Part shown: piece by piece, positions 1 to 64,000 of the stretch | How the letters are laid out: each line of letters opens with the position of its first letter | How positions within the stretch are numbered: position 1 is the first letter of the stretch | From: Thermoplasmatota archaeon | Lineage (GTDB): Archaea; Thermoplasmatota; Thermoplasmata; Thermoplasmatales; Thermoplasmataceae | Reading direction: 5' to 3' | Assembly: GCA_023484105.1 (NCBI GenBank) | Contig: JAMDBD010000009.1 | Location: 1 to 64,000, forward strand | Length of the DNA stretch: 64,000 nucleotides | Notes under the pieces: model-generated | What the model saw: only the letters and a program-made list of their open reading frames with translations | The model's database searches: none | Told to the model about the DNA's origin: nothing | Position numbers and translations under genes: made by a program

Positions 1-441
1 CTTCTTTCTCTTAACCCGGAACAGTTATCCTTGAAACCGTTCAGCGTTTCAGGGACCTTTGGAAAGCAGTTCAGACACCTACTTGACATCGAGAAATGTT
101 ATGTTGAATCCCTACTCAACGGGTTTCTCGCTTTTTACAGGTCAGATATTGATCATTCCCTTGAAACTAACAGGGAGAGGCTGATTCAGGAATTGGATCG
201 GGAAGATGCAAAGCTTGAAAAATTCTTTAAAGGCATTCGGCGGGAGAAGGCCAACGAGAAATATGTCGATTGCACTCAGGCAGTGCAATATCTGGGTGAT
301 AATAATATAAGGGCATCTCCGGTTCGGATTCTTTCATGGCTCACTGAACATGAAATATTGCATGAAGGGGAACTCTTACTCTATGTCAGAACTGAAAGAA
401 TGGAATTCCCCTGGAGTTGGATGATATGGGGTCTCAAATAG
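1..441 (+). CDS. Unrecognised protein, C-terminal part (5' truncated by window edge)
   Basis: The reading frame is open from the first base of the window, so the true start lies upstream and only about 147 C-terminal residues are seen. A TTG at position 31 could serve as a start but nothing favours it. The visible part is charged and largely helical with no membrane segment, ending in an aromatic-rich tail. I recognise no family. It lies on the same strand as the restriction-methylase pseudogene 225 bases downstream and probably belongs to the same accessory island. Confidence 0.5.
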   Translation, partial: LLSLNPEQLSLKPFSVSGTFGKQFRHLLDIEKCYVESLLNGFLAFYRSDIDHSLETNRERLIQELDREDAKLEKFFKGIRREKANEKYVDCTQAVQYLGDNNIRASPVRILSWLTEHEILHEGELLLYVRTERMEFPWSWMIWGLK

Positions 442-666
442 GCTTGCGTAATCCGTAAAACCCACCCATGGAAACTGACCTGTTTATTTATATATCCCCT
501 CCCCATGTTTTTGCTGTCCGAAAAGGAAATCTTTGTTGGACAATTGGAACCTTCATACAGTTAACTGATTCATTTAACTTGAACAAAGTACACTGATCTA
601 TTTACATATCTGAAAGGGCTTGAACCCTACGCAACATTTTAAGTTGGAAACGATATTAAAGCTTCA

Positions 667-3508
667 ATGACCAAATTCAGACCTCTAGGTAAGTCAGCAG
701 AGAATACTAAAAACAGCTCTCTAACAGGCATGTTGGTTAATCTTGGTCTAGAGGCCTATTTTGAAAGAACAATAAACCTATCTGGCGTGGAGAAACCAGA
801 TATTCAGATTGTGCATAACGGATTCTACTTCATAGAGGCAAAACAGGAGCCAGCAACGATACAGGATGCTACGGCAAAAGCATACAAGTATCAGCAGTCC
901 CTCTCTTCAAATGGGATAATTCCTAAGGCTGTGTTTGGTATTTTGTACTCATCTGAGCCCACTGGATCATGCGAGGTTACTGCATTGTTTAATTACGACC
1001 CTTATTTTTTAAGGAAAAAGCTTGGAAACCTTGAGCAACTTGCGAACTGGATAAAGGAATTTATACTAAATCCTCCCAAATTATCTGAACCAGATGCAGA
1101 CGTAACAATAAACACCCTCAGAGAAATAGTATCCAATCTTACCAGCCAGATGGGTAAGATTTCAGCATCTGAAGTGGAGACGGTCTTTGGAGGGACAAGT
1201 GTTTTCGAGAACATTCTAGAATACAAACCTGGAAACTTGCCAGTCGAACAAATGAGAAGAGCGGCGGCGTTTCTACTTGTGAATCAGTTGCTATTCTACA
1301 GATTGCTGTCCAGGGAAAGCAGTGAGTACCCAGATATTAACGAAGATATCATAAGGAGCCCAGGGGACCTTCTGGTTTATTTTGCAAAAGTTCTAGAGAA
1401 GGATTATGCGGTGGTCTTTGGTTTTGATGTTGCCAGTAAAATTCCCCCCGAGGCTATGGAGCATCTAAGGTCAGCAATAATCACAATAAAGGCCCTTACT
1501 CCTGCAAAATTGCCGCATGACATAGTAGGTAGGATTTTTCATGATTTAATACCATTTGAATTGCGAAAATCCGTTGCAGCTTTCTATACAAACAACCAGG
1601 CAGCTGAAATTCTTGCAGCACTTTCAATTAACAAAGATGATGATAATGTGATTGATTTCGCATGTGGAAGTGGAACTCTTCTCGTGGCAGCCTATCATAT
1701 GAAGCAGATGTACCTTTCTGGTAGCAGAACATTTGACGAAAAGGATCACATAAGGTTCCTTGAGAAAGAGATAACGGGTATAGACATAATGCCATTTGCG
1801 GCACATCTTGCAGCAGTAAATCTCTCACTTCAGGCTCCACTATATGAGACAGAGAGGGTAAGGGTGGCAATTTGGGACTCAACAGAACTAAAGCCAAACA
1901 GGTCAATTCCGGCACTATCAGAAGAACTTACTGAGGCATACAGAAAACCAAAGCTGGAGATGTTCTTTGAAAACCAGCCCAGACCTCAGAAGTACATCAG
2001 GAAAGGTGGTATTGCACTGAATAAAGAGGGACGGACTGAGCTTCAACTCTCGCCTGTAGATGTATGTATAATGAACCCACCGTTCACAAGGCAGGAAAGA
2101 TTACCCGAATACTATAAGGAAAAACTAAAGGAAAGATTCAAGGAATACTCAGGTTACTTCTCAACACAACTTGGGCTTCCATGGGTATTTTATCCTGTTA
2201 GCGGACAGGTTTTTAAAAAAAGGTGGGAGAATTGCATTCGTTTTGCCCGCCACAACTTTGCGACTTAAGTCCTTTGAAGGAATCAGGAAACTACTCTCCG
2301 AAAAATACTGGCTGAAATATGTTGTTGTGAATGGAAGCCGATCTGCATTTTCCGAGAGTACTCAATTCAGGGAGGTTCTCATTGTGGCTGAAAAGGGTAA
2401 AATTATGGGTGATACAATCATTGCAATGTTGAATTCAATGCCTGCTAACAGGGAAGCGGCACTGACTTTTGCAGAATGCATCAGGAAAGGTGAAGGCGAT
2501 GATAAAAAGCAAATATATATTCTGAAAGAAAACCAGTCCTATGTGCTTGAAAACATAAACAGATATCTTGGAGAGAACCAATCCGAAGTTGAAAAACTGC
2601 TTACGAATATTCTTCAGAATACAGATAAACTAAGCAGATGGGAAATTTTTCTCAAAAGAGAGGGATATAATACACTTAGTGGCATTCATATGTGGAAAGG
2701 AGACACAATCTATGCTCAGAAAATGTTCATCCTATTCTCTACTGAAAGAGCAATCAAGAAGCATGACGAATGGTATCTCGATGGAACTACTGGTTCAAGT
2801 ATTATAGCAAAAAATAGAAATAACGGACTCAAGGTTGATATCTCACTTCGACATGTTGTCCCTTCGTTAAGGAGATATTCCGGGCTAGGTAAAATGAATA
2901 TTTCCAAAGAATTGGATTATCTGATTAAAGATGAATTTGACAAGCTAACTTATTTCATAACTGGAATTGGCAAAGAAGACCTTGTTAAGTGGGAAAGAGA
3001 TATAAAAAACAAGAGAGCACATGTTGTTATTGTAGGGAGATTTGATATATCAGCATCCGGAACCAAGTCCTTGGCATACTATTCCGAATCAGAATTTTCT
3101 CCATCTCAGATGTTCTGGCTTATCAAAGGAATCACAGGTGATGATGCAAAAATATTCGCGCTTTTCTGGAACAGTTTCATCAACATTTTGCAGATATTGT
3201 CAAAGAAAAAGGAAACTAGAGGGGCGTTTATTCAGATCCTGGCATACTCGTTTAAGGATTTCAGTGTAATAGATTGTTCAAGAGTCTCAGTTAGCTCAAG
3301 GGAAAATCTAATAAGTTTATTCGATGAGGTTTCACGTATGGACTTACGTTCAGTCCTTAGTAGGTTTGAGACTTTTGACGAAATGCAGGTAAGAATCGAT
3401 AACGCAATACTTGAAGCACTTGAAATACATTACACAGAGACGCAGCTGAGGGAGACTTATTCAATAATAGCAAGGGAAATAAAGAAACTCAAAGGCGTAA
3501 TGAAGTAG
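667..3508 (+). pseudogene. Type IIG-like restriction endonuclease / N6-adenine DNA methyltransferase, frameshifted
   Basis: Two overlapping frames (667-2268 and 2171-3508) together make one protein of about 947 residues. The first has a PD-(D/E)xK nuclease signature (KPD at residues 43-45, EAK near 55), then an N6-methylase domain with the SAM-binding motif FACGSGT near residue 330 and catalytic NPPF near 468. The second continues the methylase fold (GGRIAFVLPA) and has a C-terminal region expected to hold target recognition. Nuclease, methylase and recognition region in one chain is the type IIG layout; no separate specificity subunit is visible. Removing one C from the CC at about 2179-2180 joins the frames as LGLHGYFILLADRF. 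The lesion could be a real inactivation, phase variation or a sequencing error. Confidence 0.8.
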
Positions 3509-3608
3509 ACTGGATATCGCTTGTATACTAAATTGACTTTTAACGCAAACAAATTAAGCATTTAGGTGCATGTACCTCATTTTCTCATTTTTCATCGGCA
3601 CAGGACGG

Positions 3609-3619
3609 CTTTTATATCG
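3609..3619 (+). promoter_or_regulatory. TATA box before the 35-residue ORF
   Basis: The sequence CTTTTATATCG has the archaeal TATA form and lies about 25 bases before the ATG at 3640. That is the spacing expected for a leaderless transcript, and it is the main support for the tiny ORF that follows. Confidence 0.4.
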
Positions 3620-3639
3620 AATAAATCTCAAGGAATACG

Positions 3640-3747
3640 ATGAACGTGAAAGGAACACTTGTCAACATTGATGACGCCGTTATAGATGCGGCAAGAAAAG
3701 AGGGTTACAGGAAGGGATGGGATGAGCTAAGATTAGAGTGGCGATAA
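3640..3747 (+). CDS. Small 35-residue protein, possible antitoxin-like fragment
   Basis: This short ORF (MNVKGTLVNIDD...) begins about 25 bases after a good TATA box and ends with a TAA stop. The product is charged, contains IDDAVIDAARKEG followed by a short helical tail, and loosely resembles the start of a small DNA-binding antitoxin. No partner toxin follows. It may be a genuine micro-gene or the truncated front of a lost gene, between the restriction-methylase and the cytosine methylase. Confidence 0.3.
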   Translation: MNVKGTLVNIDDAVIDAARKEGYRKGWDELRLEWR

Positions 3748-3865
3748 AGACAGAATATGTTCAAACCAATATCAATAATTAAACAATGGGGTTATTTCAC
3801 TCAAATACAAATGCGGGGGTAACCGAAAAGTTTTCCTGGAGGCTCGTACTCTTGTAGTGGTAGTG

Positions 3866-4783
3866 ATGTATAAGGTTTTGGATCTTTTTTCAGGAATGGG
3901 CGGATTTTCTTCCGGTTTTGTTCATGCCGGATTCGATGTTACTGGCGTCGACATTTCAGATCAAGTGGGAATGGCTTATGAGAAATTCACCGGGTCGAAA
4001 TTCTTGAAGATAGACCTCCGAAATGAAGATGTCATCGGAGATTTCGATGTTGTGATAGGTGGTCCCCCCTGCAGACCATGGTCAGCTGTGAACCGGTCAA
4101 AAAGCAGAGGTTCGAAACACAGAGATTTTTACCTTCTAAGCAGGTTCTTTCATCATGTTCTGTTGATGAGGCCGAAAATATTCATACTGGAGAACGTGCC
4201 TCTGCTTCGCAACGATCCTGAGTTTTTTGCCCAGCTTCAACGGGCCGCAGCTGCCGGTTATTCAGTCGCTCACAGAATCTTCAGATACTCGGATTTCGGC
4301 GCAGCAACATCAAGGAGAAGGCTGATCGCTGTCGGAATTCTTGATGGATCAGGCGATGACTTCCTGAATGATCTTGAAAGGATTAAGGGAAACCCTATGG
4401 ATGTCAGATCGGTAATTTCTGATTTCAGATATGCCTGTAAGAGCTGCCTTCCTGACCATGTGTGGCCAAACCTGAATACAGTGGGAAGATATAGGGAAAA
4501 GTATTATTATGGCAGATTTGGCTGGCGGATACTTGAGTGGGATGAGCCTGCTCCATCCTTTGGAAATGTGATGAAAACATACATACTGCACCCTGACTCT
4601 GATCTGGACAGTGGTGAGTATAGACCTGTTTCGGTTCTGGAGGTCTCAAGGATCATGGGGTTCAACCATGGTTTTTCTTTCCCTGAGGGCCTTGGGATGA
4701 GTATCCGGTATCAGATGCTTGTTGATTCGGTGAGTCCTGTATTCTCGAGTGTGCTGTCCCAGGCGGTTCTCAAATTTTTATAG
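3866..4783 (+). CDS. DNA (cytosine-5) methyltransferase
   Basis: The product, about 305 residues, transfers a methyl group from SAM to cytosine C5 in a DNA target. The family motifs appear in order: SAM-binding LFSGMGGFSSGF near the N-terminus, catalytic GGPPC with Cys69, ENV near residue 110, and TSRRRLI near 150. The length is typical of Dcm/HaeIII-type enzymes. GTG starts at 3857 and 3863 and an ATG at 3866 are all possible; I use the ATG. The stop overlaps the next start by one base (TAGTG), coupling it to the mismatch glycosylase. No cognate cytosine-specific endonuclease is visible, so it may be an orphan methylase or serve the convergent kinase/receiver pair. The recognition sequence cannot be read from the protein. 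Confidence 0.92.
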   Translation: MYKVLDLFSGMGGFSSGFVHAGFDVTGVDISDQVGMAYEKFTGSKFLKIDLRNEDVIGDFDVVIGGPPCRPWSAVNRSKSRGSKHRDFYLLSRFFHHVLLMRPKIFILENVPLLRNDPEFFAQLQRAAAAGYSVAHRIFRYSDFGAATSRRRLIAVGILDGSGDDFLNDLERIKGNPMDVRSVISDFRYACKSCLPDHVWPNLNTVGRYREKYYYGRFGWRILEWDEPAPSFGNVMKTYILHPDSDLDSGEYRPVSVLEVSRIMGFNHGFSFPEGLGMSIRYQMLVDSVSPVFSSVLSQAVLKFL

Positions 4784-5436
4784 TGAGAACATTGTCCAGC
4801 GTGGCGCAGAAACTGATCAACTGGTGGAAAATCAACGGTCGAAAGTTCCCTTGGCGTGAGACCTATGACACATACAGAATTTTTGTGGCTGAGATCCTGC
4901 TGCACAGGACAAGAGCAGAGAATGTGATGGGCGTATATGAAAAGTTCCTAGAGAAATTCCCGGACGTGACTGCACTTGCAACCGCCCGTTTCACAGATGT
5001 TGATGCGGTGATCGGAAAGCTGGGGCTGAGATGGCGTTCAATCATGCTTCTAGATGCCGCGAGGCGAATATTGGTACAGTTCAACGGTTCTGTGCCCACC
5101 GAAAAGGAAGTCCTGATGAAGCTTCCAGGAGTTGGCGAGTATATTGCATCAGCAGTTGTGATATTCTCTAGTGGAAAATTCTTACCGCTTCTGGATACGA
5201 ATATTGTAAGGGTTATCTCACGATACCTCGACATACCCAGTTACGACGGCTCAAGGCGGAGTGAAAAATACAGGAGATCTGTTACCAGATTTGTGGGTCT
5301 CGAGGATGTAAGAAATTCTTACTTCTCCATCATTGATCTTGGGGCTCTTGTATGCAGGGCCTCTGCCCCTTCTTGTCCAGTGTGCCCCATAAGAGAAACA
5401 TGCGAATATGCAGCCAAGACAGCAAAGGTGAGGTGA
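4783..5436 (+). CDS. Mig-type T:G mismatch DNA glycosylase (endonuclease III/MutY superfamily)
   Basis: This 217-residue HhH-GPD protein probably removes thymine from T:G mismatches made when 5-methylcytosine deaminates. The helix-hairpin-helix reads LPGVGEY at 114-120 and the catalytic aspartate is D138 in LLDTNIVRV. Tyr120 sits where endonuclease III has its lyase lysine; tyrosine at this place, 18 residues before the aspartate, marks the methylase-linked glycosylase Mig.MthI. The 4Fe-4S loop is complete (Cys191, 198, 201, 207; spacing C-x6-C-x2-C-x5-C). The GTG start overlaps the methylase stop, which fits a repair enzyme paired with a methylase, analogous to bacterial Vsr. A MutY-like A:G activity is a less likely alternative. 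Confidence 0.85.
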   Translation: MRTLSSVAQKLINWWKINGRKFPWRETYDTYRIFVAEILLHRTRAENVMGVYEKFLEKFPDVTALATARFTDVDAVIGKLGLRWRSIMLLDAARRILVQFNGSVPTEKEVLMKLPGVGEYIASAVVIFSSGKFLPLLDTNIVRVISRYLDIPSYDGSRRSEKYRRSVTRFVGLEDVRNSYFSIIDLGALVCRASAPSCPVCPIRETCEYAAKTAKVR

Positions 5437-5441
5437 TCTGA

Positions 5442-6548
5442 TTACTGGACAGTACTGCATTTAATGAAACTACTTATGAGTTCTTCTCTTCTAGGTGAGG
5501 TGTCAGGTGCACCAATACGCATTATATCCCTCATTACAGTTGCCTTTATGTCTTCGGCGTATGGGGATGCTACACTGAGCACTCTTACCCAGTCCTTGAT
5601 GTCACTGTATGGTCTGGTTTCGTAGAATTTCGTGTGTACCACCAATATCCCGCAATCTGACACGTCACTTGGAACCTTCAACGCTACGGTTCGTTCTTTT
5701 TCATCCTGAAGTTTAGGCTTCGTGCCTCCGACATAAGCTTCCTTATCTTTGGGACACGTGAAACAGCGCATCAACAGCACGTTTTTGATTTTTGGATCAC
5801 GGGCGTTTCCTCGATCATCCTTGACAGCCATGTCGCAGGTAGGTGACACAACCAGCCACAATTTACCTTCTGAGTCCTTCAGGACGTCTCCCATGGAAAT
5901 CGGCACCATCTCATCTTTCTGAAGCGGTGGATATATGATCATTGCCTCTGCAGGAATATCATCTGTGCCCGTCATAATGTCCATCCTTCTTGTCAGATAA
6001 CTCACCAGTCTTGAGATCATCATAGCACTGACGGCCCCGTATTCAACCTGATCCTTAGCTTGAAAGACCCTATCTAGGGTCTCAATTGAGATAGAACGGA
6101 ACTGTTTCCTTATCTCGTCTTCAATATTTACTAGAGCCATTCTGTAGCCTAGCAAATCACTAATCTCTTTCGAAAGGTTATTATTAATCGCACTGCTTTT
6201 ATTCACCACTCTGAAGAAATGCCAATTCCTTTTCAGTTTCTCGCTTATATCATCTGTGTAGGCACTGTATATAACAGCAGGAATGAAGAGGCTTTTGCTC
6301 ATCTCAACTAACCCATTAATGGTGCTTTGCACAGAATCTTGTTGATTGGTGAGATTGAGATCGAGCACCATGAGGACATAATTTTCACAAGAATCGACTT
6401 CTATTTCTCCCAGTTCCTGTAGGTCTTTTTTAAAGTCAGGGGTCACGGCCACGTTGTTATTTTTGGCAGCTTCATTTATAGCGACCTCTATGGTTGGCCA
6501 TGTGTTCTGATTATCTTCAACTACGATAACAATATTTTTACGCAGCAT
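5442..6548 (-). CDS. Response-regulator-like protein with unknown C-terminal domain
   Basis: Residues 1 to about 125 form a receiver domain with every key residue: acidic pair E11/D12, phosphoacceptor D63 in LMVLDLNL, S95 and K117. The remaining roughly 240 residues resemble no DNA-binding output domain; they hold a probable beta-rich region with the motif VVSPTCDM, several cysteines and a charged tail. The gene overlaps the upstream kinase-like gene by 11 bases, so the two are co-translated, and it ends five bases from the convergent glycosylase gene. I infer that phosphorylation by the partner controls the C-terminal domain, whose function I cannot name. Confidence 0.7.
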   Translation of the reverse strand: MLRKNIVIVVEDNQNTWPTIEVAINEAAKNNNVAVTPDFKKDLQELGEIEVDSCENYVLMVLDLNLTNQQDSVQSTINGLVEMSKSLFIPAVIYSAYTDDISEKLKRNWHFFRVVNKSSAINNNLSKEISDLLGYRMALVNIEDEIRKQFRSISIETLDRVFQAKDQVEYGAVSAMMISRLVSYLTRRMDIMTGTDDIPAEAMIIYPPLQKDEMVPISMGDVLKDSEGKLWLVVSPTCDMAVKDDRGNARDPKIKNVLLMRCFTCPKDKEAYVGGTKPKLQDEKERTVALKVPSDVSDCGILVVHTKFYETRPYSDIKDWVRVLSVASPYAEDIKATVMRDIMRIGAPDTSPRREELISSFIKCSTVQ

Positions 6549-8700
6549 GTTCCTCCCTCATTTTCGGCAAAGTGACAGTGAATTTTGCACCGCCCGTTTC
6601 GGACGTGCGCTGAAGTTCAATTTTACCGCCATATCGGTTCACAATGTCGTTGTTGACTGCCAGCCCTATTCCAGTTCCTGTGGGCTCCTTGAGGGAAAAG
6701 CCAAGCTCAAATATTTGATCGGTGTCTTCCTCATTTACCCCGGGTCCTGAGTCCTGAAACTCTATTATGATGCTCGCCTCGTTGCTTCTGGCGGATATTC
6801 TGATCTTCGGGACTCCGTCTGGGTTGCTTCCCCTGGGCGCCCAGTATATTGAATTCACTAGAAAATTCGTGAGCATTATCAGAATGTCAGTCTGATTCGC
6901 AACGAAAGAGAGTTGAGGCTCCAGATCAACTATTAATTTTATATTCGACTCCTTCAATTTGATTTCGTAGAGTTCTCTCAGCATGTCAATCACGTCGCTC
7001 AGAAGAACGGTTGTTTGGTTCCTGACCCGGAACCTCATGTATGGCATCATTCTGTCGAAGAGCTTTGCCAGCTGCTTTCCACCCTCTACCATGCTGTCTA
7101 TCATTCTCTTCAACTCGTCAGGTACTTCATTCATATGCTTCTCTATGTATCTGTATCCATCAACTATTGGTACAAGTGCGTTTCTTCCTGAGTGAATGAA
7201 CTCAGCGGCTATCACACCAGCAGTTGCCATCCGATCTCTTCCCAGAATCAGCTCTTCCAGGTCGGAACGTTTTCTATCCATTTCATCTGCTATGTTCAGA
7301 ACGCTCTGCTTTGCTTCATCTGGAAGACCCTTGGAAACTTCACGGAGCTCCTGTGTATCCAGAATATCGAATAGAGCACTGCCTTTTGAAAGCCTCTGGC
7401 TGCGCCGAACCCTGTATCTTATCTCCTCAAGCCTACTCATGAGTATGTATACCGTCTGCTTCAGGTACTCAAATGCTTCATTTTCTATCAGCCCCTCACG
7501 GTCAGTTTTGTCTATCAGGTTCTGGTTGATGTCCGATTTTATGTATATGGCTCCAACTATCTGGTTCGTGCTCAACCTCATTGTGGGATTCTGAACCCGG
7601 CGTATGTTCAGGCCAAGCCAGTCTGTTTTGGGTTTAACAGCGAGAATACCATCCCTCATCAGGCTAAAACCGGAGAAGTCATCGAGTGTTCCACGCAAAC
7701 CTCTGAAATCTTCACGATCCCTGTCCCATGCATAGAGCTTTAGTGAAATTGGCCCGCATCCGCCTTCCAAGACACTTGGATACCTTACTTTTTGATTGGA
7801 CATCGAATCTTTGAGTTCAATAACGCCTGTTATCTTAGTCTCTATATGTATGGATTTCTCATCTAGGTATGAAACTGATCCACTGTATTCCCCCTTTCCA
7901 TTGACAAGGACGCTGATTGAATAGTGTGGGTTCTTCAGCCTTGGGTCTGGTTCAAGGTCAATTGGTTTACCCATGTGAAAAAAAACTATGGAAAATCCTG
8001 AAATGGAAGCATCGAACGGGTGTAAAAGCCTGGAAAGTATAGCCCTAAGCGCACTCACTTTGCTCTGGTCCCACTTTCCTCTTAGGTCAGATATCCCTAT
8101 GATCGTTCCTGTATTGCTTTCCCCGGGAAACGATAGGGTATCATCCTCCGTCAAAAATTCAACTTTCAATGGTCCCGAAGAACCCTCGTCTTCTGAAGGA
8201 GTGACGTTCAATTCATCCATGGGAAGTTTCATCTTTAGATTTATCAGTTTATCATCAGCCGACTTGGTTCTGATTTCTATGGCGTTTCCAAGCCTGAATG
8301 CAGACAGCCTTCCTATCCCCTTTTCACCCAAAACACGCCTCTGTTTTATTGGAGATTTTGAATTACGCTTCTTCCAAGTTGTGCCCACCACCAGCCATGC
8401 ATTCTCTATTGTATCCCAGTTCATTCCTGTCCCGTTATCAGCTATACTGATCCTGTCCTCATCAATTCTGATCTCAACAATAGATGCATCTGCATCGTAG
8501 GAATTTTTTACAAGCTCACTTACCGCAACTTCATCCTTGGAAACAAGTTGCCTGCCGAGCTCAATCAACAGTCTCTGATCGAAACGGAACTTCAATTCCA
8601 CCATCTGGATACGCACTCCACGTTTTTCAACACTATCTGATGTATCATGGCCATGTTCCAGCTCCGCGCTGCTATTGACGCCAATTTTGTTTGACCACAT
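6538..8700 (-). CDS. Double-GHKL ATPase: Hsp90/MORC-like module fused to a histidine-kinase module
   Basis: This 720-residue protein has two ATP-binding modules. The N-terminal one has ELVKNSYDADA (62-72), DNGTGM (88-93) and GEKGIGRLS (125-133), as in Hsp90/MutL/MORC proteins. The C-terminal one is histidine-kinase-like: a divergent phosphoacceptor box FIHSGRN with His503, then an N box near 610, DSGPGV near 650, and a GTGIGLA lid. No membrane segment is seen, so it is cytoplasmic. ATG starts exist at 8700 and 8604; the second begins just before the conserved domain. It overlaps the receiver gene by 11 bases. GHKL ATPases of the MORC/MutL type are known to occur in restriction-modification operons, so a defence or damage-sensing role is plausible but inferred. 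Confidence 0.75.
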   Translation of the reverse strand: MWSNKIGVNSSAELEHGHDTSDSVEKRGVRIQMVELKFRFDQRLLIELGRQLVSKDEVAVSELVKNSYDADASIVEIRIDEDRISIADNGTGMNWDTIENAWLVVGTTWKKRNSKSPIKQRRVLGEKGIGRLSAFRLGNAIEIRTKSADDKLINLKMKLPMDELNVTPSEDEGSSGPLKVEFLTEDDTLSFPGESNTGTIIGISDLRGKWDQSKVSALRAILSRLLHPFDASISGFSIVFFHMGKPIDLEPDPRLKNPHYSISVLVNGKGEYSGSVSYLDEKSIHIETKITGVIELKDSMSNQKVRYPSVLEGGCGPISLKLYAWDRDREDFRGLRGTLDDFSGFSLMRDGILAVKPKTDWLGLNIRRVQNPTMRLSTNQIVGAIYIKSDINQNLIDKTDREGLIENEAFEYLKQTVYILMSRLEEIRYRVRRSQRLSKGSALFDILDTQELREVSKGLPDEAKQSVLNIADEMDRKRSDLEELILGRDRMATAGVIAAEFIHSGRNALVPIVDGYRYIEKHMNEVPDELKRMIDSMVEGGKQLAKLFDRMMPYMRFRVRNQTTVLLSDVIDMLRELYEIKLKESNIKLIVDLEPQLSFVANQTDILIMLTNFLVNSIYWAPRGSNPDGVPKIRISARSNEASIIIEFQDSGPGVNEEDTDQIFELGFSLKEPTGTGIGLAVNNDIVNRYGGKIELQRTSETGGAKFTVTLPKMREEHAA

Positions 8701-8743
8701 TGCCCGCGGTCAATTTGTAAACTACAGTCATCATTCATCACAA

Positions 8744-9310
8744 TCATTTTCCTCCTCTCACCCTCGCAAACATGTCCTGGACCGGTGCCAGAGTAAGGGC
8801 ATAGCCGATGTGATAGCAGTCAAAAGATTCATCAAGCTCGCACCACAGCCTGAGCTGCCCATGCCCATTTTCCCTGATGTAGATATTGAATATGCGCTCC
8901 TTCCCGGTTCCGGCATGGTTCGTCTCCATTATTGTAACGTGATCATCGTAGACATTCACGTGTATCAGTGCATGAAGGTTTTTCCATTTCTCCTTCCACT
9001 CCCCCGGTACGTTGGATATCTCTATTCTCCCCTCATCCTCATGGATCACGACGCCCTTGGCAGTTTCCTCAGCCTTCTTGAGCTGCTCGGCCACTAGTCG
9101 TCCCTTTGAAGTAAGAGATATAAAATATCTCCTTGGTCCCACCTTGGACTCCTGAATAGTCAAATAATCGTCCTTCTGTAAAGCCTCGAGCAAGTTATCA
9201 AGAACCTGATGACTCTTTATTATAGTAAATAAATCGGATTTTTTAGCGGTATCAGTCTTACTCAGCGCTATGAGAACTGATTTGGAATGCTTGAGATCGA
9301 GCGAGTCCAT
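8744..9310 (-). CDS. Winged-helix transcriptional regulator
   Basis: The 188-residue product starts with a winged-helix domain (about residues 5-80: SDLFTIIKSHQVLDNLLEAL..., then a wing ending in RRYFISLTSKG), as in MarR/PadR-like archaeal regulators. The C-terminal half is a probable alpha/beta ligand or dimerisation domain I do not recognise. It is transcribed away from the AbrB-like gene; the shared 120-base gap carries two near-identical palindromes, so it probably represses itself and its neighbour. It lies 43 bases upstream of the kinase gene on the same strand and could also control that pair. Confidence 0.7.
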   Translation of the reverse strand: MDSLDLKHSKSVLIALSKTDTAKKSDLFTIIKSHQVLDNLLEALQKDDYLTIQESKVGPRRYFISLTSKGRLVAEQLKKAEETAKGVVIHEDEGRIEISNVPGEWKEKWKNLHALIHVNVYDDHVTIMETNHAGTGKERIFNIYIRENGHGQLRLWCELDESFDCYHIGYALTLAPVQDMFARVRGGK

Positions 9311-9360
9311 GTACTATGAGTAAAATTACCAATTGTATATTATAGCACGTATAGAGGTAA

Positions 9361-9376
9361 TTGGTACTCTTACCAA
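9361..9376. promoter_or_regulatory. Palindromic operator A (TTGGTA-N4-TACCAA)
   Basis: A perfect 6-base inverted repeat with a four-base spacer, in the divergent gap between the winged-helix and AbrB-like genes. A further half site, TTACCAA, lies at 9326-9332 near the regulator's start codon. Confidence 0.6.
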
Positions 9377-9383
9377 ACAACAA

Positions 9384-9396
9384 CCTTAAATATGTA
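9384..9396 (+). promoter_or_regulatory. Probable TATA box of the AbrB-like gene
   Basis: The AT-rich stretch CCTTAAATATGTA lies between operators A and B and about 40 bases before the ATG at 9432. Its placement suggests that a bound repressor would block transcription. Confidence 0.35.
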
Positions 9397-9402
9397 ACTA
9401 CG

Positions 9403-9420
9403 TTTGGTATAATTACCAAA
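9403..9420. promoter_or_regulatory. Palindromic operator B (TTTGGTA-TAAT-TACCAAA)
   Basis: A perfect 7-base inverted repeat with a four-base spacer. Its centre lies 43 bases from that of operator A, close to four DNA turns, so regulator dimers would bind on the same face of the helix. Confidence 0.65.
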
Positions 9421-9431
9421 TGTGAATTACC

Positions 9432-9602
9432 ATGATAATAACAACTGTAAAGATAGGCACAGCAGGCAGGGGACAGATACCGCATGACGTTCGGAGGAAA
9501 TTAAATATCATGGAAGGAGACACCCTCATCGTAGAGATTAGGGAAATTCTGAAGGGTAATGAACTGGAAGAGCAACGAAGGAAGAACGAGGTGCCTTCAT
9601 GA
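9432..9602 (+). CDS. AbrB/SpoVT-like small DNA-binding protein
   Basis: A 56-residue protein with the swapped-hairpin pattern of AbrB/MazE-type DNA-binding domains: VKIGTAGRGQIPHDVRRKL, then EGDTLIVEI. The tail is charged. The ATG follows operator B by 11 bases, and the gene ends in an ATGA overlap with the zinc-finger ORF. Such proteins are often antitoxins or mobile-element regulators; no toxin follows. Confidence 0.7.
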   Translation: MIITTVKIGTAGRGQIPHDVRRKLNIMEGDTLIVEIREILKGNELEEQRRKNEVPS

Positions 9603-9760
9603 GAATTTTCCGCCGCCAGAAGAACGTTCAAAGGGAGTTCGAGCCTGACTGCTGTCCGGTCTGCGGGGTCAGCTTTGCTATGCTTCCGGAGACGTACAGG
9701 AAGGCGGCACTGGAGACGCATGTCAGGGGATGTTCCGTCCCCGGCAGGGAGGTGCTCTGA
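9599..9760 (+). CDS. Small C2HC zinc-finger protein
   Basis: A 53-residue basic protein with one zinc-finger pattern: CCPVCG (Cys18/19, Cys22), then after 18 residues His41-x3-Cys45. Its start overlaps the AbrB-like stop (ATGA) and its stop overlaps the start of the recombinase remnant (TGATG). Short zinc fingers of this kind are common on archaeal plasmids and integrated elements, which fits the setting beside an integrase fragment and a tRNA. No function is assigned beyond probable nucleic-acid binding. Confidence 0.55.
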   Translation: MRIFRRQKNVQREFEPDCCPVCGVSFAMLPETYRKAALETHVRGCSVPGREVL

Positions 9761-9928
9761 TGGTTATCGAGAGGTGCTGTGTGTCGGTCGTCTATGTCTC
9801 CCAGCTCCTGGGCCATGAGGACCTGGAATCCACCTCAATATATCTTCATCCCAGCCAGTATGAGGCCATAGAAAAGGTCAGATCCGTGGATCTCTTCAGG
9901 GTGCAGAATCCGGCGGATTCGCACAGTA
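9760..9928 (+). pseudogene. Tyrosine recombinase (integrase) C-terminal remnant
   Basis: The frame encodes YVSQLLGHEDLESTSIYLHP, the last conserved block of XerC/D-type integrases with the LLGH histidine and the catalytic tyrosine in SIYLH. The upstream arginine and HxxR boxes are absent, since the zinc-finger ORF abuts directly, so this cannot be an active integrase. The open frame continues across the tRNA-Ala gene on the other strand, but that extension is only the tRNA read backwards. An integrase tail beside a tRNA 3' end is the usual scar of element integration. Confidence 0.75.
9906..9920. repeat. Inverted repeat just 3' of tRNA-Ala (GAATCC-N3-GGATTC)
   Basis: A perfect 6-base inverted repeat with a three-base spacer, nine bases beyond the tRNA 3' end and inside the integrase remnant. 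It could be a tRNA transcript-end hairpin or a recombinase arm site. Confidence 0.45.
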
Positions 9929-10000
9929 TGGACCGGCGGGGATTTGAACCCCGGGCCTCTTCCATGCCAAGGAAGCGATCTACCTCTGATCTACCGGCCC
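9929..10000 (-). tRNA. tRNA-Ala(GGC)
   Basis: The minus strand folds as a complete 72-base cloverleaf. The acceptor GGGCCGG pairs with CCGGTCC and contains the G3:U70 alanine identity pair. The anticodon arm is CTTCC-TTGGCAT-GGAAG (anticodon GGC), and the T arm is CGGGG-TTCAAAT-CCCCG. The discriminator is A; CCA is not encoded and there is no intron. The gene marks the right edge of the accessory island. Confidence 0.95.
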
Positions 10001-10022
10001 CTGCAAGGGTAAGGTTAGACTG

Positions 10023-10032
10023 ACTATAAAAC
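10023..10032 (-). promoter_or_regulatory. TATA box of tRNA-Ala
   Basis: On the minus strand the sequence reads GTTTTATAGT, about 25 bases upstream of the tRNA 5' end, which is standard archaeal spacing. Confidence 0.6.
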
Positions 10033-10120
10033 TTGCTGAAATTAGCCAATTCACAACATTCTGTAATGTGTCTTATAAGTCTTTGATAAAATTCCATTTA
10101 ATCTGGTAAAAAGTTAAAAG

Positions 10121-10128
10121 ATATATAT
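10121..10128 (+). promoter_or_regulatory. TATA box of the pilus-motor operon
   Basis: ATATATAT preceded by a purine-rich BRE-like stretch lies about 25 bases before the ATG at 10150, implying a leaderless mRNA for the first ATPase gene. Confidence 0.6.
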
Positions 10129-10149
10129 GCACGTTGTGATTGTACTTCG

Positions 10150-11703
10150 ATGCCAGAGTTTAACATAAGGAGAAGGGCAAGGACAAGGAGGCCGATGGTC
10201 AAGACCACCGAAGCAGATAACCTTGATCTTGTTGACAGATATGATGTAATAAAGGGTTTTGGTTCTGTAGAAATACTCTGGAATAGGAATACGTTAGAAA
10301 ATATTTACTCTGTAGTAGAGCCTAAACTTGATGAGTATGAAAGAAAGCTGATAAATATACTTCCAAAGGAGATGGAGATGGTTATCCCGAACCTGCGGAA
10401 TTTCTCCACAGAATATGTAAAGCTTGATGTGGGTAAACTTCTTGACATATATTGCAAAAACTATGAGGTAAACCTGGGAGAAGAATCAAGAGAGAAGATC
10501 AAGTATTACCTCAACCGTGATTTCTCAGGGCTTGGGGCCATTGAAGTTATCGTCAGGGACCCTTATGTGGAAGACATCTCATGCGATGGATACAACGTTC
10601 CGATTTTCGTATATCACAGGAAGTATGGTTCAATAAAGACCAATGTGAGCTTCAAAACTAAAGATCAGCTCAATTCCTATGTCATTAAACTTGCCCAGAT
10701 ATGCGGAAAGGAAATATCAGTGAGCGAACCAATTTTGGATGGCGCAACCCCAAATGGCCACAGGGTTCAGGCAATATACGGAGAGGAAATTTCAACGAGA
10801 GGTTCAACATTTACATTCAGACTCTTTAGAGAAAAGCCATTCACCCCAGTTGAACTGATCAAGTTCGGTACAGCCAGTGCTGAAATGGTCACCTACTTCT
10901 GGTATATGATAGAGTATTATGCCTCAGCGCTGATCGCCGGGGTTCCCGCCGTAGGCAAGACTTCAACGATGAATGCCATCCTTATGCTTGTTCCTCCTAA
11001 CGCAAAAATATTCAGCATAGAAGAGACAAGAGAAATCAACATTCTTCACAACAACTGGGTAGCCACTTCTACCAGGGAAGCTGAGTTTGAATCCAACAAG
11101 TCTGAGAATGGCGGGATGAGAATAGATATGTTTGAACTGGTTAAGATGGCCATGAGACAGAGACCTACCTACATAGTTGTGGGTGAGGTGAGAGGAAGAG
11201 AGGCCTCATCACTTTTCCAGGCCATGTCAACAGGACATACCACCTATTCAACGATACATGCTGATTCAATGGAAGCAACGGTCAACAGACTGGAGAGTGC
11301 ACCGCTTAACATACCAAGAATAATGATAACATATCTGAACACTGTTATTTTTAACAAGTTTGTCAGAACAGGTGATTCGGTTAACAGGAGAATCACGGAA
11401 GTGGACGAGATGTCAGGATATAACACCGAAACCAATGAGGTTGTCTACAACAAAGTATTCTCATATGACTCATTCAGAGGGAAGCATTCTTTCATGGGTT
11501 ACAGCAATTTGTACAAGAAAGTACAGTATATCAGAGGGATAGGTGCATCCCAGTTCAAAAAAGAATTCGATGAGAGAAGGAAGTTGCTGGAGGAAATGGT
11601 GAAGTCTGATATCACAAACTATGCTGACATTCACACAATAATAACCACATATTACCGCGACCCAGAGAAGGCACTGACTGCGGCATCAGGAGGAACCTTA
11701 TGA
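10150..11703 (+). CDS. Type II/IV secretion-family ATPase (GspE/FlaI/TadA-like), copy 1
   Basis: This 517-residue cytoplasmic ATPase should drive pilus or archaellum assembly through a membrane platform. The N-terminal domain (to about 240) resembles archaeal FlaI. The core has Walker A GVPAVGKT near 264-271, an acidic box SIEETREI, Walker B VVGEVRG near 342 and an intact His box TGHTTYSTIHAD near 361. The Walker A differs from the family's usual GxTGSGKT though glycine, lysine and threonine remain. It overlaps the platform gene by four bases. Together with copy 2 it frames two platform genes, suggesting two different ATPases in one machine. Confidence 0.88.
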   Translation: MPEFNIRRRARTRRPMVKTTEADNLDLVDRYDVIKGFGSVEILWNRNTLENIYSVVEPKLDEYERKLINILPKEMEMVIPNLRNFSTEYVKLDVGKLLDIYCKNYEVNLGEESREKIKYYLNRDFSGLGAIEVIVRDPYVEDISCDGYNVPIFVYHRKYGSIKTNVSFKTKDQLNSYVIKLAQICGKEISVSEPILDGATPNGHRVQAIYGEEISTRGSTFTFRLFREKPFTPVELIKFGTASAEMVTYFWYMIEYYASALIAGVPAVGKTSTMNAILMLVPPNAKIFSIEETREINILHNNWVATSTREAEFESNKSENGGMRIDMFELVKMAMRQRPTYIVVGEVRGREASSLFQAMSTGHTTYSTIHADSMEATVNRLESAPLNIPRIMITYLNTVIFNKFVRTGDSVNRRITEVDEMSGYNTETNEVVYNKVFSYDSFRGKHSFMGYSNLYKKVQYIRGIGASQFKKEFDERRKLLEEMVKSDITNYADIHTIITTYYRDPEKALTAASGGTL

Positions 11704-13313
11704 CGGAAGAACCTGAAAAACCAAGATTCAACAGGCGGAGAAAAATCACCAGACCGATCATAAATGAGCCTTCTTCAGAGGCTGAAAGCAATGCTCCTTC
11801 TCAGAGTCCAGAAGAGAATATATCAGCGGCTCCCTCTGGTGTTGAGCAGCCCACTGGATCGGATCAGAACTTACAGAATCCTTCGGAGCCGGACAGTCAA
11901 AAGCCGTCCGGAGAAGAGGTCGCAAAGAGTGCAGAAAATTCCACTGGTGCGGACACAGGCTCATCAAAAGATGAGAAGGCGCCGGAAACAGCAGAAACCG
12001 AAAAGAAAGTGGTTTTTGGCAGCTCAGGTCCACAGCCTGAAAGTTTTGAAGATTTCACGCAGGCAGCTGAACAGGCAACACCTGAAGCAGAACCGACCTA
12101 CGAGGAGAAGCGTGCCAGAAGGAGCAGAAATCCTCTGCGCAGGAAGGTAAGTAGAGATCTGATGCAGGACATACTCGAAATAGAAAGAACTATGGGTCAG
12201 GGTCAGGAAGAGCCGGAATCCAAAAGGGTTTCCAGAAGAAGTCGAACAAGGAGCGGATCAATATCCGGTCAGAGAAGCAGGAGCAAAGACCTGTCTTCTA
12301 CAATGCCTGCATCCACTGAAGGGCAGAAGAATAATGCCGTTATTCAGAAGATTTTTGGAAGAATAAGGGATGTTTCAGGTGTTTTGGCGCTAAAGTCCAG
12401 GAACCTTTTTTCTACACAGAAGAGTAAAGATCTTGAAACCACAATAAAACCGCCTTCACCGTTCCTGAAGATTTCTCTGAAGCTTTTCAGGGAGTACTTC
12501 CAGGCTAGGGAAAGCAAATTTTCCAAACTTGAGGATAACCTCAGAAAGGCCAAGATGCCGTACTCAAGCGTTCAGTATCTTTCTCTGGCGACGTTCGTTT
12601 CACTGATGATGGCTGCTGTAGGTGGTATTCTTATTTCCTTTTTTGCTTACCTTCTTGGTCCTTTTTATATTTTAGCAATAGCAGCAGGTGTGCTGGCTAT
12701 TATGTCTTTTATAGGCGTATTCCTGAGCCTCCCTTCTTCAACAGCAAAGAAAAGAAAGAAGGATATAGAGTCAAAGCTACCAATGGCACTGGGTTATATC
12801 GCCACTATGGCATCTGCGGATATGCCTGTTGATCAGATACTTTTTGAGCTTGGGGAAAGTCCTGAATACGGGGCTGTGGCAAAGGAAGCCAAGTCAATAT
12901 CCCTTGCAACAAGGGTTTTCGGTAAGGATATCATATCTGCTCTCAGGGATGGTGCCAAATATTCACCCTCAGCAAAACTTGCTGAATTCCTGCAGGGTAT
13001 AGTCACCACGGTGACGTCTGGGGGAAATCTCAAACAGTACTTCAAAACCAAGGCAGTCCAGTACCAGGGAGAACTAAGCACTCTCATAAGGGCCAACGGA
13101 GAATCAATAGGTATTCTGGCAGAGAGTTACGTGACAGTTGGAGTTGCTTTTCCCCTTATGCTTATTGTAATTCTAGGTGTCGTAGCATCATTGCAGGCCA
13201 GTTCATCGGGAATGATCATAGTACTTTACCTCATCGACCTGCTGATAATTCCGCTGATTACCGGCGCATTCGCTTTTCTGGTGTCGTCAACAATAAAGGA
13301 GATTAAGGTATGA
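11700..13313 (+). CDS. Pilus/archaellum platform membrane protein (FlaJ/TadB-like) with long disordered N-terminus
   Basis: Residues 1 to about 140 are rich in Pro, Ser, Glu, Ala and Gln and look disordered, followed by an Arg/Ser-rich basic stretch to about 210. The rest matches the GspF/FlaJ platform fold: two membrane segments near 297-342, a cytoplasmic helical domain with the typical PMALGYIATMASADMPV, and two more segments near 475-535. The unusual N-terminus could tether the ATPases or other cytoplasmic partners. Four-base overlaps with the genes on both sides show tight translational coupling. Confidence 0.82.
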   Translation: MTEEPEKPRFNRRRKITRPIINEPSSEAESNAPSQSPEENISAAPSGVEQPTGSDQNLQNPSEPDSQKPSGEEVAKSAENSTGADTGSSKDEKAPETAETEKKVVFGSSGPQPESFEDFTQAAEQATPEAEPTYEEKRARRSRNPLRRKVSRDLMQDILEIERTMGQGQEEPESKRVSRRSRTRSGSISGQRSRSKDLSSTMPASTEGQKNNAVIQKIFGRIRDVSGVLALKSRNLFSTQKSKDLETTIKPPSPFLKISLKLFREYFQARESKFSKLEDNLRKAKMPYSSVQYLSLATFVSLMMAAVGGILISFFAYLLGPFYILAIAAGVLAIMSFIGVFLSLPSSTAKKRKKDIESKLPMALGYIATMASADMPVDQILFELGESPEYGAVAKEAKSISLATRVFGKDIISALRDGAKYSPSAKLAEFLQGIVTTVTSGGNLKQYFKTKAVQYQGELSTLIRANGESIGILAESYVTVGVAFPLMLIVILGVVASLQASSSGMIIVLYLIDLLIIPLITGAFAFLVSSTIKEIKV

Positions 13314-14137
13314 AAGCCAAATACATCGCACTTCTGATTTCATATTTTGCCGGGATTGTATTCATGGTACTTTACATAGTAATATCGGTGAACAATCCGA
13401 AGATCAGTTTCAACTACCTGCTCGCCTTCACAGTCTTTTTCATAATACTCTTCATTCCATACGGTTTCTTCGATTCTGTAGAGATGAAGCGTTTTTACGA
13501 GGCAGAACGCAGAGTTCCTGATTTCCTTAGAGATCTGGCAGAGTTCACAACATTTGGTATGCCAATTTCTGAAGCAATAATCAGGTCGTCAAAATCCGAC
13601 TATGGTCCTCTTTCAGACGAGATCAAGAGGGTGGCAGCACTAATATCATGGGGAATATCCGTGGAAGAGGCAATGTCAGATTTCGGTGAAAGCCTCGAAT
13701 CTGAAAATATCATAAGGGCTGGAAAGATTATTGTGAAAGCAAGTGAGTCTGGAAGCAACATTTCAGATGTTATGACCATGGTTTCAGACTTTACCTCCCA
13801 GATGCAGTTGATGAGGAATTCGAGATTCTCGGAAATGAAGAACTACACAATGGTGATGATGATCTCGTACGGTGTTTTCTTATTTGTCATACTTGCACTG
13901 GACATAGACTTTCTTCCGCATCTTGGGGCACATGGTTTTTCCCTGAGTGGAGGAGGAGCCACTGTCAGCACCAGTGCGATAGAAACTGTATTTAATATAG
14001 GAATGATAGTGCAGGGCGGGGGTACTGGCATACTTTCCGGTGTCCTGAGGGACGGTAGAATAAGTTCTGGTATACTGCTCTCCGGAATACTTCTTGCCGT
14101 AAGCATAGTGATTCTCGCCATAATAGGGGTGATATGA
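13310..14137 (+). CDS. Second pilus/archaellum platform membrane protein (TadC-like)
   Basis: The 275-residue protein has two N-terminal membrane segments (about 5-57), a cytoplasmic GspF-type domain (RRVPDFLRDLAEFTTFGMPISEAI, split here by its helices) and C-terminal segments near 180-205 and 250-275. It is half the size of a full FlaJ. With the preceding gene it forms a two-protein platform like bacterial TadB/TadC. It starts in a four-base overlap and ends one base before the second ATPase gene. Confidence 0.82.
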   Translation: MKAKYIALLISYFAGIVFMVLYIVISVNNPKISFNYLLAFTVFFIILFIPYGFFDSVEMKRFYEAERRVPDFLRDLAEFTTFGMPISEAIIRSSKSDYGPLSDEIKRVAALISWGISVEEAMSDFGESLESENIIRAGKIIVKASESGSNISDVMTMVSDFTSQMQLMRNSRFSEMKNYTMVMMISYGVFLFVILALDIDFLPHLGAHGFSLSGGGATVSTSAIETVFNIGMIVQGGGTGILSGVLRDGRISSGILLSGILLAVSIVILAIIGVI

Positions 14138-14138
14138 T

Positions 14139-15713
14139 TTGCTGAAAAGACGACGATCAAGCAAAGTAGAGACATCTGCAGAGATAAAACTTTCAGAGGC
14201 GAGCGAACCTGATGATCTTTCTTTTGATGAGATTGAACCAGGACTGGTTTATGCAAGGGTCTTTATAGACAAAAGAGACCAGTCAATTCAGTATCATCTG
14301 ATAGAACCGTATCTGGATCAGGATATGATTGAAGATATAGAAGATCTGAAGAACGCAATCATAGATGAGGTTTCAGAAGAGAGACTAGCCAGCGACAACA
14401 GAAATGCCGATTTTGAGGGCGTTTATAACAGGGTACTTGAAAGGATGCGTCTTGACTATCCTCCAAATGAGCTGCTTGTTATCCACTATTATGTGAAGAG
14501 GGATATAATAGGCTTCGGACCAATAGACGGTCTGATGAAGGACCAGAACATTGAGGATATTTCCTGTGACAAGCCAGGTATATCGGTGTTTGCATTTCAC
14601 CGTAATTACGGATTCATACCGACAAACGTGGTCTTCAAAGATGACGCTGTTCTGAATACCTATGTGAAAAGGGTGGTACAGGATTCAGGCAAACACATAT
14701 CAATATCTGTTCCAATTATCGACACCACACTTAAGGACGGATCAAGGCTGCAGGCGTCTCTTGGAAAGTATATAACAAACAATGGGCCTGCTTTCACAGT
14801 GAGGAAATTCAAGGCAAATCCATTGAGCCCTGTAAGTCTTATAATGACAAACACCGCATCGGCAAGGATATTCGCATATCTTTGGACGATTACGGAGTAC
14901 GGTGCGAACATGATGGTGGCAGGAGGAACAGGTTCAGGGAAGACCACACTCCTTAACGCCATATTGCTTTTCATTCCTCCGCAGAACAAGGTTGTGAGCA
15001 TAGAGGACACAAGAGAGATCAACATCCCACATGAGAACTGGATAGCCATGGTTACAAGGCCAGGGTTTGGGGAGTTTAACAACGAAACTGGCAAGAGGGC
15101 TGGGGAAATAGATATGTTCGATCTGCTTGCAGCATCTCTGAGGCAGAGACCTAACTATGTTGTTATTGGAGAGGTCAGGGGGAAGGAGGCCTTCACGGTA
15201 TTTCAGGCAATGTCTGCAGGCCGGTACGGATTCGGGACATTTCATGCAGAAGACCCGAAAACGCTTATCCACAGACTGGAATCTCCTCCGATCAATATTC
15301 CGAGAACACTCATAACCGCCCTGGACGTCATAATAATGCAGTCTCAGATCAGCTACAATGGAAAACTTGTCAGGAGAGCAGTTTCTGTCTCAGAACTTAC
15401 TGGACTTGACCCTGGATCAAACGACATTATCGTGAACAACATATTCAAGTGGAATCCATCAACGGACAACTTCACATTCAGCGGTTTCAGCTATGTGCTT
15501 AACAGGATTGCACAGAGGATAGGAAAGAGCGAGGTGGAGCTTGAACGGGAGGTTGAGGCCAGGGAAAGAATACTCAACAAGATGATAGAGAACAAGTTCT
15601 ATACCTACAGGGATGTAACAAGGATGATTACACTGTTCTACAAGGATAGGGATGCCCTGCTGAAGGAACTGAACATAACCCCTGATCAGGATGCCATTAA
15701 CGCAAACCCGTAA
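14139..15713 (+). CDS. Type II/IV secretion-family ATPase (GspE/FlaI/TadA-like), copy 2
   Basis: A 524-residue homologue of copy 1, starting at TTG one base after the platform gene. It has a canonical Walker A GGTGSGKTT near 262, SIEDTREI and Walker B VVIGEVRG. Where the family's His box reads TGHxxxSTxHA it has SAGRYGFGTFHAED, so the first histidine is replaced by arginine. This is the reverse of copy 1, whose Walker A is changed but whose His box is intact. The operon ends here, facing the convergent antiporter gene. Confidence 0.88.
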   Translation: MLKRRRSSKVETSAEIKLSEASEPDDLSFDEIEPGLVYARVFIDKRDQSIQYHLIEPYLDQDMIEDIEDLKNAIIDEVSEERLASDNRNADFEGVYNRVLERMRLDYPPNELLVIHYYVKRDIIGFGPIDGLMKDQNIEDISCDKPGISVFAFHRNYGFIPTNVVFKDDAVLNTYVKRVVQDSGKHISISVPIIDTTLKDGSRLQASLGKYITNNGPAFTVRKFKANPLSPVSLIMTNTASARIFAYLWTITEYGANMMVAGGTGSGKTTLLNAILLFIPPQNKVVSIEDTREINIPHENWIAMVTRPGFGEFNNETGKRAGEIDMFDLLAASLRQRPNYVVIGEVRGKEAFTVFQAMSAGRYGFGTFHAEDPKTLIHRLESPPINIPRTLITALDVIIMQSQISYNGKLVRRAVSVSELTGLDPGSNDIIVNNIFKWNPSTDNFTFSGFSYVLNRIAQRIGKSEVELEREVEARERILNKMIENKFYTYRDVTRMITLFYKDRDALLKELNITPDQDAINANP

Positions 15714-15727
15714 ACCCCGACAAAATC

Positions 15728-17008
15728 CTATTTAAGTTCAATGCCGACAAGCTTCCTTGAAACATAGGGGAAGTATATGGTCTGAACGACTATTGAAATT
15801 ATGACTACAAAAGAGGTTGCCACATAGATCAGTGGTCCCCACATGATCAGAGAGGGTATATTGTTCTCCAGCCCTATGGTGTATGGAATCAGGGATACAA
15901 CAATTGATACAACACCCCTTGGTCCAACAAGCGCAATGAAAGACTTGATCCTGTTGTTCATTTTGAATCTCTGCGGAACTATGTCAGAAACCAGAAGGGA
16001 GGCAAAGACAGCGATAGGCCTGGCAAAGAAAAGAACCCCTGCTGCCAGGATAATCCCGATGTAGAAATAGGTCTCAACCTGCGACGCAATCAGAATACTT
16101 CCCAGCGCAAAGAATATAATTGCCCTCGCGAGAAATGACAGGGACTGCTGAAAACTCTCCTCTCTCTGCCAGAAGAGGCTTTTATCCGTAAAATTCCCTA
16201 TTATTGCACCAGTCGCTATAACGGCAGGAAAGGGTGTGAGACCTGCAACCTCCAGCAGTGTAAACTCCAGGATCAGTATGCCAAGGGTGAAGGCAAACAG
16301 AAGGTTGTCAAACTTCATAACCCTGTTCAGGTATATGACTGAAAATCCCACTAGTATTCCTATCAGTGCAGGTATTGATATCTCTATCAGGAAGAACAGC
16401 ACAGATGTCAGTATCAGTGAGATGTGCTGGGAAAGCATCTGGAATACTGGCACATAATTTGAACTTGGGGCAACTATGGATATACCAAGCGCTATGAGGA
16501 TTATTGATATGGGATCATTGAAAATGCTTTCTCCAACCAGTGTACCGGAAACCTCCTCCTTCATGCTTATATTCCTGAAGAGTGGTATCAAACTTGCAGG
16601 ATCTGTGGGAGCAATTGCGGCCCCAAACAGAAAACCTATTATCAGCGGTGCTCCTGTGACAAAACTAAACAGGAAGGCAGAAACAATGGTAGTTATAACC
16701 ACTCCAAGCGTGTCCAGCATTGCAATCCGCATGAACTCTCTTCTGATGATCCTGAAGTTAATGCTGTGGCTTTCGTAATACAGAATGATGACAATGCCAA
16801 GCATTCCCAGCCCCACTCCTCCGAACTGGGTCATAAGGTAAATTAAAAAGCCATGTGAGATTATTCCAGTAACTGGCCCAAGAAGTATCCCAAGGAATAT
16901 TAGTATAGGTATGTCAACAACAGAAGCCTTTCTTGAAATAGGTATTGCAAATGAGGCAACAATAAGGATAAGGCTGATTTCAAAGAATGATTCATATCCG
17001 AAGGTCAA
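15728..17008 (-). CDS. Na+/H+ antiporter, CPA1/NhaP type
   Basis: A membrane protein of about 427 residues with 12-13 hydrophobic segments that exchanges Na+ for H+. CPA1 signatures are present: APTDPASL in the unwound helix and GESIFNDPIS with the Asn-Asp pair of electroneutral antiporters. A TTG at 17068 would add 20 residues overlapping nadE; I prefer the TTG at 17008, just after the nadE stop, because the hydrophobic region begins there. Same strand as nadE and probably co-transcribed. Confidence 0.85.
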   Translation of the reverse strand: MTFGYESFFEISLILIVASFAIPISRKASVVDIPILIFLGILLGPVTGIISHGFLIYLMTQFGGVGLGMLGIVIILYYESHSINFRIIRREFMRIAMLDTLGVVITTIVSAFLFSFVTGAPLIIGFLFGAAIAPTDPASLIPLFRNISMKEEVSGTLVGESIFNDPISIILIALGISIVAPSSNYVPVFQMLSQHISLILTSVLFFLIEISIPALIGILVGFSVIYLNRVMKFDNLLFAFTLGILILEFTLLEVAGLTPFPAVIATGAIIGNFTDKSLFWQREESFQQSLSFLARAIIFFALGSILIASQVETYFYIGIILAAGVLFFARPIAVFASLLVSDIVPQRFKMNNRIKSFIALVGPRGVVSIVVSLIPYTIGLENNIPSLIMWGPLIYVATSFVVIISIVVQTIYFPYVSRKLVGIELK

Positions 17009-17015
17009 CGCTGAA

Positions 17016-17744
17016 TCACTTGTCCAGAAGGCTGGGCGGCATTCTCCTCTTGTGTTCACTGCTGGCAATCATTTCGAGAATCCTTTTGCTTACATTTTTT
17101 CCCTCGGCCGAGGATTCAATGGACTTAAGCTGCCTGTCTATTTCATCATATGATATTCCGATCTCACCTTCATCTGTCTGCCCCTCCCAGAGTCCGGCTG
17201 TAGGCTTTTTCCTTATTATACTTTCTGGCACCCCTGCAAATTCAGCAAGAATCCTGACCTCATTTTTGTGCAGGTGCATGATTGGCTCAACATCACAGGC
17301 ACCGTCTCCATATTTTGTGAAGTACCCAAGCATGTATTCCGTCCTGTTGGTGGTGCCAAGAACCATTCCTGAATAAAGGTTGGAGAAGTAATAAAGTATT
17401 GTCATCCTGATCCTTGCTTTGACATTGCCGAATATTCTGGGATCAGAATCGGTAACAACCGTGCCTGAAAAGCTTCTTTCAATTGGCTCGATGTTTATTC
17501 TTTCGATAGTGACACCGGCTTTTCTTTCAAGGAGATCTATGTCATTGAAATCAGAATCCGGTGTGGCGCGGTCATACAGAAAGAAAGGATGTACTCTCTT
17601 CCTGTCCACGGAAACCGAGAGCATGAGAACAAGGGAGCTGTCAACGCCGGAGCTGGTTCCAAGGATCATTTCCCTTCCAGCAGTGACCTCCCTGATAAAA
17701 TCAGTGATATTGGAAAACATAATTTCAGGTTTCAGGGAGGACAT
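17016..17744 (-). CDS. nadE: NH3-dependent NAD+ synthetase
   Basis: The 242-residue enzyme amidates deamido-NAD with ammonia and ATP, the last step of NAD synthesis. It has the PP-loop SSGVDSSL near the N-terminus and family-specific segments LGTTNRTEYMLGYFTKYGDGACD and KPTAGLWEGQTDE (each broken only by me for length, both continuous in the protein). There is no glutaminase domain, so ammonia is the donor. It is the first gene of a pair with the antiporter, and faces proS across a 170-base promoter region. Confidence 0.92.
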   Translation of the reverse strand: MSSLKPEIMFSNITDFIREVTAGREMILGTSSGVDSSLVLMLSVSVDRKRVHPFFLYDRATPDSDFNDIDLLERKAGVTIERINIEPIERSFSGTVVTDSDPRIFGNVKARIRMTILYYFSNLYSGMVLGTTNRTEYMLGYFTKYGDGACDVEPIMHLHKNEVRILAEFAGVPESIIRKKPTAGLWEGQTDEGEIGISYDEIDRQLKSIESSAEGKNVSKRILEMIASSEHKRRMPPSLLDK

Positions 17745-17915
17745 GTATGGAAATATTTTATCATTAAATAAAATTTATTAAGCCCACATGCAAAAACTCC
17801 CTGTAATGTCAGGAATATACTGAGGTGTTGTCTCATTCAGACCTGGAAAGCCGCTGAGCGCAAATTTCGTGCACAAAGGTAACTATTTTAATCAGCAAAA
17901 TATGGCAGTTTGCAG

Positions 17916-19310
17916 ATGCAGAACAAGAAGGAGAACTTCAGCGAATGGTATAACGAGATCCTTGAAACGGCAGAGATGAGCGACAAAAGGTATCCGGTTA
18001 AGGGGATGAATGTATGGCTTCCTTACGGCCTTAAGGCTATGAACATGATAGATCTCCTGGCCCGCGAGCTCTCAGAAGACCATGGTATTGAGGAAGTCAG
18101 GTTCCCAGTACTCATCACTAGAAATCAGCTTGCAGTGGAATTTGAGCATCTGAAGGGTTTTGAGGGGGAGCTATACTGGGTGACCAAGGGCGGTTATGAT
18201 CAGCTTGATATCGATATGGCTCTGAGACCCACCAGTGAATCTGCGATGTACCCGATGTTTTCCCTATGGATACGGAATCATGCCGATCTGCCAAAGAGAA
18301 TATTCCAGATAGTCAGTGTTTACAGGTATGAAACCAAGCACACAAGGTCCTTCCTGAGGGTGAGGGAGATACATTTTTACGAGGCACATACCGCACATGA
18401 AAGCTATGAGGACGCAGAGAGACAGATAGGTGACTACATGAAGATATGGGAGGGACTCAACCGCACACTGAAACTTCCCCATGTTATCAACAGGAGACCG
18501 GACTGGGACAAATTCCCAGGCGCTGTATACACCATCGCTGCAGATGCCATAATGCCTGGCGGACGCACTTTGCAGGTTGCGACAATGCATCACTACGGCG
18601 AGAATTTTTCAAAGACCTACGACATCAGGTATTCAGATGAATCTGGTGAATCACATTATGTGCATCAGACCACATACGGAATGAGCGAAAGATTGCTTGG
18701 TGCTGTGATAGGAATACACGGCGATGACATGGGTCTGATCCTTCCATCAGGTATTGCACCCGTTCAGGTGGTGATAGTACCGATACCGTCACAGTCAGCG
18801 GATACAGCTTCATACGGTGCAGAGATAATGAGAACGCTCCGCATGGAAGGAATCAGATGTACTGTTGACACAAGGGATGGATATACACCTGGATGGAAAT
18901 ACAACTACTGGGAGATGAAAGGTGTTCCAGTGAGAATAGAGGTGGGGGAGAAAGAGGTGAGTTCCCAATCAGTGACCCTGGCTGTTCGAACCATAAAAGG
19001 CAGGAGAAAAACCTCTTTGAAAGATCTGACGAAGAGTGTGAGGGAGGCACTTGCGGAGCATGACGAAAAGCTGGAATACAATTCCGGTAGAGTGATCGGT
19101 GAATCAGTGAGGCATGCCGAAAAGGTGGAGGACATGAAGGGTCAGTTCTCATACTTTGCCTACTGGTGTGGCAACAGGGAATGTTCAGACAGGATAGAGT
19201 CTGAAACAGAGAAGAACTGTCTTGGAGTTACACTATCTCATCCTTCTAAGGGAAAATGCGTGGTTTGCGGTAGAGATGGTGACAGGGCCATGTTTTCGAG
19301 GACATACTGA
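17916..19310 (+). CDS. proS: Proline--tRNA ligase, archaeal/eukaryal type
   Basis: This class II synthetase (about 464 residues) charges tRNA-Pro. Motif 2 lies around YRYETKHTRSFLRVREIHF and motif 3 near the strand before GIHGDDMGL; the C-terminus holds a cysteine-bearing zinc-type domain typical of archaeal ProS. A TATA-like CTATTTTAATC at 17883-17893 lies about 27 bases before the ATG at 17916, so I prefer that start to the TTG six bases upstream. The stop overlaps the next ATG by one base (TGATG), making a three-gene operon with the HAD phosphatase and radB. Confidence 0.93.
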   Translation: MQNKKENFSEWYNEILETAEMSDKRYPVKGMNVWLPYGLKAMNMIDLLARELSEDHGIEEVRFPVLITRNQLAVEFEHLKGFEGELYWVTKGGYDQLDIDMALRPTSESAMYPMFSLWIRNHADLPKRIFQIVSVYRYETKHTRSFLRVREIHFYEAHTAHESYEDAERQIGDYMKIWEGLNRTLKLPHVINRRPDWDKFPGAVYTIAADAIMPGGRTLQVATMHHYGENFSKTYDIRYSDESGESHYVHQTTYGMSERLLGAVIGIHGDDMGLILPSGIAPVQVVIVPIPSQSADTASYGAEIMRTLRMEGIRCTVDTRDGYTPGWKYNYWEMKGVPVRIEVGEKEVSSQSVTLAVRTIKGRRKTSLKDLTKSVREALAEHDEKLEYNSGRVIGESVRHAEKVEDMKGQFSYFAYWCGNRECSDRIESETEKNCLGVTLSHPSKGKCVVCGRDGDRAMFSRTY

Positions 19311-19984
19311 TGAGTCCTGAACCAAGGGGGCTGGCAATCTTCGATATGGACGGTGTTCTGACAGGGCATGTGAGTTCCTGGAAGGCTGTCTGCGATTATC
19401 TTGGCGTGGACAATAGAAAGAACCTCGAGGCGTACAGATCAGGAGGCATCACCTACGAAGAGTTCATGAAAAGAGATATAGCACTGTGGAAAGAGGCAAA
19501 AGCGGACATATCCAGAAGCGACATTGAAGGAATAATGCAGAAAATCCCGATAATCCAGCATATTCCGGAAACTGTCTCGTATCTGCATGACAGCGGCATA
19601 GTTACCGCCATAGTGTCCGGAGGGCTCTCAGATCTGTCCCGTATCGTAAGCATGAAGGCAGGTTTCGACCATGTGTATTCAAACCCCCTTCATTATGATC
19701 AGCAGGGTCTGCTGATTAACAGGGCTGAACCTGTCGTGATCCCCAACAGGAAGAACATCATCGTCTCAACAATCCAGGAAAGGGAAGGGATTCCGGTTGA
19801 GCGAACTGTAGGCGTGGGAGATTCAATAATCGATCTATCCATGTTCAGGAAGTGCGGGAAGTCCATAGCGTTCAATCTCACCGATGAGAGAATAAGGCAG
19901 TACAGCGACATGGTTATCGTATCTGACAGCCTGATGGATGTAGGTTTTGCGATAAATGCGCTTATCAGAGAGGTCACCTCATGA
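19310..19984 (+). CDS. HAD-family phosphatase (SerB-like)
   Basis: The 224-residue product has the HAD motifs: FDMDGVLTG (nucleophile Asp), AIVSGG (motif II), a lysine in NRKNII and GVGDSIIDLSMF (metal-binding motif IV). The arrangement resembles phosphoserine phosphatase, so serine synthesis is possible, but the substrate cannot be fixed from sequence. It is coupled to proS (one-base overlap) and to radB (four-base ATGA overlap). Confidence 0.8.
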   Translation: MSPEPRGLAIFDMDGVLTGHVSSWKAVCDYLGVDNRKNLEAYRSGGITYEEFMKRDIALWKEAKADISRSDIEGIMQKIPIIQHIPETVSYLHDSGIVTAIVSGGLSDLSRIVSMKAGFDHVYSNPLHYDQQGLLINRAEPVVIPNRKNIIVSTIQEREGIPVERTVGVGDSIIDLSMFRKCGKSIAFNLTDERIRQYSDMVIVSDSLMDVGFAINALIREVTS

Positions 19985-20679
19985 ACAGGATAAACCTGTC
20001 CGAAGAACTGGCCAGGATCCCCACAGGTATATCGTGCATAGACAGTGCACTGGCTGGTGGGATTGAAAGATCTATAATAACAGAGATCTATGGAGAGGGG
20101 GGTAGCGGAAAGACAAATCTTTCCCTGATAATATCTCTGTCAGCGCTGAATTCTGGAGGTACAGTCTACTATCTGGATACAGAAGGCGTATCTGTTGAGA
20201 GAATAAGACAGATTGCACCTGGAGCCGGGGAGATGAAAAAATTCTATCTGTACCGCATAAAGTCGCTGGAGGATCAGGAACTCACACTTACCAAAATAGA
20301 GAGGAATATTGAAAGGGGGCAGAAGCCTGATCTTGTGGTGATTGATTCATTCACCGAATATTTCAGGCTCGAGAAGGGTGGAGATCCATCCGCGAGAGCC
20401 AACAGCATGCAAAAGCACCTCTCGATACTTCTTTCCATAATATCGGGGAGCGGATGTGCTGCAGTTATAACCAACCAGATATACCAGGATGTTCAGACAG
20501 GTTCTCTGGAGCCGTTTGGCGGATACGTCATAAACCACTCTGTCAAGGCTGTTTACAGGATAGAAAAGTTGCCTGATACAAGGAGAAGGATTGAACTCGT
20601 CAAGCACAGATCAGCACCCGAGGGGCTCAATGCAGTTTTTCGCATAACAGGGTTCGGTATTGAATGTGCTCCGGGCTGA
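19981..20679 (+). CDS. radB: DNA repair and recombination protein RadB
   Basis: A 232-residue RecA-fold ATPase that matches the short RadA paralogue RadB of euryarchaea and assists recombination. Walker A is GEGGSGKTN and Walker B is LVVIDSF. The N-terminal helix-hairpin-helix domain of RadA is absent, as expected for RadB. It ends next to a convergent cysteine-rich gene and is followed by fen1, giving a local repair/replication grouping. Confidence 0.9.
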   Translation: MNRINLSEELARIPTGISCIDSALAGGIERSIITEIYGEGGSGKTNLSLIISLSALNSGGTVYYLDTEGVSVERIRQIAPGAGEMKKFYLYRIKSLEDQELTLTKIERNIERGQKPDLVVIDSFTEYFRLEKGGDPSARANSMQKHLSILLSIISGSGCAAVITNQIYQDVQTGSLEPFGGYVINHSVKAVYRIEKLPDTRRRIELVKHRSAPEGLNAVFRITGFGIECAPG

Positions 20680-20880
20680 TCAGTCACGAAGGCATGCGGG
20701 GCAGAGGCAGTCTCTGTATTTTCTCTTCAGTTCGGTCATTCTCTCGCAGCTCACATGAACGCTTTCGCACCAGCATCCCGGGGCAGGCGATCCGCAAACA
20801 AAGTCATACCCACACTTCCCGCAGCGTTTCATCATCATTTCATCCACATTACGGGAAACAAGAAAATATTTTTCCTGCAT
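20680..20880 (-). CDS. Small cysteine-rich protein (CWC-type)
   Basis: About 66 residues with ten cysteines: CGKC, a cysteine in DFVCG, then GCWC, a cysteine after HVS, and CLCPAC at the end. The CxxC...CWC...CxC pattern matches the small 'cysteine-rich CWC' family, thought to bind metal. Several in-frame ATGs exist; conservation seems to start near MMMKRC (end at 20838), and the longer frame into fen1 is probably not coding. It lies between radB and fen1 on the other strand. Confidence 0.6.
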   Translation of the reverse strand: MQEKYFLVSRNVDEMMMKRCGKCGYDFVCGSPAPGCWCESVHVSCERMTELKRKYRDCLCPACLRD

Positions 20881-20894
20881 AGGCATGCGAAACA

Positions 20895-21911
20895 ATGGGA
20901 GTTGATCTGTCACCTCTCGTGGTGAAGGAAAAGGTTTCCATCCGGGACTTTTCAGGAATGACATTTGCGATTGACGGTTACAACATACTTTACCAGTTTT
21001 TGAGTTCAATCAGGCAGAATGATGGGACGCCACTGATGGATTCAAAGGGCAGGGTAACCTCTCACCTGTCAGGATGCTTTTACCGTTCCATCAGTCTGAT
21101 GGAGGCTGGTATAAGACCTGTATTTGTTTTTGACGGGAAGCCATCCAGGCTCAAGGCGGCCACCATAAGGGAAAGGGTCCAGGCAAAGGAGAAAGCGGCC
21201 GAGGAGCTAATTGTGGCCAGGGAGAAGAGGGACATGGAGAGGGTCAGATCCCTTTCAGCGAGGGTGAACTATATCACAAGAGATATGGTCGGAGAGACAA
21301 AGGCACTGCTTTCGGCTATGGGAATACCATATGTCCAGGCCCCGTCAGAGGGTGAGGCCCAGGCGTCCTACATGTGCAGAACTGGCCAGGTTTATGGCGT
21401 AGTATCGCAGGATTATGACTGTCTGCTATTCGGATCGAAACGGGTATTCCGCAATTTCACCTCAGGCGGTAGAAGGAAAATACCTGGAAAGAACATGTAT
21501 GTGCCGGTGAGCCCTGAGATGATCGATCTGGACAGAACACTGGAAGCTAACGGAATAACCTACGATCAGCTTGTAGATATGGCTATAATGATCGGAACGG
21601 ACTTCAACACAGGAATTGAAAAGGTCGGTCCTAAAACTGCACTGAAACTCATAAAGCAGCATGGAAGCATTGAATCCGTTCTTTCAAGCCGTGGAGAGGT
21701 CATCGAGAATCTGGATGAGATAAAGGCAATATTCAAGACGCCATCTGTTGAGGAAAAGCCGGAAATAAAGTTTCGGGCTCCTGACAGGGATAAGATAATA
21801 CAAATACTGTGCGACGAGCATCAGTTTGCTTCGGAAAGAATCGATCCATTTATCGAGACGCTTATCAGCACCTATGGGGGGAGATCACAGACCAGCCTTG
21901 ACACGTTCTGA
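20895..21911 (+). CDS. fen: Flap endonuclease 1
   Basis: The 338-residue structure-specific nuclease removes 5' flaps during Okazaki fragment maturation and repair. The N and I domains are present: MGVDLSPLV start, FAIDGYNILYQF, VFDGKPS, and the acidic cluster APSEGEAQASYM...SQDYDCLLFG, followed by the helix-hairpin-helix region GTDFNTGIEKVGPKTA. The C-terminus ends in QTSLDTF, a PCNA-binding motif (QxxLxxF). A divergent cysteine-rich gene lies immediately upstream. Confidence 0.95.
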   Translation: MGVDLSPLVVKEKVSIRDFSGMTFAIDGYNILYQFLSSIRQNDGTPLMDSKGRVTSHLSGCFYRSISLMEAGIRPVFVFDGKPSRLKAATIRERVQAKEKAAEELIVAREKRDMERVRSLSARVNYITRDMVGETKALLSAMGIPYVQAPSEGEAQASYMCRTGQVYGVVSQDYDCLLFGSKRVFRNFTSGGRRKIPGKNMYVPVSPEMIDLDRTLEANGITYDQLVDMAIMIGTDFNTGIEKVGPKTALKLIKQHGSIESVLSSRGEVIENLDEIKAIFKTPSVEEKPEIKFRAPDRDKIIQILCDEHQFASERIDPFIETLISTYGGRSQTSLDTF

Positions 21912-22937
21912 TCAGCCACGCTGGATCAGGGATATAAGGTCTCCGCTCTCTTCCTTTATTCTGGAAAAGGGCTTCAGCATTTCAGAAAGGGACTCTGCAA
22001 CAGATCTTTTCAGATCTGAGGGATGTATCCTGCCAGTTCTGTAGTTCTCTTCAAGATCCGAGCTGTTTCTGATCCTCAGCGTTTCGCCGTCAGTGGCAAC
22101 AGCATTCAGTCCACCACCATACGGGATCAGGATCATCCTTGCTATGTCTATCAGTGGATTTCCGTCAACTGTGCCCTGAGGGCAGTACGCCTTCGATATC
22201 TTTCTCTCAATAGTCTCCGGCTCGTCAAATATGAAAATTCCTGAATTGGGATCGCTCTTCGACATTTTGACAGCAGCAGGATCTGAAAAATCCATTCTTC
22301 CACCGGAATTAAGACTGGTGATCAGTCCTGTATGGATTGCAACAACCTTTTTCATTTTCAGTTTATCCTGTATATCCCTGCATAGCATATGCGCATGTCT
22401 CTGATCCATTCCTCCAAGGGCAAGATCAAATGAATTGTAAATGATGTCTGTTACCTGCATCAATGGATATATGTACTTGCTGAAATCCCTGTCCGCCTCC
22501 TCCTCAGTTCTTCCCATTATAGGCAGAGCCCTCCTTATTCTGGCCAGGGAACCTGCCTTTGCAACCTTAAGCAAAGTCTTCCAGTAATCGCTTGATGACA
22601 CATTATCTGATGTCCAGAGAAACTCCGTTCCATGGGGCAAGCCGGCTGCCAGAAAGATTCTCTTCATAAGCTCACCGGAAGCCCTGATCCTTTCAAGATC
22701 TCCCCCGAGTTTATCATTTATCATTGCGTGCCAGTCGGCAAGGAGGACGGTCAGCTTCAGACCTGATCTGGAAATCTCTGCCAGTTTGTTTGGCCAGAGA
22801 AGACCTGTGGCAATAGTAGGTATGCCAGACGGCTCGAAACCTATATAAGCTGTGCCTCCACTCTCAAGAAGCACGGAGAGCTCGTCCTTTTTGATAACCT
22901 CCTTTGTGTTGTTCAGTACAGTCTCTAGGGGATCCAT
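21912..22937 (-). CDS. tyrS: Tyrosine--tRNA ligase, archaeal type, altered HIGH motif
   Basis: This class I synthetase (341 residues) charges tRNA-Tyr. Archaeal TyrRS features are present: AYIGFEPSG, LLADWHA, YPLMQVTDI, GGMDQRHAHML and KMSKSDP. The HIGH-equivalent, normally close to IHLGH or PHIAT, reads IPTIATG, so the first histidine is threonine. The KMSKS loop is canonical. It overlaps the 3' end of the Cas4-like gene by 13 bases and is the last gene of the SMC operon. Confidence 0.93.
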   Translation of the reverse strand: MDPLETVLNNTKEVIKKDELSVLLESGGTAYIGFEPSGIPTIATGLLWPNKLAEISRSGLKLTVLLADWHAMINDKLGGDLERIRASGELMKRIFLAAGLPHGTEFLWTSDNVSSSDYWKTLLKVAKAGSLARIRRALPIMGRTEEEADRDFSKYIYPLMQVTDIIYNSFDLALGGMDQRHAHMLCRDIQDKLKMKKVVAIHTGLITSLNSGGRMDFSDPAAVKMSKSDPNSGIFIFDEPETIERKISKAYCPQGTVDGNPLIDIARMILIPYGGGLNAVATDGETLRIRNSSDLEENYRTGRIHPSDLKRSVAESLSEMLKPFSRIKEESGDLISLIQRG

Positions 22938-23470
22938 TGAGGCTGGGAATGCTCATTCTTTATTAAGGTTTGATAACAGGCAGACGAAAATGGACAACGC
23001 ATACATCTTTCCTTATCAGAATGATTTCTTTCCGGCTCTCCATAGTCGTTTCTTATTCTGTTCACAATGTAGAGGGCTCTTGCCTTTAACCTGCCATTAT
23101 TTTCCACTCTGAATGATCTTCCACCGTAACGCAGGATCCCGTATGGAACCACGAAACCTGGAAACTCCTCCTCCAGGATTATGAAATATGCACCCATTTC
23201 TACGACATGGTTTTTCCTCGGAGTATCTGAGTCCGTTCTTCTGTAAACGTAAGGGATAACACTGCGGCCTCTCCTGACCACCATATCCGGTCTACCGGTT
23301 ATTCCGTATCTCCTGCTGACAAGGATCTGTTCCCTGGATTCAAGATCAGCGTAGAGCATTTTTCCAGACGGGATTCCCATCCTGGGAAATCTCCTTCTTT
23401 CAAGCCACCCGATTGCTGCAAGGCATCCTCCTATCATGATAAGGATCAGAACAACTGCGTAGAGGATCAT
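22925..23470 (-). CDS. Cas4/RecB-like nuclease, C-terminal half with N-terminal membrane anchor
   Basis: Residues 1-22 form one membrane helix. The soluble part has the PD-(D/E)xK core of Cas4-type nucleases (GRPDMVV, then a strand, then PYVYRR) and ends with cysteines spaced C-x2-C-x5-C (CMRCPFSSAC), three of the four Fe-S ligands of Cas4. The first ligand is missing but occurs in the gene just upstream, separated by one base and in another frame. I infer that both make one membrane-associated nuclease. There is no CRISPR array or other cas gene here. Confidence 0.65.
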   Translation of the reverse strand: MILYAVVLILIMIGGCLAAIGWLERRRFPRMGIPSGKMLYADLESREQILVSRRYGITGRPDMVVRRGRSVIPYVYRRTDSDTPRKNHVVEMGAYFIILEEEFPGFVVPYGILRYGGRSFRVENNGRLKARALYIVNRIRNDYGEPERNHSDKERCMRCPFSSACYQTLIKNEHSQPQWIP

Positions 23471-23471
23471 T

Positions 23472-23741
23472 TTAAATTACCAGCGCCACGAGAAAGGCCG
23501 TCAGAACAAGCACAACCGCAACAAGTCCCTTCACAGCATTATCGCTCATCTTTGAATTACGGTAATTTCTCCTGTCCACAATCACTCTTGATCCCAGGTT
23601 ATCCTCTGACGTCATGCTTTGCTTTCCGTTTCCAGTGATGTCAAGATACCAGGCAACAGAGCAGAATTCATACTCTCCAACCTCTCTGGCAGATACGTTC
23701 CTTGAAAACTTAGTCACTGGTTTTGAATCTTCTGAATCCAT
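23472..23741 (-). CDS. Cas4/RecB-like nuclease, N-terminal half with C-terminal membrane anchor
   Basis: The 89-residue product has SAREVGEYEFCSVAWYLD, matching the start of Cas4-like proteins with the first Fe-S cysteine, then LGSRVIVDRR where the family usually has G-x-x-x-H. It ends with one membrane helix (about 69-89). The next gene begins with a membrane helix and carries the rest of the fold, so the two helices would pair as a hairpin. The start overlaps scpA by 28 bases. It could be an ancestral single gene with a membrane hairpin that later split. Confidence 0.6.
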   Translation of the reverse strand: MDSEDSKPVTKFSRNVSAREVGEYEFCSVAWYLDITGNGKQSMTSEDNLGSRVIVDRRNYRNSKMSDNAVKGLVAVVLVLTAFLVALVI

Positions 23742-24529
23742 ATGTCTCCTCCTGCACTTTCCTGACTCATCGTGATCTTTTTCTGCCTTCCGAGAAACAT
23801 TGAATAAACCAGGAATTTTTTTCTCTCGAAATCAACATCTCCCCATATGCTTTCCATTCTCATCATTTCATTCTCATTGGAGAGTATCCTGAGCCAGATC
23901 TGCTCGATCTCCATCTCTGGCTGCTCTGGATGCATCTCCGACAGTATGGATGACATGTCGCCTGTTACCTTTGGTATTTCCTGAAATGATTTGATTTTCT
24001 TCTGGGAAAGGTATGCATTCCTTATTGCCTCCAGTATCTCCACAAGCATGATCTTCGATCTTTCATGTCTTACCAGAGGCTCCAGGGGGGCAGTCTCAAC
24101 GTTTTCAACTGGAGCAGGGATGCCAGATTGAACTGAGTCATCGCTGCTGCCGAATTCAAAGTCAGGAAACAGCTGTTCCTGCATACTGTCCGGAAACTGT
24201 TCACGCACAGTCGACATCTCCCCAATCAGATTCTCTGTCTTCACAAAGAGAAGATGCCACGCATTCATCATTACAAGTCCGGCCTGGGAAAAATTTCTAC
24301 TATTCTCAGAAATCATCTTCTGAACAACAGCGGCGATGGAACGTATGCTCACATTCCATGGATCCATCTCTCCATCTTCGCACATCTTCACGATCAGGTT
24401 CACCGTCCTGATGAAAGGGTCCTGGCCCTCCTTATCGCCCGAAAGTATGATCTTTCTGTATTCAGAGGTGTCTGCATCTATGACCGTACCCTGTACGACT
24501 ATGCTCTTAAGTATCTCCTCATGACTCAT
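23714..24529 (-). CDS. scpA: Segregation and condensation protein A (kleisin)
   Basis: A 271-residue kleisin that bridges the SMC heads. The N-terminal segment (about 30-100: DPFIRTVNLIVKMCEDGEMD..., FSQAGLVMMNAWHLLFVKTE) matches the ScpA helix pair that binds the SMC neck. The middle is acidic and linker-like, and the C-terminus (about 215-260) is the winged helix that binds the SMC head. The start overlaps the smc stop by four bases. No scpB is visible nearby. Confidence 0.85.
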   Translation of the reverse strand: MSHEEILKSIVVQGTVIDADTSEYRKIILSGDKEGQDPFIRTVNLIVKMCEDGEMDPWNVSIRSIAAVVQKMISENSRNFSQAGLVMMNAWHLLFVKTENLIGEMSTVREQFPDSMQEQLFPDFEFGSSDDSVQSGIPAPVENVETAPLEPLVRHERSKIMLVEILEAIRNAYLSQKKIKSFQEIPKVTGDMSSILSEMHPEQPEMEIEQIWLRILSNENEMMRMESIWGDVDFERKKFLVYSMFLGRQKKITMSQESAGGDIWIQKIQNQ

Positions 24530-27500
24530 TTCCCATCGCCCCCTTCAGAATCCTCATGATTCCCGTCATTCTTCTTATCATGTTTCTCATCCTGCTTTTC
24601 GTCAAAACTCTTGAAGAAAACCTCTGAATTTTCATCATCAAAGGTAGTGACACCGATTATGTTGTCGGCATACTTGAGCATGGCCTGTCTCAACGAAACC
24701 GATATTATCTGGGATTTCTGGGAATTTTCCTTGAACATCTTACCTACACGTTCCGCATTTGCACCATCAAGGAACATATCCACCTCGTCGAGATAATAGA
24801 CCGGTGACGGGTTTATCCGCTGTACAGCCATAATGAAAGCCATTGCCGTTAGGCTTTTTTCTCCGCCACTAAGGGCATCCAGTTTGCTGTAATTGGATCC
24901 CTTTGGCCTGGCCTTTATGTAGACCTCGGCTTCAAGTGGGTTTTCCCGGTCTGTTATTTCTAAACCTGCGTCTCCGCCATCTGACAGAACATAGTATATT
25001 GAATTTATCTCCCTGTTTATTGCGTCAAACAGATCGAGAAAGACAATCTTTTTCTGCATGTTGATGTCAACCGTCAGATCCTCTAACGATTTCTTTTCAG
25101 CGTTGAGTTCCTCTTCCTTTCTCTTCAGAGATTCCAGTTCGTCACTCTCTGCCTGAAATTCTTCTATGGCTCTCTGGTTGATGCTTCCCAGCGCATCAAT
25201 CTCCATGGAGATCGATTGGATTCTCTTACGGATTTCCTGGTTTGTCTCATCGGTTGCAACAGTCTTGCCATTGATTTCCGCGATCTGCGATCTTAACTCG
25301 TCAACCTTTGAATTCAACGAATCTATCCTTTCCCTGAGTGTTACTTTTGCCTCTCTCAGTTCTCCCCTCTTGCTTATAAGGTCATCCATTCTCTTTCTGA
25401 TCTCCTGTTCCTGACCTCTGTAAGCCTCTATCCTGGAAGACATCTCTGCAAGCTCAGCATTGACAGTCCTTTGCACAGCCTCCAATTCTGAAAGCTCCGA
25501 TACTGCAGTTTTCAGTGCCTCTCTGGATTCAGAAATCCTATTCTCAAGATCTGACATCCTCTTTTTCATTGAGGATAGTGCAGATATTTCGCTGCTTCTC
25601 TCTGAGGTTTTTCCTTTTATGGATCCTGAAAGATCAGAAAGGACGTCCTGAATCTTATCCCTATCTGCAACAAGTTTCCTGTGAATATCTTCAAGCTCCC
25701 TCTTTCTGCTTATGAGTTCAGGAGAAAGCTTCTCCATCTTTTCCATCAGCCCCTTTCTCTCCATTTCAAGAACACTTGTCTCTTTCTTCAGAGAATCAAG
25801 ATCCGATCTGCACGTTCTGATATCAGTATCAATTGAATTTATCAGGCGGGTATTTTCCTCTATCTTAACCTCGATTTCCCTGAGCTTTGGCCTGTTTTCG
25901 TCTATTATCCTCTGGTATGTTGCAACTTCCTGCTTTCCAGCAGCGCTTGATCCAGAAGCCTCCGTGAGCTGCGTCGTAACAGTCTGAAGCTCTGCATCAA
26001 CTTCCGCAATCTCCCGGTCAATCTCGATGAGCCTCTTTTCCATTTCTGAAATTTCAGCAAGCAGCTTAGGAATTTTGGAGTCATCCTCGTGCGAGGAGTG
26101 CTGTTCTGAAAAACCTCCGGTTATGGCACCATTAGCCTCGAATATATCTCCGTCGATGGTGACCATTCTTATGCCCCCCATGTTCTTTCTTGCTGTTGCT
26201 GTGTCCTTCATCAGCAGGGTATCCCCAAAAACGATGAGCAGCGCGCCTCTATACTTCTGGTCACACTGTACCACCTCATGCATGAAAGAAATCGCATCTC
26301 CTGAATTTCTTACCAGTATGGATTTCCCTCTGGGAGTGGAAGGCATAATCTTATTCAGCGGGAGGAACGTGAGCCTGCCGGCTTTTTCCTTTTTAAGTAC
26401 GCTGATACATCTTTCAGCGGTTTCGTCTGATTCCACAACGATGGAATTGAGCCTGGATCCTCCTGCAGCATCGAGCGCCTTCAGGTATTTATCTTCAACA
26501 GTTATCAGAGACCTGAGAGTACCGTAGACACCAGTTATCTCTTCCCTGGAAACTGCATCAAATATGCATTTGACAGCTTTCCCTCCCCTTGAGGCAAAAC
26601 TTGCAGAAAGTTTCTCATGCTCCCTTATGAGTTTCTTCAGGTCTGTATCTACCTGAGTCCTCTCTTCCTTAAGATCTCTTGATTTTTTTCTCAGGTTTTC
26701 AAATTTGCTCTGCAACTCAGAAAATTTTTTATGCGAAGCTGCTCCTGAATTCCCTGATTCTTCTATTCTCCATGAGGCATCCTTGATCTGCATCTGAATT
26801 ACTGAGTACTGGGATTCAAGCGATGCCCCCTGGGCGAGCAGTTCAGATCTTTTCGCCTCCATAGTCTCTATTCTGGTGGCAAGTTCGCTGATCCTTTGGT
26901 TCAATCCTGAAATTTCAAGATCTATCTGCTTCATCCTCTCGTTCATATTGCTGATGTTGGACAGTGCTCCCAGTTCACCGTCATTCAGCTCAGAGATCGC
27001 AGTTTCTGATTCAGATATTTTTCTGTTAATATCCTGCAGATCCTTTCTGCGTGAAATCTCTTCGGACTCAAGGGAGCTTATCTTCGTCTCCAGCTCAAGG
27101 ATATATTTCTCTTTCTCTTCGATTTCACCCTTCAGGCTTTCAACTTCTTCGCTGCTGTCTGAGATTGAGTTTGTGAGAACTCCTTTCCTGATCTTCAGAC
27201 TGTCGGAACGTTCCTTGAGTTGCAGAAACTTATCATCACGAACACCGTTCATCTGCCCTTCAACTTCACTCACCGATTTTGCTATCTCTTTCAGTGCATC
27301 CTCAAATCTGGCCAGTTCGGCTGATATTTCTTCCAGCCTGGAGTCGGTCCTTTCCATCTCGGAACTGTACATCTCTATCTGTTTTGTCTCGGCCTGGATA
27401 TCTCTCTCCATAATTGTGTATCTGTAATCAGCTATCAGAGAAGAGAGTTGAATGTATTTCTCTGCAGCTTCCTTTTCTGAACGCAGTCTTTCCAGCTGGG

Positions 27501-28101
27501 AGGCTTTTTCCTCCATCCTGGCCTTGATTACAGATAAGTTTGACACAATACCGGCTATGTCATTCTTAGCCTTCTCCAGCTTCACATCGTAACTCTCTAT
27601 CCCGGAAATACTCTCGAGAAGTTTCCTTCTTTCAGTCCCTGTCATTTTAATTATGTTGTTTATATCTCCCTGCAGCACGAAGCTATACGAATCAAGATAT
27701 ATCTGCAGCCTTTCTATAAGGGACTCCACATCGGATCTCCTGCACCTCTCACCGTTTATATAAAAATTGCTCTTATATTCAGAACCCTCCTGCGAAAGCT
27801 CCCTTGTGATGATGTACCTGACTTCCTGCAGCGGATCTGAATCGTCCAGTATGCTTAATGTCACCCTGCAGTAGTTTTTCTGTCTGGAGTGTGATGCCGC
27901 CTTGTGTATGAAGTCAGGAAGCCTGTCTGCCCTGAGAAGTTTGGTGGAACGCAATCCCAGAACGAAGAGTAACGCATCCCCTATATTGCTCTTGCCGCTT
28001 CCGTTTGGCCCGGAAATCACTGTAAACCCATCAGAAAAACCTATTGTTTTCTTAATCCCGAATGATTTAAAATTGTCCAGTTCGACACTTTCGATTCTCA
28101 T
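24526..28101 (-). CDS. smc: Chromosome partition protein SMC
   Basis: The 1191-residue ATPase folds and segregates the chromosome as a V-shaped dimer. It has Walker A GPNGSGKSN near residue 34, long coiled coils (about 165-500 and 690-1040), a hinge around 515-640 with the glycine-rich dimer interface, and a C-terminal head with signature LSGGEKSL near 1080 and Walker B YYLDEVD. The tail is a short acidic, His/Lys-rich extension. It is the first gene of an operon with scpA, the two Cas4-like halves and tyrS. An AT-rich promoter (ATATTATATATGC on the minus strand) lies just upstream. Confidence 0.96.
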   Translation of the reverse strand: MRIESVELDNFKSFGIKKTIGFSDGFTVISGPNGSGKSNIGDALLFVLGLRSTKLLRADRLPDFIHKAASHSRQKNYCRVTLSILDDSDPLQEVRYIITRELSQEGSEYKSNFYINGERCRRSDVESLIERLQIYLDSYSFVLQGDINNIIKMTGTERRKLLESISGIESYDVKLEKAKNDIAGIVSNLSVIKARMEEKASQLERLRSEKEAAEKYIQLSSLIADYRYTIMERDIQAETKQIEMYSSEMERTDSRLEEISAELARFEDALKEIAKSVSEVEGQMNGVRDDKFLQLKERSDSLKIRKGVLTNSISDSSEEVESLKGEIEEKEKYILELETKISSLESEEISRRKDLQDINRKISESETAISELNDGELGALSNISNMNERMKQIDLEISGLNQRISELATRIETMEAKRSELLAQGASLESQYSVIQMQIKDASWRIEESGNSGAASHKKFSELQSKFENLRKKSRDLKEERTQVDTDLKKLIREHEKLSASFASRGGKAVKCIFDAVSREEITGVYGTLRSLITVEDKYLKALDAAGGSRLNSIVVESDETAERCISVLKKEKAGRLTFLPLNKIMPSTPRGKSILVRNSGDAISFMHEVVQCDQKYRGALLIVFGDTLLMKDTATARKNMGGIRMVTIDGDIFEANGAITGGFSEQHSSHEDDSKIPKLLAEISEMEKRLIEIDREIAEVDAELQTVTTQLTEASGSSAAGKQEVATYQRIIDENRPKLREIEVKIEENTRLINSIDTDIRTCRSDLDSLKKETSVLEMERKGLMEKMEKLSPELISRKRELEDIHRKLVADRDKIQDVLSDLSGSIKGKTSERSSEISALSSMKKRMSDLENRISESREALKTAVSELSELEAVQRTVNAELAEMSSRIEAYRGQEQEIRKRMDDLISKRGELREAKVTLRERIDSLNSKVDELRSQIAEINGKTVATDETNQEIRKRIQSISMEIDALGSINQRAIEEFQAESDELESLKRKEEELNAEKKSLEDLTVDINMQKKIVFLDLFDAINREINSIYYVLSDGGDAGLEITDRENPLEAEVYIKARPKGSNYSKLDALSGGEKSLTAMAFIMAVQRINPSPVYYLDEVDMFLDGANAERVGKMFKENSQKSQIISVSLRQAMLKYADNIIGVTTFDDENSEVFFKSFDEKQDEKHDKKNDGNHEDSEGGDGK

Positions 28102-28335
28102 GCAGTCACGTCAGACAAAAAATATAAGCATATATAATATTTAACTGTTATTATTCCATGAAGCACTTAATGTTGTGTTTCCAGTCAGGTTAAAATGCCC
28201 AGCCCTATTCATAAGGTTTAGGTTTTTGCAGGCCGAAGCTGCATTTCAATGTGTCTACTTTCACTGAAAACGCTCTGATCAGGGATTCGAGAATATTGTC
28301 ACACATCCTGTTTTCCATTTCCATATCTCTTGAAC

Positions 28336-28344
28336 CTTTATATG
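28336..28344 (+). promoter_or_regulatory. TATA box of the threonine synthase-like gene
   Basis: CTTTATATG lies 26 bases (centre to A) before the ATG at 28366. This places transcription start at or near that ATG and argues against the TTG start at 28330, which would lie upstream of the transcript. Confidence 0.6.
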
Positions 28345-28365
28345 GAAGTTGGCATCACTCGCATC

Positions 28366-29382
28366 ATGCAGGCAATTTGCCCAGTGTGCGGCAGGGCACG
28401 GAAAGGTCTGACGTATATCTGCCCCGAATGCGGTTCTCCCTTTGTAATGGAACCGGATTTCAAATTCCAGGATGGAGTTGAAAAAAATTTTCCCTATGTT
28501 AAGCACATTGTAAGTCTTGGGGAAGTTCAGACACCCGTGGTCAGTTTGAAGGAATTAGCCCTTAAGCTTGATTATTATCAGCCAACTTTCTCATATAAGG
28601 ATCGGGGGAGCAGAATTCTTATCTCATTCCTGAGGGAAAACGCAGGCACTGGATCGATTATCAATGAAGATTCATCAGGAAATGCAGGATGTTCAGTTTC
28701 TGCATATGGGCAAAGTGCCGGATTCAGGGTGCGCATCTTTGTCCCGGAAAGGGCAATGCCTGTGAAACTCTCCCAGATAAAGGCATACGGGGCGGAAATA
28801 GTTCGCGTACAGGGTGGCAGATCAGAGGTTGCAGAGTCTGCCAGGAAGGCAGACGGCATTTATGCAGGCCACGCATACTGGCCGGAATTCAGAGATGGAA
28901 TACGCACTCTGGCATATGAAATATTCAGGCAATTCGATCATATACCTGACTCAATATATATTCCATTATCTGCAGGGACACTTTATCTGGGTCTGACCTC
29001 AGGTTTTGAGCATCTGCAGAGGTCAGGGGAAATAGACTCCGTTCCGGAGATCATCGCAGTCCAGCCGGAGGGGAATTCTCCTGTGTGTTCAGCAATTGAT
29101 GGTATAAAAAGAGAATTCCATGAAACCGTGGCGGATGCCCTTATCACCAGAAAGTCTCCACTTCTGGATATTCTACTGGAAAAGATAAAAAAATACGGCA
29201 GATGCGTTTATGTAAGCGACTCTGAAACCATCCGTGCACATGAGGATCTTTCCAGAAAAGGCATACTGGCTGAATACAGTTCTGCCGTTGCTCTGGCAGG
29301 ATTCAGAAAGAAGAGAATCGGCAGTAGACCGCTGATCGTGCTGACAGGATCGGGACTTAAAACGCTTGTTACCATGTCATAA
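28366..29382 (+). CDS. thrC: Threonine synthase-like PLP enzyme
   Basis: About 338 residues of a fold-type II PLP enzyme, probably converting O-phosphohomoserine to threonine. It opens with a zinc ribbon (CPVCG...CPECGSP), then the PLP lysine in FSYKDRGS, the phosphate/substrate loop DSSGNAGCS, and a glycine-rich cofactor loop near the C-terminus (LTGSG). It is slightly short for ThrC, so another pyridoxal enzyme of this group is possible. The start is fixed by the TATA box 26 bases upstream. It converges with the osmC gene. Confidence 0.8.
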   Translation: MQAICPVCGRARKGLTYICPECGSPFVMEPDFKFQDGVEKNFPYVKHIVSLGEVQTPVVSLKELALKLDYYQPTFSYKDRGSRILISFLRENAGTGSIINEDSSGNAGCSVSAYGQSAGFRVRIFVPERAMPVKLSQIKAYGAEIVRVQGGRSEVAESARKADGIYAGHAYWPEFRDGIRTLAYEIFRQFDHIPDSIYIPLSAGTLYLGLTSGFEHLQRSGEIDSVPEIIAVQPEGNSPVCSAIDGIKREFHETVADALITRKSPLLDILLEKIKKYGRCVYVSDSETIRAHEDLSRKGILAEYSSAVALAGFRKKRIGSRPLIVLTGSGLKTLVTMS

Positions 29383-29820
29383 GGGTTGAGGTTTTTCATC
29401 AAATGCGACTGTCTTTCCGTTTATTGTTATGCTGAAGCGGACGTCAGCGCCGCCTCTTATGGCAAGAATTGATACGTTGCAGTACCTGTTCAGGGAGAGG
29501 TTCACTGCTCTCCTTACCTTGTCTTCCGGTATGTCACCCTCAAGGATGTAATTTATGTTTGCATGTTTGACTACCTTTGGATGCTCCTCATTTCTTTCAG
29601 CCGTGACCCTGCAGCTGTATGATTTGACATTCACCTTCATTTTTTCAAGGATAGACAGAACATCTGAACTGGAGCATGATGCCATTGCAAACAGCAACAG
29701 TTCAGTCGGTGCAAACCTGTTTGAAGGCCTGTCCTCAGGGCCCTTTATGTATATTGGGTCTTTTCCGTCAACCTCGGATATGTATTCATTGTTTCCTATG
29801 TACCTGAATCCAATTTCCAT
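29377..29820 (-). CDS. OsmC/Ohr family protein
   Basis: A 147-residue protein of the OsmC/Ohr family, thiol-dependent reductases of organic hydroperoxides. The two redox cysteines are present, in MASCSSSDVL and LNRYCNVS. The ATG at 29820 is preferred to the longer frame because on the minus strand an AATAATTTATG TATA-like box lies about 25 bases upstream. It overlaps the end of the convergent thrC by six bases. The peroxide substrate cannot be named. Confidence 0.85.
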   Translation of the reverse strand: MEIGFRYIGNNEYISEVDGKDPIYIKGPEDRPSNRFAPTELLLFAMASCSSSDVLSILEKMKVNVKSYSCRVTAERNEEHPKVVKHANINYILEGDIPEDKVRRAVNLSLNRYCNVSILAIRGGADVRFSITINGKTVAFDEKPQPL

Positions 29821-29963
29821 GGTGGTTAATGCATACGTGTCATAAATTATTGATCGGTGCCCCAGCATGTACTTGCATTGAGGTTTTTAGTATTGCAGGT
29901 TCGTCCATAGTACGGTTCAAAGTCGTTGAGGCTGACGTCGCTAGGCGGGGTTGCTTAGGCTTA

Positions 29964-29973
29964 GATTTATAAG
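29964..29973 (+). promoter_or_regulatory. TATA box of serS
   Basis: ATTTATAAG lies about 27 bases before the ATG at 29996, indicating a leaderless serS transcript and fixing the start. Confidence 0.6.
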
Positions 29974-29995
29974 TCACGATCAATCTCGCTCACCC

Positions 29996-31318
29996 ATGAT
30001 TGATGTCAGATCTCTCAGAAACAGCCCTTCAGAGTATTACAGTTCTGCTGAAAAGAGGGGCTTTGGCAGGGAAGAGATTGACGGATTTTTCAGACTTGAT
30101 GAGGAATGGAGATCTCTGGTCAGGAATCTCAACGCTCTGAGGAAACAGAGAAACGATTTTTCAGCAGAGATAGGAAAAATCGTAAAGAGCGGTGGGGATC
30201 CAGAAGAAACGAAGAAGAAAGTAAAGTCTGTGAATGATGAAATATCGAAACTGGAAGCAAGGCAGAAGGAGGTGGAAAAGGAGAGAGATCAGTTTCTTTC
30301 ACTCATTCCAAACATATTGCATGAATCCGTGCCTGTTGCCTCTGGAGACGAGAATAACAAATTTGTCAGGTTCAGTGGCACAGCCAGAGTTTTCAAGGAG
30401 GATCTTGAAAATTTCAGGTCTCTTACAGAGGGCAATGGCATTTTTGAGTTGATTGAAAAGCGGCCGGAAAGCCATGTGGATGTAATTCAGAGGCTGAACA
30501 TTGCAGATCTTGAAAGGGCCGCAAAGATTTCAGGTGCAAGATTTTACTTCCTCAAGAACAGGCTGGTGAAGCTTGAACTTGCCCTCATCAATTATGCAAT
30601 AGATTTCCTCTCGCAGAGAGGGTTCACGGCAGTGTCTCCTCCATTCATGATGAAGTATGAGCCACTGTCAAGAACCACCGACATAGATACATTCAGAGAA
30701 GCACTTTACAAGATAGAGGATGACGATCTTTACATGATTGCAACGTCCGAACATCCCATAGGGGCAATGCTGATGGACGAGATACTTGACCCGCACGAAC
30801 TTCCCATTAGAGTTGCCGGCATCTCTCCATGCTTCAGGAGGGAGGCAGGAGCACATGGAAAGGACACAAAGGGGATTTTCAGAGTCCACAATTTCTACAA
30901 GGTGGAGCAGTTCATATTTTGCAGGCCTGAGGAATCCTGGGATTTCCACGAGGAGATCACAAAGAACACTGAAGATCTGATCCGGTCTCTTGAGATACCT
31001 TACAGGGTTGTTAATGTCTGTTCAGGAGAGCTTTCCCGTCTCAATTCGAAGAAGTATGACATAGAGGCTTGGTTCCCTTCACAGGGCACATTCAGAGAAG
31101 TAGCTTCATCCTCAAACAATACAGACTACCAGGCCAGATCTCTTAACATCAGATACAGGACACCGGATGGTAACAGGTATGTTCACACGCTCAACAACAC
31201 AGGACTGGCTACTACTAGAATGATGGTCTGCATAATAGAGAACTTCCAGACCGATCAAGGAACCATAAGAATACCTGAAGCACTGATTCCGTACACGGGG
31301 TTTGAGGAGATCACCTGA
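29996..31318 (+). CDS. serS: Serine--tRNA ligase
   Basis: The 440-residue class II synthetase charges tRNA-Ser. It begins MIDVRSLRNSP, then has the long antiparallel coiled coil (about 30-110) that contacts the tRNA long variable arm. Motif 2 is CFRREAGAHGKDTKGIFRVH and motif 3 is GLATTRMMVCIIE. This is the common bacterial/archaeal type, not the rare methanogen type. A TATA box 27 bases upstream supports the ATG at 29996 over an upstream TTG. Its end lies one base from the convergent gltD-like gene. Confidence 0.95.
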   Translation: MIDVRSLRNSPSEYYSSAEKRGFGREEIDGFFRLDEEWRSLVRNLNALRKQRNDFSAEIGKIVKSGGDPEETKKKVKSVNDEISKLEARQKEVEKERDQFLSLIPNILHESVPVASGDENNKFVRFSGTARVFKEDLENFRSLTEGNGIFELIEKRPESHVDVIQRLNIADLERAAKISGARFYFLKNRLVKLELALINYAIDFLSQRGFTAVSPPFMMKYEPLSRTTDIDTFREALYKIEDDDLYMIATSEHPIGAMLMDEILDPHELPIRVAGISPCFRREAGAHGKDTKGIFRVHNFYKVEQFIFCRPEESWDFHEEITKNTEDLIRSLEIPYRVVNVCSGELSRLNSKKYDIEAWFPSQGTFREVASSSNNTDYQARSLNIRYRTPDGNRYVHTLNNTGLATTRMMVCIIENFQTDQGTIRIPEALIPYTGFEEIT

Positions 31319-31319
31319 T

Positions 31320-32756
31320 TTATCTCTGGACAAGGTTAGGTGTGTACTTTTTCCACCTATCAAGGTATGGGAGCCACCGGTCATCCGCAATCTGATCCAT
31401 TACGTTAAGATATTCAAGTATCCCGATAACCGCGGTGTCGGCATCCCTTACGGCAGATATGAGATCCCTTGCGGTGTTCGTGGAATCGCCTCCGCTGAAT
31501 AGTCCTGGAATAGAGGTCATTCCCTGGGGGTTTGTTATTATGTGTCCTGCAGGGGTAAGCCTTAGCCTCTTCAGGTATTCATCATCCATGAAGCTAAAGT
31601 CTGTTTCCTGGCCAGTAGCTTCTATAACCGTGTCCGCCTGGATGTACCTTACTTTGTCCTTCTGCGGCACTGGTTTTGCCCTGCCATGCCCTTCAGTGAC
31701 CATCTCATTCTCCCAGTATTTCACCCCGATCACCCTTCCATTCTCTGCGACGTACTCAAATGGCGTTACTTCCCATATGTACTGCACCTTTTCCTCGACA
31801 GATTCCTCCATCTCCTCTTCAGCGTTCAAGGAAGGATATCCGGGTCTGTCTATCTCTCTTCTTCTGTACATGATGTAAACGTTTTCTGCTCCAAGTCTGA
31901 GAGACACTCTTGAAGAATCGTTAGCGGTAAAGCCTCCTCCTATAACAACCACGTTTTTTCCCACGTCGATCCTTTCACCAAGGTTCACGCGCTGAAGGAA
32001 CTCTGTAGCGTGGTATATGCCTTTTGCATCACTTCCAGGAGTGCCTGTCATCCTTGGCTTGTGATTTCCAACGCCTATGAAAACCGCATCATAATTTTTC
32101 ATCAAATCTGCGAATTTCACATCTTTTCCTATTCTGGCATTTGTCTTGACCTCCACTCCGAGTGAAAGAATAAAGTTGATCTCCTTGTCAATGACCTCAT
32201 CTGGGAGTCTGTACCTCGGTATACCAGTTCTCATGAATCCACCCAGGACTGGCAGTGCTTCATACAGGGTAACCTGTACACCCTGTATGGCAAGATAATA
32301 TGCAGCAGTGAGTCCTGCAGGTCCGCCTCCAACGATAGCCACCTTTTTGTTGATAAAATTCCTCTTGGGCAGGTCAAGTATTTTGGAATAATCCTGGAAC
32401 TTGTCGGCAGCATACCTCTTAAGATGCCTGATTGCTATGGGCCCGCCGGTGTCGTACAGGACGCATATATCCTCGCACATGTGGGTGCAAACTCTCCCTA
32501 TTATGGCCGGAAACGGAAGATTTTCAAAGACTATTCTTACTGTATCTGCTGGATCCCCAACCGCAGTGCTTCTTATATAACCGCCTATGTCAAGACTCGC
32601 TGGACAGGATTGTGTGCATATGTTGCATCCTATGCATCTTCCAGCCTCAGCATAAGCCTCCTGGTCTGTATATTCTCTGAGAGGTTCTATATCGAAAGAT
32701 TTTACCCTCTTCTCAGGGTTCTCATGCTGTATCTTTACCCTTTCCAGATTGAGCAT
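31320..32756 (-). CDS. GltD-like NAD(P)H-dependent oxidoreductase (glutamate synthase small-subunit family)
   Basis: About 478 residues. The N-terminus has two cysteine clusters for 4Fe-4S centres (CIGCNICTQSC and CTHMCEDIC). Then come an FAD-binding GGGPAGLTAA and an NAD(P)-binding GGGFTANDS. In glutamate synthase this subunit passes NADPH electrons to the large subunit; related proteins act in NADPH:ferredoxin reductases. No gltB is visible, so the partner is unknown. I start at the Met at 32756 (MLNLERVKIQ), since the longer frame adds residues unlike the family. Confidence 0.85.
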   Translation of the reverse strand: MLNLERVKIQHENPEKRVKSFDIEPLREYTDQEAYAEAGRCIGCNICTQSCPASLDIGGYIRSTAVGDPADTVRIVFENLPFPAIIGRVCTHMCEDICVLYDTGGPIAIRHLKRYAADKFQDYSKILDLPKRNFINKKVAIVGGGPAGLTAAYYLAIQGVQVTLYEALPVLGGFMRTGIPRYRLPDEVIDKEINFILSLGVEVKTNARIGKDVKFADLMKNYDAVFIGVGNHKPRMTGTPGSDAKGIYHATEFLQRVNLGERIDVGKNVVVIGGGFTANDSSRVSLRLGAENVYIMYRRREIDRPGYPSLNAEEEMEESVEEKVQYIWEVTPFEYVAENGRVIGVKYWENEMVTEGHGRAKPVPQKDKVRYIQADTVIEATGQETDFSFMDDEYLKRLRLTPAGHIITNPQGMTSIPGLFSGGDSTNTARDLISAVRDADTAVIGILEYLNVMDQIADDRWLPYLDRWKKYTPNLVQR

Positions 32757-32961
32757 ATGCCATCTGCATATAATTTCGCACGTAATAAATTTTAATTTAT
32801 TTTCAGAGATAAGAATCTCCGGATTTTTTGGTCGTGCTAATATTACGGAATTGCAGTGATAAGACATCCTGGTTCACTGATCTAGACTTAACATAAAATT
32901 GGCTAAGCTCCTGCAGGGCTTAACAAAATAATTATTCACTTGTTCAGAGGATGTATTTTAA

Positions 32962-33936
32962 TCATTGTTTTAGTTTCACAGTACTGTTAAAGCTGAATGA
33001 TATGCGATCTCCATTTTTCATTCCCTTGCACATTTTCCAGTCTCTCGATCTGATCTCAATCTCCTCTCCTCTGTAACTCACGCTGATCCTGAAGAATTCC
33101 CCCTCGTAGCCTATGGAATCCACAGTACCAATCATTTCAGTTGAATTTGTGCCTATGCTGATCTCTGATGGATGAACGGCAAATATATTGCCATCGGTCC
33201 CTCGAATCACATTATAGCCGAGAAAGGCCGCCACTCTGCTGTCTGGAGGATGGGAAAAAAGGGTCTCACTATTGGAGTCTGCGAGAATCCTACCTTCCAT
33301 AATAACCGAGACTCTGTCACCCATGTATAGTCCCTCTTCAATGTAGTGAGTGACATAAATCATCGTCAGACCCATGTTTTTTGATATCCTCCTTATGTCT
33401 TTCCTCACCTCGAGCCTGAGTTCCGGGTCAAGCGAGCTCAGTGGTTCATCCATCAGTATCACGGACGGGGAAACAATTATGGATCTGGCAAGGGCCACCC
33501 TCTGTCTTTCCCCGCCTGATATGCGGTCAGGATATTTTTCAAGGATATGATCAATGTGAAGTGTAGCGGAGATATCTCGAACCATTCTTTCTACCTCTCG
33601 GTTTTCCATGCGCCTGGCGCGAAGCCCGTATGCTATGTTTTCAAATGCTGTCATATGGGGAAAGAGGGCGAGATCCTGGAATATGATTCCTGTCCCTCTT
33701 CTGCCAGGGGGAAGGTCAGTGACATCCATTCCGCCAATAAACACCGATCCGCTGTCTGGCATCTCTAAACCGCATATGTTTCGGATCAGAGAGGTTTTTC
33801 CGGATCCACTAGGGCCCATCAGAGTTAATATCTCCCCCTTTTCCAGAGAGAGGTTGATAGATCTAAGCGAAAAGCTGTCGTCATATTTTTTATTGAGATC
33901 CCGTACCTCAAGGAATGAAGACAAATCTCTCACCAA
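32962..33936 (-). CDS. ABC transporter ATP-binding protein (thiamine uptake)
   Basis: A 324-residue ABC ATPase with Walker A GPSGSGKTS, signature ISGGERQRV, Walker B VILMDEP and the switch histidine in YVTHY. The last 90 residues are a TOBE-like regulatory domain. It overlaps the permease gene by 28 bases and is the last of three genes behind a TPP riboswitch, so its substrate is thiamine or a thiamine precursor. Without that context it would look like a general iron/polyamine-type importer ATPase. Confidence 0.87.
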   Translation of the reverse strand: MVRDLSSFLEVRDLNKKYDDSFSLRSINLSLEKGEILTLMGPSGSGKTSLIRNICGLEMPDSGSVFIGGMDVTDLPPGRRGTGIIFQDLALFPHMTAFENIAYGLRARRMENREVERMVRDISATLHIDHILEKYPDRISGGERQRVALARSIIVSPSVILMDEPLSSLDPELRLEVRKDIRRISKNMGLTMIYVTHYIEEGLYMGDRVSVIMEGRILADSNSETLFSHPPDSRVAAFLGYNVIRGTDGNIFAVHPSEISIGTNSTEMIGTVDSIGYEGEFFRISVSYRGEEIEIRSRDWKMCKGMKNGDRISFSFNSTVKLKQ

Positions 33937-35566
33937 TCCTCTGAATTATATAAAATATTAGTGTGCTCAATCCAAGTAGCAAAGAGGCTGCAGCATATGA
34001 GTCCTGAACCAGCCTTGCTGACTGCAAAGAATAAATCTCAACACTGAGCGGCATAAAGAGGCTGGTCGAGAGAAAATTTGTCGCCGTAAATTCACCTATG
34101 CTTATGGCGAATGCAAACATGACAGCTGTGGCAAGCACAGACCCGGATAGTGGCAGTTCAATCTCAAAAAGAGGATTTCCGCCAAGAACACTGGATGCTT
34201 CAGACAGGCTTGCCGGGATTCTTGAAAATCCAGCCGATATTACCCTTAGCGTGACAGGGATTGCAATACCTGTCTGTGCCGCTATTATCAAGACCCAGGT
34301 GAGAGACTGGGAAATGTAATTTCCAATCACCACTGATATGGAAAATGCCATTACAATAGCAGGGATGAGCAGCGGGATATATTGAAAGGAATCGATTAGT
34401 GAATCCGACCGGATTCCCACTCTCCTTTTCCCGGTGATCCAGGCCAGACCAAGTGAAACAGTCGCAACAGATGTTAAAAAGCCATAGAACATTGTGTTTA
34501 AGATCGGCTGAAAGGGAGAGATCCCGAACGTGAGCCTTATTTTTGTGCCAAAGAGTGAAAGGTATGATGAAAAATTCAGGTTATTTTTCCATCCAAGATC
34601 AATGGAAGAGAAAACAATGGAACCTAGAATAACGATCTCCGTCAGAACATAGAGGCTGAAATACGCTGAGCCGGCATAGCCGGCAAATCCATTTGTTTTT
34701 CGCCTGATCATCCGGCCTGAGTCATAGGAAACCTCTGATCTGCTTTTTCCCATGAAGTAGGAATAAAATATCACAGGGACAAGAAGAGTCAGTGACTGCA
34801 CTGCGCTGAAAAGAACACCAAGCGGTATGTCGCCCAGCATCTTCACAGAATAATAAATCCATGTTTCAATCGTGTAATTCTGTGGCCCACCAATGATAAG
34901 AGGGGCGGCAAACCCCGCAAAGGAGTACAGGAATGTAAGAACAACCGCACCCATTGCGGCGCGAATTCCATCTCTACCCCATATCCCGGAAAAAATTCTC
35001 AATGGGCCTGCGCCAAGAGTGGAAGCAGCCTCCTCCAGCCTGCTGTCAGACCTCTCTATTCCGGATGATGTGAGAAAAGCCACCAGGGGTGCGTTGAAGA
35101 AGGTGTTTACCGCTATGATTCCAGTCAGTCCTGAAGAAAGCGCTGTCATAAAGGGAAAGAGAGAAGTCACAGGAGACCCCCTTCCAAAGAGGGAAATAAA
35201 AGCGAGAACAACAACTATTGAGGGGAGAAAGAATGGAAGCAGTATAAAAGATCTGTAGAACCTATGCAGTTTCGGGTGAATTCTTGCGAGAATGACTCCG
35301 AGTGGAAAACCTGCAACGAAAGATGTTGCAGAACTGAGAATCCCCTGTTCAAGAGAGTTATAGACAGCGTCCCTTGCGAGACTTGCTTCAGGGCTGTTTC
35401 CAAACAGATCGGAAAAATTCACCGATGAAGCGAACTGCCCCATCAGGCTCAATACAGGATAAACGATAATAGAAATAAGGAATATTACTGGGGCAATTAT
35501 CATTAGCCAGGTAACGAGAGTTCTTGCCACGCCCATTGCCGGTTTTCCAGTGTGCTCAGAGATCAA
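33908..35566 (-). CDS. ABC transporter permease, duplicated (ThiP-like)
   Basis: The 552-residue membrane protein has about 12 hydrophobic segments in two halves. Each half carries an inner-membrane ABC permease loop (EAASTLGAGPLRIF near 190 and EASSVLGGNPLFEI near 460) that contacts the ATPase. Fused permease halves are typical of thiamine and ferric-type importers. It sits between the binding protein and the ATPase in the riboswitch-controlled operon. Confidence 0.87.
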   Translation of the reverse strand: MISEHTGKPAMGVARTLVTWLMIIAPVIFLISIIVYPVLSLMGQFASSVNFSDLFGNSPEASLARDAVYNSLEQGILSSATSFVAGFPLGVILARIHPKLHRFYRSFILLPFFLPSIVVVLAFISLFGRGSPVTSLFPFMTALSSGLTGIIAVNTFFNAPLVAFLTSSGIERSDSRLEEAASTLGAGPLRIFSGIWGRDGIRAAMGAVVLTFLYSFAGFAAPLIIGGPQNYTIETWIYYSVKMLGDIPLGVLFSAVQSLTLLVPVIFYSYFMGKSRSEVSYDSGRMIRRKTNGFAGYAGSAYFSLYVLTEIVILGSIVFSSIDLGWKNNLNFSSYLSLFGTKIRLTFGISPFQPILNTMFYGFLTSVATVSLGLAWITGKRRVGIRSDSLIDSFQYIPLLIPAIVMAFSISVVIGNYISQSLTWVLIIAAQTGIAIPVTLRVISAGFSRIPASLSEASSVLGGNPLFEIELPLSGSVLATAVMFAFAISIGEFTATNFLSTSLFMPLSVEIYSLQSARLVQDSYAAASLLLGLSTLIFYIIQRIGERFVFIP

Positions 35567-35740
35567 ACGCCGTCACCATCTGCGTCAGCTATTTCCTGCC
35601 GCATTGAAACTTTGCTATGGGCAGATCCACGCAAATTCCGGAAGCCGGCAATTTATTTGCCCTGTACATGGGTTCTGAAATGTGGGCAGGTATTAGCATG
35701 CAATTTCCATCCCATGCCTCAAATGTATGTGCATGCCGCC

Positions 35741-36874
35741 TCACTCCATTATGGAAAGCCATTCATAGATCCATGTCTGTAAGTTTGCCTGAATCATCTC
35801 TGCATTTATATATTGATTCAGAGGTACTATATCTGACGGGTTCATGTTAGCTGAAAATACTGACGGAAGCGGCACGGTCTGATTGGCAGGATACATCCAT
35901 TCGTTAGTCGGAAGGACAGCCTGCACGCTGCCGGAAAGGAAGTAATTTATGAACTTTTCATCCAGTTGGGTCTGGCCTGTTCCGTTTACAATTGCGATGT
36001 TGTATATCGTCCTCCATCCATACTCTGTGCCGTTGTGCTGAGTTACTGTGGAACCGATAAAGTTACCGTAGCCGAAATATACATTGTAGGATGGATCAGT
36101 GAGGTAACTCACCATGAGCGCACTTTTTGGCGACGACTCAAAGTGCGTGAAAGCTGAACTCCAGGAATTGTATAGATTCGTGGAAGCATAGCTTTTCACA
36201 GAACTCCACCATGACGTCCAGTTCTCATGGAGAAGATATTGATAGTAGGCTATTTCCCATAACAGAAAGCCTTCACCAGTAGAGCTTGTTGCCGGGCTTT
36301 CCATTATCAGATTGGACGCGTTTTCCTTCGTTAGCAGATCCTGGAAGTCAGGGTTAAACACTCCACCCGGAAAATTTGTGTGGTTATAGTCTATGCCCAG
36401 ATATGAGTATTCGTAGGGCGTCATATATGCAGCTGCAGGGCCCATTTCATTAATCAGTGTTGAATTTATGTAACTGTCTGCAGGCGATGAATACTTGACG
36501 AGAAGACCGTCATTGGCAGCCTCGATTCCGTTAATGTTGGTAAGACCTATGACAATGTCTGCCTGTGGATTCTTCTTCTCTGCCTCCAGTGTTGCAAGTA
36601 TTCCATCTGTGGGGTTCTCTACTTTTACAGTTACTCCATATTCTTTTTCAAACGGGCCAAAAACCTGGTCGTATGCCTGCGTCTTGTTGCTTCCATCCGC
36701 AAGGAAGGAACCGTATGTGTATATCACTATTGTGTTTCCGGAGCTGTGATGGCTATTCAGACTGAAATACAGCGAAAATCCGGCAATAACAACCAAAACC
36801 GCAATAGCAACGCCGATCAGTTTCTTCTCAAATGGTCTCAAACCAGCTTTTCCACTTTCTCTCGTAGGATTCAT
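35741..36874 (-). CDS. Thiamine ABC transporter substrate-binding protein (TbpA/ThiB-like)
   Basis: A 377-residue extracellular binding protein held by one N-terminal membrane helix (about 20-42) with a short cytoplasmic lead. The mature part starts with NTIVIYTYGSF and looks like a periplasmic-type binding fold. It contains Asn-x-Ser/Thr sites suitable for archaeal glycosylation. It is the first gene behind the TPP riboswitch, only 33 bases away, which gives the best indication that it binds thiamine, TPP or a precursor. Confidence 0.85.
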   Translation of the reverse strand: MNPTRESGKAGLRPFEKKLIGVAIAVLVVIAGFSLYFSLNSHHSSGNTIVIYTYGSFLADGSNKTQAYDQVFGPFEKEYGVTVKVENPTDGILATLEAEKKNPQADIVIGLTNINGIEAANDGLLVKYSSPADSYINSTLINEMGPAAAYMTPYEYSYLGIDYNHTNFPGGVFNPDFQDLLTKENASNLIMESPATSSTGEGFLLWEIAYYQYLLHENWTSWWSSVKSYASTNLYNSWSSAFTHFESSPKSALMVSYLTDPSYNVYFGYGNFIGSTVTQHNGTEYGWRTIYNIAIVNGTGQTQLDEKFINYFLSGSVQAVLPTNEWMYPANQTVPLPSVFSANMNPSDIVPLNQYINAEMIQANLQTWIYEWLSIME

Positions 36875-36907
36875 TTCTATCTCCCACCAGAGAAGCTACC
36901 ACAAAGC

Positions 36908-36993
36908 ATGCTTTCCTTCGCCGGTATTACCCGGATCAGGTTCAAGGGTCGGCAGATATTTCTGCCCTCTCAGCTTTTGGGCTCCCCTAGCAT
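36908..36993 (-). promoter_or_regulatory. TPP (thiamine pyrophosphate) riboswitch
   Basis: The minus strand carries the full THI-box consensus in order: GGGGAGCCC, CTGAGAGGGC, GACCCTTGAACCTGATC and GGGTAATACCGGCGAAGG. P1 closes by ATGCT (36989-36993) pairing with AGCAT (36908-36912). The start codon of the binding-protein gene follows 33 bases later, with GGGAG between. The short distance favours control of translation start, with TPP turning the transporter off, though the archaeal mechanism here is inferred. Confidence 0.95.
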
Positions 36994-37358
36994 ATCACTA
37001 ATTACAAGGCTGTTAATATCATTTTCCAATACCTTATGGCAGTAAAAAAGTCAGAAAAACCACAGACTTTTCCTTTCATAAATCTGTAGTGCTAGATGTG
37101 TTCCTATTGTGATCTTCCCCTGCCATTTTGTTTGTGATTCAAGAAATATTGCCATAAATGCCCATGCATCTTCATGTGATCATGTGAAACGCGCATTACC
37201 TCACATGGAAATTTGATTGAGAGATGCCAGAAATTTTGAGGTTATAACTTATTACGCTGCAAAATCTGTAACATGGGATAACCGTTACAGTAGTGTGCAG
37301 TGAATGAGTCCGAAGATAGATAATCCTCAATGGTAGAACAACAAAATAAGAAGTGGGT
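36994..37358. other. Non-coding stretch between riboswitch and DUF1634 gene
   Basis: No convincing gene is seen on either strand in these 365 bases. It should contain the promoter of the thiamine operon just upstream of the riboswitch. The only structure noted is a perfect inverted repeat, CTGTAAC-N11-GTTACAG, at 37266-37290. Confidence 0.5.
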
Positions 37359-37736
37359 TCAGAGAACTATGATAGCTATGAGCAGGATACATAAAACGTA
37401 GAGTGACATCAGCACATAGCTGTAGTTCTTCTCCTGTATGAATTCTATCAGGGCAACAAAGACCACTGACACAGGTGTAAATATTAGTATCCAGAGGCCA
37501 AGGGCGATGAGATATAATGGATTGAGTGCGATTGAACCGGATATTATATCTCCAAGGTTAAGAACTCCAGAGGTCACCTTATTTGAGGTGATAGTTGAAA
37601 TTTGGGAAAGTGAATAACCGTCAGCATGCCCCTTCACAAACAGAAGAACAAGACCGAATATTATGAAGAAAAGGCTCCCTATGACGCCAACCCTCAATAT
37701 TATGCTTGTGACGTGGTCTCTATCCCAGTCTTTCAT
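37359..37736 (-). CDS. DUF1634 membrane protein
   Basis: A 125-residue protein with three membrane segments (about 15-35, 70-90 and 103-125). It matches the DUF1634 family, which is regularly found behind TauE/SafE-type exporters, as here: its start overlaps the exporter gene by 17 bases. It is likely an accessory subunit of that transporter; its biochemical role is unknown. Confidence 0.75.
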   Translation of the reverse strand: MKDWDRDHVTSIILRVGVIGSLFFIIFGLVLLFVKGHADGYSLSQISTITSNKVTSGVLNLGDIISGSIALNPLYLIALGLWILIFTPVSVVFVALIEFIQEKNYSYVLMSLYVLCILLIAIIVL

Positions 37737-38724
37737 GTTTCCTCACCCCTTTTATCCAGTAAAAGGCAATTGCTATCATTGTAACGGAGAGCAGAATGGC
37801 GTAAGTAGTCTGAAGAAATATGCTTATAATAACGATATTGGAATATGCAATCCCTCTGAATACCATATCCCATCCAAGGAAGGAAAGTATTGCAAAGAAG
37901 ACCCATCTGATCTCTTTGTTGGTCAGGCGCATGAGTAATTTTGCACCAAAGTACGATCCAAGCACCACTCCGATCGCGGTTGCTGATGCCAGGAACGGCT
38001 GTATGTATCCCAATCTCCAGTAAATTGAGCTTCCTGTGGCGGCTGTGATTCCTATCATGAAGTTACTGGTCGTGGTGGTCACCTTCATGGGCAGATTCAT
38101 TGCCCAGTCCATCCCCATGACCTTCAGTGCACCACTTCCTATTCCCAGCAGCCCTGAGATAAACCCAGCAAAAAACATGACAATCTCACCATAATACCAT
38201 CTCACGCCATGGTACTCCACAGTCTTACGGAGTCTCGAATCATAGTAACTCCCGCTCAACTGAAACACCCTCGTAGTCCAGTCAGGCGGGATATGCTTGG
38301 GAAGTTCGGACATTGATCTTTTGATGGTCGGGATCATGGAGAAAAGGAGAACTGAACCAAAGGCAATGAATATAACCCATAGCAGGTTAGCCCTGTCTAT
38401 AAAATAAAGAGTGAAACTGCCAACGATTGCACCCGTAGTGGTTGCCATTTCCAGCCCTATTCCAATCTTGATGTTGGCTATCTTCTGTTTTGTGTATGCT
38501 GAAGCAGAACCCGCGGATGTTGCAATGGTTGATATAAGGCTTGCACCGGTCGCAAGGATTATGGGGACACCATAAAAGAGGGATAGAAGCGGCACAAGTA
38601 CTGTGCCTCCGCCGAGACCTGTTAACGATCCAAGAAGCCCTGCGAGCAGACCCGCCACGACAATGGAGATGAAATTAATCAGCACTCCAAGCAGGCCCAG
38701 CATTGTTTGGAATATTAGAATCAT
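37720..38724 (-). CDS. TSUP family exporter (TauE/SafE-like)
   Basis: A 334-residue membrane protein with eight or nine hydrophobic segments and the duplicated TSUP glycine-rich signatures: AGLLGSLTGLGGGTVLVPLL near the N-terminus and GFISGLLGIGSGALKVMG near 190. TSUP proteins move sulfite, sulfonates or similar sulfur anions out of cells, which would suit an acidophile living on sulfur compounds; the actual substrate is unknown. It is co-translated with the DUF1634 gene. Confidence 0.85.
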   Translation of the reverse strand: MILIFQTMLGLLGVLINFISIVVAGLLAGLLGSLTGLGGGTVLVPLLSLFYGVPIILATGASLISTIATSAGSASAYTKQKIANIKIGIGLEMATTTGAIVGSFTLYFIDRANLLWVIFIAFGSVLLFSMIPTIKRSMSELPKHIPPDWTTRVFQLSGSYYDSRLRKTVEYHGVRWYYGEIVMFFAGFISGLLGIGSGALKVMGMDWAMNLPMKVTTTTSNFMIGITAATGSSIYWRLGYIQPFLASATAIGVVLGSYFGAKLLMRLTNKEIRWVFFAILSFLGWDMVFRGIAYSNIVIISIFLQTTYAILLSVTMIAIAFYWIKGVRKHERLG

Positions 38725-38844
38725 ATAAAAAATTCACTTAGGCAATCTAAACAATAGACAGAGCAGTTCTTTATCCTTTGAATTTACAAACGCATTCGTA
38801 AGTTTAAACCTATAAGTAAAAATGCAAGATCACAATATAGCACT

Positions 38845-39855
38845 ATGGCGTTTAACCCTTCAGATACGCAGGATAATGATGAGATGATTAAGAGAGGCTT
38901 CGCCAAGATGACAAAGGGCGGGGTCATAATGGATGTCACAACAGTTGAGCAGGCTAGGGTTGCGGAGAACGCCGGTGCTGTTGCGGTAATGGCCCTTGAA
39001 AAGGTCCCCGCAGACATAAGGGCAACCGGTGGTGTAGCGAGGATGGCTGATCCATCCAGGATACGTGAAATAATGGATGCGGTTACAATTCCTGTGATGG
39101 CCAAGGTCAGAATAGGCCATGTATCTGAAGGTTATGCACTTGCTGCGCTTGGCGTGGATATGCTCGATGAGAGTGAGGTACTTACCCCGGCTGACCCTTT
39201 TTTCCATCTTTTCAAGAGGGATTACAAAGTACCATTTGTGTGCGGAGCCAGAAATATAGGTGAGGCTGTCAGAAGAATCTTTGAGGGTGCCGCAATGATA
39301 AGGACAAAAGGCGAAGCCGGAACTGGAAATATCATCGAGGCAGTCAGGCATATGAGAATGGTCAACGAGGGAATAAGCCTGATACAGGGGAGCAGCAACG
39401 AGACACTGGAGATCATGGCAAAAAAAATCTCCGAGCCTTATGAGGCACTAAGAAGAGAAGTATACTCTGGGCTATTGCCAGAGGGTTACGAGATCAGCAC
39501 CTCTTCGATTTTTTATAGTTTTGACCTAAAGGAGATTCAGACGTCTATTCTCGACATTCTAAAAGAAATAAAGGAGAACGGAAAATTGCCGGTGGTTAAT
39601 TTCGCTGCAGGCGGAATAGCCACCCCGGCGGATGGAGCGTTGATGATGAAACTTGGTGCAGACGGCGTATTTGTGGGAAGTGGCATCTTTAAGTCCCAGG
39701 ATCCAACGGAGATGGCAAAGGCAGTGGTTGATGCCGTCCAGAACTACGAAAACTATGAGCTCATTGCCCAGGCATCCAGCGGCCTTGTATCGATGGACGG
39801 TATGGATATAGGAAGCATACCCAAGGACATGAAGTTACAGGAAAGAGGCTGGTAA
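38845..39855 (+). CDS. pdxS: Pyridoxal 5'-phosphate synthase, PdxS subunit
   Basis: The 336-residue TIM-barrel lyase makes PLP from ribose 5-phosphate, glyceraldehyde 3-phosphate and ammonia from the PdxT glutaminase. Hallmarks are [28 protein letters not shown], the catalytic lysine in MAKVRIGH and [17 protein letters not shown]. It is somewhat longer than the usual 290-300 residues owing to an insertion around 190-230. PdxT is not in the window. A TATA-like TTTAAACCTATAAG lies about 40 bases before the ATG. Confidence 0.95.
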
Positions 39856-39862
39856 TCGGGTA

Positions 39863-40585
39863 ATGTATTTTTACCTTGCAACACTATCCATCACGTTAGC
39901 GTTATTTTTCCTTTTGGCTCTCTATTTTCGCTTCCTTGATATATACGGCAGCATAGGGGCTTTACTCATTGGTTTTTATGTTGGGATTCTGGGGGGATTT
40001 CCGTGGCTAATAATCATGCTTGTATTTGCCGTAACGTCATACCTGGCCACCATAGCCTGGATCAGGGCAAAGAAGGACAGGAACCTGCAGGAGGGAAAGA
40101 ATGGCGAAAGGAGATTCTCGAACGTGATCTCAGCTGGATTGACAGGCCTTATACTTGTGTTTTTCAATGCGCTGAATACCTATTTTTTTAAGTCGGACTT
40201 TAACTTTTTTTTGCTCTTTGCCATATCATTTGCTGTTATAGAAGCGGACACTTTTGCATCTGAAATAGGGTTTGTGGATCAGAAAGTCTATATGATAACT
40301 ACGGGAAAGAGAGTGGAAAGAGGGATAAATGGCGGAATATCCATAACTGGAACTGTAGCATCCCTTTCAGGAGCCCTTATAATTGCAGCATCATACAGTA
40401 TCCTTACATGGTCTTTCTCACCAGTTGTTGATGTGGGAATCGTTTTAATGGGAGGTCTTGGATCTGTTATAGACAGCTTCCTTGGGGCTGTTTTTGAAAA
40501 TAGAAACAGGATGACAAAATACCAGGTTAATTTCTCAGCCTCATTTATTACTGTCGTGATCGCTGCTGTCATTCTTCTGATTTGA
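39863..40585 (+). CDS. DUF92 family membrane protein
   Basis: A 240-residue membrane protein with about six hydrophobic segments and the DUF92 features: a conserved acidic stretch in FAVIEADTFASEIG and GTVASLSGA. Related plant and cyanobacterial proteins (VTE6) act as phytyl-phosphate kinases, so an isoprenoid-lipid role is possible but unproven. It begins seven bases after pdxS, so the two are likely co-transcribed, and its 3' end overlaps the convergent crotonase-like gene by 45 bases. Confidence 0.8.
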   Translation: MYFYLATLSITLALFFLLALYFRFLDIYGSIGALLIGFYVGILGGFPWLIIMLVFAVTSYLATIAWIRAKKDRNLQEGKNGERRFSNVISAGLTGLILVFFNALNTYFFKSDFNFFLLFAISFAVIEADTFASEIGFVDQKVYMITTGKRVERGINGGISITGTVASLSGALIIAASYSILTWSFSPVVDVGIVLMGGLGSVIDSFLGAVFENRNRMTKYQVNFSASFITVVIAAVILLI

Positions 40586-41236
40586 AATGAGATACTTGTA
40601 ATGATCTATCAGGAGCTCTCTCTCCATGAGTATAACCTTTTCAAAATCAAAAAACTTAACGCGTCTGGGTAAATAACGGTTAATGGAATCTTTAAGAATC
40701 AGTTTTTTTGCATCCTCCAGAAGTGTTGAGGAATTGAGTACAAAATCACAGTTTCTTCCCACGGCAGCTTTACTCTCTGCAGGAAAGTTGAATCTTGATC
40801 CTGTGGACGAACCGAGAAGTCTGTACTGGTAATCATCTGAGAATCCAAGTCTTGCAAGATCAGACGATATTATCATGTCAGAAAGTAATGCTATCTCAAA
40901 TCCTATGTTGATGGCATCTCCGTTAACTATAGAGTAAACGTTCTTCCTTATGGAATAGAATATCGACGCGAAAGTTCTCAACCTCTCCAAATAAGAAAGA
41001 AAAGATTCAATGGAACTTCCATCGAACCTTACTTCACGCAAGAATTTCAGGTTGAATCCAGTAAGTGCAAGTGACCGCACATGGTCGTCAATGGAAGCCT
41101 GGCTGAGCGCAAGTGCAAGTTCATCAAATAGCTGGTCTGTGGCAACTCCGTTTGCGCTCCTGAGAACGATTACCCCTATCCCATCCTCCTGCCAGAAGGA
41201 TATCTGCTCGTAACCGTCGACCCTCAAATCACTCAT
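40541..41236 (-). CDS. Degenerate crotonase-fold (enoyl-CoA hydratase/isomerase-like) protein
   Basis: The 231 residues follow the crotonase pattern in outline: IGVIVLRS near the N-terminus, a helix with VRSLALTG, and IVNGDAINIGFEIALLSDMIISS, where the family has the second oxyanion loop. The usual GGG or GA[GA] residues of both oxyanion loops are replaced, and no catalytic glutamate is evident, so CoA-ester chemistry is doubtful. It overlaps the cytochrome b gene by eight bases and may be co-expressed with it. Confidence 0.6.
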   Translation of the reverse strand: MSDLRVDGYEQISFWQEDGIGVIVLRSANGVATDQLFDELALALSQASIDDHVRSLALTGFNLKFLREVRFDGSSIESFLSYLERLRTFASIFYSIRKNVYSIVNGDAINIGFEIALLSDMIISSDLARLGFSDDYQYRLLGSSTGSRFNFPAESKAAVGRNCDFVLNSSTLLEDAKKLILKDSINRYLPRRVKFFDFEKVILMERELLIDHYKYLISNQKNDSSDHDSNK

Positions 41237-42908
41237 TGTAAGCTACCAGTCTGTATATCCTCACAATTACTCCGGCAATTATAAGGTCAAGTCCGAGCCC
41301 CACTCCAAATTCCATAGCCTGGGAAACAGGGTTAAGAGTGAACATAAGATAGGTTATCACGATGGCTATGATCATGAGGATCGCACTGAAAACAACAGCA
41401 GTTCCGTACCGCATAGTATAGTACTTTTTCTGTTTTGGGGGTTTTGCAGTTTCGTGGTTTGAAACATAAGTGGCGGTTTTCATTGTACCCGCTGCTCCGA
41501 AAACAGCAACTCCACCAGTGAAGAGTGAAGAGATGAGATTAAGCATGCTTGAATTTTGAGTGAAATTCGACACATTTGTTGCAAGCAGTATTACACCTAC
41601 TATGAGGATCACGAGGAACGCAAAGAATGATCCGATTACCCTATCAACTGTAATTTTAACCTTTCCAGACTTGTAGAGTTTGCTCAGTAGGAGCATCCCT
41701 GCTACGACGATTACAAACGGAACTCCAAGGACAACTGCAACCTCTGAGAACGGAATAGGTACGCCTGGAGTAAGAGCTCCCCATGCAGATAGGATGATCA
41801 GGTATATAACGCTCAGAATACCGAACGAAGTGATAATCGGTTTAGAGAGAGGATGAAGATCATCTTTGCTGTCTATAAACGGCAGTCCAAGGAAATAGAG
41901 AAGAGGAATTATACCGAAGAAATAAGTAGCCAGAAGCGGCCCGAAAGCATTCAGTCTGATCAGGGAGCCAGAGAAGTTGAAGAAATCGACGGCTTTATAG
42001 AGAAACAGAAGGAACCATGGGGGATATGGTGGAACATAAAGAGCGTATGGACTCGACTGTGCAGGTCCCGGAAAAGGAGAGAACAGAGATGGAACGTTGG
42101 GCAGAAGAGCTATGACAGACGGAATCAGTATTATGAAACCGAGGGTGAACATGGCAAGTTGAATCATGAAGGCAAAATTATATGGAAACCATGGCTTATA
42201 CGAAGGGTCATCTTTCAGCATTGCTGGTGCCTTGTAGTTTGCTTCTCTGTTTGCTGGCATCATGTTGTTGGCTTCTGCAAGGAAAAAGTGGAGACCAAAG
42301 AGCGCCCCAAGCGCAGCGGCAAGAATTATATGCAGGCCGAGGGCACGCGTAAATAATCCTACCTTGGTACCATCCCCAAATCCCATAGAGACAAGGTAAT
42401 TACCTATCAGTGGAATGGACTGGGCAATACCTCTGCCAACATCAGTAGCGTCGTATGCAAGCACATCTCCGGGTAGTGAATATCCATAGTATGCCACCCC
42501 CAAGGTTAAGGCGAGAAGTATGACACCAAGAATCCACTGTAGTTGCCGTGGTTTTTTATATGCACCCTTGAAATAATTCCTGAAGAGATGAACATATATC
42601 AGGACTATCATCGCGTATGCACCATAGAGGTGAGTAGCGCTCATAAGTGCTCCGTAGGGCACATTGTTGATGATGTTCTGTACAGATGTGTATGGATGGT
42701 CTGGATTATAATAGAGAAGAAGCAGCAATCCGCTTATTATCTGATAAAAAAAGGCAATCGTAATTAGTGCTCCAGTCCAGTACCATATACCTCCTCTCTT
42801 CCTTACGTAATCAGGTTGTAACTTTACTGGCAGATCATTAATCTTCAGCGGGTCCTCTCCGAAGGTTCTAGTTATAAACGAATCCTTTTTATCGCCGTTA
42901 TTTTCCAT
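41229..42908 (-). CDS. Cytochrome b (quinol oxidising, b/b6 type)
   Basis: The 559-residue membrane protein is the quinol-oxidising core of an archaeal bc-type or quinol oxidase complex. Haem ligands are in THLYGAYAMIVLIYVHLFRN and GLHIILAAALGALFGLHFF. About 12 membrane segments are seen, more than bacterial cytochrome b, with a long C-terminal extension. At the usual PEWY position of the quinol site the protein has PPWF. It lies nine bases after the Rieske gene. No cytochrome c is nearby. Confidence 0.9.
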   Translation of the reverse strand: MENNGDKKDSFITRTFGEDPLKINDLPVKLQPDYVRKRGGIWYWTGALITIAFFYQIISGLLLLLYYNPDHPYTSVQNIINNVPYGALMSATHLYGAYAMIVLIYVHLFRNYFKGAYKKPRQLQWILGVILLALTLGVAYYGYSLPGDVLAYDATDVGRGIAQSIPLIGNYLVSMGFGDGTKVGLFTRALGLHIILAAALGALFGLHFFLAEANNMMPANREANYKAPAMLKDDPSYKPWFPYNFAFMIQLAMFTLGFIILIPSVIALLPNVPSLFSPFPGPAQSSPYALYVPPYPPWFLLFLYKAVDFFNFSGSLIRLNAFGPLLATYFFGIIPLLYFLGLPFIDSKDDLHPLSKPIITSFGILSVIYLIILSAWGALTPGVPIPFSEVAVVLGVPFVIVVAGMLLLSKLYKSGKVKITVDRVIGSFFAFLVILIVGVILLATNVSNFTQNSSMLNLISSLFTGGVAVFGAAGTMKTATYVSNHETAKPPKQKKYYTMRYGTAVVFSAILMIIAIVITYLMFTLNPVSQAMEFGVGLGLDLIIAGVIVRIYRLVAYNE

Positions 42909-42917
42909 ATATTTCCC

Positions 42918-43685
42918 TCACGCCTCACCCGTATTTTGTACAACCGTGGTTACCTGTCCGGCTGGGAATGGTGTACCTCCAGTCAAGTCAGACGGTTTTC
43001 CGTAAATTGTTGGGCCAATCATGCTAACCGCTGATATGGTACCATCTGAATTATACCTCAGAATAGTCGTGGGTAGAGGCCTCGATGTTGGTCCAGTAAG
43101 AACAGCAGCTCCATGATAGGGATCATAGGTACTCCCGTGGCAGGAGCAGTGAATTATTCCGTACAGGTTATCCGAGGCACCGTAAGCAGTCCCAGGTATT
43201 GCCTGTCCGGGTGGATAGTAATGGATCTCAGGAGGTATGCACCCAAGGTGCTGGCATATCGCGCTGAACGAAACAATAGCCTCCATGCCCTCAGGGCCAA
43301 CACCCCCAGGAGACACAAAGGTTGTCTGATCAGCAGGTATAGTGACAGTGGAAGGCTTAACGCTCAGAGGCTTTCCATTTATGTCACCAAGTTTGATCAG
43401 AAAGTTTGGATCATTTGAGAGCGGGTAGTAGAAAAGCCACGTAGTTGGTGTATTAACAGGAATGTCGTCAAAAACAATAGGTTTACCTGAAGTGTCAACG
43501 ATCTGCAAAGTCGGAAATGCAGTCAATCCTATCTGCGGAGCAATTATCTCTCCTATAGCCCCCTTGAGAACTCCAGCAGCCGCAGCTCCAGCCGATATTA
43601 CAATCATAAGTTTCAAAAAATTCCTGCGACCGTTATCCAGTGGTTCCTCGGAGGTCTTATTATTGACTTCCTGCGAATCAACCAT
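42918..43685 (-). CDS. Rieske 2Fe-2S protein
   Basis: A 255-residue protein with an N-terminal twin-arginine signal/anchor (RRNFLKLMIVISAG), suggesting export folded by Tat. The cluster motifs are CQHLGC and CSCHGS, each giving one cysteine and one histidine ligand plus a bridging disulfide. It accepts electrons from quinol through the adjacent cytochrome b and faces the cell exterior. It is the first gene of the pair. Confidence 0.93.
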   Translation of the reverse strand: MVDSQEVNNKTSEEPLDNGRRNFLKLMIVISAGAAAAGVLKGAIGEIIAPQIGLTAFPTLQIVDTSGKPIVFDDIPVNTPTTWLFYYPLSNDPNFLIKLGDINGKPLSVKPSTVTIPADQTTFVSPGGVGPEGMEAIVSFSAICQHLGCIPPEIHYYPPGQAIPGTAYGASDNLYGIIHCSCHGSTYDPYHGAAVLTGPTSRPLPTTILRYNSDGTISAVSMIGPTIYGKPSDLTGGTPFPAGQVTTVVQNTGEA

Positions 43686-43753
43686 AAATCCTGATCAATT
43701 CATTTATAATAGATTTTATGCTATTTTACAGTTAAATTAAAAGATTCTATAAA

Positions 43754-44278
43754 CTAAACCGAATTATAAGCCAGTTCTCCGCCAGAATTTCCAAGCAGAT
43801 ACACTTCAATTCCCACAATGTAACCATAAAGGGTGGTTGACTTGATACTGCCTCCAAATCCGGGAGAATTGGTGTAAGTAATAGTTATACTGGAACCATC
43901 CTTTATTATCCCACTGGAAGAAGTTGCAACCCAGTACGCCTGAACGCCTAAGGGAGATCCCCATGTGTTATTTCCGGCATAATCTAGGATTACAGTAGCA
44001 ATCCCTGAGGATGTCGACACGTTAAGTATGAAGACAAGATTCGAGACATTTATAGAAGACACAGAGAGATTGGAAAACTCCATTCTGTAATTCATCTGGG
44101 TGCTTGTGCTTGTATTTGTAACAGAAATATGGCCGCTTGGAGCAACAGAACTAGTAGAGGAAAAGAAACCAGCAAAATAGAAAATTCCGCCAACGGCAAG
44201 TATTGTAATGACAATTATTGCACCAATAACCACCAACGGAGTGAGCTCAGGTTTTATTGGAATCTGTGGTCTCTTCAT
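43754..44278 (-). CDS. Membrane-anchored exported protein, pilin-like layout
   Basis: About 174 residues: a short basic cytoplasmic end (MKRPQIPIKPELTP), one membrane helix (about 14-40), then a Ser/Thr/Asn-rich beta domain with many glycosylation sequons. The layout resembles archaeal type IV pilins or other surface proteins, but no clear class III signal peptide is visible. I start at the Met at 44278, since a run like ATAATATAAAAAG on the coding side precedes it. It lies upstream of the Rieske gene and may be a respiratory accessory or surface protein. Confidence 0.5.
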   Translation of the reverse strand: MKRPQIPIKPELTPLVVIGAIIVITILAVGGIFYFAGFFSSTSSVAPSGHISVTNTSTSTQMNYRMEFSNLSVSSINVSNLVFILNVSTSSGIATVILDYAGNNTWGSPLGVQAYWVATSSSGIIKDGSSITITYTNSPGFGGSIKSTTLYGYIVGIEVYLLGNSGGELAYNSV

Positions 44279-44355
44279 ATCCTGCTTTAATCTAAAGATA
44301 ATATAAAAAGATAATCCAAGTATCTTTGATGGTGCTATAAAATACTTGCAGGTAA

Positions 44356-44368
44356 GCAATATATTAAA
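44356..44368 (+). promoter_or_regulatory. TATA box of tRNA-Val
   Basis: GCAATATATTAAA lies about 30 bases before the tRNA 5' end and is a typical archaeal promoter element. Confidence 0.55.
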
Positions 44369-44395
44369 GCAACGTATGAATTTGGGAGAGAATAA

Positions 44396-44468
44396 GGGCT
44401 CGTAGTCTAGTGGTTATGATACCGCCCTTACAAGGCGGTGGTCACCGGTTCGAATCCGGTCGGGCCCA
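44396..44468 (+). tRNA. tRNA-Val(UAC)
   Basis: A complete 73-base cloverleaf: acceptor GGGCTCG with CGGGCCC, anticodon arm CCGCC-CTTACAA-GGCGG (anticodon TAC), T arm ACCGG-TTCGAAT-CCGGT, discriminator A. CCA is not encoded and there is no intron. Confidence 0.95.
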
Positions 44469-44480
44469 TTTAATTTTTTA
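44469..44480 (+). terminator. T-rich terminator of tRNA-Val
   Basis: TTTAATTTTTTA directly follows the tRNA; T-runs are the main archaeal termination signal. Confidence 0.5.
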
Positions 44481-44895
44481 AGCAAATTCTATTTCCAACT
44501 GGATAGGTAGGGATTCTATTATTTAATGGATATCTTTAACATTCTGGGGGTAATTTAGCAAAGTAAATTCCCATGGAAACTTGGTTTTCTTAATTCGTGG
44601 AATCACATTCAATATGTATAATCAGTTCATGGGAGAAATAGAGAATGTAGGCTGTCCACTATTCTTCTGTGAAATGAAAACTAAAATAAGTTTACCCCCA
44701 CTAAACCCAGGAGAACCACATTTAGTTTATTCATTCTACCCTCTCTTTGTTTTATCATACGAGGATTTCTAAAGAATTCCTATTTCTGTGAAAAACCCAA
44801 TTCTCCAAGTTATGGCGATAGAAACTGCAGAACAGCACGCAGACTGAATAATAAATTGAGGGATTAGCCGCATCAGTGTCGAGTGTCTGAAGCGT
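44481..44895. other. Stretch without a recognised gene
   Basis: A 63-codon frame on the plus strand (44581-44772) has no recognisable domain and no promoter of the kind seen elsewhere; I do not call it a gene. No repeats or RNA folds were noted. Confidence 0.4.
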
Positions 44896-45237
44896 CTATT
44901 TTAGCATGTTGTATAACACAACAGCGTTATTGTGGCTCTCATTTTTAGAAGAGAATATGAGTGTAACGTTCTCGTGGCTGGAAACAATCCTTCGAAGATC
45001 CTCAAAATGATGACTCTCTGATAATTCCTTCTTGTATCTTTCCTGGAACTCATCCCACTTAGCATCTTCATGGTTGAACCACTTTCTCAGTTCAGTGCTC
45101 GGGGCCACTTCCTTTACCCACAAGTCAATATGCGCATCCTCTTTTGATATTCCTCTGGGCCATAGCCTTTCCGTAAGGATTCTGTATCCGTCAGAGGGCG
45201 AATAGTCCTCATAGATCCTTTTCAGTTTCAGCACCAT
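44896..45237 (-). CDS. DUF488 family protein (YeaO-like)
   Basis: A 113-residue soluble protein with the DUF488 features: KRIYEDYSPSDGYRILTERLWPRGI near the start (split by me between the two halves of one conserved block), WVKEVAPSTELRKWF in the middle and a C-terminal VTLIFSSKN strand. The family is widespread and uncharacterised; it often lies near heavy-metal or stress genes. It is isolated, with gaps on both sides. Confidence 0.85.
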   Translation of the reverse strand: MVLKLKRIYEDYSPSDGYRILTERLWPRGISKEDAHIDLWVKEVAPSTELRKWFNHEDAKWDEFQERYKKELSESHHFEDLRRIVSSHENVTLIFSSKNESHNNAVVLYNMLK

Positions 45238-45607
45238 TATTAGATAATTCTAGTAGATTAATAAGAAGTTACCCATGCGATACAGGGCATTGGTCTAGTA
45301 TGTAGCCATTTACTCACGTAAACAGGGCCAGTTCTTCTGCTTCCGGGGCTATTCCAGAGCAGGTACAGGCGTGGACTGTTGTTGTTAAAAAAGAATATTC
45401 ATTATTGGGTGAAACCACATAGATTGCCAATCAACGCATTGTATGACCAACACAATATTCACAAAAATACGAACACATTTGATTGTAAGAGATAACTCTT
45501 TGGAGTGATTACAACTTTGATTGGGCATATAGTAGGTCCAATACCTCATTTTATATTCATGGATCACTTTATTTTTCAGCCTTTGGTGAGACTCGAATCC
45601 CAGCTAT
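45238..45607. other. Stretch without a recognised gene
   Basis: No convincing gene is seen in these 370 bases. A 60-codon frame on the minus strand (45385-45567) has no domain and is rejected. Base composition is mixed and no mobile-element ends were found. Confidence 0.4.
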
Positions 45608-45635
45608 GTTAGCAAGAAACAGCATTATTGCTAAC
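45608..45635 (-). terminator. Hairpin at the 3' end of the NnrS-like gene
   Basis: GTTAGCAA and TTGCTAAC form a perfect 8-base stem with a 12-base loop, overlapping the stop codon of the gene on the minus strand. It may end or stabilise that transcript. Confidence 0.4.
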
Positions 45636-46173
45636 AGAAGTACCCAGACCGAAGAAAGTGCAAAAAAATACTTCCAATGCAGAAGGACCTTGAAACAATA
45701 TTACCGACAACACTGAATGCAGCGGCAGCATTAAGCCCATATATGAGAAGGCTCCTCACCTTTTCTGCGTCAGCACTTATTTTCAGGATAAGAGGAAAAA
45801 ACACTGGGCTGTGTAAAATTATAAATGATCTCAAGAACCCAATGGCTATACTATGGGTTGCAGAATCCATGAATCCTCTTGAAATATCCTGCTGTATTAA
45901 GTACAGTGTAAGCCCCAAGAAAAGCCAGACATAGGAAGATCTAATACCAAAACTCATGATAGCCTGAAGAGTACCTTTGGCTTTTGTCATTCTGATGGAA
46001 GGACTGTTGGCCGCTGTAATTAGACCCATTAATAAAAGAAGCAATGCGGAAAGATTAAACAGAATTTTCGGCACAATGCTTAAATTAACAAGGGTGATGG
46101 CAAACATCATCACCGAGGCAGCGATAGCAAATGCCTTCAGAGATAAGGCACTTCTCTTTTTCATCCGCATCAT
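45631..46173 (-). CDS. Small integral membrane protein, possibly NnrS-related
   Basis: The 180 residues contain five membrane segments. The part DSATHSIAIGFLRSFIILHSP resembles the His-bearing helices of NnrS-type haem/copper membrane proteins and their small archaeal relatives, but full NnrS is about 400 residues. A 10-base sequence TCTACCCAAG is repeated at about 46172 and 46191, by the start codon. The nearby hemerythrin-like proteins make a link with nitric oxide or oxygen stress possible; I would not assign a function. Confidence 0.5.
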   Translation of the reverse strand: MMRMKKRSALSLKAFAIAASVMMFAITLVNLSIVPKILFNLSALLLLLMGLITAANSPSIRMTKAKGTLQAIMSFGIRSSYVWLFLGLTLYLIQQDISRGFMDSATHSIAIGFLRSFIILHSPVFFPLILKISADAEKVRSLLIYGLNAAAAFSVVGNIVSRSFCIGSIFLHFLRSGYFC

Positions 46174-46266
46174 CTACCCAAGCTCTATTCTCTACCCAAG
46201 AACATATATGATAGAGAAAAGGAGAAGCAAAAGTGCTAGGGATTCTGAATTCAAGGGGTTTATGTG

Positions 46267-46545
46267 CTATTTACTTATAGAAGAAATGGCAAAGGCTAGC
46301 ATTGATAACCCCACTACAACCTTTGCATCTCTGTTTCCATGGGAACTATTTGAAATCATAAACCACATAGGAAGAAGGCCCACCATTGTTATAAGAAATG
46401 CCTAAGTGTACGTAAGAATACGCAATCCCGGCAAAAGGCCGATCGAATAAACTAATATATCACCAATGAAGATGGGGATTATTAGTAAAACCATGTTAAG
46501 ATCCCTGAATACTGCAAAACTTTTCATTAACTCCAGTTTCTCCAC
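46267..46545 (-). pseudogene. Membrane-protein ORF interrupted by an in-frame stop
   Basis: Reading the minus strand from a GTG at 46545 gives 47 codons with a membrane helix (MVLLIIPIFIGDILVYSIG), a TAG at 46402-46404, then 44 more codons in the same frame with two further hydrophobic segments (AFLITMVGLLPMWFMIS and VVVGLSMLAFAI). Membrane character on both sides of the stop suggests a decayed gene of three helices. Two separate small ORFs or a sequencing error remain possible. Confidence 0.4.
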
Positions 46546-46620
46546 GATTAAAAGCCCCCATTTACGTCATATACCACCAGGAGAGGATGTATAATAATCA
46601 GGGCTGCAACTGGAACGGAA

Positions 46621-47151
46621 TCAATGTTTGTGGTTCACATCACTTTTGTAGGCAGAGTCCAGTTCTACAAACCTTGCCGAAAGTTCTCGAGCCACCTCAT
46701 CTTTCTTTGGTTGGGGAAGATACTGTTCTATCAGCCCGAATAGACCGTTTTCCTCTTTATATACATGCTGCAGCAGAATCTTGGCGATATGGCCACCTTT
46801 TCCTATGATCTCTTCCTGTGTCAGATGTATGCTTTCGCCACCTTCAAAGGTGATGGGTTTATTAATTCCAGAATACAGATTTCTGACAGAGATGTGTTCT
46901 CCTGTTATGATCCTTATAGGTTCCTCAAATTCCATGTACTGCCGGAGGTACGGTCGAAAGGCGGGGTTCAGAATGTTGTCCTCCAGAACGAAATGTACTT
47001 TAATAGTATAGTCCACATGGCTAAGGAACTCGTCTATATCTCTACTATTCTCTAGAAAACCCTCAGAAACATCAACAGTTACCGCATGCTGATCTCTTAG
47101 GAGTTGCGTTGCATTTGATCCCTTGAAGGAGAGTGAATTTCTGAAAGTCAT
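46621..47151 (-). CDS. Hemerythrin-like (HHE domain) protein
   Basis: A 176-residue all-helical protein with hemerythrin-type ligands: LRDQHAV (His22), KVHFVLEDN (His53, Glu57), EHISVRN (His86) and LQHVYKEEN (His129, Glu133). A di-iron site could bind oxygen or nitric oxide. A second hemerythrin-like gene lies 125 bases upstream on the same strand. Sensing, storage or iron-cluster repair are all possible roles. Confidence 0.75.
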   Translation of the reverse strand: MTFRNSLSFKGSNATQLLRDQHAVTVDVSEGFLENSRDIDEFLSHVDYTIKVHFVLEDNILNPAFRPYLRQYMEFEEPIRIITGEHISVRNLYSGINKPITFEGGESIHLTQEEIIGKGGHIAKILLQHVYKEENGLFGLIEQYLPQPKKDEVARELSARFVELDSAYKSDVNHKH

Positions 47152-47276
47152 TCATTTTGAATACCAATTGAAATATTAACATTTCCTGATTTTCAGTGTT
47201 CCTCTTAAAAGGTATATTTGCGAGGAGATTAGGGGTGCTTTCGAACCTCGGTGACGAAATAGAACAGAAAGATGGT

Positions 47277-47702
47277 TCAATAGCAGAACCTGCACTTCCA
47301 TTCTCTTGGTATGTCTTTCACATGACTTAGCTCTGTAGAATCCATATCAGAGAAACTGTCGTAAATGAAGGACTCCTCAAACGAATTATGTTCCACAAGA
47401 ATATCGAAAAGCTTCTGTAAATCAGCACGTATATGTGGTTCGTCGTTCGAGTTGGCAATAGATTTCAGGAGACCCATTATTTCCATGTGTTCCCTTTCCA
47501 GATATTCAACGTCATCCTTGTGTGACTCTGGAAGTTTGGGGAAAAGGGCTGATTCTTCAATAAAAATGTGCCTCGAAATGGATCTGAGAATATCATAGAG
47601 CAATTCTCTGTCCAAAATGTCTCTCCTGCTGAGCAGGAGCTGAATCCGATCATTTGTATCCTGATGATCGTAGGTCATGTAGGCATCTATGCTTTCATGC
47701 AT
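47277..47702 (-). CDS. Hemerythrin-like (HHE domain) protein with C-terminal CxxC
   Basis: About 141 residues with the HHE pattern: YDHQDTND (His13), SRHIFIEES (His45, Glu49), REHMEI (His72) and VEHNSFEES (His105, Glu109). The C-terminus ends in KCRFCY, a CxxC pair not part of the family core, which could bind a metal or act in redox. I start at the Met at 47702, nine codons inside the longest frame, because the conserved part begins there. It is likely transcribed with the other hemerythrin-like gene. Confidence 0.75.
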   Translation of the reverse strand: MHESIDAYMTYDHQDTNDRIQLLLSRRDILDRELLYDILRSISRHIFIEESALFPKLPESHKDDVEYLEREHMEIMGLLKSIANSNDEPHIRADLQKLFDILVEHNSFEESFIYDSFSDMDSTELSHVKDIPREWKCRFCY

Positions 47703-47729
47703 CTTATATAACTTCCAGTGGAGGAACAC

Positions 47730-48152
47730 TTAAAAATGTTTTGAAGACCAGCATACTGGAATATGCATAAAAGTATCGGCAGGTACTTCTGCCACATTCG
47801 TCGCACCTGATTTATGGTTATCCAGGCTACGGTGTGTAAGGTTCCTGAGTTCGGTCCGGATGATGATTTCGAGCCCTCTTTGTAAAACCTAGGACACCCT
47901 CTCCCTATTTTTCAATTTTATAAAAGGAACAGTTAATCACTGATGATGAACAGATAGCTATGGATTGATGAGCAAATACCTGCGGGGAGAATATTATAAA
48001 CACAACTCTGGAACGTGAACGCAATCCTAGAAAGAATGGATTTGCTGGAAGCGGAAAGGAAATCTGCCGAAGTTCATTGGATGGAAGTGGACTTAGGGGA
48101 TCACTATTTCCCTGCCACTGAAATAAAATAGTTTTTCTGCATGTCATGAAAT
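47730..48152. other. Stretch without a recognised gene
   Basis: No supported gene in these 423 bases. Short frames around 47968-48130 (MSKYLRGEYYKHNSGT, and a 31-codon frame beginning MDLLEAERKS) are too small and unsupported to call; they could be fragments of a lost gene. A promoter for the MEMO1 gene should lie at its right end. Confidence 0.4.
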
Positions 48153-48959
48153 ATGTCAGATGCAAGGGAGCCTTCCTTTGCAGGAAGTTTCTATCCAGGG
48201 GATATGCAATCCCTGAATACAATGATAGACGGTTTTTTCAGGCGGGCTAAATCTGAGAAAATTCGAAATATAAGAGGACTCATTGTCCCGCACGCCGGAT
48301 ACATATACTCAGGAAAGATCGCAGCTTCCGGTTACAGATATTTATCAGAATCCAGCGAACCTGCAAGACCAATAATATTGCTTGGCCCGAACCACAGGGG
48401 GTTTCCATATGATCCAGTGACAGACAGCGCTTTAGAATGGAAATTTCCAAATGGCAACTTAAGCCTGAACAGGAGTCTGATTGCATCTGTTGATAAGGAA
48501 AATGTGAAAACGGATCATTATGCTCATGCGCTTGAGCACTCTCTAGAAGTCCAGGGGCCAATCATTGTTAGAAAGGTACCAAATTTTGGTATTTTACCGA
48601 TAATAATAGGAGATCAGAGTTTTAGCAGTATCCTGCGTCTTTACAAAGATCTCAGCGAGATTCTACCTGATACAGTGATTATAGCCACCTCGGATCTCTC
48701 GCACTACATCCCGGAAAAAACGGCGAGAAAGATCGATGAAAAGATTATTTCCAGTATTGAAACGCTGGATATCAAGGCACTTTATTCTCTTGTGGATAGT
48801 GGTGCGACTCCATGCGGCTATGGTCCGGCAGCATTTCTCATGCTTTATTCCGCTGAGAACGGCTTTAAACTGGAACATGTATCCTACGGAACCTCCGCTG
48901 ATACAACTGGAGATTCAGAATCTGTTGTTGGCTACACCGCTATAGTCTGCCACGGCTAA
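48153..48959 (+). CDS. MEMO1 family protein (AmmeMemoRadiSam system)
   Basis: The 268-residue product matches MEMO1: PSFAGSFYPGD at the start, IVPHAGYIYSGKIAA, LLGPNHRG and IIATSDLSHYI, which form a dioxygenase-like pocket with conserved histidines. The gene is followed 75 bases later by the radical SAM member of the same three-part family. The AMMECR1 member is not in the window. The reaction of the system is not established. Confidence 0.88.
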   Translation: MSDAREPSFAGSFYPGDMQSLNTMIDGFFRRAKSEKIRNIRGLIVPHAGYIYSGKIAASGYRYLSESSEPARPIILLGPNHRGFPYDPVTDSALEWKFPNGNLSLNRSLIASVDKENVKTDHYAHALEHSLEVQGPIIVRKVPNFGILPIIIGDQSFSSILRLYKDLSEILPDTVIIATSDLSHYIPEKTARKIDEKIISSIETLDIKALYSLVDSGATPCGYGPAAFLMLYSAENGFKLEHVSYGTSADTTGDSESVVGYTAIVCHG

Positions 48960-49034
48960 TTATGGTTCTGAAAGCAGGTTTCTAACATATTCCCGGATGA
49001 TTTGATTTATTAGCTGCCTTTTACATGGTGTAAT

Positions 49035-50045
49035 GTGCATGAAGCGGTTCTGTTCAGGCAGGATCAGGGGACAAAGATTGTCTGTACAGCTTGCAGGAGA
49101 TACTGCAGGCTTTCCGATGGGCAGACAGGATTCTGCGGTGTAAGGATCAATTCAGGAGGAAGACTGTTTCTGGCAAATTATGGAATGATCCTGGCAAGAC
49201 AGATAGATCCTATAGAGAAAAAGCCTGTTCTGCATGCACATCCTAATTCGCTGATATATTCCATAGGAACTTCCGGATGTGACTTTGCCTGCAGATTCTG
49301 TCAGAATTATGATATAAGTCAGAGAAAAAAGCCAGAAGGTTTCCATATGGATGCAGATTCAATCGTTTCGGAAGCAGTCTCCTACGGCTGCAGCGGAATA
49401 GCATTCACCTACAACGAGCCTACCATATTTGCAGAATTTGCGCATGATGTCTCAGACGCCGCCCACCGCAATGGTTTATTTACAATCTACGTTACGAACG
49501 GATATGAGACAGAAGAATCTGTGGATTACATATCAAGATTCATTGACTACGCAACTGTAGACTTCAAGGGAAATGCAGACCTGGAATTCTACAGAAAATA
49601 TATGTCTGTCCCATTTCCAGATCTCATATTCGATACAATAGCTGCGCTGATCGAAAGGGGAGTGCATGTTGAGATTACAGACCTTGTAATTCCGATTGTC
49701 GGAGATTCACTTGAGGCACTAAGCGCGATGCTTGATCATCTTCAGAAAGTGGCAGGAAATAAGATACCTATCTCATTTCTCAGGTTTCATCCAGACTACA
49801 GAATGCTTGACATTCCAGTTACACCCATTGAAACGCTTTCCAGGCACTATGATGTAGCTCATAAAGCAGGATTCTTATATGTTTACATCGGAAATGTTGC
49901 CGGTGAAAGAAGACAGAACACATATTGCCCAAACTGCGGTTTCCTGCTTATTGAAAGAGATATGATGAAAACCCGCGCCATAAACGTTCAGCCTGATGGA
50001 ATATGCCCTGTATGTTCATACCAAACAGATTTGCACATCACATAA
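49035..50045 (+). CDS. amrS: AmmeMemoRadiSam system radical SAM enzyme
   Basis: A 336-residue radical SAM protein with the cluster motif CDFACRFCQ (C-x3-C-x2-C) near residue 85, preceded by a cysteine-rich N-terminus (CTACRRYC...GFCG) and ending with a zinc-ribbon-like CPNCGFLL...CPVCSY. The overall order matches the AmmeMemoRadiSam enzyme found with MEMO1, here just downstream of it. The GTG at 49035 is the first in-frame start; a nearby ATG is in another frame. It resembles pyruvate formate-lyase activases, but no glycyl-radical enzyme is nearby. Confidence 0.88.
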   Translation: MHEAVLFRQDQGTKIVCTACRRYCRLSDGQTGFCGVRINSGGRLFLANYGMILARQIDPIEKKPVLHAHPNSLIYSIGTSGCDFACRFCQNYDISQRKKPEGFHMDADSIVSEAVSYGCSGIAFTYNEPTIFAEFAHDVSDAAHRNGLFTIYVTNGYETEESVDYISRFIDYATVDFKGNADLEFYRKYMSVPFPDLIFDTIAALIERGVHVEITDLVIPIVGDSLEALSAMLDHLQKVAGNKIPISFLRFHPDYRMLDIPVTPIETLSRHYDVAHKAGFLYVYIGNVAGERRQNTYCPNCGFLLIERDMMKTRAINVQPDGICPVCSYQTDLHIT

Positions 50046-50214
50046 AATTATGATTTTGTTCAATAAATTACAATTCTTTGGCAGCCACTACTTCATTAGC
50101 CAACGTTAATTAATGTGCAGAATACTGCATTTAAAGCCGTATTATCATGGGACATTGGGATCTGAGACCGGAACGCCAAATGATCAGAATATGAAATCCG
50201 TCAATTTGAAGTCA

Positions 50215-51195
50215 TCACTCTCCTGCAACTCTGTAAATCTTCCTTCTCAGATCCCTTATGTCAGGTTCAAAACTCACCATGTCATTTTCCAGAAGTGACT
50301 GCAACGCCATCTGAACAGTTCTCCTGTTCATACCTGTTACTGCCATAAGTGCGGACTGATCCATAGGCCCGCCATTTTCCAGTACGTGAAGCACGAACTT
50401 CATCGCGGGTGAGCCATCAAAACTGATAGGTTTCGGCCTCACCATACCGAAGGTGTCACCTCTGAGTCCAAGCCTTTGAGATTCAAGCGCAGCAACACTC
50501 CACGGAGATACGTTACCAAGCCTTACATTACTTCCAAGATGAAGGATCAGTGCTGTCTGTTGCTTTTCAAGCGGTGCCTCGAACATGATCCTGTCCTTGC
50601 CATCGCTCTTCATGATCCTTTCCACCCAATCCCACCTGATTTCACCTCTTTCATCGTAAATTTCAACGTCCATTCCTGATTCTCTCCCCTCTATGATAAC
50701 TGTGTCAGGATCATAATCCAGTGCCCTGTTTATCCTGTCAACGGTTTCATCCAGCGTCAGTTGCCTTTTCGGATTTTTTCTTCCAACTTCAAAGTGCAGC
50801 TTCATTCCCTCCGACTTGACAAGTTCTGCAATCTGTTTCTTTACGCTCTCCTTCATATCTCTTACACCTTCGCTTATCTCAACGGTCGTAAATCCTATCT
50901 TTTTCAGGCTGCGGACAGCATCAAGAGACTTATTCTTCTCGTCTGCTATTTCCAGAAGAGTACCTCCATTAGAGACTGAGATTCCAAGATTATTGTATGA
51001 TGATACCACTCTTTCGAGGTCTTTGCGATCCATCATAAGTGGTATGCCCCATCCTATTTTAATTACGTCAACATAGTTTTTGAACATAGTCAGAACTGGT
51101 AAGGAATCTCCACTGAACTTTTCCAGCACCATAGTATGCGTTGATACATGCCCTGATCGTCTATCTGATCTCAGGTCTTCCATGAAACTGTTCAT
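50215..51195 (-). CDS. comA: Phosphosulfolactate synthase (ComA) fused to a winged-helix domain
   Basis: Residues about 20-255 form the ComA TIM barrel, which adds sulfite to phosphoenolpyruvate in coenzyme M synthesis. Conserved parts are present: IKIGWG, SNGGTLLE, HFEVGRKN, VIIEGRESG, MFEAPLEKQQT, LGNVSPW and GLRGDTFG. Residues about 262-326 are a winged helix (DQSALMAVTGMNRRTVQMAL, then EPDIRDLRRKIY). This fusion is not normal for ComA. The enzyme part looks intact, so it may be an enzyme that also regulates DNA, or a sensor. It lies alone, 120 bases from the divergent glycosyltransferase gene. Confidence 0.8.
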   Translation of the reverse strand: MNSFMEDLRSDRRSGHVSTHTMVLEKFSGDSLPVLTMFKNYVDVIKIGWGIPLMMDRKDLERVVSSYNNLGISVSNGGTLLEIADEKNKSLDAVRSLKKIGFTTVEISEGVRDMKESVKKQIAELVKSEGMKLHFEVGRKNPKRQLTLDETVDRINRALDYDPDTVIIEGRESGMDVEIYDERGEIRWDWVERIMKSDGKDRIMFEAPLEKQQTALILHLGSNVRLGNVSPWSVAALESQRLGLRGDTFGMVRPKPISFDGSPAMKFVLHVLENGGPMDQSALMAVTGMNRRTVQMALQSLLENDMVSFEPDIRDLRRKIYRVAGE

Positions 51196-51318
51196 ATTTA
51201 CTCCTGCATGTGTACATGATTATTTTACGCTTAGATTTATGCATTTCATTCACATGTTTGCGTATATTTCGCAGAATTTCCCATCATCTCTTATAAGCAA
51301 TACGCATATTCAGGTAGA

Positions 51319-52383
51319 ATGAATGCAGATGTACCATCACTGTCAGTTGTCTTCGAGAATCCAAGGCATGGTACCGGTGTCCACAGATACTCCATGGCAA
51401 TAATCCAGGCACTCAGATTCGCTTCCGTTAAGTTTAAAGAATATCCAATAAAAATGATGCAGTTCTCATTCAAGGGTAAGCCATACGGTGGTTGGATCTC
51501 TCAGCTGATTGGTGCACATATGTCTGGAGCTAAGGGAAACGTTGTGCATTCCACCTCTCCTCAGGTCATAACCACAGGAACCAACCTGGTTACAGTACAC
51601 GATCTGATCAGGTACAAATTTCCAGAACTTTATCCTTCTTCATCTCTGGATAGAAAGTATGCAATGCGGCTCTTACAGAGGGCCATAGGAATGGAGAGGA
51701 TTTCCACTGTGTCAGATCATGTCAGAAATGACCTAATGCAGCTTTATGGTGTTGCCGATGAGAAAATAGACACAGTTTATACATTTATAGATAGGAACAT
51801 GTTCTTTCCAGATAGTAAAAATCCATATCCTGAGGACGGCAAATTTCACGTTGTCACTGTCACAGATTTTAATCCTAGAAAGAAGACTTATGACATTGCA
51901 GATTCACTGGCAGGAAATCCTGATATTGATCTTTACGTCATCGGTAGAAAGGACATATGGCCAATACAGTACAGCAGAGTTGAGGCAATTGCTAAGATTC
52001 ACAGGAATGTACACCTTCTTGGATATCTCACTACTGATGTTCTGCGGTCTTACCTGTCCTCATCTGATCTCTACATCGCATTCAGCCTTGATGAGGGGAT
52101 TGGAATACCCCCGGTTGAAGCCATGGCATGCGGAACAAACGTACTTGCCAATGATATTGCTGTGCATCGTGAATTTCTGGGAACTATGGCATTCTATTTT
52201 AGGGACAAAGAGCATCTTGCTGATTCTGTTATGCAATCCCTGCACGGCAAAAAAAGCAGAGAAGAACTTGTATCATTCTCAAAGAAATATTCTGTCGAGG
52301 CTACCGCAAGACAGATTCTTTCATCCTATGCAAAAATCGACGGAAGATTTGGAAGATACCTCGAAAATCTGATCAGTAGCTGA
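51319..52383 (+). CDS. Glycosyltransferase, GT4 (GT-B fold) family
   Basis: A 354-residue GT-B enzyme that transfers a sugar from a nucleotide donor, probably for surface glycoprotein or glycolipid. The C-terminal domain has the E-x7-E signature EGIGIPPVE followed by AMACGTNV. There is no membrane segment. A TATA-like TTATAAGCAATAC near 51293 lies about 25 bases before the ATG. The acceptor cannot be named. Nearby are the comA fusion and the RNA operon, neither related to glycosylation. Confidence 0.85.
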   Translation: MNADVPSLSVVFENPRHGTGVHRYSMAIIQALRFASVKFKEYPIKMMQFSFKGKPYGGWISQLIGAHMSGAKGNVVHSTSPQVITTGTNLVTVHDLIRYKFPELYPSSSLDRKYAMRLLQRAIGMERISTVSDHVRNDLMQLYGVADEKIDTVYTFIDRNMFFPDSKNPYPEDGKFHVVTVTDFNPRKKTYDIADSLAGNPDIDLYVIGRKDIWPIQYSRVEAIAKIHRNVHLLGYLTTDVLRSYLSSSDLYIAFSLDEGIGIPPVEAMACGTNVLANDIAVHREFLGTMAFYFRDKEHLADSVMQSLHGKKSREELVSFSKKYSVEATARQILSSYAKIDGRFGRYLENLISS

Positions 52384-52387
52384 ACCT

Positions 52388-52600
52388 TCACTTTTGCACA
52401 ATCCTGACTACATTACTTCCTCTGACAATTACAGTACCAACCTTCCTGCTGACGTTCTCACCGTTCTCTTCAACGTCTGACAGTACCATATTCATATATT
52501 CGTCAAACCCGGAAAGTGTACCTTCCAGAATCGTGTTATCCTTTAGAAGTATGGATACCTTTTTATTCAGGGTTTCTTCCAGCATTTTATTCGGCAACAT
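52388..52600 (-). CDS. LSm/Sm-like archaeal RNA-binding protein
   Basis: A 70-residue Sm-fold protein that forms heptameric rings on U-rich RNA. Sm1 is VSILLKDNTILEGTLSGFDE with MNMVL; Sm2 is GTVIVRGSNVVRI. It is the last of three genes with the 50-residue coiled-coil protein and Csl4, spaced ten bases from the former. Confidence 0.92.
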   Translation of the reverse strand: MLPNKMLEETLNKKVSILLKDNTILEGTLSGFDEYMNMVLSDVEENGENVSRKVGTVIVRGSNVVRIVQK

Positions 52601-52610
52601 TCACATCACC

Positions 52611-52763
52611 TCAGTTATAATCATCATCCTCTGTATCGTCTTCCCTGCTCATTAAAATTCGTATCAGGCCCTTAATCACTTCCTTCATATCGTCTATCTC
52701 CTTTCTCATGTGGAGAATTTCTTTGTTAAGCTTCTCATATTCCTGGAAAATATCCTGCTTCAT
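52611..52763 (-). CDS. Small coiled-coil protein between Csl4 and LSm
   Basis: A 50-residue protein, MKQDIFQEYEKLNKEILHMR followed by a heptad-like helix to about residue 38 and an acidic tail EDDTEDDD. Its start overlaps the Csl4 stop (ATGA), so it is translated with the exosome subunit. I know no family. Its place between two RNA-processing proteins suggests a partner or adaptor, an inference from position only. Confidence 0.7.
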   Translation of the reverse strand: MKQDIFQEYEKLNKEILHMRKEIDDMKEVIKGLIRILMSREDDTEDDDYN

Positions 52764-53359
52764 TTCAGATCATTCCTTTCTGGCGGAAGATAAACTTCAC
52801 CGTAATCTGATGCAATTTTTCTGCGCTCTACGTGATCGCAGTTAGGACACTTTAGGACAGCCTGATCTCTCATAAGCCTCGTACGGCATAATGAGCAGAA
52901 GGCTATGATCACTCCCAGATTTGGAGACATTATCCCAAGATCGTAATAGTCTCCGTCCCTGGTAATCTTTGCCCTTATGTAATCTCCGATCTTTATTATT
53001 GGAGCACTATCTGGATTATGACCTCTCGGCTGCCTTATAAGACCAGTCATGTCGATTTCATAAAGCATTCCGCTTCTGTCCTCAAAAGCACCGACTCTCA
53101 CAGTCTGAGTTCCCCTGTCGTCCTTAACGACCTGGCCGTAAACAATATCTCCTGTCCTTGCCCTGTGTTTTTCTTTGGTTGTCCTTACAGAGAGAACCAG
53201 TCTTCTCTCATCCCTGAAAACATTTCCGAAAGCTAAGGACATAAGCTTTCCATCCTGATCTGCCACATTTCTCCCAGGGAGATATTCCTCCGCAATACCT
53301 ATTTCATCACCAGGAAGAACAAAATTGTTGTCCAGCCCACCGTCCCTTTTTACCTGCAA
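52760..53359 (-). CDS. csl4: Exosome RNA-binding subunit Csl4
   Basis: The 199-residue protein caps the archaeal exosome. It has the N-terminal domain (FVLPGDEIGIAEEYLPG), an S1 domain in the middle (about 65-150: RTGDIVYGQVV, IKIGDYIRAKIT) and a C-terminal zinc ribbon (CSLCRTRL...CPNCDHVE). It starts a three-gene operon with the coiled-coil protein and LSm, and faces arcS across 95 bases. Confidence 0.92.
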   Translation of the reverse strand: MQVKRDGGLDNNFVLPGDEIGIAEEYLPGRNVADQDGKLMSLAFGNVFRDERRLVLSVRTTKEKHRARTGDIVYGQVVKDDRGTQTVRVGAFEDRSGMLYEIDMTGLIRQPRGHNPDSAPIIKIGDYIRAKITRDGDYYDLGIMSPNLGVIIAFCSLCRTRLMRDQAVLKCPNCDHVERRKIASDYGEVYLPPERNDLK

Positions 53360-53455
53360 TAAATCACCGTTACAACGTTTCTCTATCGGTATATTCGTAT
53401 TAAATCTTCACTATACTGTTAGACAGTATTATTTATTGAGCTCACATTCTGAATT

Positions 53456-55021
53456 GTGTTTGAAGATCACTCATTTTTCGGCCTTGCAAGAACAGGTATT
53501 CTAGAAGACGGCTCTAAGTATCCTTTAATGCTGAACTCAAAGGCCGGACAGATTTCCAAAAAAGATGGAATACTTCGCATACTTTCTGATGAGATAGACC
53601 TGGAGAGACTCAGGAAAGCTGCTGTTCCTGATGGTATGAATAATGGAATTGAGACAGATAATTTCGTGGTTCTGACAATGGGTCTTCCTTATCTTTCCAG
53701 ACCTTCTAAATTTTTTCGCTATCTAAATAACATCCAGTCAGTCAACGGGTACAGAAAGCTGCTTTATCTTCCAGGTGTCTCCGACCCATATCTGCTCCCT
53801 GTTCTTGTATATCTTGGAATAAGCATTTTCGATGACATTCAGCTCAGAACAGATTCCAGGAATGGCATACTCTACAGTACGATAGGATACGCAAAATCTA
53901 ACGAGAACTGTGAGGGGCGCAACAGGGAGATTGTGAATACCGAACTGGACATTCTTTCCCATTCCATCAGAGAGATGACGCTCAGGAACATTGTGGAAAG
54001 CAGCGTTCTTTCTGCCACTGCCATTGCACTTCTCAGGCATGCTGACAGACTCATGAATGGAAGTGCAGAGAATATTTATCCTGTCAGGACAGGGAGAATA
54101 AATGCCTATTCCCAGCAGTCGCTTTTGAGGCCTGATATAGTGAGATATCGCCGATATATCTCGGAGGAATATACTACACCACGGCCAGGATCACTGCTTC
54201 TGCTCATTCCATGTTCCGCAAGAAAACCGTATTCAACTTCCAGATCGCACAGGAAAATAATAGAAGCGATAGCACCCTACAGAAAGTTCCTCCACGAGGT
54301 TATATTGACATCTCCTCTGGGTCTCGTTCCAAGGGAACTCGAAGACCTCTATCCCGCATCATTTTATGATGTGCCGGTTACAGGGGACTGGTCCGTGGAC
54401 GAAAAGAAAATGATGAATGATCTGATCATATCCTTCCTGAAAAGAAATGAATACAGCGAAGTGTTAGCTTTCGTCCCTGAAGAATATTCCTTCATATCTG
54501 AAACTCTTGAAGAGAAAAGCATAATGATTGGAAGATACGACAGGGATCAGGATATCCAGAATCTCAGGATTGCAGTCAGGGAAAGAATTGACAGATCTGG
54601 AATTTCTCCCAGATGGAAAAGATATTCAGATATAGTAAGTAAGATCAGGTTTCAGTTTGGTAGCTGGTTTCCGGACATTTCCGACAGTATCAGGATTGTC
54701 AGGAACTACAACCTCAATCAGATTGTCCTCGACGGAAAGGTGAACTTTGTGATAGTCCCTGATCTCGGAAAGCTGACAATAACAAAACATTCAGCACACT
54801 TCTTCACTGAGGCAGGCAGAAACCTGGTGGAGATTGATGATTTCAAGCCAACATCGAACATATATGCAGTGGGCGTGGAAACTGCCAGTCAGGATGTGGC
54901 ACAGGAGTCAGAAGTGGTTGTCCATCACTCTGGAGAGGTTCGCGCTGTCGGAATTGCCAAAATGCCGGCAAGAGCGATGATTGAACTCAGCAAGGGAGTT
55001 GCCGTTAAGGTAAGGAACTGA
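53456..55021 (+). CDS. arcS: Archaeosine synthase ArcS (TgtA2-like)
   Basis: A 521-residue protein with the ArcS signature PCSARKPYSTSRSH near residue 250 and a C-terminal PUA domain (about 440-521: VNFVIVPDLGKL..., AVGIAKMPARAMIEL). ArcS converts preQ0 at position 15 of tRNA to archaeosine. The N-terminal half keeps the TGT-like fold but lacks a clear catalytic site of its own. It starts at a GTG just after a TATA-like AT-rich run. It faces the Csl4 operon. Confidence 0.88.
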   Translation: MFEDHSFFGLARTGILEDGSKYPLMLNSKAGQISKKDGILRILSDEIDLERLRKAAVPDGMNNGIETDNFVVLTMGLPYLSRPSKFFRYLNNIQSVNGYRKLLYLPGVSDPYLLPVLVYLGISIFDDIQLRTDSRNGILYSTIGYAKSNENCEGRNREIVNTELDILSHSIREMTLRNIVESSVLSATAIALLRHADRLMNGSAENIYPVRTGRINAYSQQSLLRPDIVRYRRYISEEYTTPRPGSLLLLIPCSARKPYSTSRSHRKIIEAIAPYRKFLHEVILTSPLGLVPRELEDLYPASFYDVPVTGDWSVDEKKMMNDLIISFLKRNEYSEVLAFVPEEYSFISETLEEKSIMIGRYDRDQDIQNLRIAVRERIDRSGISPRWKRYSDIVSKIRFQFGSWFPDISDSIRIVRNYNLNQIVLDGKVNFVIVPDLGKLTITKHSAHFFTEAGRNLVEIDDFKPTSNIYAVGVETASQDVAQESEVVVHHSGEVRAVGIAKMPARAMIELSKGVAVKVRN

Positions 55022-55067
55022 CATTTCCGTACCTTAATGGTTAAATAATTCTAGTAACTGCTTAATT

Positions 55068-58000
55068 ATGGATAAGAGGCCTGTTGCAATCATAGTGGTC
55101 GGGCTTATTATACTGATTATGTTATTCACACAGTTCACGGTCTCCTATCCATATAAGCCGAGTGAAATTGTACAGATCACGAACGACACATTTTTTGAAC
55201 ATCAGGTGCCTCCACTCGGCTATTTCGGCAGCCCGACGACAAACATTTCCAGATTCAACCCCTCTATGAAGAATGATGTGGTTATTGAAGGATATGCCAC
55301 AAATTCGACTTCCGGCAAGCCAATAGCTGGTGCCAGAATTGCAATATCTCTGTTCCCCGCCACTGCTGTAACAACCACAGACAGCAGAGGTTTCTTCAGC
55401 TTTACAGCCCTGTACGGAGGATCGGGGGTTTTTGCCTTCAAGACAGCCCACTATAAGACAATTTACGAAAATCTAGTTCTTTCCCCTCCTGCAGTGTGGA
55501 CGAACCTTTCTTTCAGCCCGGCTGTTCCATATCGTCTCAGCGGATATGTCAGGTCAGTCAACGGTACGTATATTGACGGTGCGCTTATAACCTTCTCCGG
55601 CTTCTTCTATCAGAGCAGGACCGTATCTGGCAGCTTAGGCTATTATTCTCTTATGATCTATGATGATACATACGGGATAAGTACACTCTATTCCGGCTAT
55701 AAGATACATCCAAGGCCATTCATGGTTGAAATCTCAGGTTCACCTGTCAACAACTTCAACCTCACAATGTTTCCTGCAACAGGCAATTACACTGTTTCTG
55801 GATACGTCATGAACGTTGCCGGAAGCATGATCTCAGGAGCAGCAGTTTTCGACCATGAAAACAGTGCAGGTACTGTTTCTAAAGCATCAGGCTTCTATTC
55901 CATACGTGTGGTTTCAGGATCGAATATCCTCTCATTCAGCCATCCTGGTTACGAAACAAATACGACTGAGATCTACGCCAATCGGAATATTACGGACTTC
56001 AACGTGACTCTTCACACTCCGCAACCGCTTGGAGGCAATTCCTCTGAAGTGCCTGGTAACACCACCGTGAACGGCACAACACTCTTCAATCTGATTGGAA
56101 ACAACTCCTCAGCGGTCAACTACTCAAAGTATGGCCCATATATTCTGACAGGCAGAATCCACACAACTGTGAGTGGCAGCAGACTGATATATCTTGGTGA
56201 CATAAATGTTAGTTTCTACATATCAGTAAACGGCACTTTTTACAGGAGCGTTGTGCGGACAAACTCGACAGGCTGGTACATTCTGCCGATAAACTATGCC
56301 GGCACCTATAAATTCTTAGTGGACACGTACCTTACCTATCCCCTAAAATCCCCTTCCATAGATATTTCCTCGTCTCCGGTATATTACAATATCTCTCTGG
56401 TTGCAATACCGGATAACATATATTATGTGAATGGAGATATTGTCAACAGCCTGACCGGATTGCCTGTGCAGAATTCCAGCGTCGGATTCAGGGGAATCAT
56501 TAATTCCACCGAGAGCGTCTCTTCAACGTTCTATTCTTCAAATGGAACTATCAGCTTCTACCTTATAATGGGAAATTACACTTTTTACACTTCTGCGCCA
56601 GGGTATTTCACTCATTATTCCGTCGAAAGGATTTCCGGGAACATAACGCTTCGTTTGGTGCTATCACCTGATCTCAACCTTTCGCCTCAGTTCAGAGAAA
56701 TCACTCTTGGAAACAGTACAGGAATTCAGGGGCTCTCATCGGCCCAGCTTGACAGGAACATCTCAAATATAAGTATGACCTTTAACTATGCACAAATAAC
56801 AGTTGTGATGAAATTCACATATTCCGGATCTCCTGTAGAGGACACATGGATCGGAATTTACATAGGCGTTGACGGCCTATACTTCTTTGATCCTGCAGAA
56901 ACTAATGGGACAGGACAGTATGCATTCCATCTGAATTACTCAGGCAAATTCAATATCGTTGCGGAAAGCCAGGATTATTACAGCAATAGCATATCAAACC
57001 TGACATTGATTTCAAATTCAAAGATCAGTGTTGCTCTTCAGGAAAGGGAAGTTTATCCAGTCCAGATAACAGTATACAACGTTCTGAATCACACCGACGG
57101 TCAGAACGCATCCGTTCCTGCAGATTATCTTAATGTTACCAACTCAATACTTCCCGTCAATTTTATGCATGCGTTTGGGTTCAACGGGACCAACTTCACC
57201 GCCCTTCTTCCGGATGGGGCATACATCCTGAATTACAGTAATGAAAGATATGTAGGATCTGAATTCACCATCACCGTGAACGGGAGTTCTGTTAAATCCT
57301 CATATGGGGTCAACCCCGTTGACCTGCTTCTTAAAATAGATTCGTTCACAAATATAACATTTCTTGTCTATTCATCAGGGAATGGAGAATATTTCAGTGG
57401 AAATTATTCTTCCGGCATTCACAGCGATAACATCCCTGTAACAGTTGGAAACGTGACCGTCTATACCTGGCTTGTCACAAATGGCATCAGGTTCAGTGAA
57501 AATGTTACCAGCGTCAGGATAAGCTATACAAATCCAAATGCGGTTCTCTATCTGAATGATACAAACAGATCCGGATATGAAAGTCTTCAGACTCTGAGCA
57601 GGGATTCAGTACTGATTCAGGTGCCGATAACCTTCACTTTCCCTTTTCCTGCACTGCATTCCCAGTACTTCAACCAGGAGATCACCGTTAACAGTTCCGC
57701 TTATTCTTCATATATAAACAGCGGCTGGACCAACGTTATGTTCACATATTCAAACGGAACGGAAATACCGGCATGGGTGGAAAGCAACGCGAGCAATACT
57801 GCGACAGCAACAACAGTCTGGTTGAAGCTCCATTATACATCCGGATCATCAACGCTTTATATCTATATGAACGTATATCCGTCTTCAGTCGATCTAATGT
57901 CCAGGTTCGGCCCCACAGGGGAGAACCCCTATATTTCCAGTCCATTTGGTATGTATGACGATGGCTCCATTGTTTTCCCGGTGTACAGCAATTTCCAGGA

Positions 58001-58931
58001 AGAATACTATCAGAACTGGTCTGCAAACTCCACATATGGAAGTTATACACCTGAGGCAACATCAAATGGTGTTGAAATGCTTACAGGGGCAGGGAGTGCC
58101 TCGGATGCAATGGTATTCAGACTGCCATTTACAGGCCAGTCCGTGCAAATCATGTCATCTTTTTCCTACCATGGCAATTCTGGAGGGCTAGGGTTTGGTT
58201 TCTACAGTTCAGGTCCTGTGTATGGAACCTTTGGCCCAGATCAACCTTCCACACTCAACGGATACTTTGCAAGTTATGTATTTTCTCAGGGCAGGTACTC
58301 AGAACTCAACGTGAGCGGATCCGCCACCTACAGTACAGTGCAGATCAGTGCGTTGAAGAACGAATACGTGCAGTCAGACATATATCTGAACAGCACTGGT
58401 GTAACAATGATGTATGCTAACAGCACTCTACATCCATTCAAAGGTCCATCAGCATCCGGCAGTGCGATACTCAAGTACACAGGAACGGTTGATGTAGCGG
58501 ACAGTGTCCTTTATGTGGGGGCTTCTGAAGCAGGGATATTGAACTATGCAAATCTTTCTTGGATCATGGTTGTCGAAGACTTTTCAGGCTCAACCCCTGC
58601 CGTTTCATTTGGATCTCAAGTTAACCAGAGTCTCATCAGCATAGATTATAGCGGATCCCTGAATGGAGTCTATCTGACCGGTCTTGTGTTCAATCAGTCA
58701 GTTTACAATTTCACAGTATTCCTCAACGGTCATCCGGAATACGTTTTTAATGTCATTCACGGAACCTCTTCCGGAGTGAATTATACGGAGATGGAATTCT
58801 ATAATCCGGTACTGCTTCAGACTTCCAGTGAAATATTGATAATGATCACATCCAGTGACAGTGCAAGCGTAACCGCACCATTTAATATAGAAGTATCTTA
58901 TATTATCGCTCAGTATAATCTGGTGAGTTGA
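55068..58931 (+). CDS. Giant surface protein with carboxypeptidase-regulatory-like repeats and DUF2341 domain
   Basis: The 1287-residue protein has an N-terminal membrane helix/signal (about 5-27) and no other clear one. Residues 65-500 hold several beta-sandwich repeats of the carboxypeptidase-regulatory type (GYVMNVAGSMISGAAV, DIVNSLTGLPVQNSSVGF), which suggests adhesion or wall binding. Residues about 860-950 resemble DUF2341 (YINSGWTNVMFTYSNG...), followed by a jelly-roll-like part to about 1200. Asn-x-Ser/Thr sequons are very frequent. The next ATG follows the stop directly, and the gene begins a six-gene operon with a MoxR ATPase. Confidence 0.8.
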   Translation: MDKRPVAIIVVGLIILIMLFTQFTVSYPYKPSEIVQITNDTFFEHQVPPLGYFGSPTTNISRFNPSMKNDVVIEGYATNSTSGKPIAGARIAISLFPATAVTTTDSRGFFSFTALYGGSGVFAFKTAHYKTIYENLVLSPPAVWTNLSFSPAVPYRLSGYVRSVNGTYIDGALITFSGFFYQSRTVSGSLGYYSLMIYDDTYGISTLYSGYKIHPRPFMVEISGSPVNNFNLTMFPATGNYTVSGYVMNVAGSMISGAAVFDHENSAGTVSKASGFYSIRVVSGSNILSFSHPGYETNTTEIYANRNITDFNVTLHTPQPLGGNSSEVPGNTTVNGTTLFNLIGNNSSAVNYSKYGPYILTGRIHTTVSGSRLIYLGDINVSFYISVNGTFYRSVVRTNSTGWYILPINYAGTYKFLVDTYLTYPLKSPSIDISSSPVYYNISLVAIPDNIYYVNGDIVNSLTGLPVQNSSVGFRGIINSTESVSSTFYSSNGTISFYLIMGNYTFYTSAPGYFTHYSVERISGNITLRLVLSPDLNLSPQFREITLGNSTGIQGLSSAQLDRNISNISMTFNYAQITVVMKFTYSGSPVEDTWIGIYIGVDGLYFFDPAETNGTGQYAFHLNYSGKFNIVAESQDYYSNSISNLTLISNSKISVALQEREVYPVQITVYNVLNHTDGQNASVPADYLNVTNSILPVNFMHAFGFNGTNFTALLPDGAYILNYSNERYVGSEFTITVNGSSVKSSYGVNPVDLLLKIDSFTNITFLVYSSGNGEYFSGNYSSGIHSDNIPVTVGNVTVYTWLVTNGIRFSENVTSVRISYTNPNAVLYLNDTNRSGYESLQTLSRDSVLIQVPITFTFPFPALHSQYFNQEITVNSSAYSSYINSGWTNVMFTYSNGTEIPAWVESNASNTATATTVWLKLHYTSGSSTLYIYMNVYPSSVDLMSRFGPTGENPYISSPFGMYDDGSIVFPVYSNFQEEYYQNWSANSTYGSYTPEATSNGVEMLTGAGSASDAMVFRLPFTGQSVQIMSSFSYHGNSGGLGFGFYSSGPVYGTFGPDQPSTLNGYFASYVFSQGRYSELNVSGSATYSTVQISALKNEYVQSDIYLNSTGVTMMYANSTLHPFKGPSASGSAILKYTGTVDVADSVLYVGASEAGILNYANLSWIMVVEDFSGSTPAVSFGSQVNQSLISIDYSGSLNGVYLTGLVFNQSVYNFTVFLNGHPEYVFNVIHGTSSGVNYTEMEFYNPVLLQTSSEILIMITSSDSASVTAPFNIEVSYIIAQYNLVS

Positions 58932-59447
58932 ATGGCGGGATTCCTGTCAAGGCTGTTTGGTTCCGGAAAAAAGAAGCAGAGGGATGGAGATACCATTGTT
59001 GAGGTGAAGAGAGTTGAGGATATCCCCCCAATGATCGAAGCAAACAGGCTTGTCCTGAATCAGGATTACAGGGGAGCAATATTCCTGCTTTTCAGATCGA
59101 TGAAGGGTGATTTCATAAGATCGACCGGCTTCGAGGAGAGGGGCGGCCTGACAAACCGTCAGTTTCTTGTAGAAGGCTTTCAGAAGTTCGGGATAAAGCC
59201 TAAGGATGATGCCTATACAGACAACTATTACCTGAAGGACGTAATCCTTCAGCCCCCGGCCCTAAATGAGGATAAGATAAACCAGTATAATGCTTTAAGA
59301 AAGCTGACAAATTTTTACATTGATTACTATGAAAGGGCCGCGTTTTCCCTATACCCGCTCAACGACCCTGATAAAATAATAGAGAAGGCATCGGAATTCT
59401 ATTCATTCCTGAACATCGTTGCTCTTTACTTCGGTGGGGGAAGTTGA
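58932..59447 (+). CDS. Cytosolic helical protein, distantly DUF4129-like
   Basis: A 171-residue protein with a basic N-terminus and a helical domain (about 35-165). NRQFLVEGFQKFG and IDYYERAAFSLY resemble the C-terminal helices of DUF4129, a domain often encoded beside MoxR and DUF58 proteins. The ATG follows the surface-protein stop with no gap, and it overlaps the next gene by four bases. Function is unknown; the MoxR context suggests a client or adaptor. Confidence 0.5.
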   Translation: MAGFLSRLFGSGKKKQRDGDTIVEVKRVEDIPPMIEANRLVLNQDYRGAIFLLFRSMKGDFIRSTGFEERGGLTNRQFLVEGFQKFGIKPKDDAYTDNYYLKDVILQPPALNEDKINQYNALRKLTNFYIDYYERAAFSLYPLNDPDKIIEKASEFYSFLNIVALYFGGGS

Positions 59448-59923
59448 CTGCATTGTATACACAACTGATGGGGCTTGTTGATCAGATTATGTATAATCCT
59501 CTAACCGATCTCAAGTTCCTGATACCGATTATACTGATAGTAGGGATCTCATCCGCAACCAGACACTACTACAGGAAATCCAGTCTGATTTCTCCGCCGA
59601 GTTTCGAACAGAACAGGGAAAAGTTTACAGTTCCGGCGAATGAATTCAATCAGGAAATAATGAAGGTGATGGGAATGGACGATAAACACTTTCTCGACAT
59701 CGTAGACAGTGAGATGGCGAATATTGAGCTGCTATGGAAGAAGTATAGAAATGCAAGAAAAAGATATGAAAAACTGGAGAGAAAAATAAGGATGTCTCTC
59801 CGTTATAGGAGAAGAAACGGAGAGAAGGCAAAGAAGGAGGCCTTTGCTGAACTGCTTTCCATATATGAGGATCTGAAGAGGGCGAAGATGACTGTGCTGG
59901 AGGTAGAAATGAAAAATGATTAG
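59444..59923 (+). CDS. Small membrane protein with basic coiled-coil tail
   Basis: The 159-residue product has one membrane helix (about 24-42) followed by a cytoplasmic region rich in Lys/Arg/Glu with predicted coiled coil (about 85-155: KKYRNARKRYEKLERKIRMS...). No family recognised. It starts at TTG in a four-base overlap with the previous gene and overlaps the MoxR gene by eight bases, so it probably acts in the same complex, perhaps tying the ATPase to the membrane. Confidence 0.6.
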   Translation: MTALYTQLMGLVDQIMYNPLTDLKFLIPIILIVGISSATRHYYRKSSLISPPSFEQNREKFTVPANEFNQEIMKVMGMDDKHFLDIVDSEMANIELLWKKYRNARKRYEKLERKIRMSLRYRRRNGEKAKKEAFAELLSIYEDLKRAKMTVLEVEMKND

Positions 59924-60899
59924 TACAGGGGAAGAAATCGATCAGGACTTTCTGAAAGCGGTAAGGGATAAAGCGCGGGCAATTCAGGATTTAATCGGAA
60001 AAAGGGTGATCGGGTCTGAGAGAATTGTCAGGTTCATGCTTATCTCACTAATCTCTGAAAACCACATACTTCTGGAAGGCGTTCCCGGCCTGGCGAAGAC
60101 GATGCTTGCTTCTGAATTTGCAAACTATCTTGGACTGCCTTTCAAGAGAATACAATTCACCCCGGATATGCTTCCATCCGATATCACAGGTAGCATGGTG
60201 TTCAACCTTGAAACCAGAAAGATGGAGTTCAGAAAGGGACCAATATTTGCAAACATTGTTCTTGCTGACGAACTCAACAGAACCCCGCCAAAGGTGCAGT
60301 CCGCTCTTCTTGAGAGCATGGAGGAAAAACAGGTTTCTGCAGGAGGGGTATCCGAGAAACTTCCGCAACCGTTCCTTGTCATTGCAACACAGAACCCAAT
60401 TGAACAGGAGGGGACTTTTCCTCTGGCTGAGGCACTAATGGACAGATTCCTGTTCAGGTATTTCATGACCTATCCTGATAAGGAAGAGGAACTCATGATT
60501 CTTGAAGATTCCAGCCCTATAAAGTCTGAGGGAGGAGGAGTAAGGCTAACCGGAGACGAGATAATGAATCTCAGAGTAATGAGAGACAGTGTATTTGCCT
60601 CAGATCGCATAAAAAACTACATCGTTGAGATATGCAGGGCAACAAGGAACAGTGACAAGATATATCTTGGAGCCAGTCCCAGAACTACCGGTAAGTTCTA
60701 CAGAGCTGCCAAGGCAAGTGCACTGCTCAGTGGCAGATCCTACGTGATTCCAGAAGATGTCAAATCTATTGCCTTTGAGCTGCTAAATCACAGGCTGATC
60801 CTGAATTCAGAGGCTGTAATAGAGGCTGGTCCTGAAATACAAAAATTCATCGCCGGGCTGATAGACAGTTTTGTCTCTTCAGTAAAGGTTCCAGAATGA
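59916..60899 (+). CDS. MoxR family AAA+ ATPase
   Basis: A 327-residue MoxR-type AAA+ ATPase with Walker A GVPGLAKT near 55, Walker B VLADELNRTPPK near 113, sensor 1 IATQNPIEQEGT and arginine-finger AEALMDRF. MoxR proteins are chaperone-like and usually work with a DUF58/von Willebrand-type partner, as here: the DUF58 gene overlaps it by four bases. Its target is probably the surface protein or the membrane protein of the same operon. Confidence 0.93.
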   Translation: MISTGEEIDQDFLKAVRDKARAIQDLIGKRVIGSERIVRFMLISLISENHILLEGVPGLAKTMLASEFANYLGLPFKRIQFTPDMLPSDITGSMVFNLETRKMEFRKGPIFANIVLADELNRTPPKVQSALLESMEEKQVSAGGVSEKLPQPFLVIATQNPIEQEGTFPLAEALMDRFLFRYFMTYPDKEEELMILEDSSPIKSEGGGVRLTGDEIMNLRVMRDSVFASDRIKNYIVEICRATRNSDKIYLGASPRTTGKFYRAAKASALLSGRSYVIPEDVKSIAFELLNHRLILNSEAVIEAGPEIQKFIAGLIDSFVSSVKVPE

Positions 60900-62203
60900 T
60901 CAGGAAGACAGGTCTTGCTATAATCGCCGTAATGGCCGCGTCTGTATACGAAGCCATACTGCTTGGATTCCTGTACCTGCTTTTCTTCGGGATCGCACTG
61001 ATGATGGCGTTCTGGGTTGACATTGTCCTCTTTCATGCATCGCAGTCCAAAAAGATGAAAGCCGTTACAATAAGAAGGGACCTGAAGGACAATTACGGAA
61101 GGAAAAACCAGTGGGTCACAATCAATCTAAGCGTGGAAAATTCCAGCAAATCACGGGTTGCCTTTCACTACTTTGACAGCCTTTCTGACGTGTTCAGATC
61201 GCGTGGTGATTTCAAGGGATATCTCACACTTATGCCCGGAGAAAGTAGAATCATCAGTTATGAAATTGCACCACAGGCAGTTGGAAAGTATTATGTGGGG
61301 CCTGTGGAGATGTACGCTGAAGACCCGTTCAGGATATGTGTTCTTAACTATGTGGCAGAGCGGATAACGGAGATACATGTCTCTCCTTCCCTAGCCGACC
61401 TCCATGGCGCCAGGGCAGACAGGATGAGCAACATCAGATTTACCGAGGGTTTGCACAGATCGAAGAGCGTTGGTCAGGGTTACAATTTTTACGGGATAAG
61501 ACCTTACACAGAATCTGACGATCTCAGGTACGTTTCGTGGAGCAGATACGGAACTGTGAATGGGGAGGATCTCTACGTGAAGCAGATGGAGGAGGAGAGG
61601 CAGATGGAGGTTCATTTCCTGATCGATTACAGCCTTGCAGTGAATTATGGCTATTCCGACAAGAGAATGTATGACAGGCTGATAATAGACAGCATAAATG
61701 CAGCATATTCCATAATAAAGAATCATGACGGCGTGGGCTTCATGCTTTTCTCGTCAGATCATGACATATATATCAAGCCGGCAAGGTCAGACGTTTCCAT
61801 AAACACTCTTGAAAGAGCTGTCGCCGATATCCGTCCGTCAGGAGAGTTCGATCTTGCTGCCGCACTGGAGAATGTGAGACAGAAAATTAGGAAAAGCTCC
61901 CTGATAATGGTGATGACGCCACTATCAGGAAGTACTCATTTCAGCCTTTCGAAGTCTTCTCTGATACAAAAGGGAAAGCAGATAACGGTCTTCATAGTGG
62001 AACCCTCTGAATTCATTGATCAGAGCGGACTCACAGAGCCTTACAAAAAGATTCTGCGTTCCCAGCTCATGAGGAGGATCAATACTCTCAAAAACGATGC
62101 ATCAATGATAAGGGCTCTTGGCCTGAACTGTTACGTGGTGCAGGAATCCAGGCTTTATGCCAGGATGGTGATGGAGTACCAGTACGGAAAGATAGTTGGT
62201 TGA
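60896..62203 (+). CDS. DUF58 protein (von Willebrand-type partner of MoxR)
   Basis: A 435-residue protein with two N-terminal membrane helices (about 5-45), a beta domain and the DUF58 signature PYTESDDLRYVSWSRYG near 205-220, followed by a VWA-like domain with VHFLIDYSLA, whose metal-site serines are only partly kept. It is co-translated with moxR. In this family the pair helps mature or activate another protein, commonly a large exported one. Confidence 0.88.
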   Translation: MIRKTGLAIIAVMAASVYEAILLGFLYLLFFGIALMMAFWVDIVLFHASQSKKMKAVTIRRDLKDNYGRKNQWVTINLSVENSSKSRVAFHYFDSLSDVFRSRGDFKGYLTLMPGESRIISYEIAPQAVGKYYVGPVEMYAEDPFRICVLNYVAERITEIHVSPSLADLHGARADRMSNIRFTEGLHRSKSVGQGYNFYGIRPYTESDDLRYVSWSRYGTVNGEDLYVKQMEEERQMEVHFLIDYSLAVNYGYSDKRMYDRLIIDSINAAYSIIKNHDGVGFMLFSSDHDIYIKPARSDVSINTLERAVADIRPSGEFDLAAALENVRQKIRKSSLIMVMTPLSGSTHFSLSKSSLIQKGKQITVFIVEPSEFIDQSGLTEPYKKILRSQLMRRINTLKNDASMIRALGLNCYVVQESRLYARMVMEYQYGKIVG

Positions 62204-63125
62204 AATGGAAAGAAGCAGGACTTCAGAACTGGTTTCTAATATAGGAGTAATGACTCCTTCCATACTTGTGTTTGGATTTGTCATACCATACGTTTTAACA
62301 GTGATGACATATGCCGTATGGATCCCGCTTTTTTCACTTCCTTTTATCAGGTTAATCATCCCCAGGAGGTTCAGGTATCTTGTCTACAGGATTGCACTGC
62401 TTGTCATTCTCTCAATATATATTTTCGCCGAACTTTCGTATACCGGGATAATTCCTGCACCATTTGCAGATCCATACCTATTTCTCCAGCTTGTACAGAT
62501 AGATGTAATCGTATCCCTGTTCTTTTCCATGGGCTTCATTTCAATGATTGAGGGGATTGTCGCCGACAGACCTTTTGGATCTCTTGGATACATGCTGGGT
62601 TCATTATTCATATTTGGCGAGCAGCTTTCTGCAGTCTATCTCTTCACCTCTCCGCTTTATCCGCTGATCTACAATCAACTACTTCCATACACCAGGAGCC
62701 TTCCAGTTTCTTTTCCCAGTTCAGCCCCCACATATTTTGGAAATGCATACATAATAAATTACATTGTGCAGTATTATGCGATTTACACGTTGATATTCCG
62801 TGGAGCTGAGGGAGTACAGCTACCGCTGACTGTTATCCATAATTTCTTTGACTACTTTGTGCTCGGAGGACTGGTGATTTCCTTTTCTTCGATGGTTTGG
62901 AAACTCTATCTTGAAGGCGAGAGTGATGACGTATACAGGCTTCCGGGTCTTGCAATTGCGGTTATAGGAGGGGTTTTCATTTCCCTATTCATCATCATTT
63001 TCATAGACCTCTTCCAGTCAATTGGATATCAGTTTGCAGCGCTAAGCTTTCTCCTTGTGGGCTTATGGTTAACTGCAGGTATACTGGTAAGAAGTAGTTC
63101 ACGTGGCAAAACAATAAATATATAG
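62196..63125 (+). CDS. Polytopic membrane protein in the MoxR operon
   Basis: A 309-residue protein with about eight membrane segments, few charged residues and no motif I recognise. Its start overlaps the DUF58 gene by eight bases; it ends the six-gene operon. It could form the membrane part of an assembly or export system for the giant surface protein. Confidence 0.6.
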   Translation: MVEMERSRTSELVSNIGVMTPSILVFGFVIPYVLTVMTYAVWIPLFSLPFIRLIIPRRFRYLVYRIALLVILSIYIFAELSYTGIIPAPFADPYLFLQLVQIDVIVSLFFSMGFISMIEGIVADRPFGSLGYMLGSLFIFGEQLSAVYLFTSPLYPLIYNQLLPYTRSLPVSFPSSAPTYFGNAYIINYIVQYYAIYTLIFRGAEGVQLPLTVIHNFFDYFVLGGLVISFSSMVWKLYLEGESDDVYRLPGLAIAVIGGVFISLFIIIFIDLFQSIGYQFAALSFLLVGLWLTAGILVRSSSRGKTINI

Positions 63126-63140
63126 GGAATCTCTTGTCCT

Positions 63141-64000
63141 GTGGAGTCTCTGGCAATCAACAACTGCCTAATAGTCACGCAGAATTCCTACAGGGAAGTA
63201 TTCAGAGGAAATATACTGGTCGAAGGATCTGAAATCAGATATGTAGGAAAGGACAAGTGCGCTGCTGATGTCACCATGGACGGTTCCAAACTCCTCGCTG
63301 TCCCGGGTTTCATAGACACTCATGCTCATGTCGCAATGTCCCATCTTAAAGGCATGATAGATGATCTGGATCTGGAAGCCTTTCTGAATAAAACCTACGA
63401 TTTTGATTCGAAAAGAACAGAGCAGGGAATCTACAACTCTGCGCTTCTTGGCATAAGGGAGATGATCAGTTCAGGCATTACATGCTTTGCCGATCTCTAT
63501 TACAGTGAAGATATAATAGCAAGGGCATGCAAGGATTCCGGTATACGGGCAAATCTGGCTTGGAATACCCTTGACATGGAATACACGACACAGAATGGCG
63601 ATCCTGTTGCAAATGCTGAAAGATTCATATCAGAACACCGAAATGAAAGACTTATAACACCTGCAATTGGAGTTCAGGGGATCTATGTAGCATCCGATGA
63701 GACCATTCAAAGGGCATTTGACATTTCTGAAAAATATGGAACAGTACTTCATATGCACCTTTCAGAAACGAGAAAGGAGGTGTATGATTTCGTGAAGAAG
63801 ACCGGAAAGCGGCCTGTTGAACATCTCAGCGAGAAGAATTTTCTCAGGCCAAACATGCTTGCAGCGCATTCCGTATGGGTCACCATGAGAGAAGTAAAGA
63901 TGCTTTCAAAAGGAGGTGTCAGTATTTCATGGAACTCCGTAAGCAACGCGAAACTTGCCAGCGGAGGCTTGCCGCCTGTTCCTGAGATGATGTCCAACGG
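63141..64000 (+). CDS. Amidohydrolase, SAH/MTA deaminase-like (3' truncated by window edge)
   Basis: The first 286 codons of a metal-dependent deaminase, with DTHAHVAMSHLKG (HxH metal ligands plus the family's MSH), LHMHLSE (third His) and LAAHSVW (fourth His). This matches the subgroup that deaminates S-adenosylhomocysteine, methylthioadenosine or related nucleosides. The GTG at 63141 follows the preceding stop by 15 bases. The C-terminus with the last metal ligand lies outside the window. Confidence 0.85.
   Translation, partial: MESLAINNCLIVTQNSYREVFRGNILVEGSEIRYVGKDKCAADVTMDGSKLLAVPGFIDTHAHVAMSHLKGMIDDLDLEAFLNKTYDFDSKRTEQGIYNSALLGIREMISSGITCFADLYYSEDIIARACKDSGIRANLAWNTLDMEYTTQNGDPVANAERFISEHRNERLITPAIGVQGIYVASDETIQRAFDISEKYGTVLHMHLSETRKEVYDFVKKTGKRPVEHLSEKNFLRPNMLAAHSVWVTMREVKMLSKGGVSISWNSVSNAKLASGGLPPVPEMMSN

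Follow-up and report, generated by a model that had tools for sequence, protein, structure and literature searches.

The locus examined here raises the question of what an archaeal protein with two GHKL ATPase sites would signal to the receiver protein encoded next to it, and what that receiver would do in response. The window, a stretch of 64,000 nucleotides that starts at a contig end, had been described in a first-pass annotation as carrying a candidate defence or damage-signalling pair, in which an N-terminal module senses damaged or foreign DNA and a second module phosphorylates Asp63 of the receiver. The layout given there agrees with the ORF coordinates (Table 1): the two frames of the pair are both free of internal stops, share 11 bases and finish 5 bases short of a convergent glycosylase ORF, which is itself preceded by a methylase. 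The long kinase ORF also exists as called (6538-8700), but its start was revised. Because homologues begin near Met33 and profile matches reach base 8604, the true start is probably at Met33 and the gene would span 6538-8604. An N6 methylase gene neighbouring the pair is frame-shifted.

Table 1. Features of the locus, in window coordinates.
Feature	Coordinates	Strand	Basis or remark
C5-cytosine DNA methyltransferase	3857..4783	+	Only PF00145 match in this genome
Putative Mig-type T/G mismatch DNA glycosylase (HhH-GPD, 4Fe-4S)	4783..5436	+	Stands where most relatives carry Vsr
Receiver protein, 368 aa	5442..6548	-	
Predicted MazF/PemK-fold output domain, residues about 200-348	5505..5951	-	AlphaFold models and Foldseek
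PTCD codons, residues 236-239	5832..5843	-	Family alignment
Receiver domain, (beta-alpha)5, Asp12/Asp63/Ser95/Lys117	6147..6539	-	Family profile and AlphaFold model
Asp63 codon	6360-6362	-	
paraMORC-type sensor kinase ORF, 720 aa	6538..8700	-	Family alignment
Second GHKL domain (HATPase_c), kinase catalytic domain, residues 603-713	6562..6894	-	Pfam, 2.3e-22
His503 codon	7192..7194	-	Aligned with the phospho-accepting His of sensor kinases
First GHKL ATPase domain (HATPase_c_3), residues 57-152	8245..8532	-	Pfam, 6.9e-20
Tyrosine recombinase C-terminal fragment over the tRNA gene	9730..10023	+	Weak: PF00589 positions 148-169, E 0.015, below cut-off
tRNA-Ala(GGC)	9929..10000	-	Its 3' end, base 9929, marks the border of the island

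The first pass had recognized two full GHKL sites in a single protein, and the domain analysis bore this out. Both the HATPase_c_3 and the HATPase_c matches lie far over the Pfam cut-off, both domains are present in 51/51 kinase homologues, and the key GHKL residues of the two ATP sites are conserved in all or nearly all of these. Residues 38-238 match NF050001 at 5.1e-33, the N-terminus resembling restriction enzymes of the BbrUII/HgiDII type, and 50 of the 51 family members match the PADLOC REase_II model; this MORC-like module may read DNA damage or the state of the DNA. The second module resembles a sensor kinase. A profile of the 51 family members covering the DHp and catalytic domains matches ThkA (3a0r) at 6.2e-40 and places His503, conserved in every homologue (51/51), on the phospho-accepting histidine of ThkA and FixL. 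The box around His503 is indeed divergent, as had been pointed out: in 49 of the 51 homologues the histidine is followed by Glu or Asp, whereas the window kinase has Ser504. Phosphotransfer in the window kinase appears doubtful because a serine replaces the acidic residue adjoining His503.

The window receiver, taken as a single sequence, has no Pfam match. The profile of its family (n = 45), however, matches solved response regulators, with ArlR as the best (3.6e-11), and the residues of the phosphorelay are retained: Asp12, Asp63 and Thr/Ser95 in 45/45 members each, and position 117 as lysine in 39 and arginine in 6. Judged by this alignment, the 368-residue partner is a true receiver with all phosphorelay residues, in line with the first-pass annotation, and the pairing of kinase with receiver likewise held up, with one profile falling on ThkA and the other on ArlR.

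The C-terminal domain of the receiver protein, whose function had been left blank, corresponds to no family in Pfam, NCBIfam or PADLOC. Its conservation is high (Cys238 45/45, Pro236 44/45, Gly346 44/45, Arg344 42/45, Asp239 41/45), and the PxCD motif is nearly invariant over many bacterial phyla. Modelled with AlphaFold, the window receiver (pLDDT 80, pTM 0.74) has a (beta-alpha)5 receiver domain, which a helical linker joins to a small beta-barrel ending in a C-terminal helix. In a Foldseek search of the PDB, the top match for this model was MazF-mt3 (3.8e-4, probability 1.00), with further MazF structures lower down and otherwise mostly receiver domains. A second model was built for the C-terminal domain of a homologue from Chloroflexota (pLDDT 89, pTM 0.78). 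Here the type III toxin CptN ranked first and the rest of the top 50 PDB matches were all MazF-family toxins, with TM-scores of up to 0.75 by target length; when a viral library was searched, those of the top nine matches that carried a name were endoribonuclease, PemK and MazF proteins. Alignment by hhalign against 15 MazF homologues brought the strand-strand-helix region into register, weakly (p 0.005, probability 6.8%), and the PemK profile PF02452 matched neither the genome carrying the window nor any of the 45 receivers. MazF catalysis is defined by an arginine that opens strand 2 and a threonine that closes strand 3. Neither is conserved in the receiver family, where no conserved arginine precedes strand 2 and no conserved threonine follows strand 3. 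According to the structural models, a MazF/PemK fold is well supported for the C-terminal domain, and we infer that it may act as an RNase. The predicted fold, that of RNase toxins, is not that of a metabolic output. Two candidate outputs, a nucleosidase or NADase as in Detocs and a DNA-binding domain, were ruled out by the predicted fold. A literature search, which was not exhaustive, found no report of a receiver fused to a MazF-like domain.

We then considered the company in which such pairs occur. Searching genome contigs with the kinase alignment yielded 565 relatives. From these, 80 loci were retained, whose titles mark every one as bacterial; together with 8 plasmid loci and the window, they gave 89 neighbourhoods. 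The relatives came from the kinase alignment, a single-sequence scan of the same contigs with the receiver having found none, and a single-sequence kinase scan of viral contigs was likewise negative. Tallying neighbours, as the first pass had suggested, showed that the homologous pairs reside mostly beside methylase and mismatch-repair (R-M) genes, with a C5 methylase close by in 65 of the 89 loci. The convergent layout seen in the window recurs in Campylobacter and Fusobacterium. No recurrent restriction nuclease common to the C5 loci was found when looked for; a minority carry a restriction endonuclease, namely AspBHI-like genes in 5 loci and an EcoRII-C gene in one (L031). A separate kinase clade (support 99) combines a short receiver with mostly N6 methylases and either an HNH (7) or an MBL-fold (6) nuclease. 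A separate HNH or MBL nuclease was thus present in 13/13 short-receiver loci versus 0/62 loci with the long, PxCD-type receiver, a comparison in which the seeds were taken from the short-receiver clade, so that it could overlook C5-locus nucleases unrelated to these seeds. This distribution, a nuclease with short receivers and none with PxCD-type receivers, is what would be expected if the C-terminal domain were the effector.

The repair enzyme next to the methylase proved equally informative. The window glycosylase is about equally similar to MutY and to Mig (1kea). At the positions that separate the T/G-specific Mig.MthI from MutY (PMC2714593), it has the Mig residues, that is Phe and Arg in the methyl pocket, Ala for Val45, Tyr for Ser120 and no Gln182, and among the five glycosylases beside related kinases the Ala is common to four and the Tyr to all. 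By these residues, the window glycosylase is assigned to the Mig T/G type and not to MutY proper, and, next to a C5 methylase, it would be the enzyme needed for repairing deaminated 5-methylcytosine. Among the 65 C5 loci, 37 carry Vsr and 6, the window included, a Mig-type glycosylase, and the two never occur together (p about 0.005 if independent). Mapping the Mig label onto the kinase tree takes 6 changes, of which well-supported branches force at least 5, and for two Mig loci the fully supported sister is a Vsr locus. Because of these forced changes and the Vsr sisters of Mig loci, we conclude that Vsr and Mig, which are unrelated enzymes of T:G repair, have repeatedly taken each other's place, the swap having arisen at least five times. 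The repeated exchange suggests that these systems retain the methylase along with an enzyme that repairs the mutagenic by-product of methylation, and this speaks for a methylation system that works and has long been maintained, not for a transient R-M cassette.

One border bears on how the pair came to reside in this genome. Alignments of three genomes from the same genus to the window begin only at 9927-9929, exactly at the 3' end of the tRNA-Ala gene, and run rightwards; everything to the left of this border, the pair included, is therefore an island, as the first pass had proposed. The genome itself is archaeal: its SSU rRNA fits the archaeal model over the full length with 1506 bits, the best of its clan. 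Across 390 genomes of the phylum, the two genes are present as a pair in this genome only, and a single-sequence receiver search of the same set returned just this genome. The receiver domain profile added one match in each of two other archaeal genomes: a standalone ORF of 210 aa and a short fragment with a stop, neither of which adjoins a double-GHKL kinase. Since the pair was found only in its own genome within the phylum, its source is most likely bacterial; the window kinase sits on a long branch of the tree.

The explanation that we favour, tentatively and with somewhat less than even confidence, is a horizontally acquired, R-M-linked two-component system in which a methylation-coupled phosphorelay arms a toxin-fold effector. 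It is anchored in the data by the gene content, the conservation of the pair, the identities of kinase and receiver, the MazF fold predicted by two models, and the company of a C5 methylase with Vsr or Mig. In the proposed sequence of events, the C5 methylase would mark self DNA, and the Mig glycosylase would mend the T:G mismatches that arise from deamination of 5-methylcytosine, protecting the marked sites from mutation. The MORC-like N-terminal ATPase of the kinase would read the DNA state, responding to foreign, unmethylated or damaged DNA, and the second GHKL/DHp module would then hand a phosphate from its His503 on to the receiver's Asp63. The active form of MazF is a dimer. Phosphorylation may dimerize the receiver, bringing together and arming two MazF-fold domains, which would act on RNA as toxins of the MazF/ToxN fold do and cause growth arrest. 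The signal, the phosphotransfer, the RNase activity and a role in defence are the steps that we infer. Counting against the explanation are the missing MazF Arg and Thr, the weak hhalign alignment, the lack of a PemK match and Ser504 of the window kinase, as well as the relatives with ordinary restriction endonucleases (EcoRII-C, AspBHI-like), where the pair may be an accessory. With greater reserve, we consider it possible that the pair represents a widespread R-M-linked class in bacteria and archaea, whose MORC-like kinase would read DNA state and phosphorylate a receiver bearing a toxin of the MazF fold, with PxCD as a novel kind of active site, forming an epigenetically gated, phosphorelay-controlled switch for abortive infection or self-guarding.

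Three other readings were weighed. Somewhat unlikely, though the most serious of them, is that the pair regulates the neighbouring R-M genes, its MazF-fold barrel being non-catalytic and binding RNA, DNA or protein to tune the methylase or a partner. R-M control is what the authors of PMC8011034 favour, and the absence of the canonical MazF catalytic residues would fit, as would the ordinary restriction endonucleases near some relatives; yet PxCD shows the near-invariance over many bacterial phyla that is expected of an active site, and most C5 loci lack a recurrent separate effector. It is improbable that kinase and receiver form a restriction component, with an ATP-driven DNA clamp and either the receiver C-terminal domain or Vsr/Mig cutting unmethylated DNA. 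The BbrUII/HgiDII-like N-terminus with its REase_II matches, the many C5 loci without another recognized nuclease and the sister clade, where an HNH or MBL nuclease occupies the corresponding position, are consistent with this idea, but the C-terminal domain is predicted to fold like RNase toxins and not like a known DNA-cutting enzyme, and a phosphorelay would be needless for restriction, yet Asp12, Asp63 and His503 are invariant. Less probable still is that the archaeal pair is a decaying island passenger that has lost signalling, a real possibility for the window copy because of Ser504 and the frame-shifted N6 methylase gene, and in keeping with its very long branch, its many departures from the family consensus and its presence in one of 390 genomes, but not one for the family, and one against which stand the two open frames and the retention of all family-invariant kinase and receiver residues, PxCD included.

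A phosphorelay-armed toxin fold would matter beyond this island. The output of such pairs was left unexplained in the 2021 description (PMC8011034), and a MazF-fold output turns a possible R-M regulator into a testable proposal, a phosphorylation-controlled toxin tied to cytosine methylation. As modelled, it suggests a methylation-linked switch able to stop cell growth.

Among known systems, the closest are the bacterial pairs of Bellieny-Rabelo et al. (2021, PMC8011034), in which proteins with HATPase_c_3, HEF_HK and HATPase_c are linked to Response_reg_2 receivers at 91.6%, such that the pairing itself had already been described. These pairs occur in the company of C5 methylases and Vsr, no other known domain was found in their receiver proteins, and a two-component system tied to R-M was proposed for them (PMC8011034). 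The window pair shares with the HEF_HK (PF19191)/Response_reg_2 (PF19192) arrangement a soluble kinase built of HATPase_c_3, His-box and HATPase_c without membrane parts, an adjoining gene for a divergent receiver, and a C5 methylase with a T:G repair gene. It differs in its archaeal host, in having a Mig glycosylase in the place of Vsr, in the predicted MazF fold of its receiver and in lacking the acidic residue next to the core histidine (Ser504). Because PF19191 and PF19192 have no match at E <= 1 in the window proteins (in the wider family, they match 2/51 kinases and 1/45 receivers, respectively), we file the pair, by sequence, as a highly divergent archaeal relative of the described system that would work in the same manner, not as a member of these Pfam families. 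MORC/paraMORC ATPases had earlier been placed in R-M operons (Iyer et al., 2008, PMC2292703), and these operons, like BbrUII/HgiDII, have in common with the window the N-terminal MORC-like ATPase and nearby cytosine methylases with Vsr-type repair; the window, however, has a second GHKL/kinase module and a receiver partner in place of a fused nuclease. With Mig.MthI (PMC2714593; PDB 1kea), the window glycosylase shares Phe, Arg, Ala and Tyr and the absence of Gln at the MutY position, but it is overall about equally similar to MutY and Mig, its T/G activity being putative. The MazF/PemK and ToxN/CptN toxins resemble the receiver C-terminal domain in predicted fold and strand order, whereas here the domain is fused behind a receiver, has no antitoxin gene and no PF02452 match, and carries PxCD and RxGxP motifs instead of the catalytic Arg and Thr. 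The Detocs phosphorelay defence system has the same kinase-to-receiver logic with an effector output. The likeness drawn to it in the first pass does not extend further: sensor and effector domains differ, the window pair is methylase-linked and has no phosphorylase or nucleosidase domain, and PADLOC gave neither a system model for the pair nor a Detocs phosphorylase-type match. To the described systems, our analysis adds an archaeal member, a predicted MazF-fold output, the exchange of Vsr and Mig, and a sister clade linked to HNH or MBL nucleases.

A relative of the PxCD MazF-fold domain, the predicted output domain of the window receiver, is encoded as a standalone gene in a different archaeal genome (L139:9391-10023, minus strand; motif SETCDL), sharing its row with a 136-aa ORF and a 244-aa ORF. 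As no double-GHKL kinase was found near this gene, the domain also exists outside two-component systems. Besides this relative, we observed a longer receiver variant of about 430-560 aa that is unrecognised by Pfam but in which the receiver residues are retained, as is the invariant Cys-Asp (loci L060, L061, L069, L073, L076, L080, L085, L086, L088 and L089). In the nuclease-linked sister clade (L006, L007, L008, L009, L048, L058, L062, L065, L072, L075, L078, L082 and L084), operons combine a short receiver, the kinase and a nuclease of the HNH or MBL-fold type, in most cases with an N6 methylase. This clade looks like a second version of the same signalling idea, armed with a nuclease.

In the window, the recombinase fragment lying over the tRNA-Ala fits what is expected at the border of an archaeal element that has integrated; its N-terminal counterpart was not located. 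The ORF preceding the kinase is possibly the island's own regulator. PF07669 is divided between two overlapping frames (positions 2-106 and 115-170), which are the halves of a single methylase gene, separated by a frame-shift or an assembly error.

Window features accompanying the kinase-receiver pair
Feature	Position	Strand	Remark
Putative tyrosine recombinase, C-terminal fragment (weak match)	9730-10023	+	Overlaps tRNA-Ala, opposite strand
188-aa ORF, winged-helix-like N-terminus	8744-9310	-	Immediately upstream of kinase, same strand
Eco57I/N6-type methylase, split gene	667-2268 and 2171-3508	+	PF07669 matches

On a Hymenobacter plasmid (L003:5996-12832), the pair is directly followed by a DUF3883, ATP-binding, Z1, PD-(D/E)XK and AIPR row, and such gene company recurs in part at L032, L033, L036, L037, L057, L085 and L088. 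The row that follows the pair is an already known R-M-like one.
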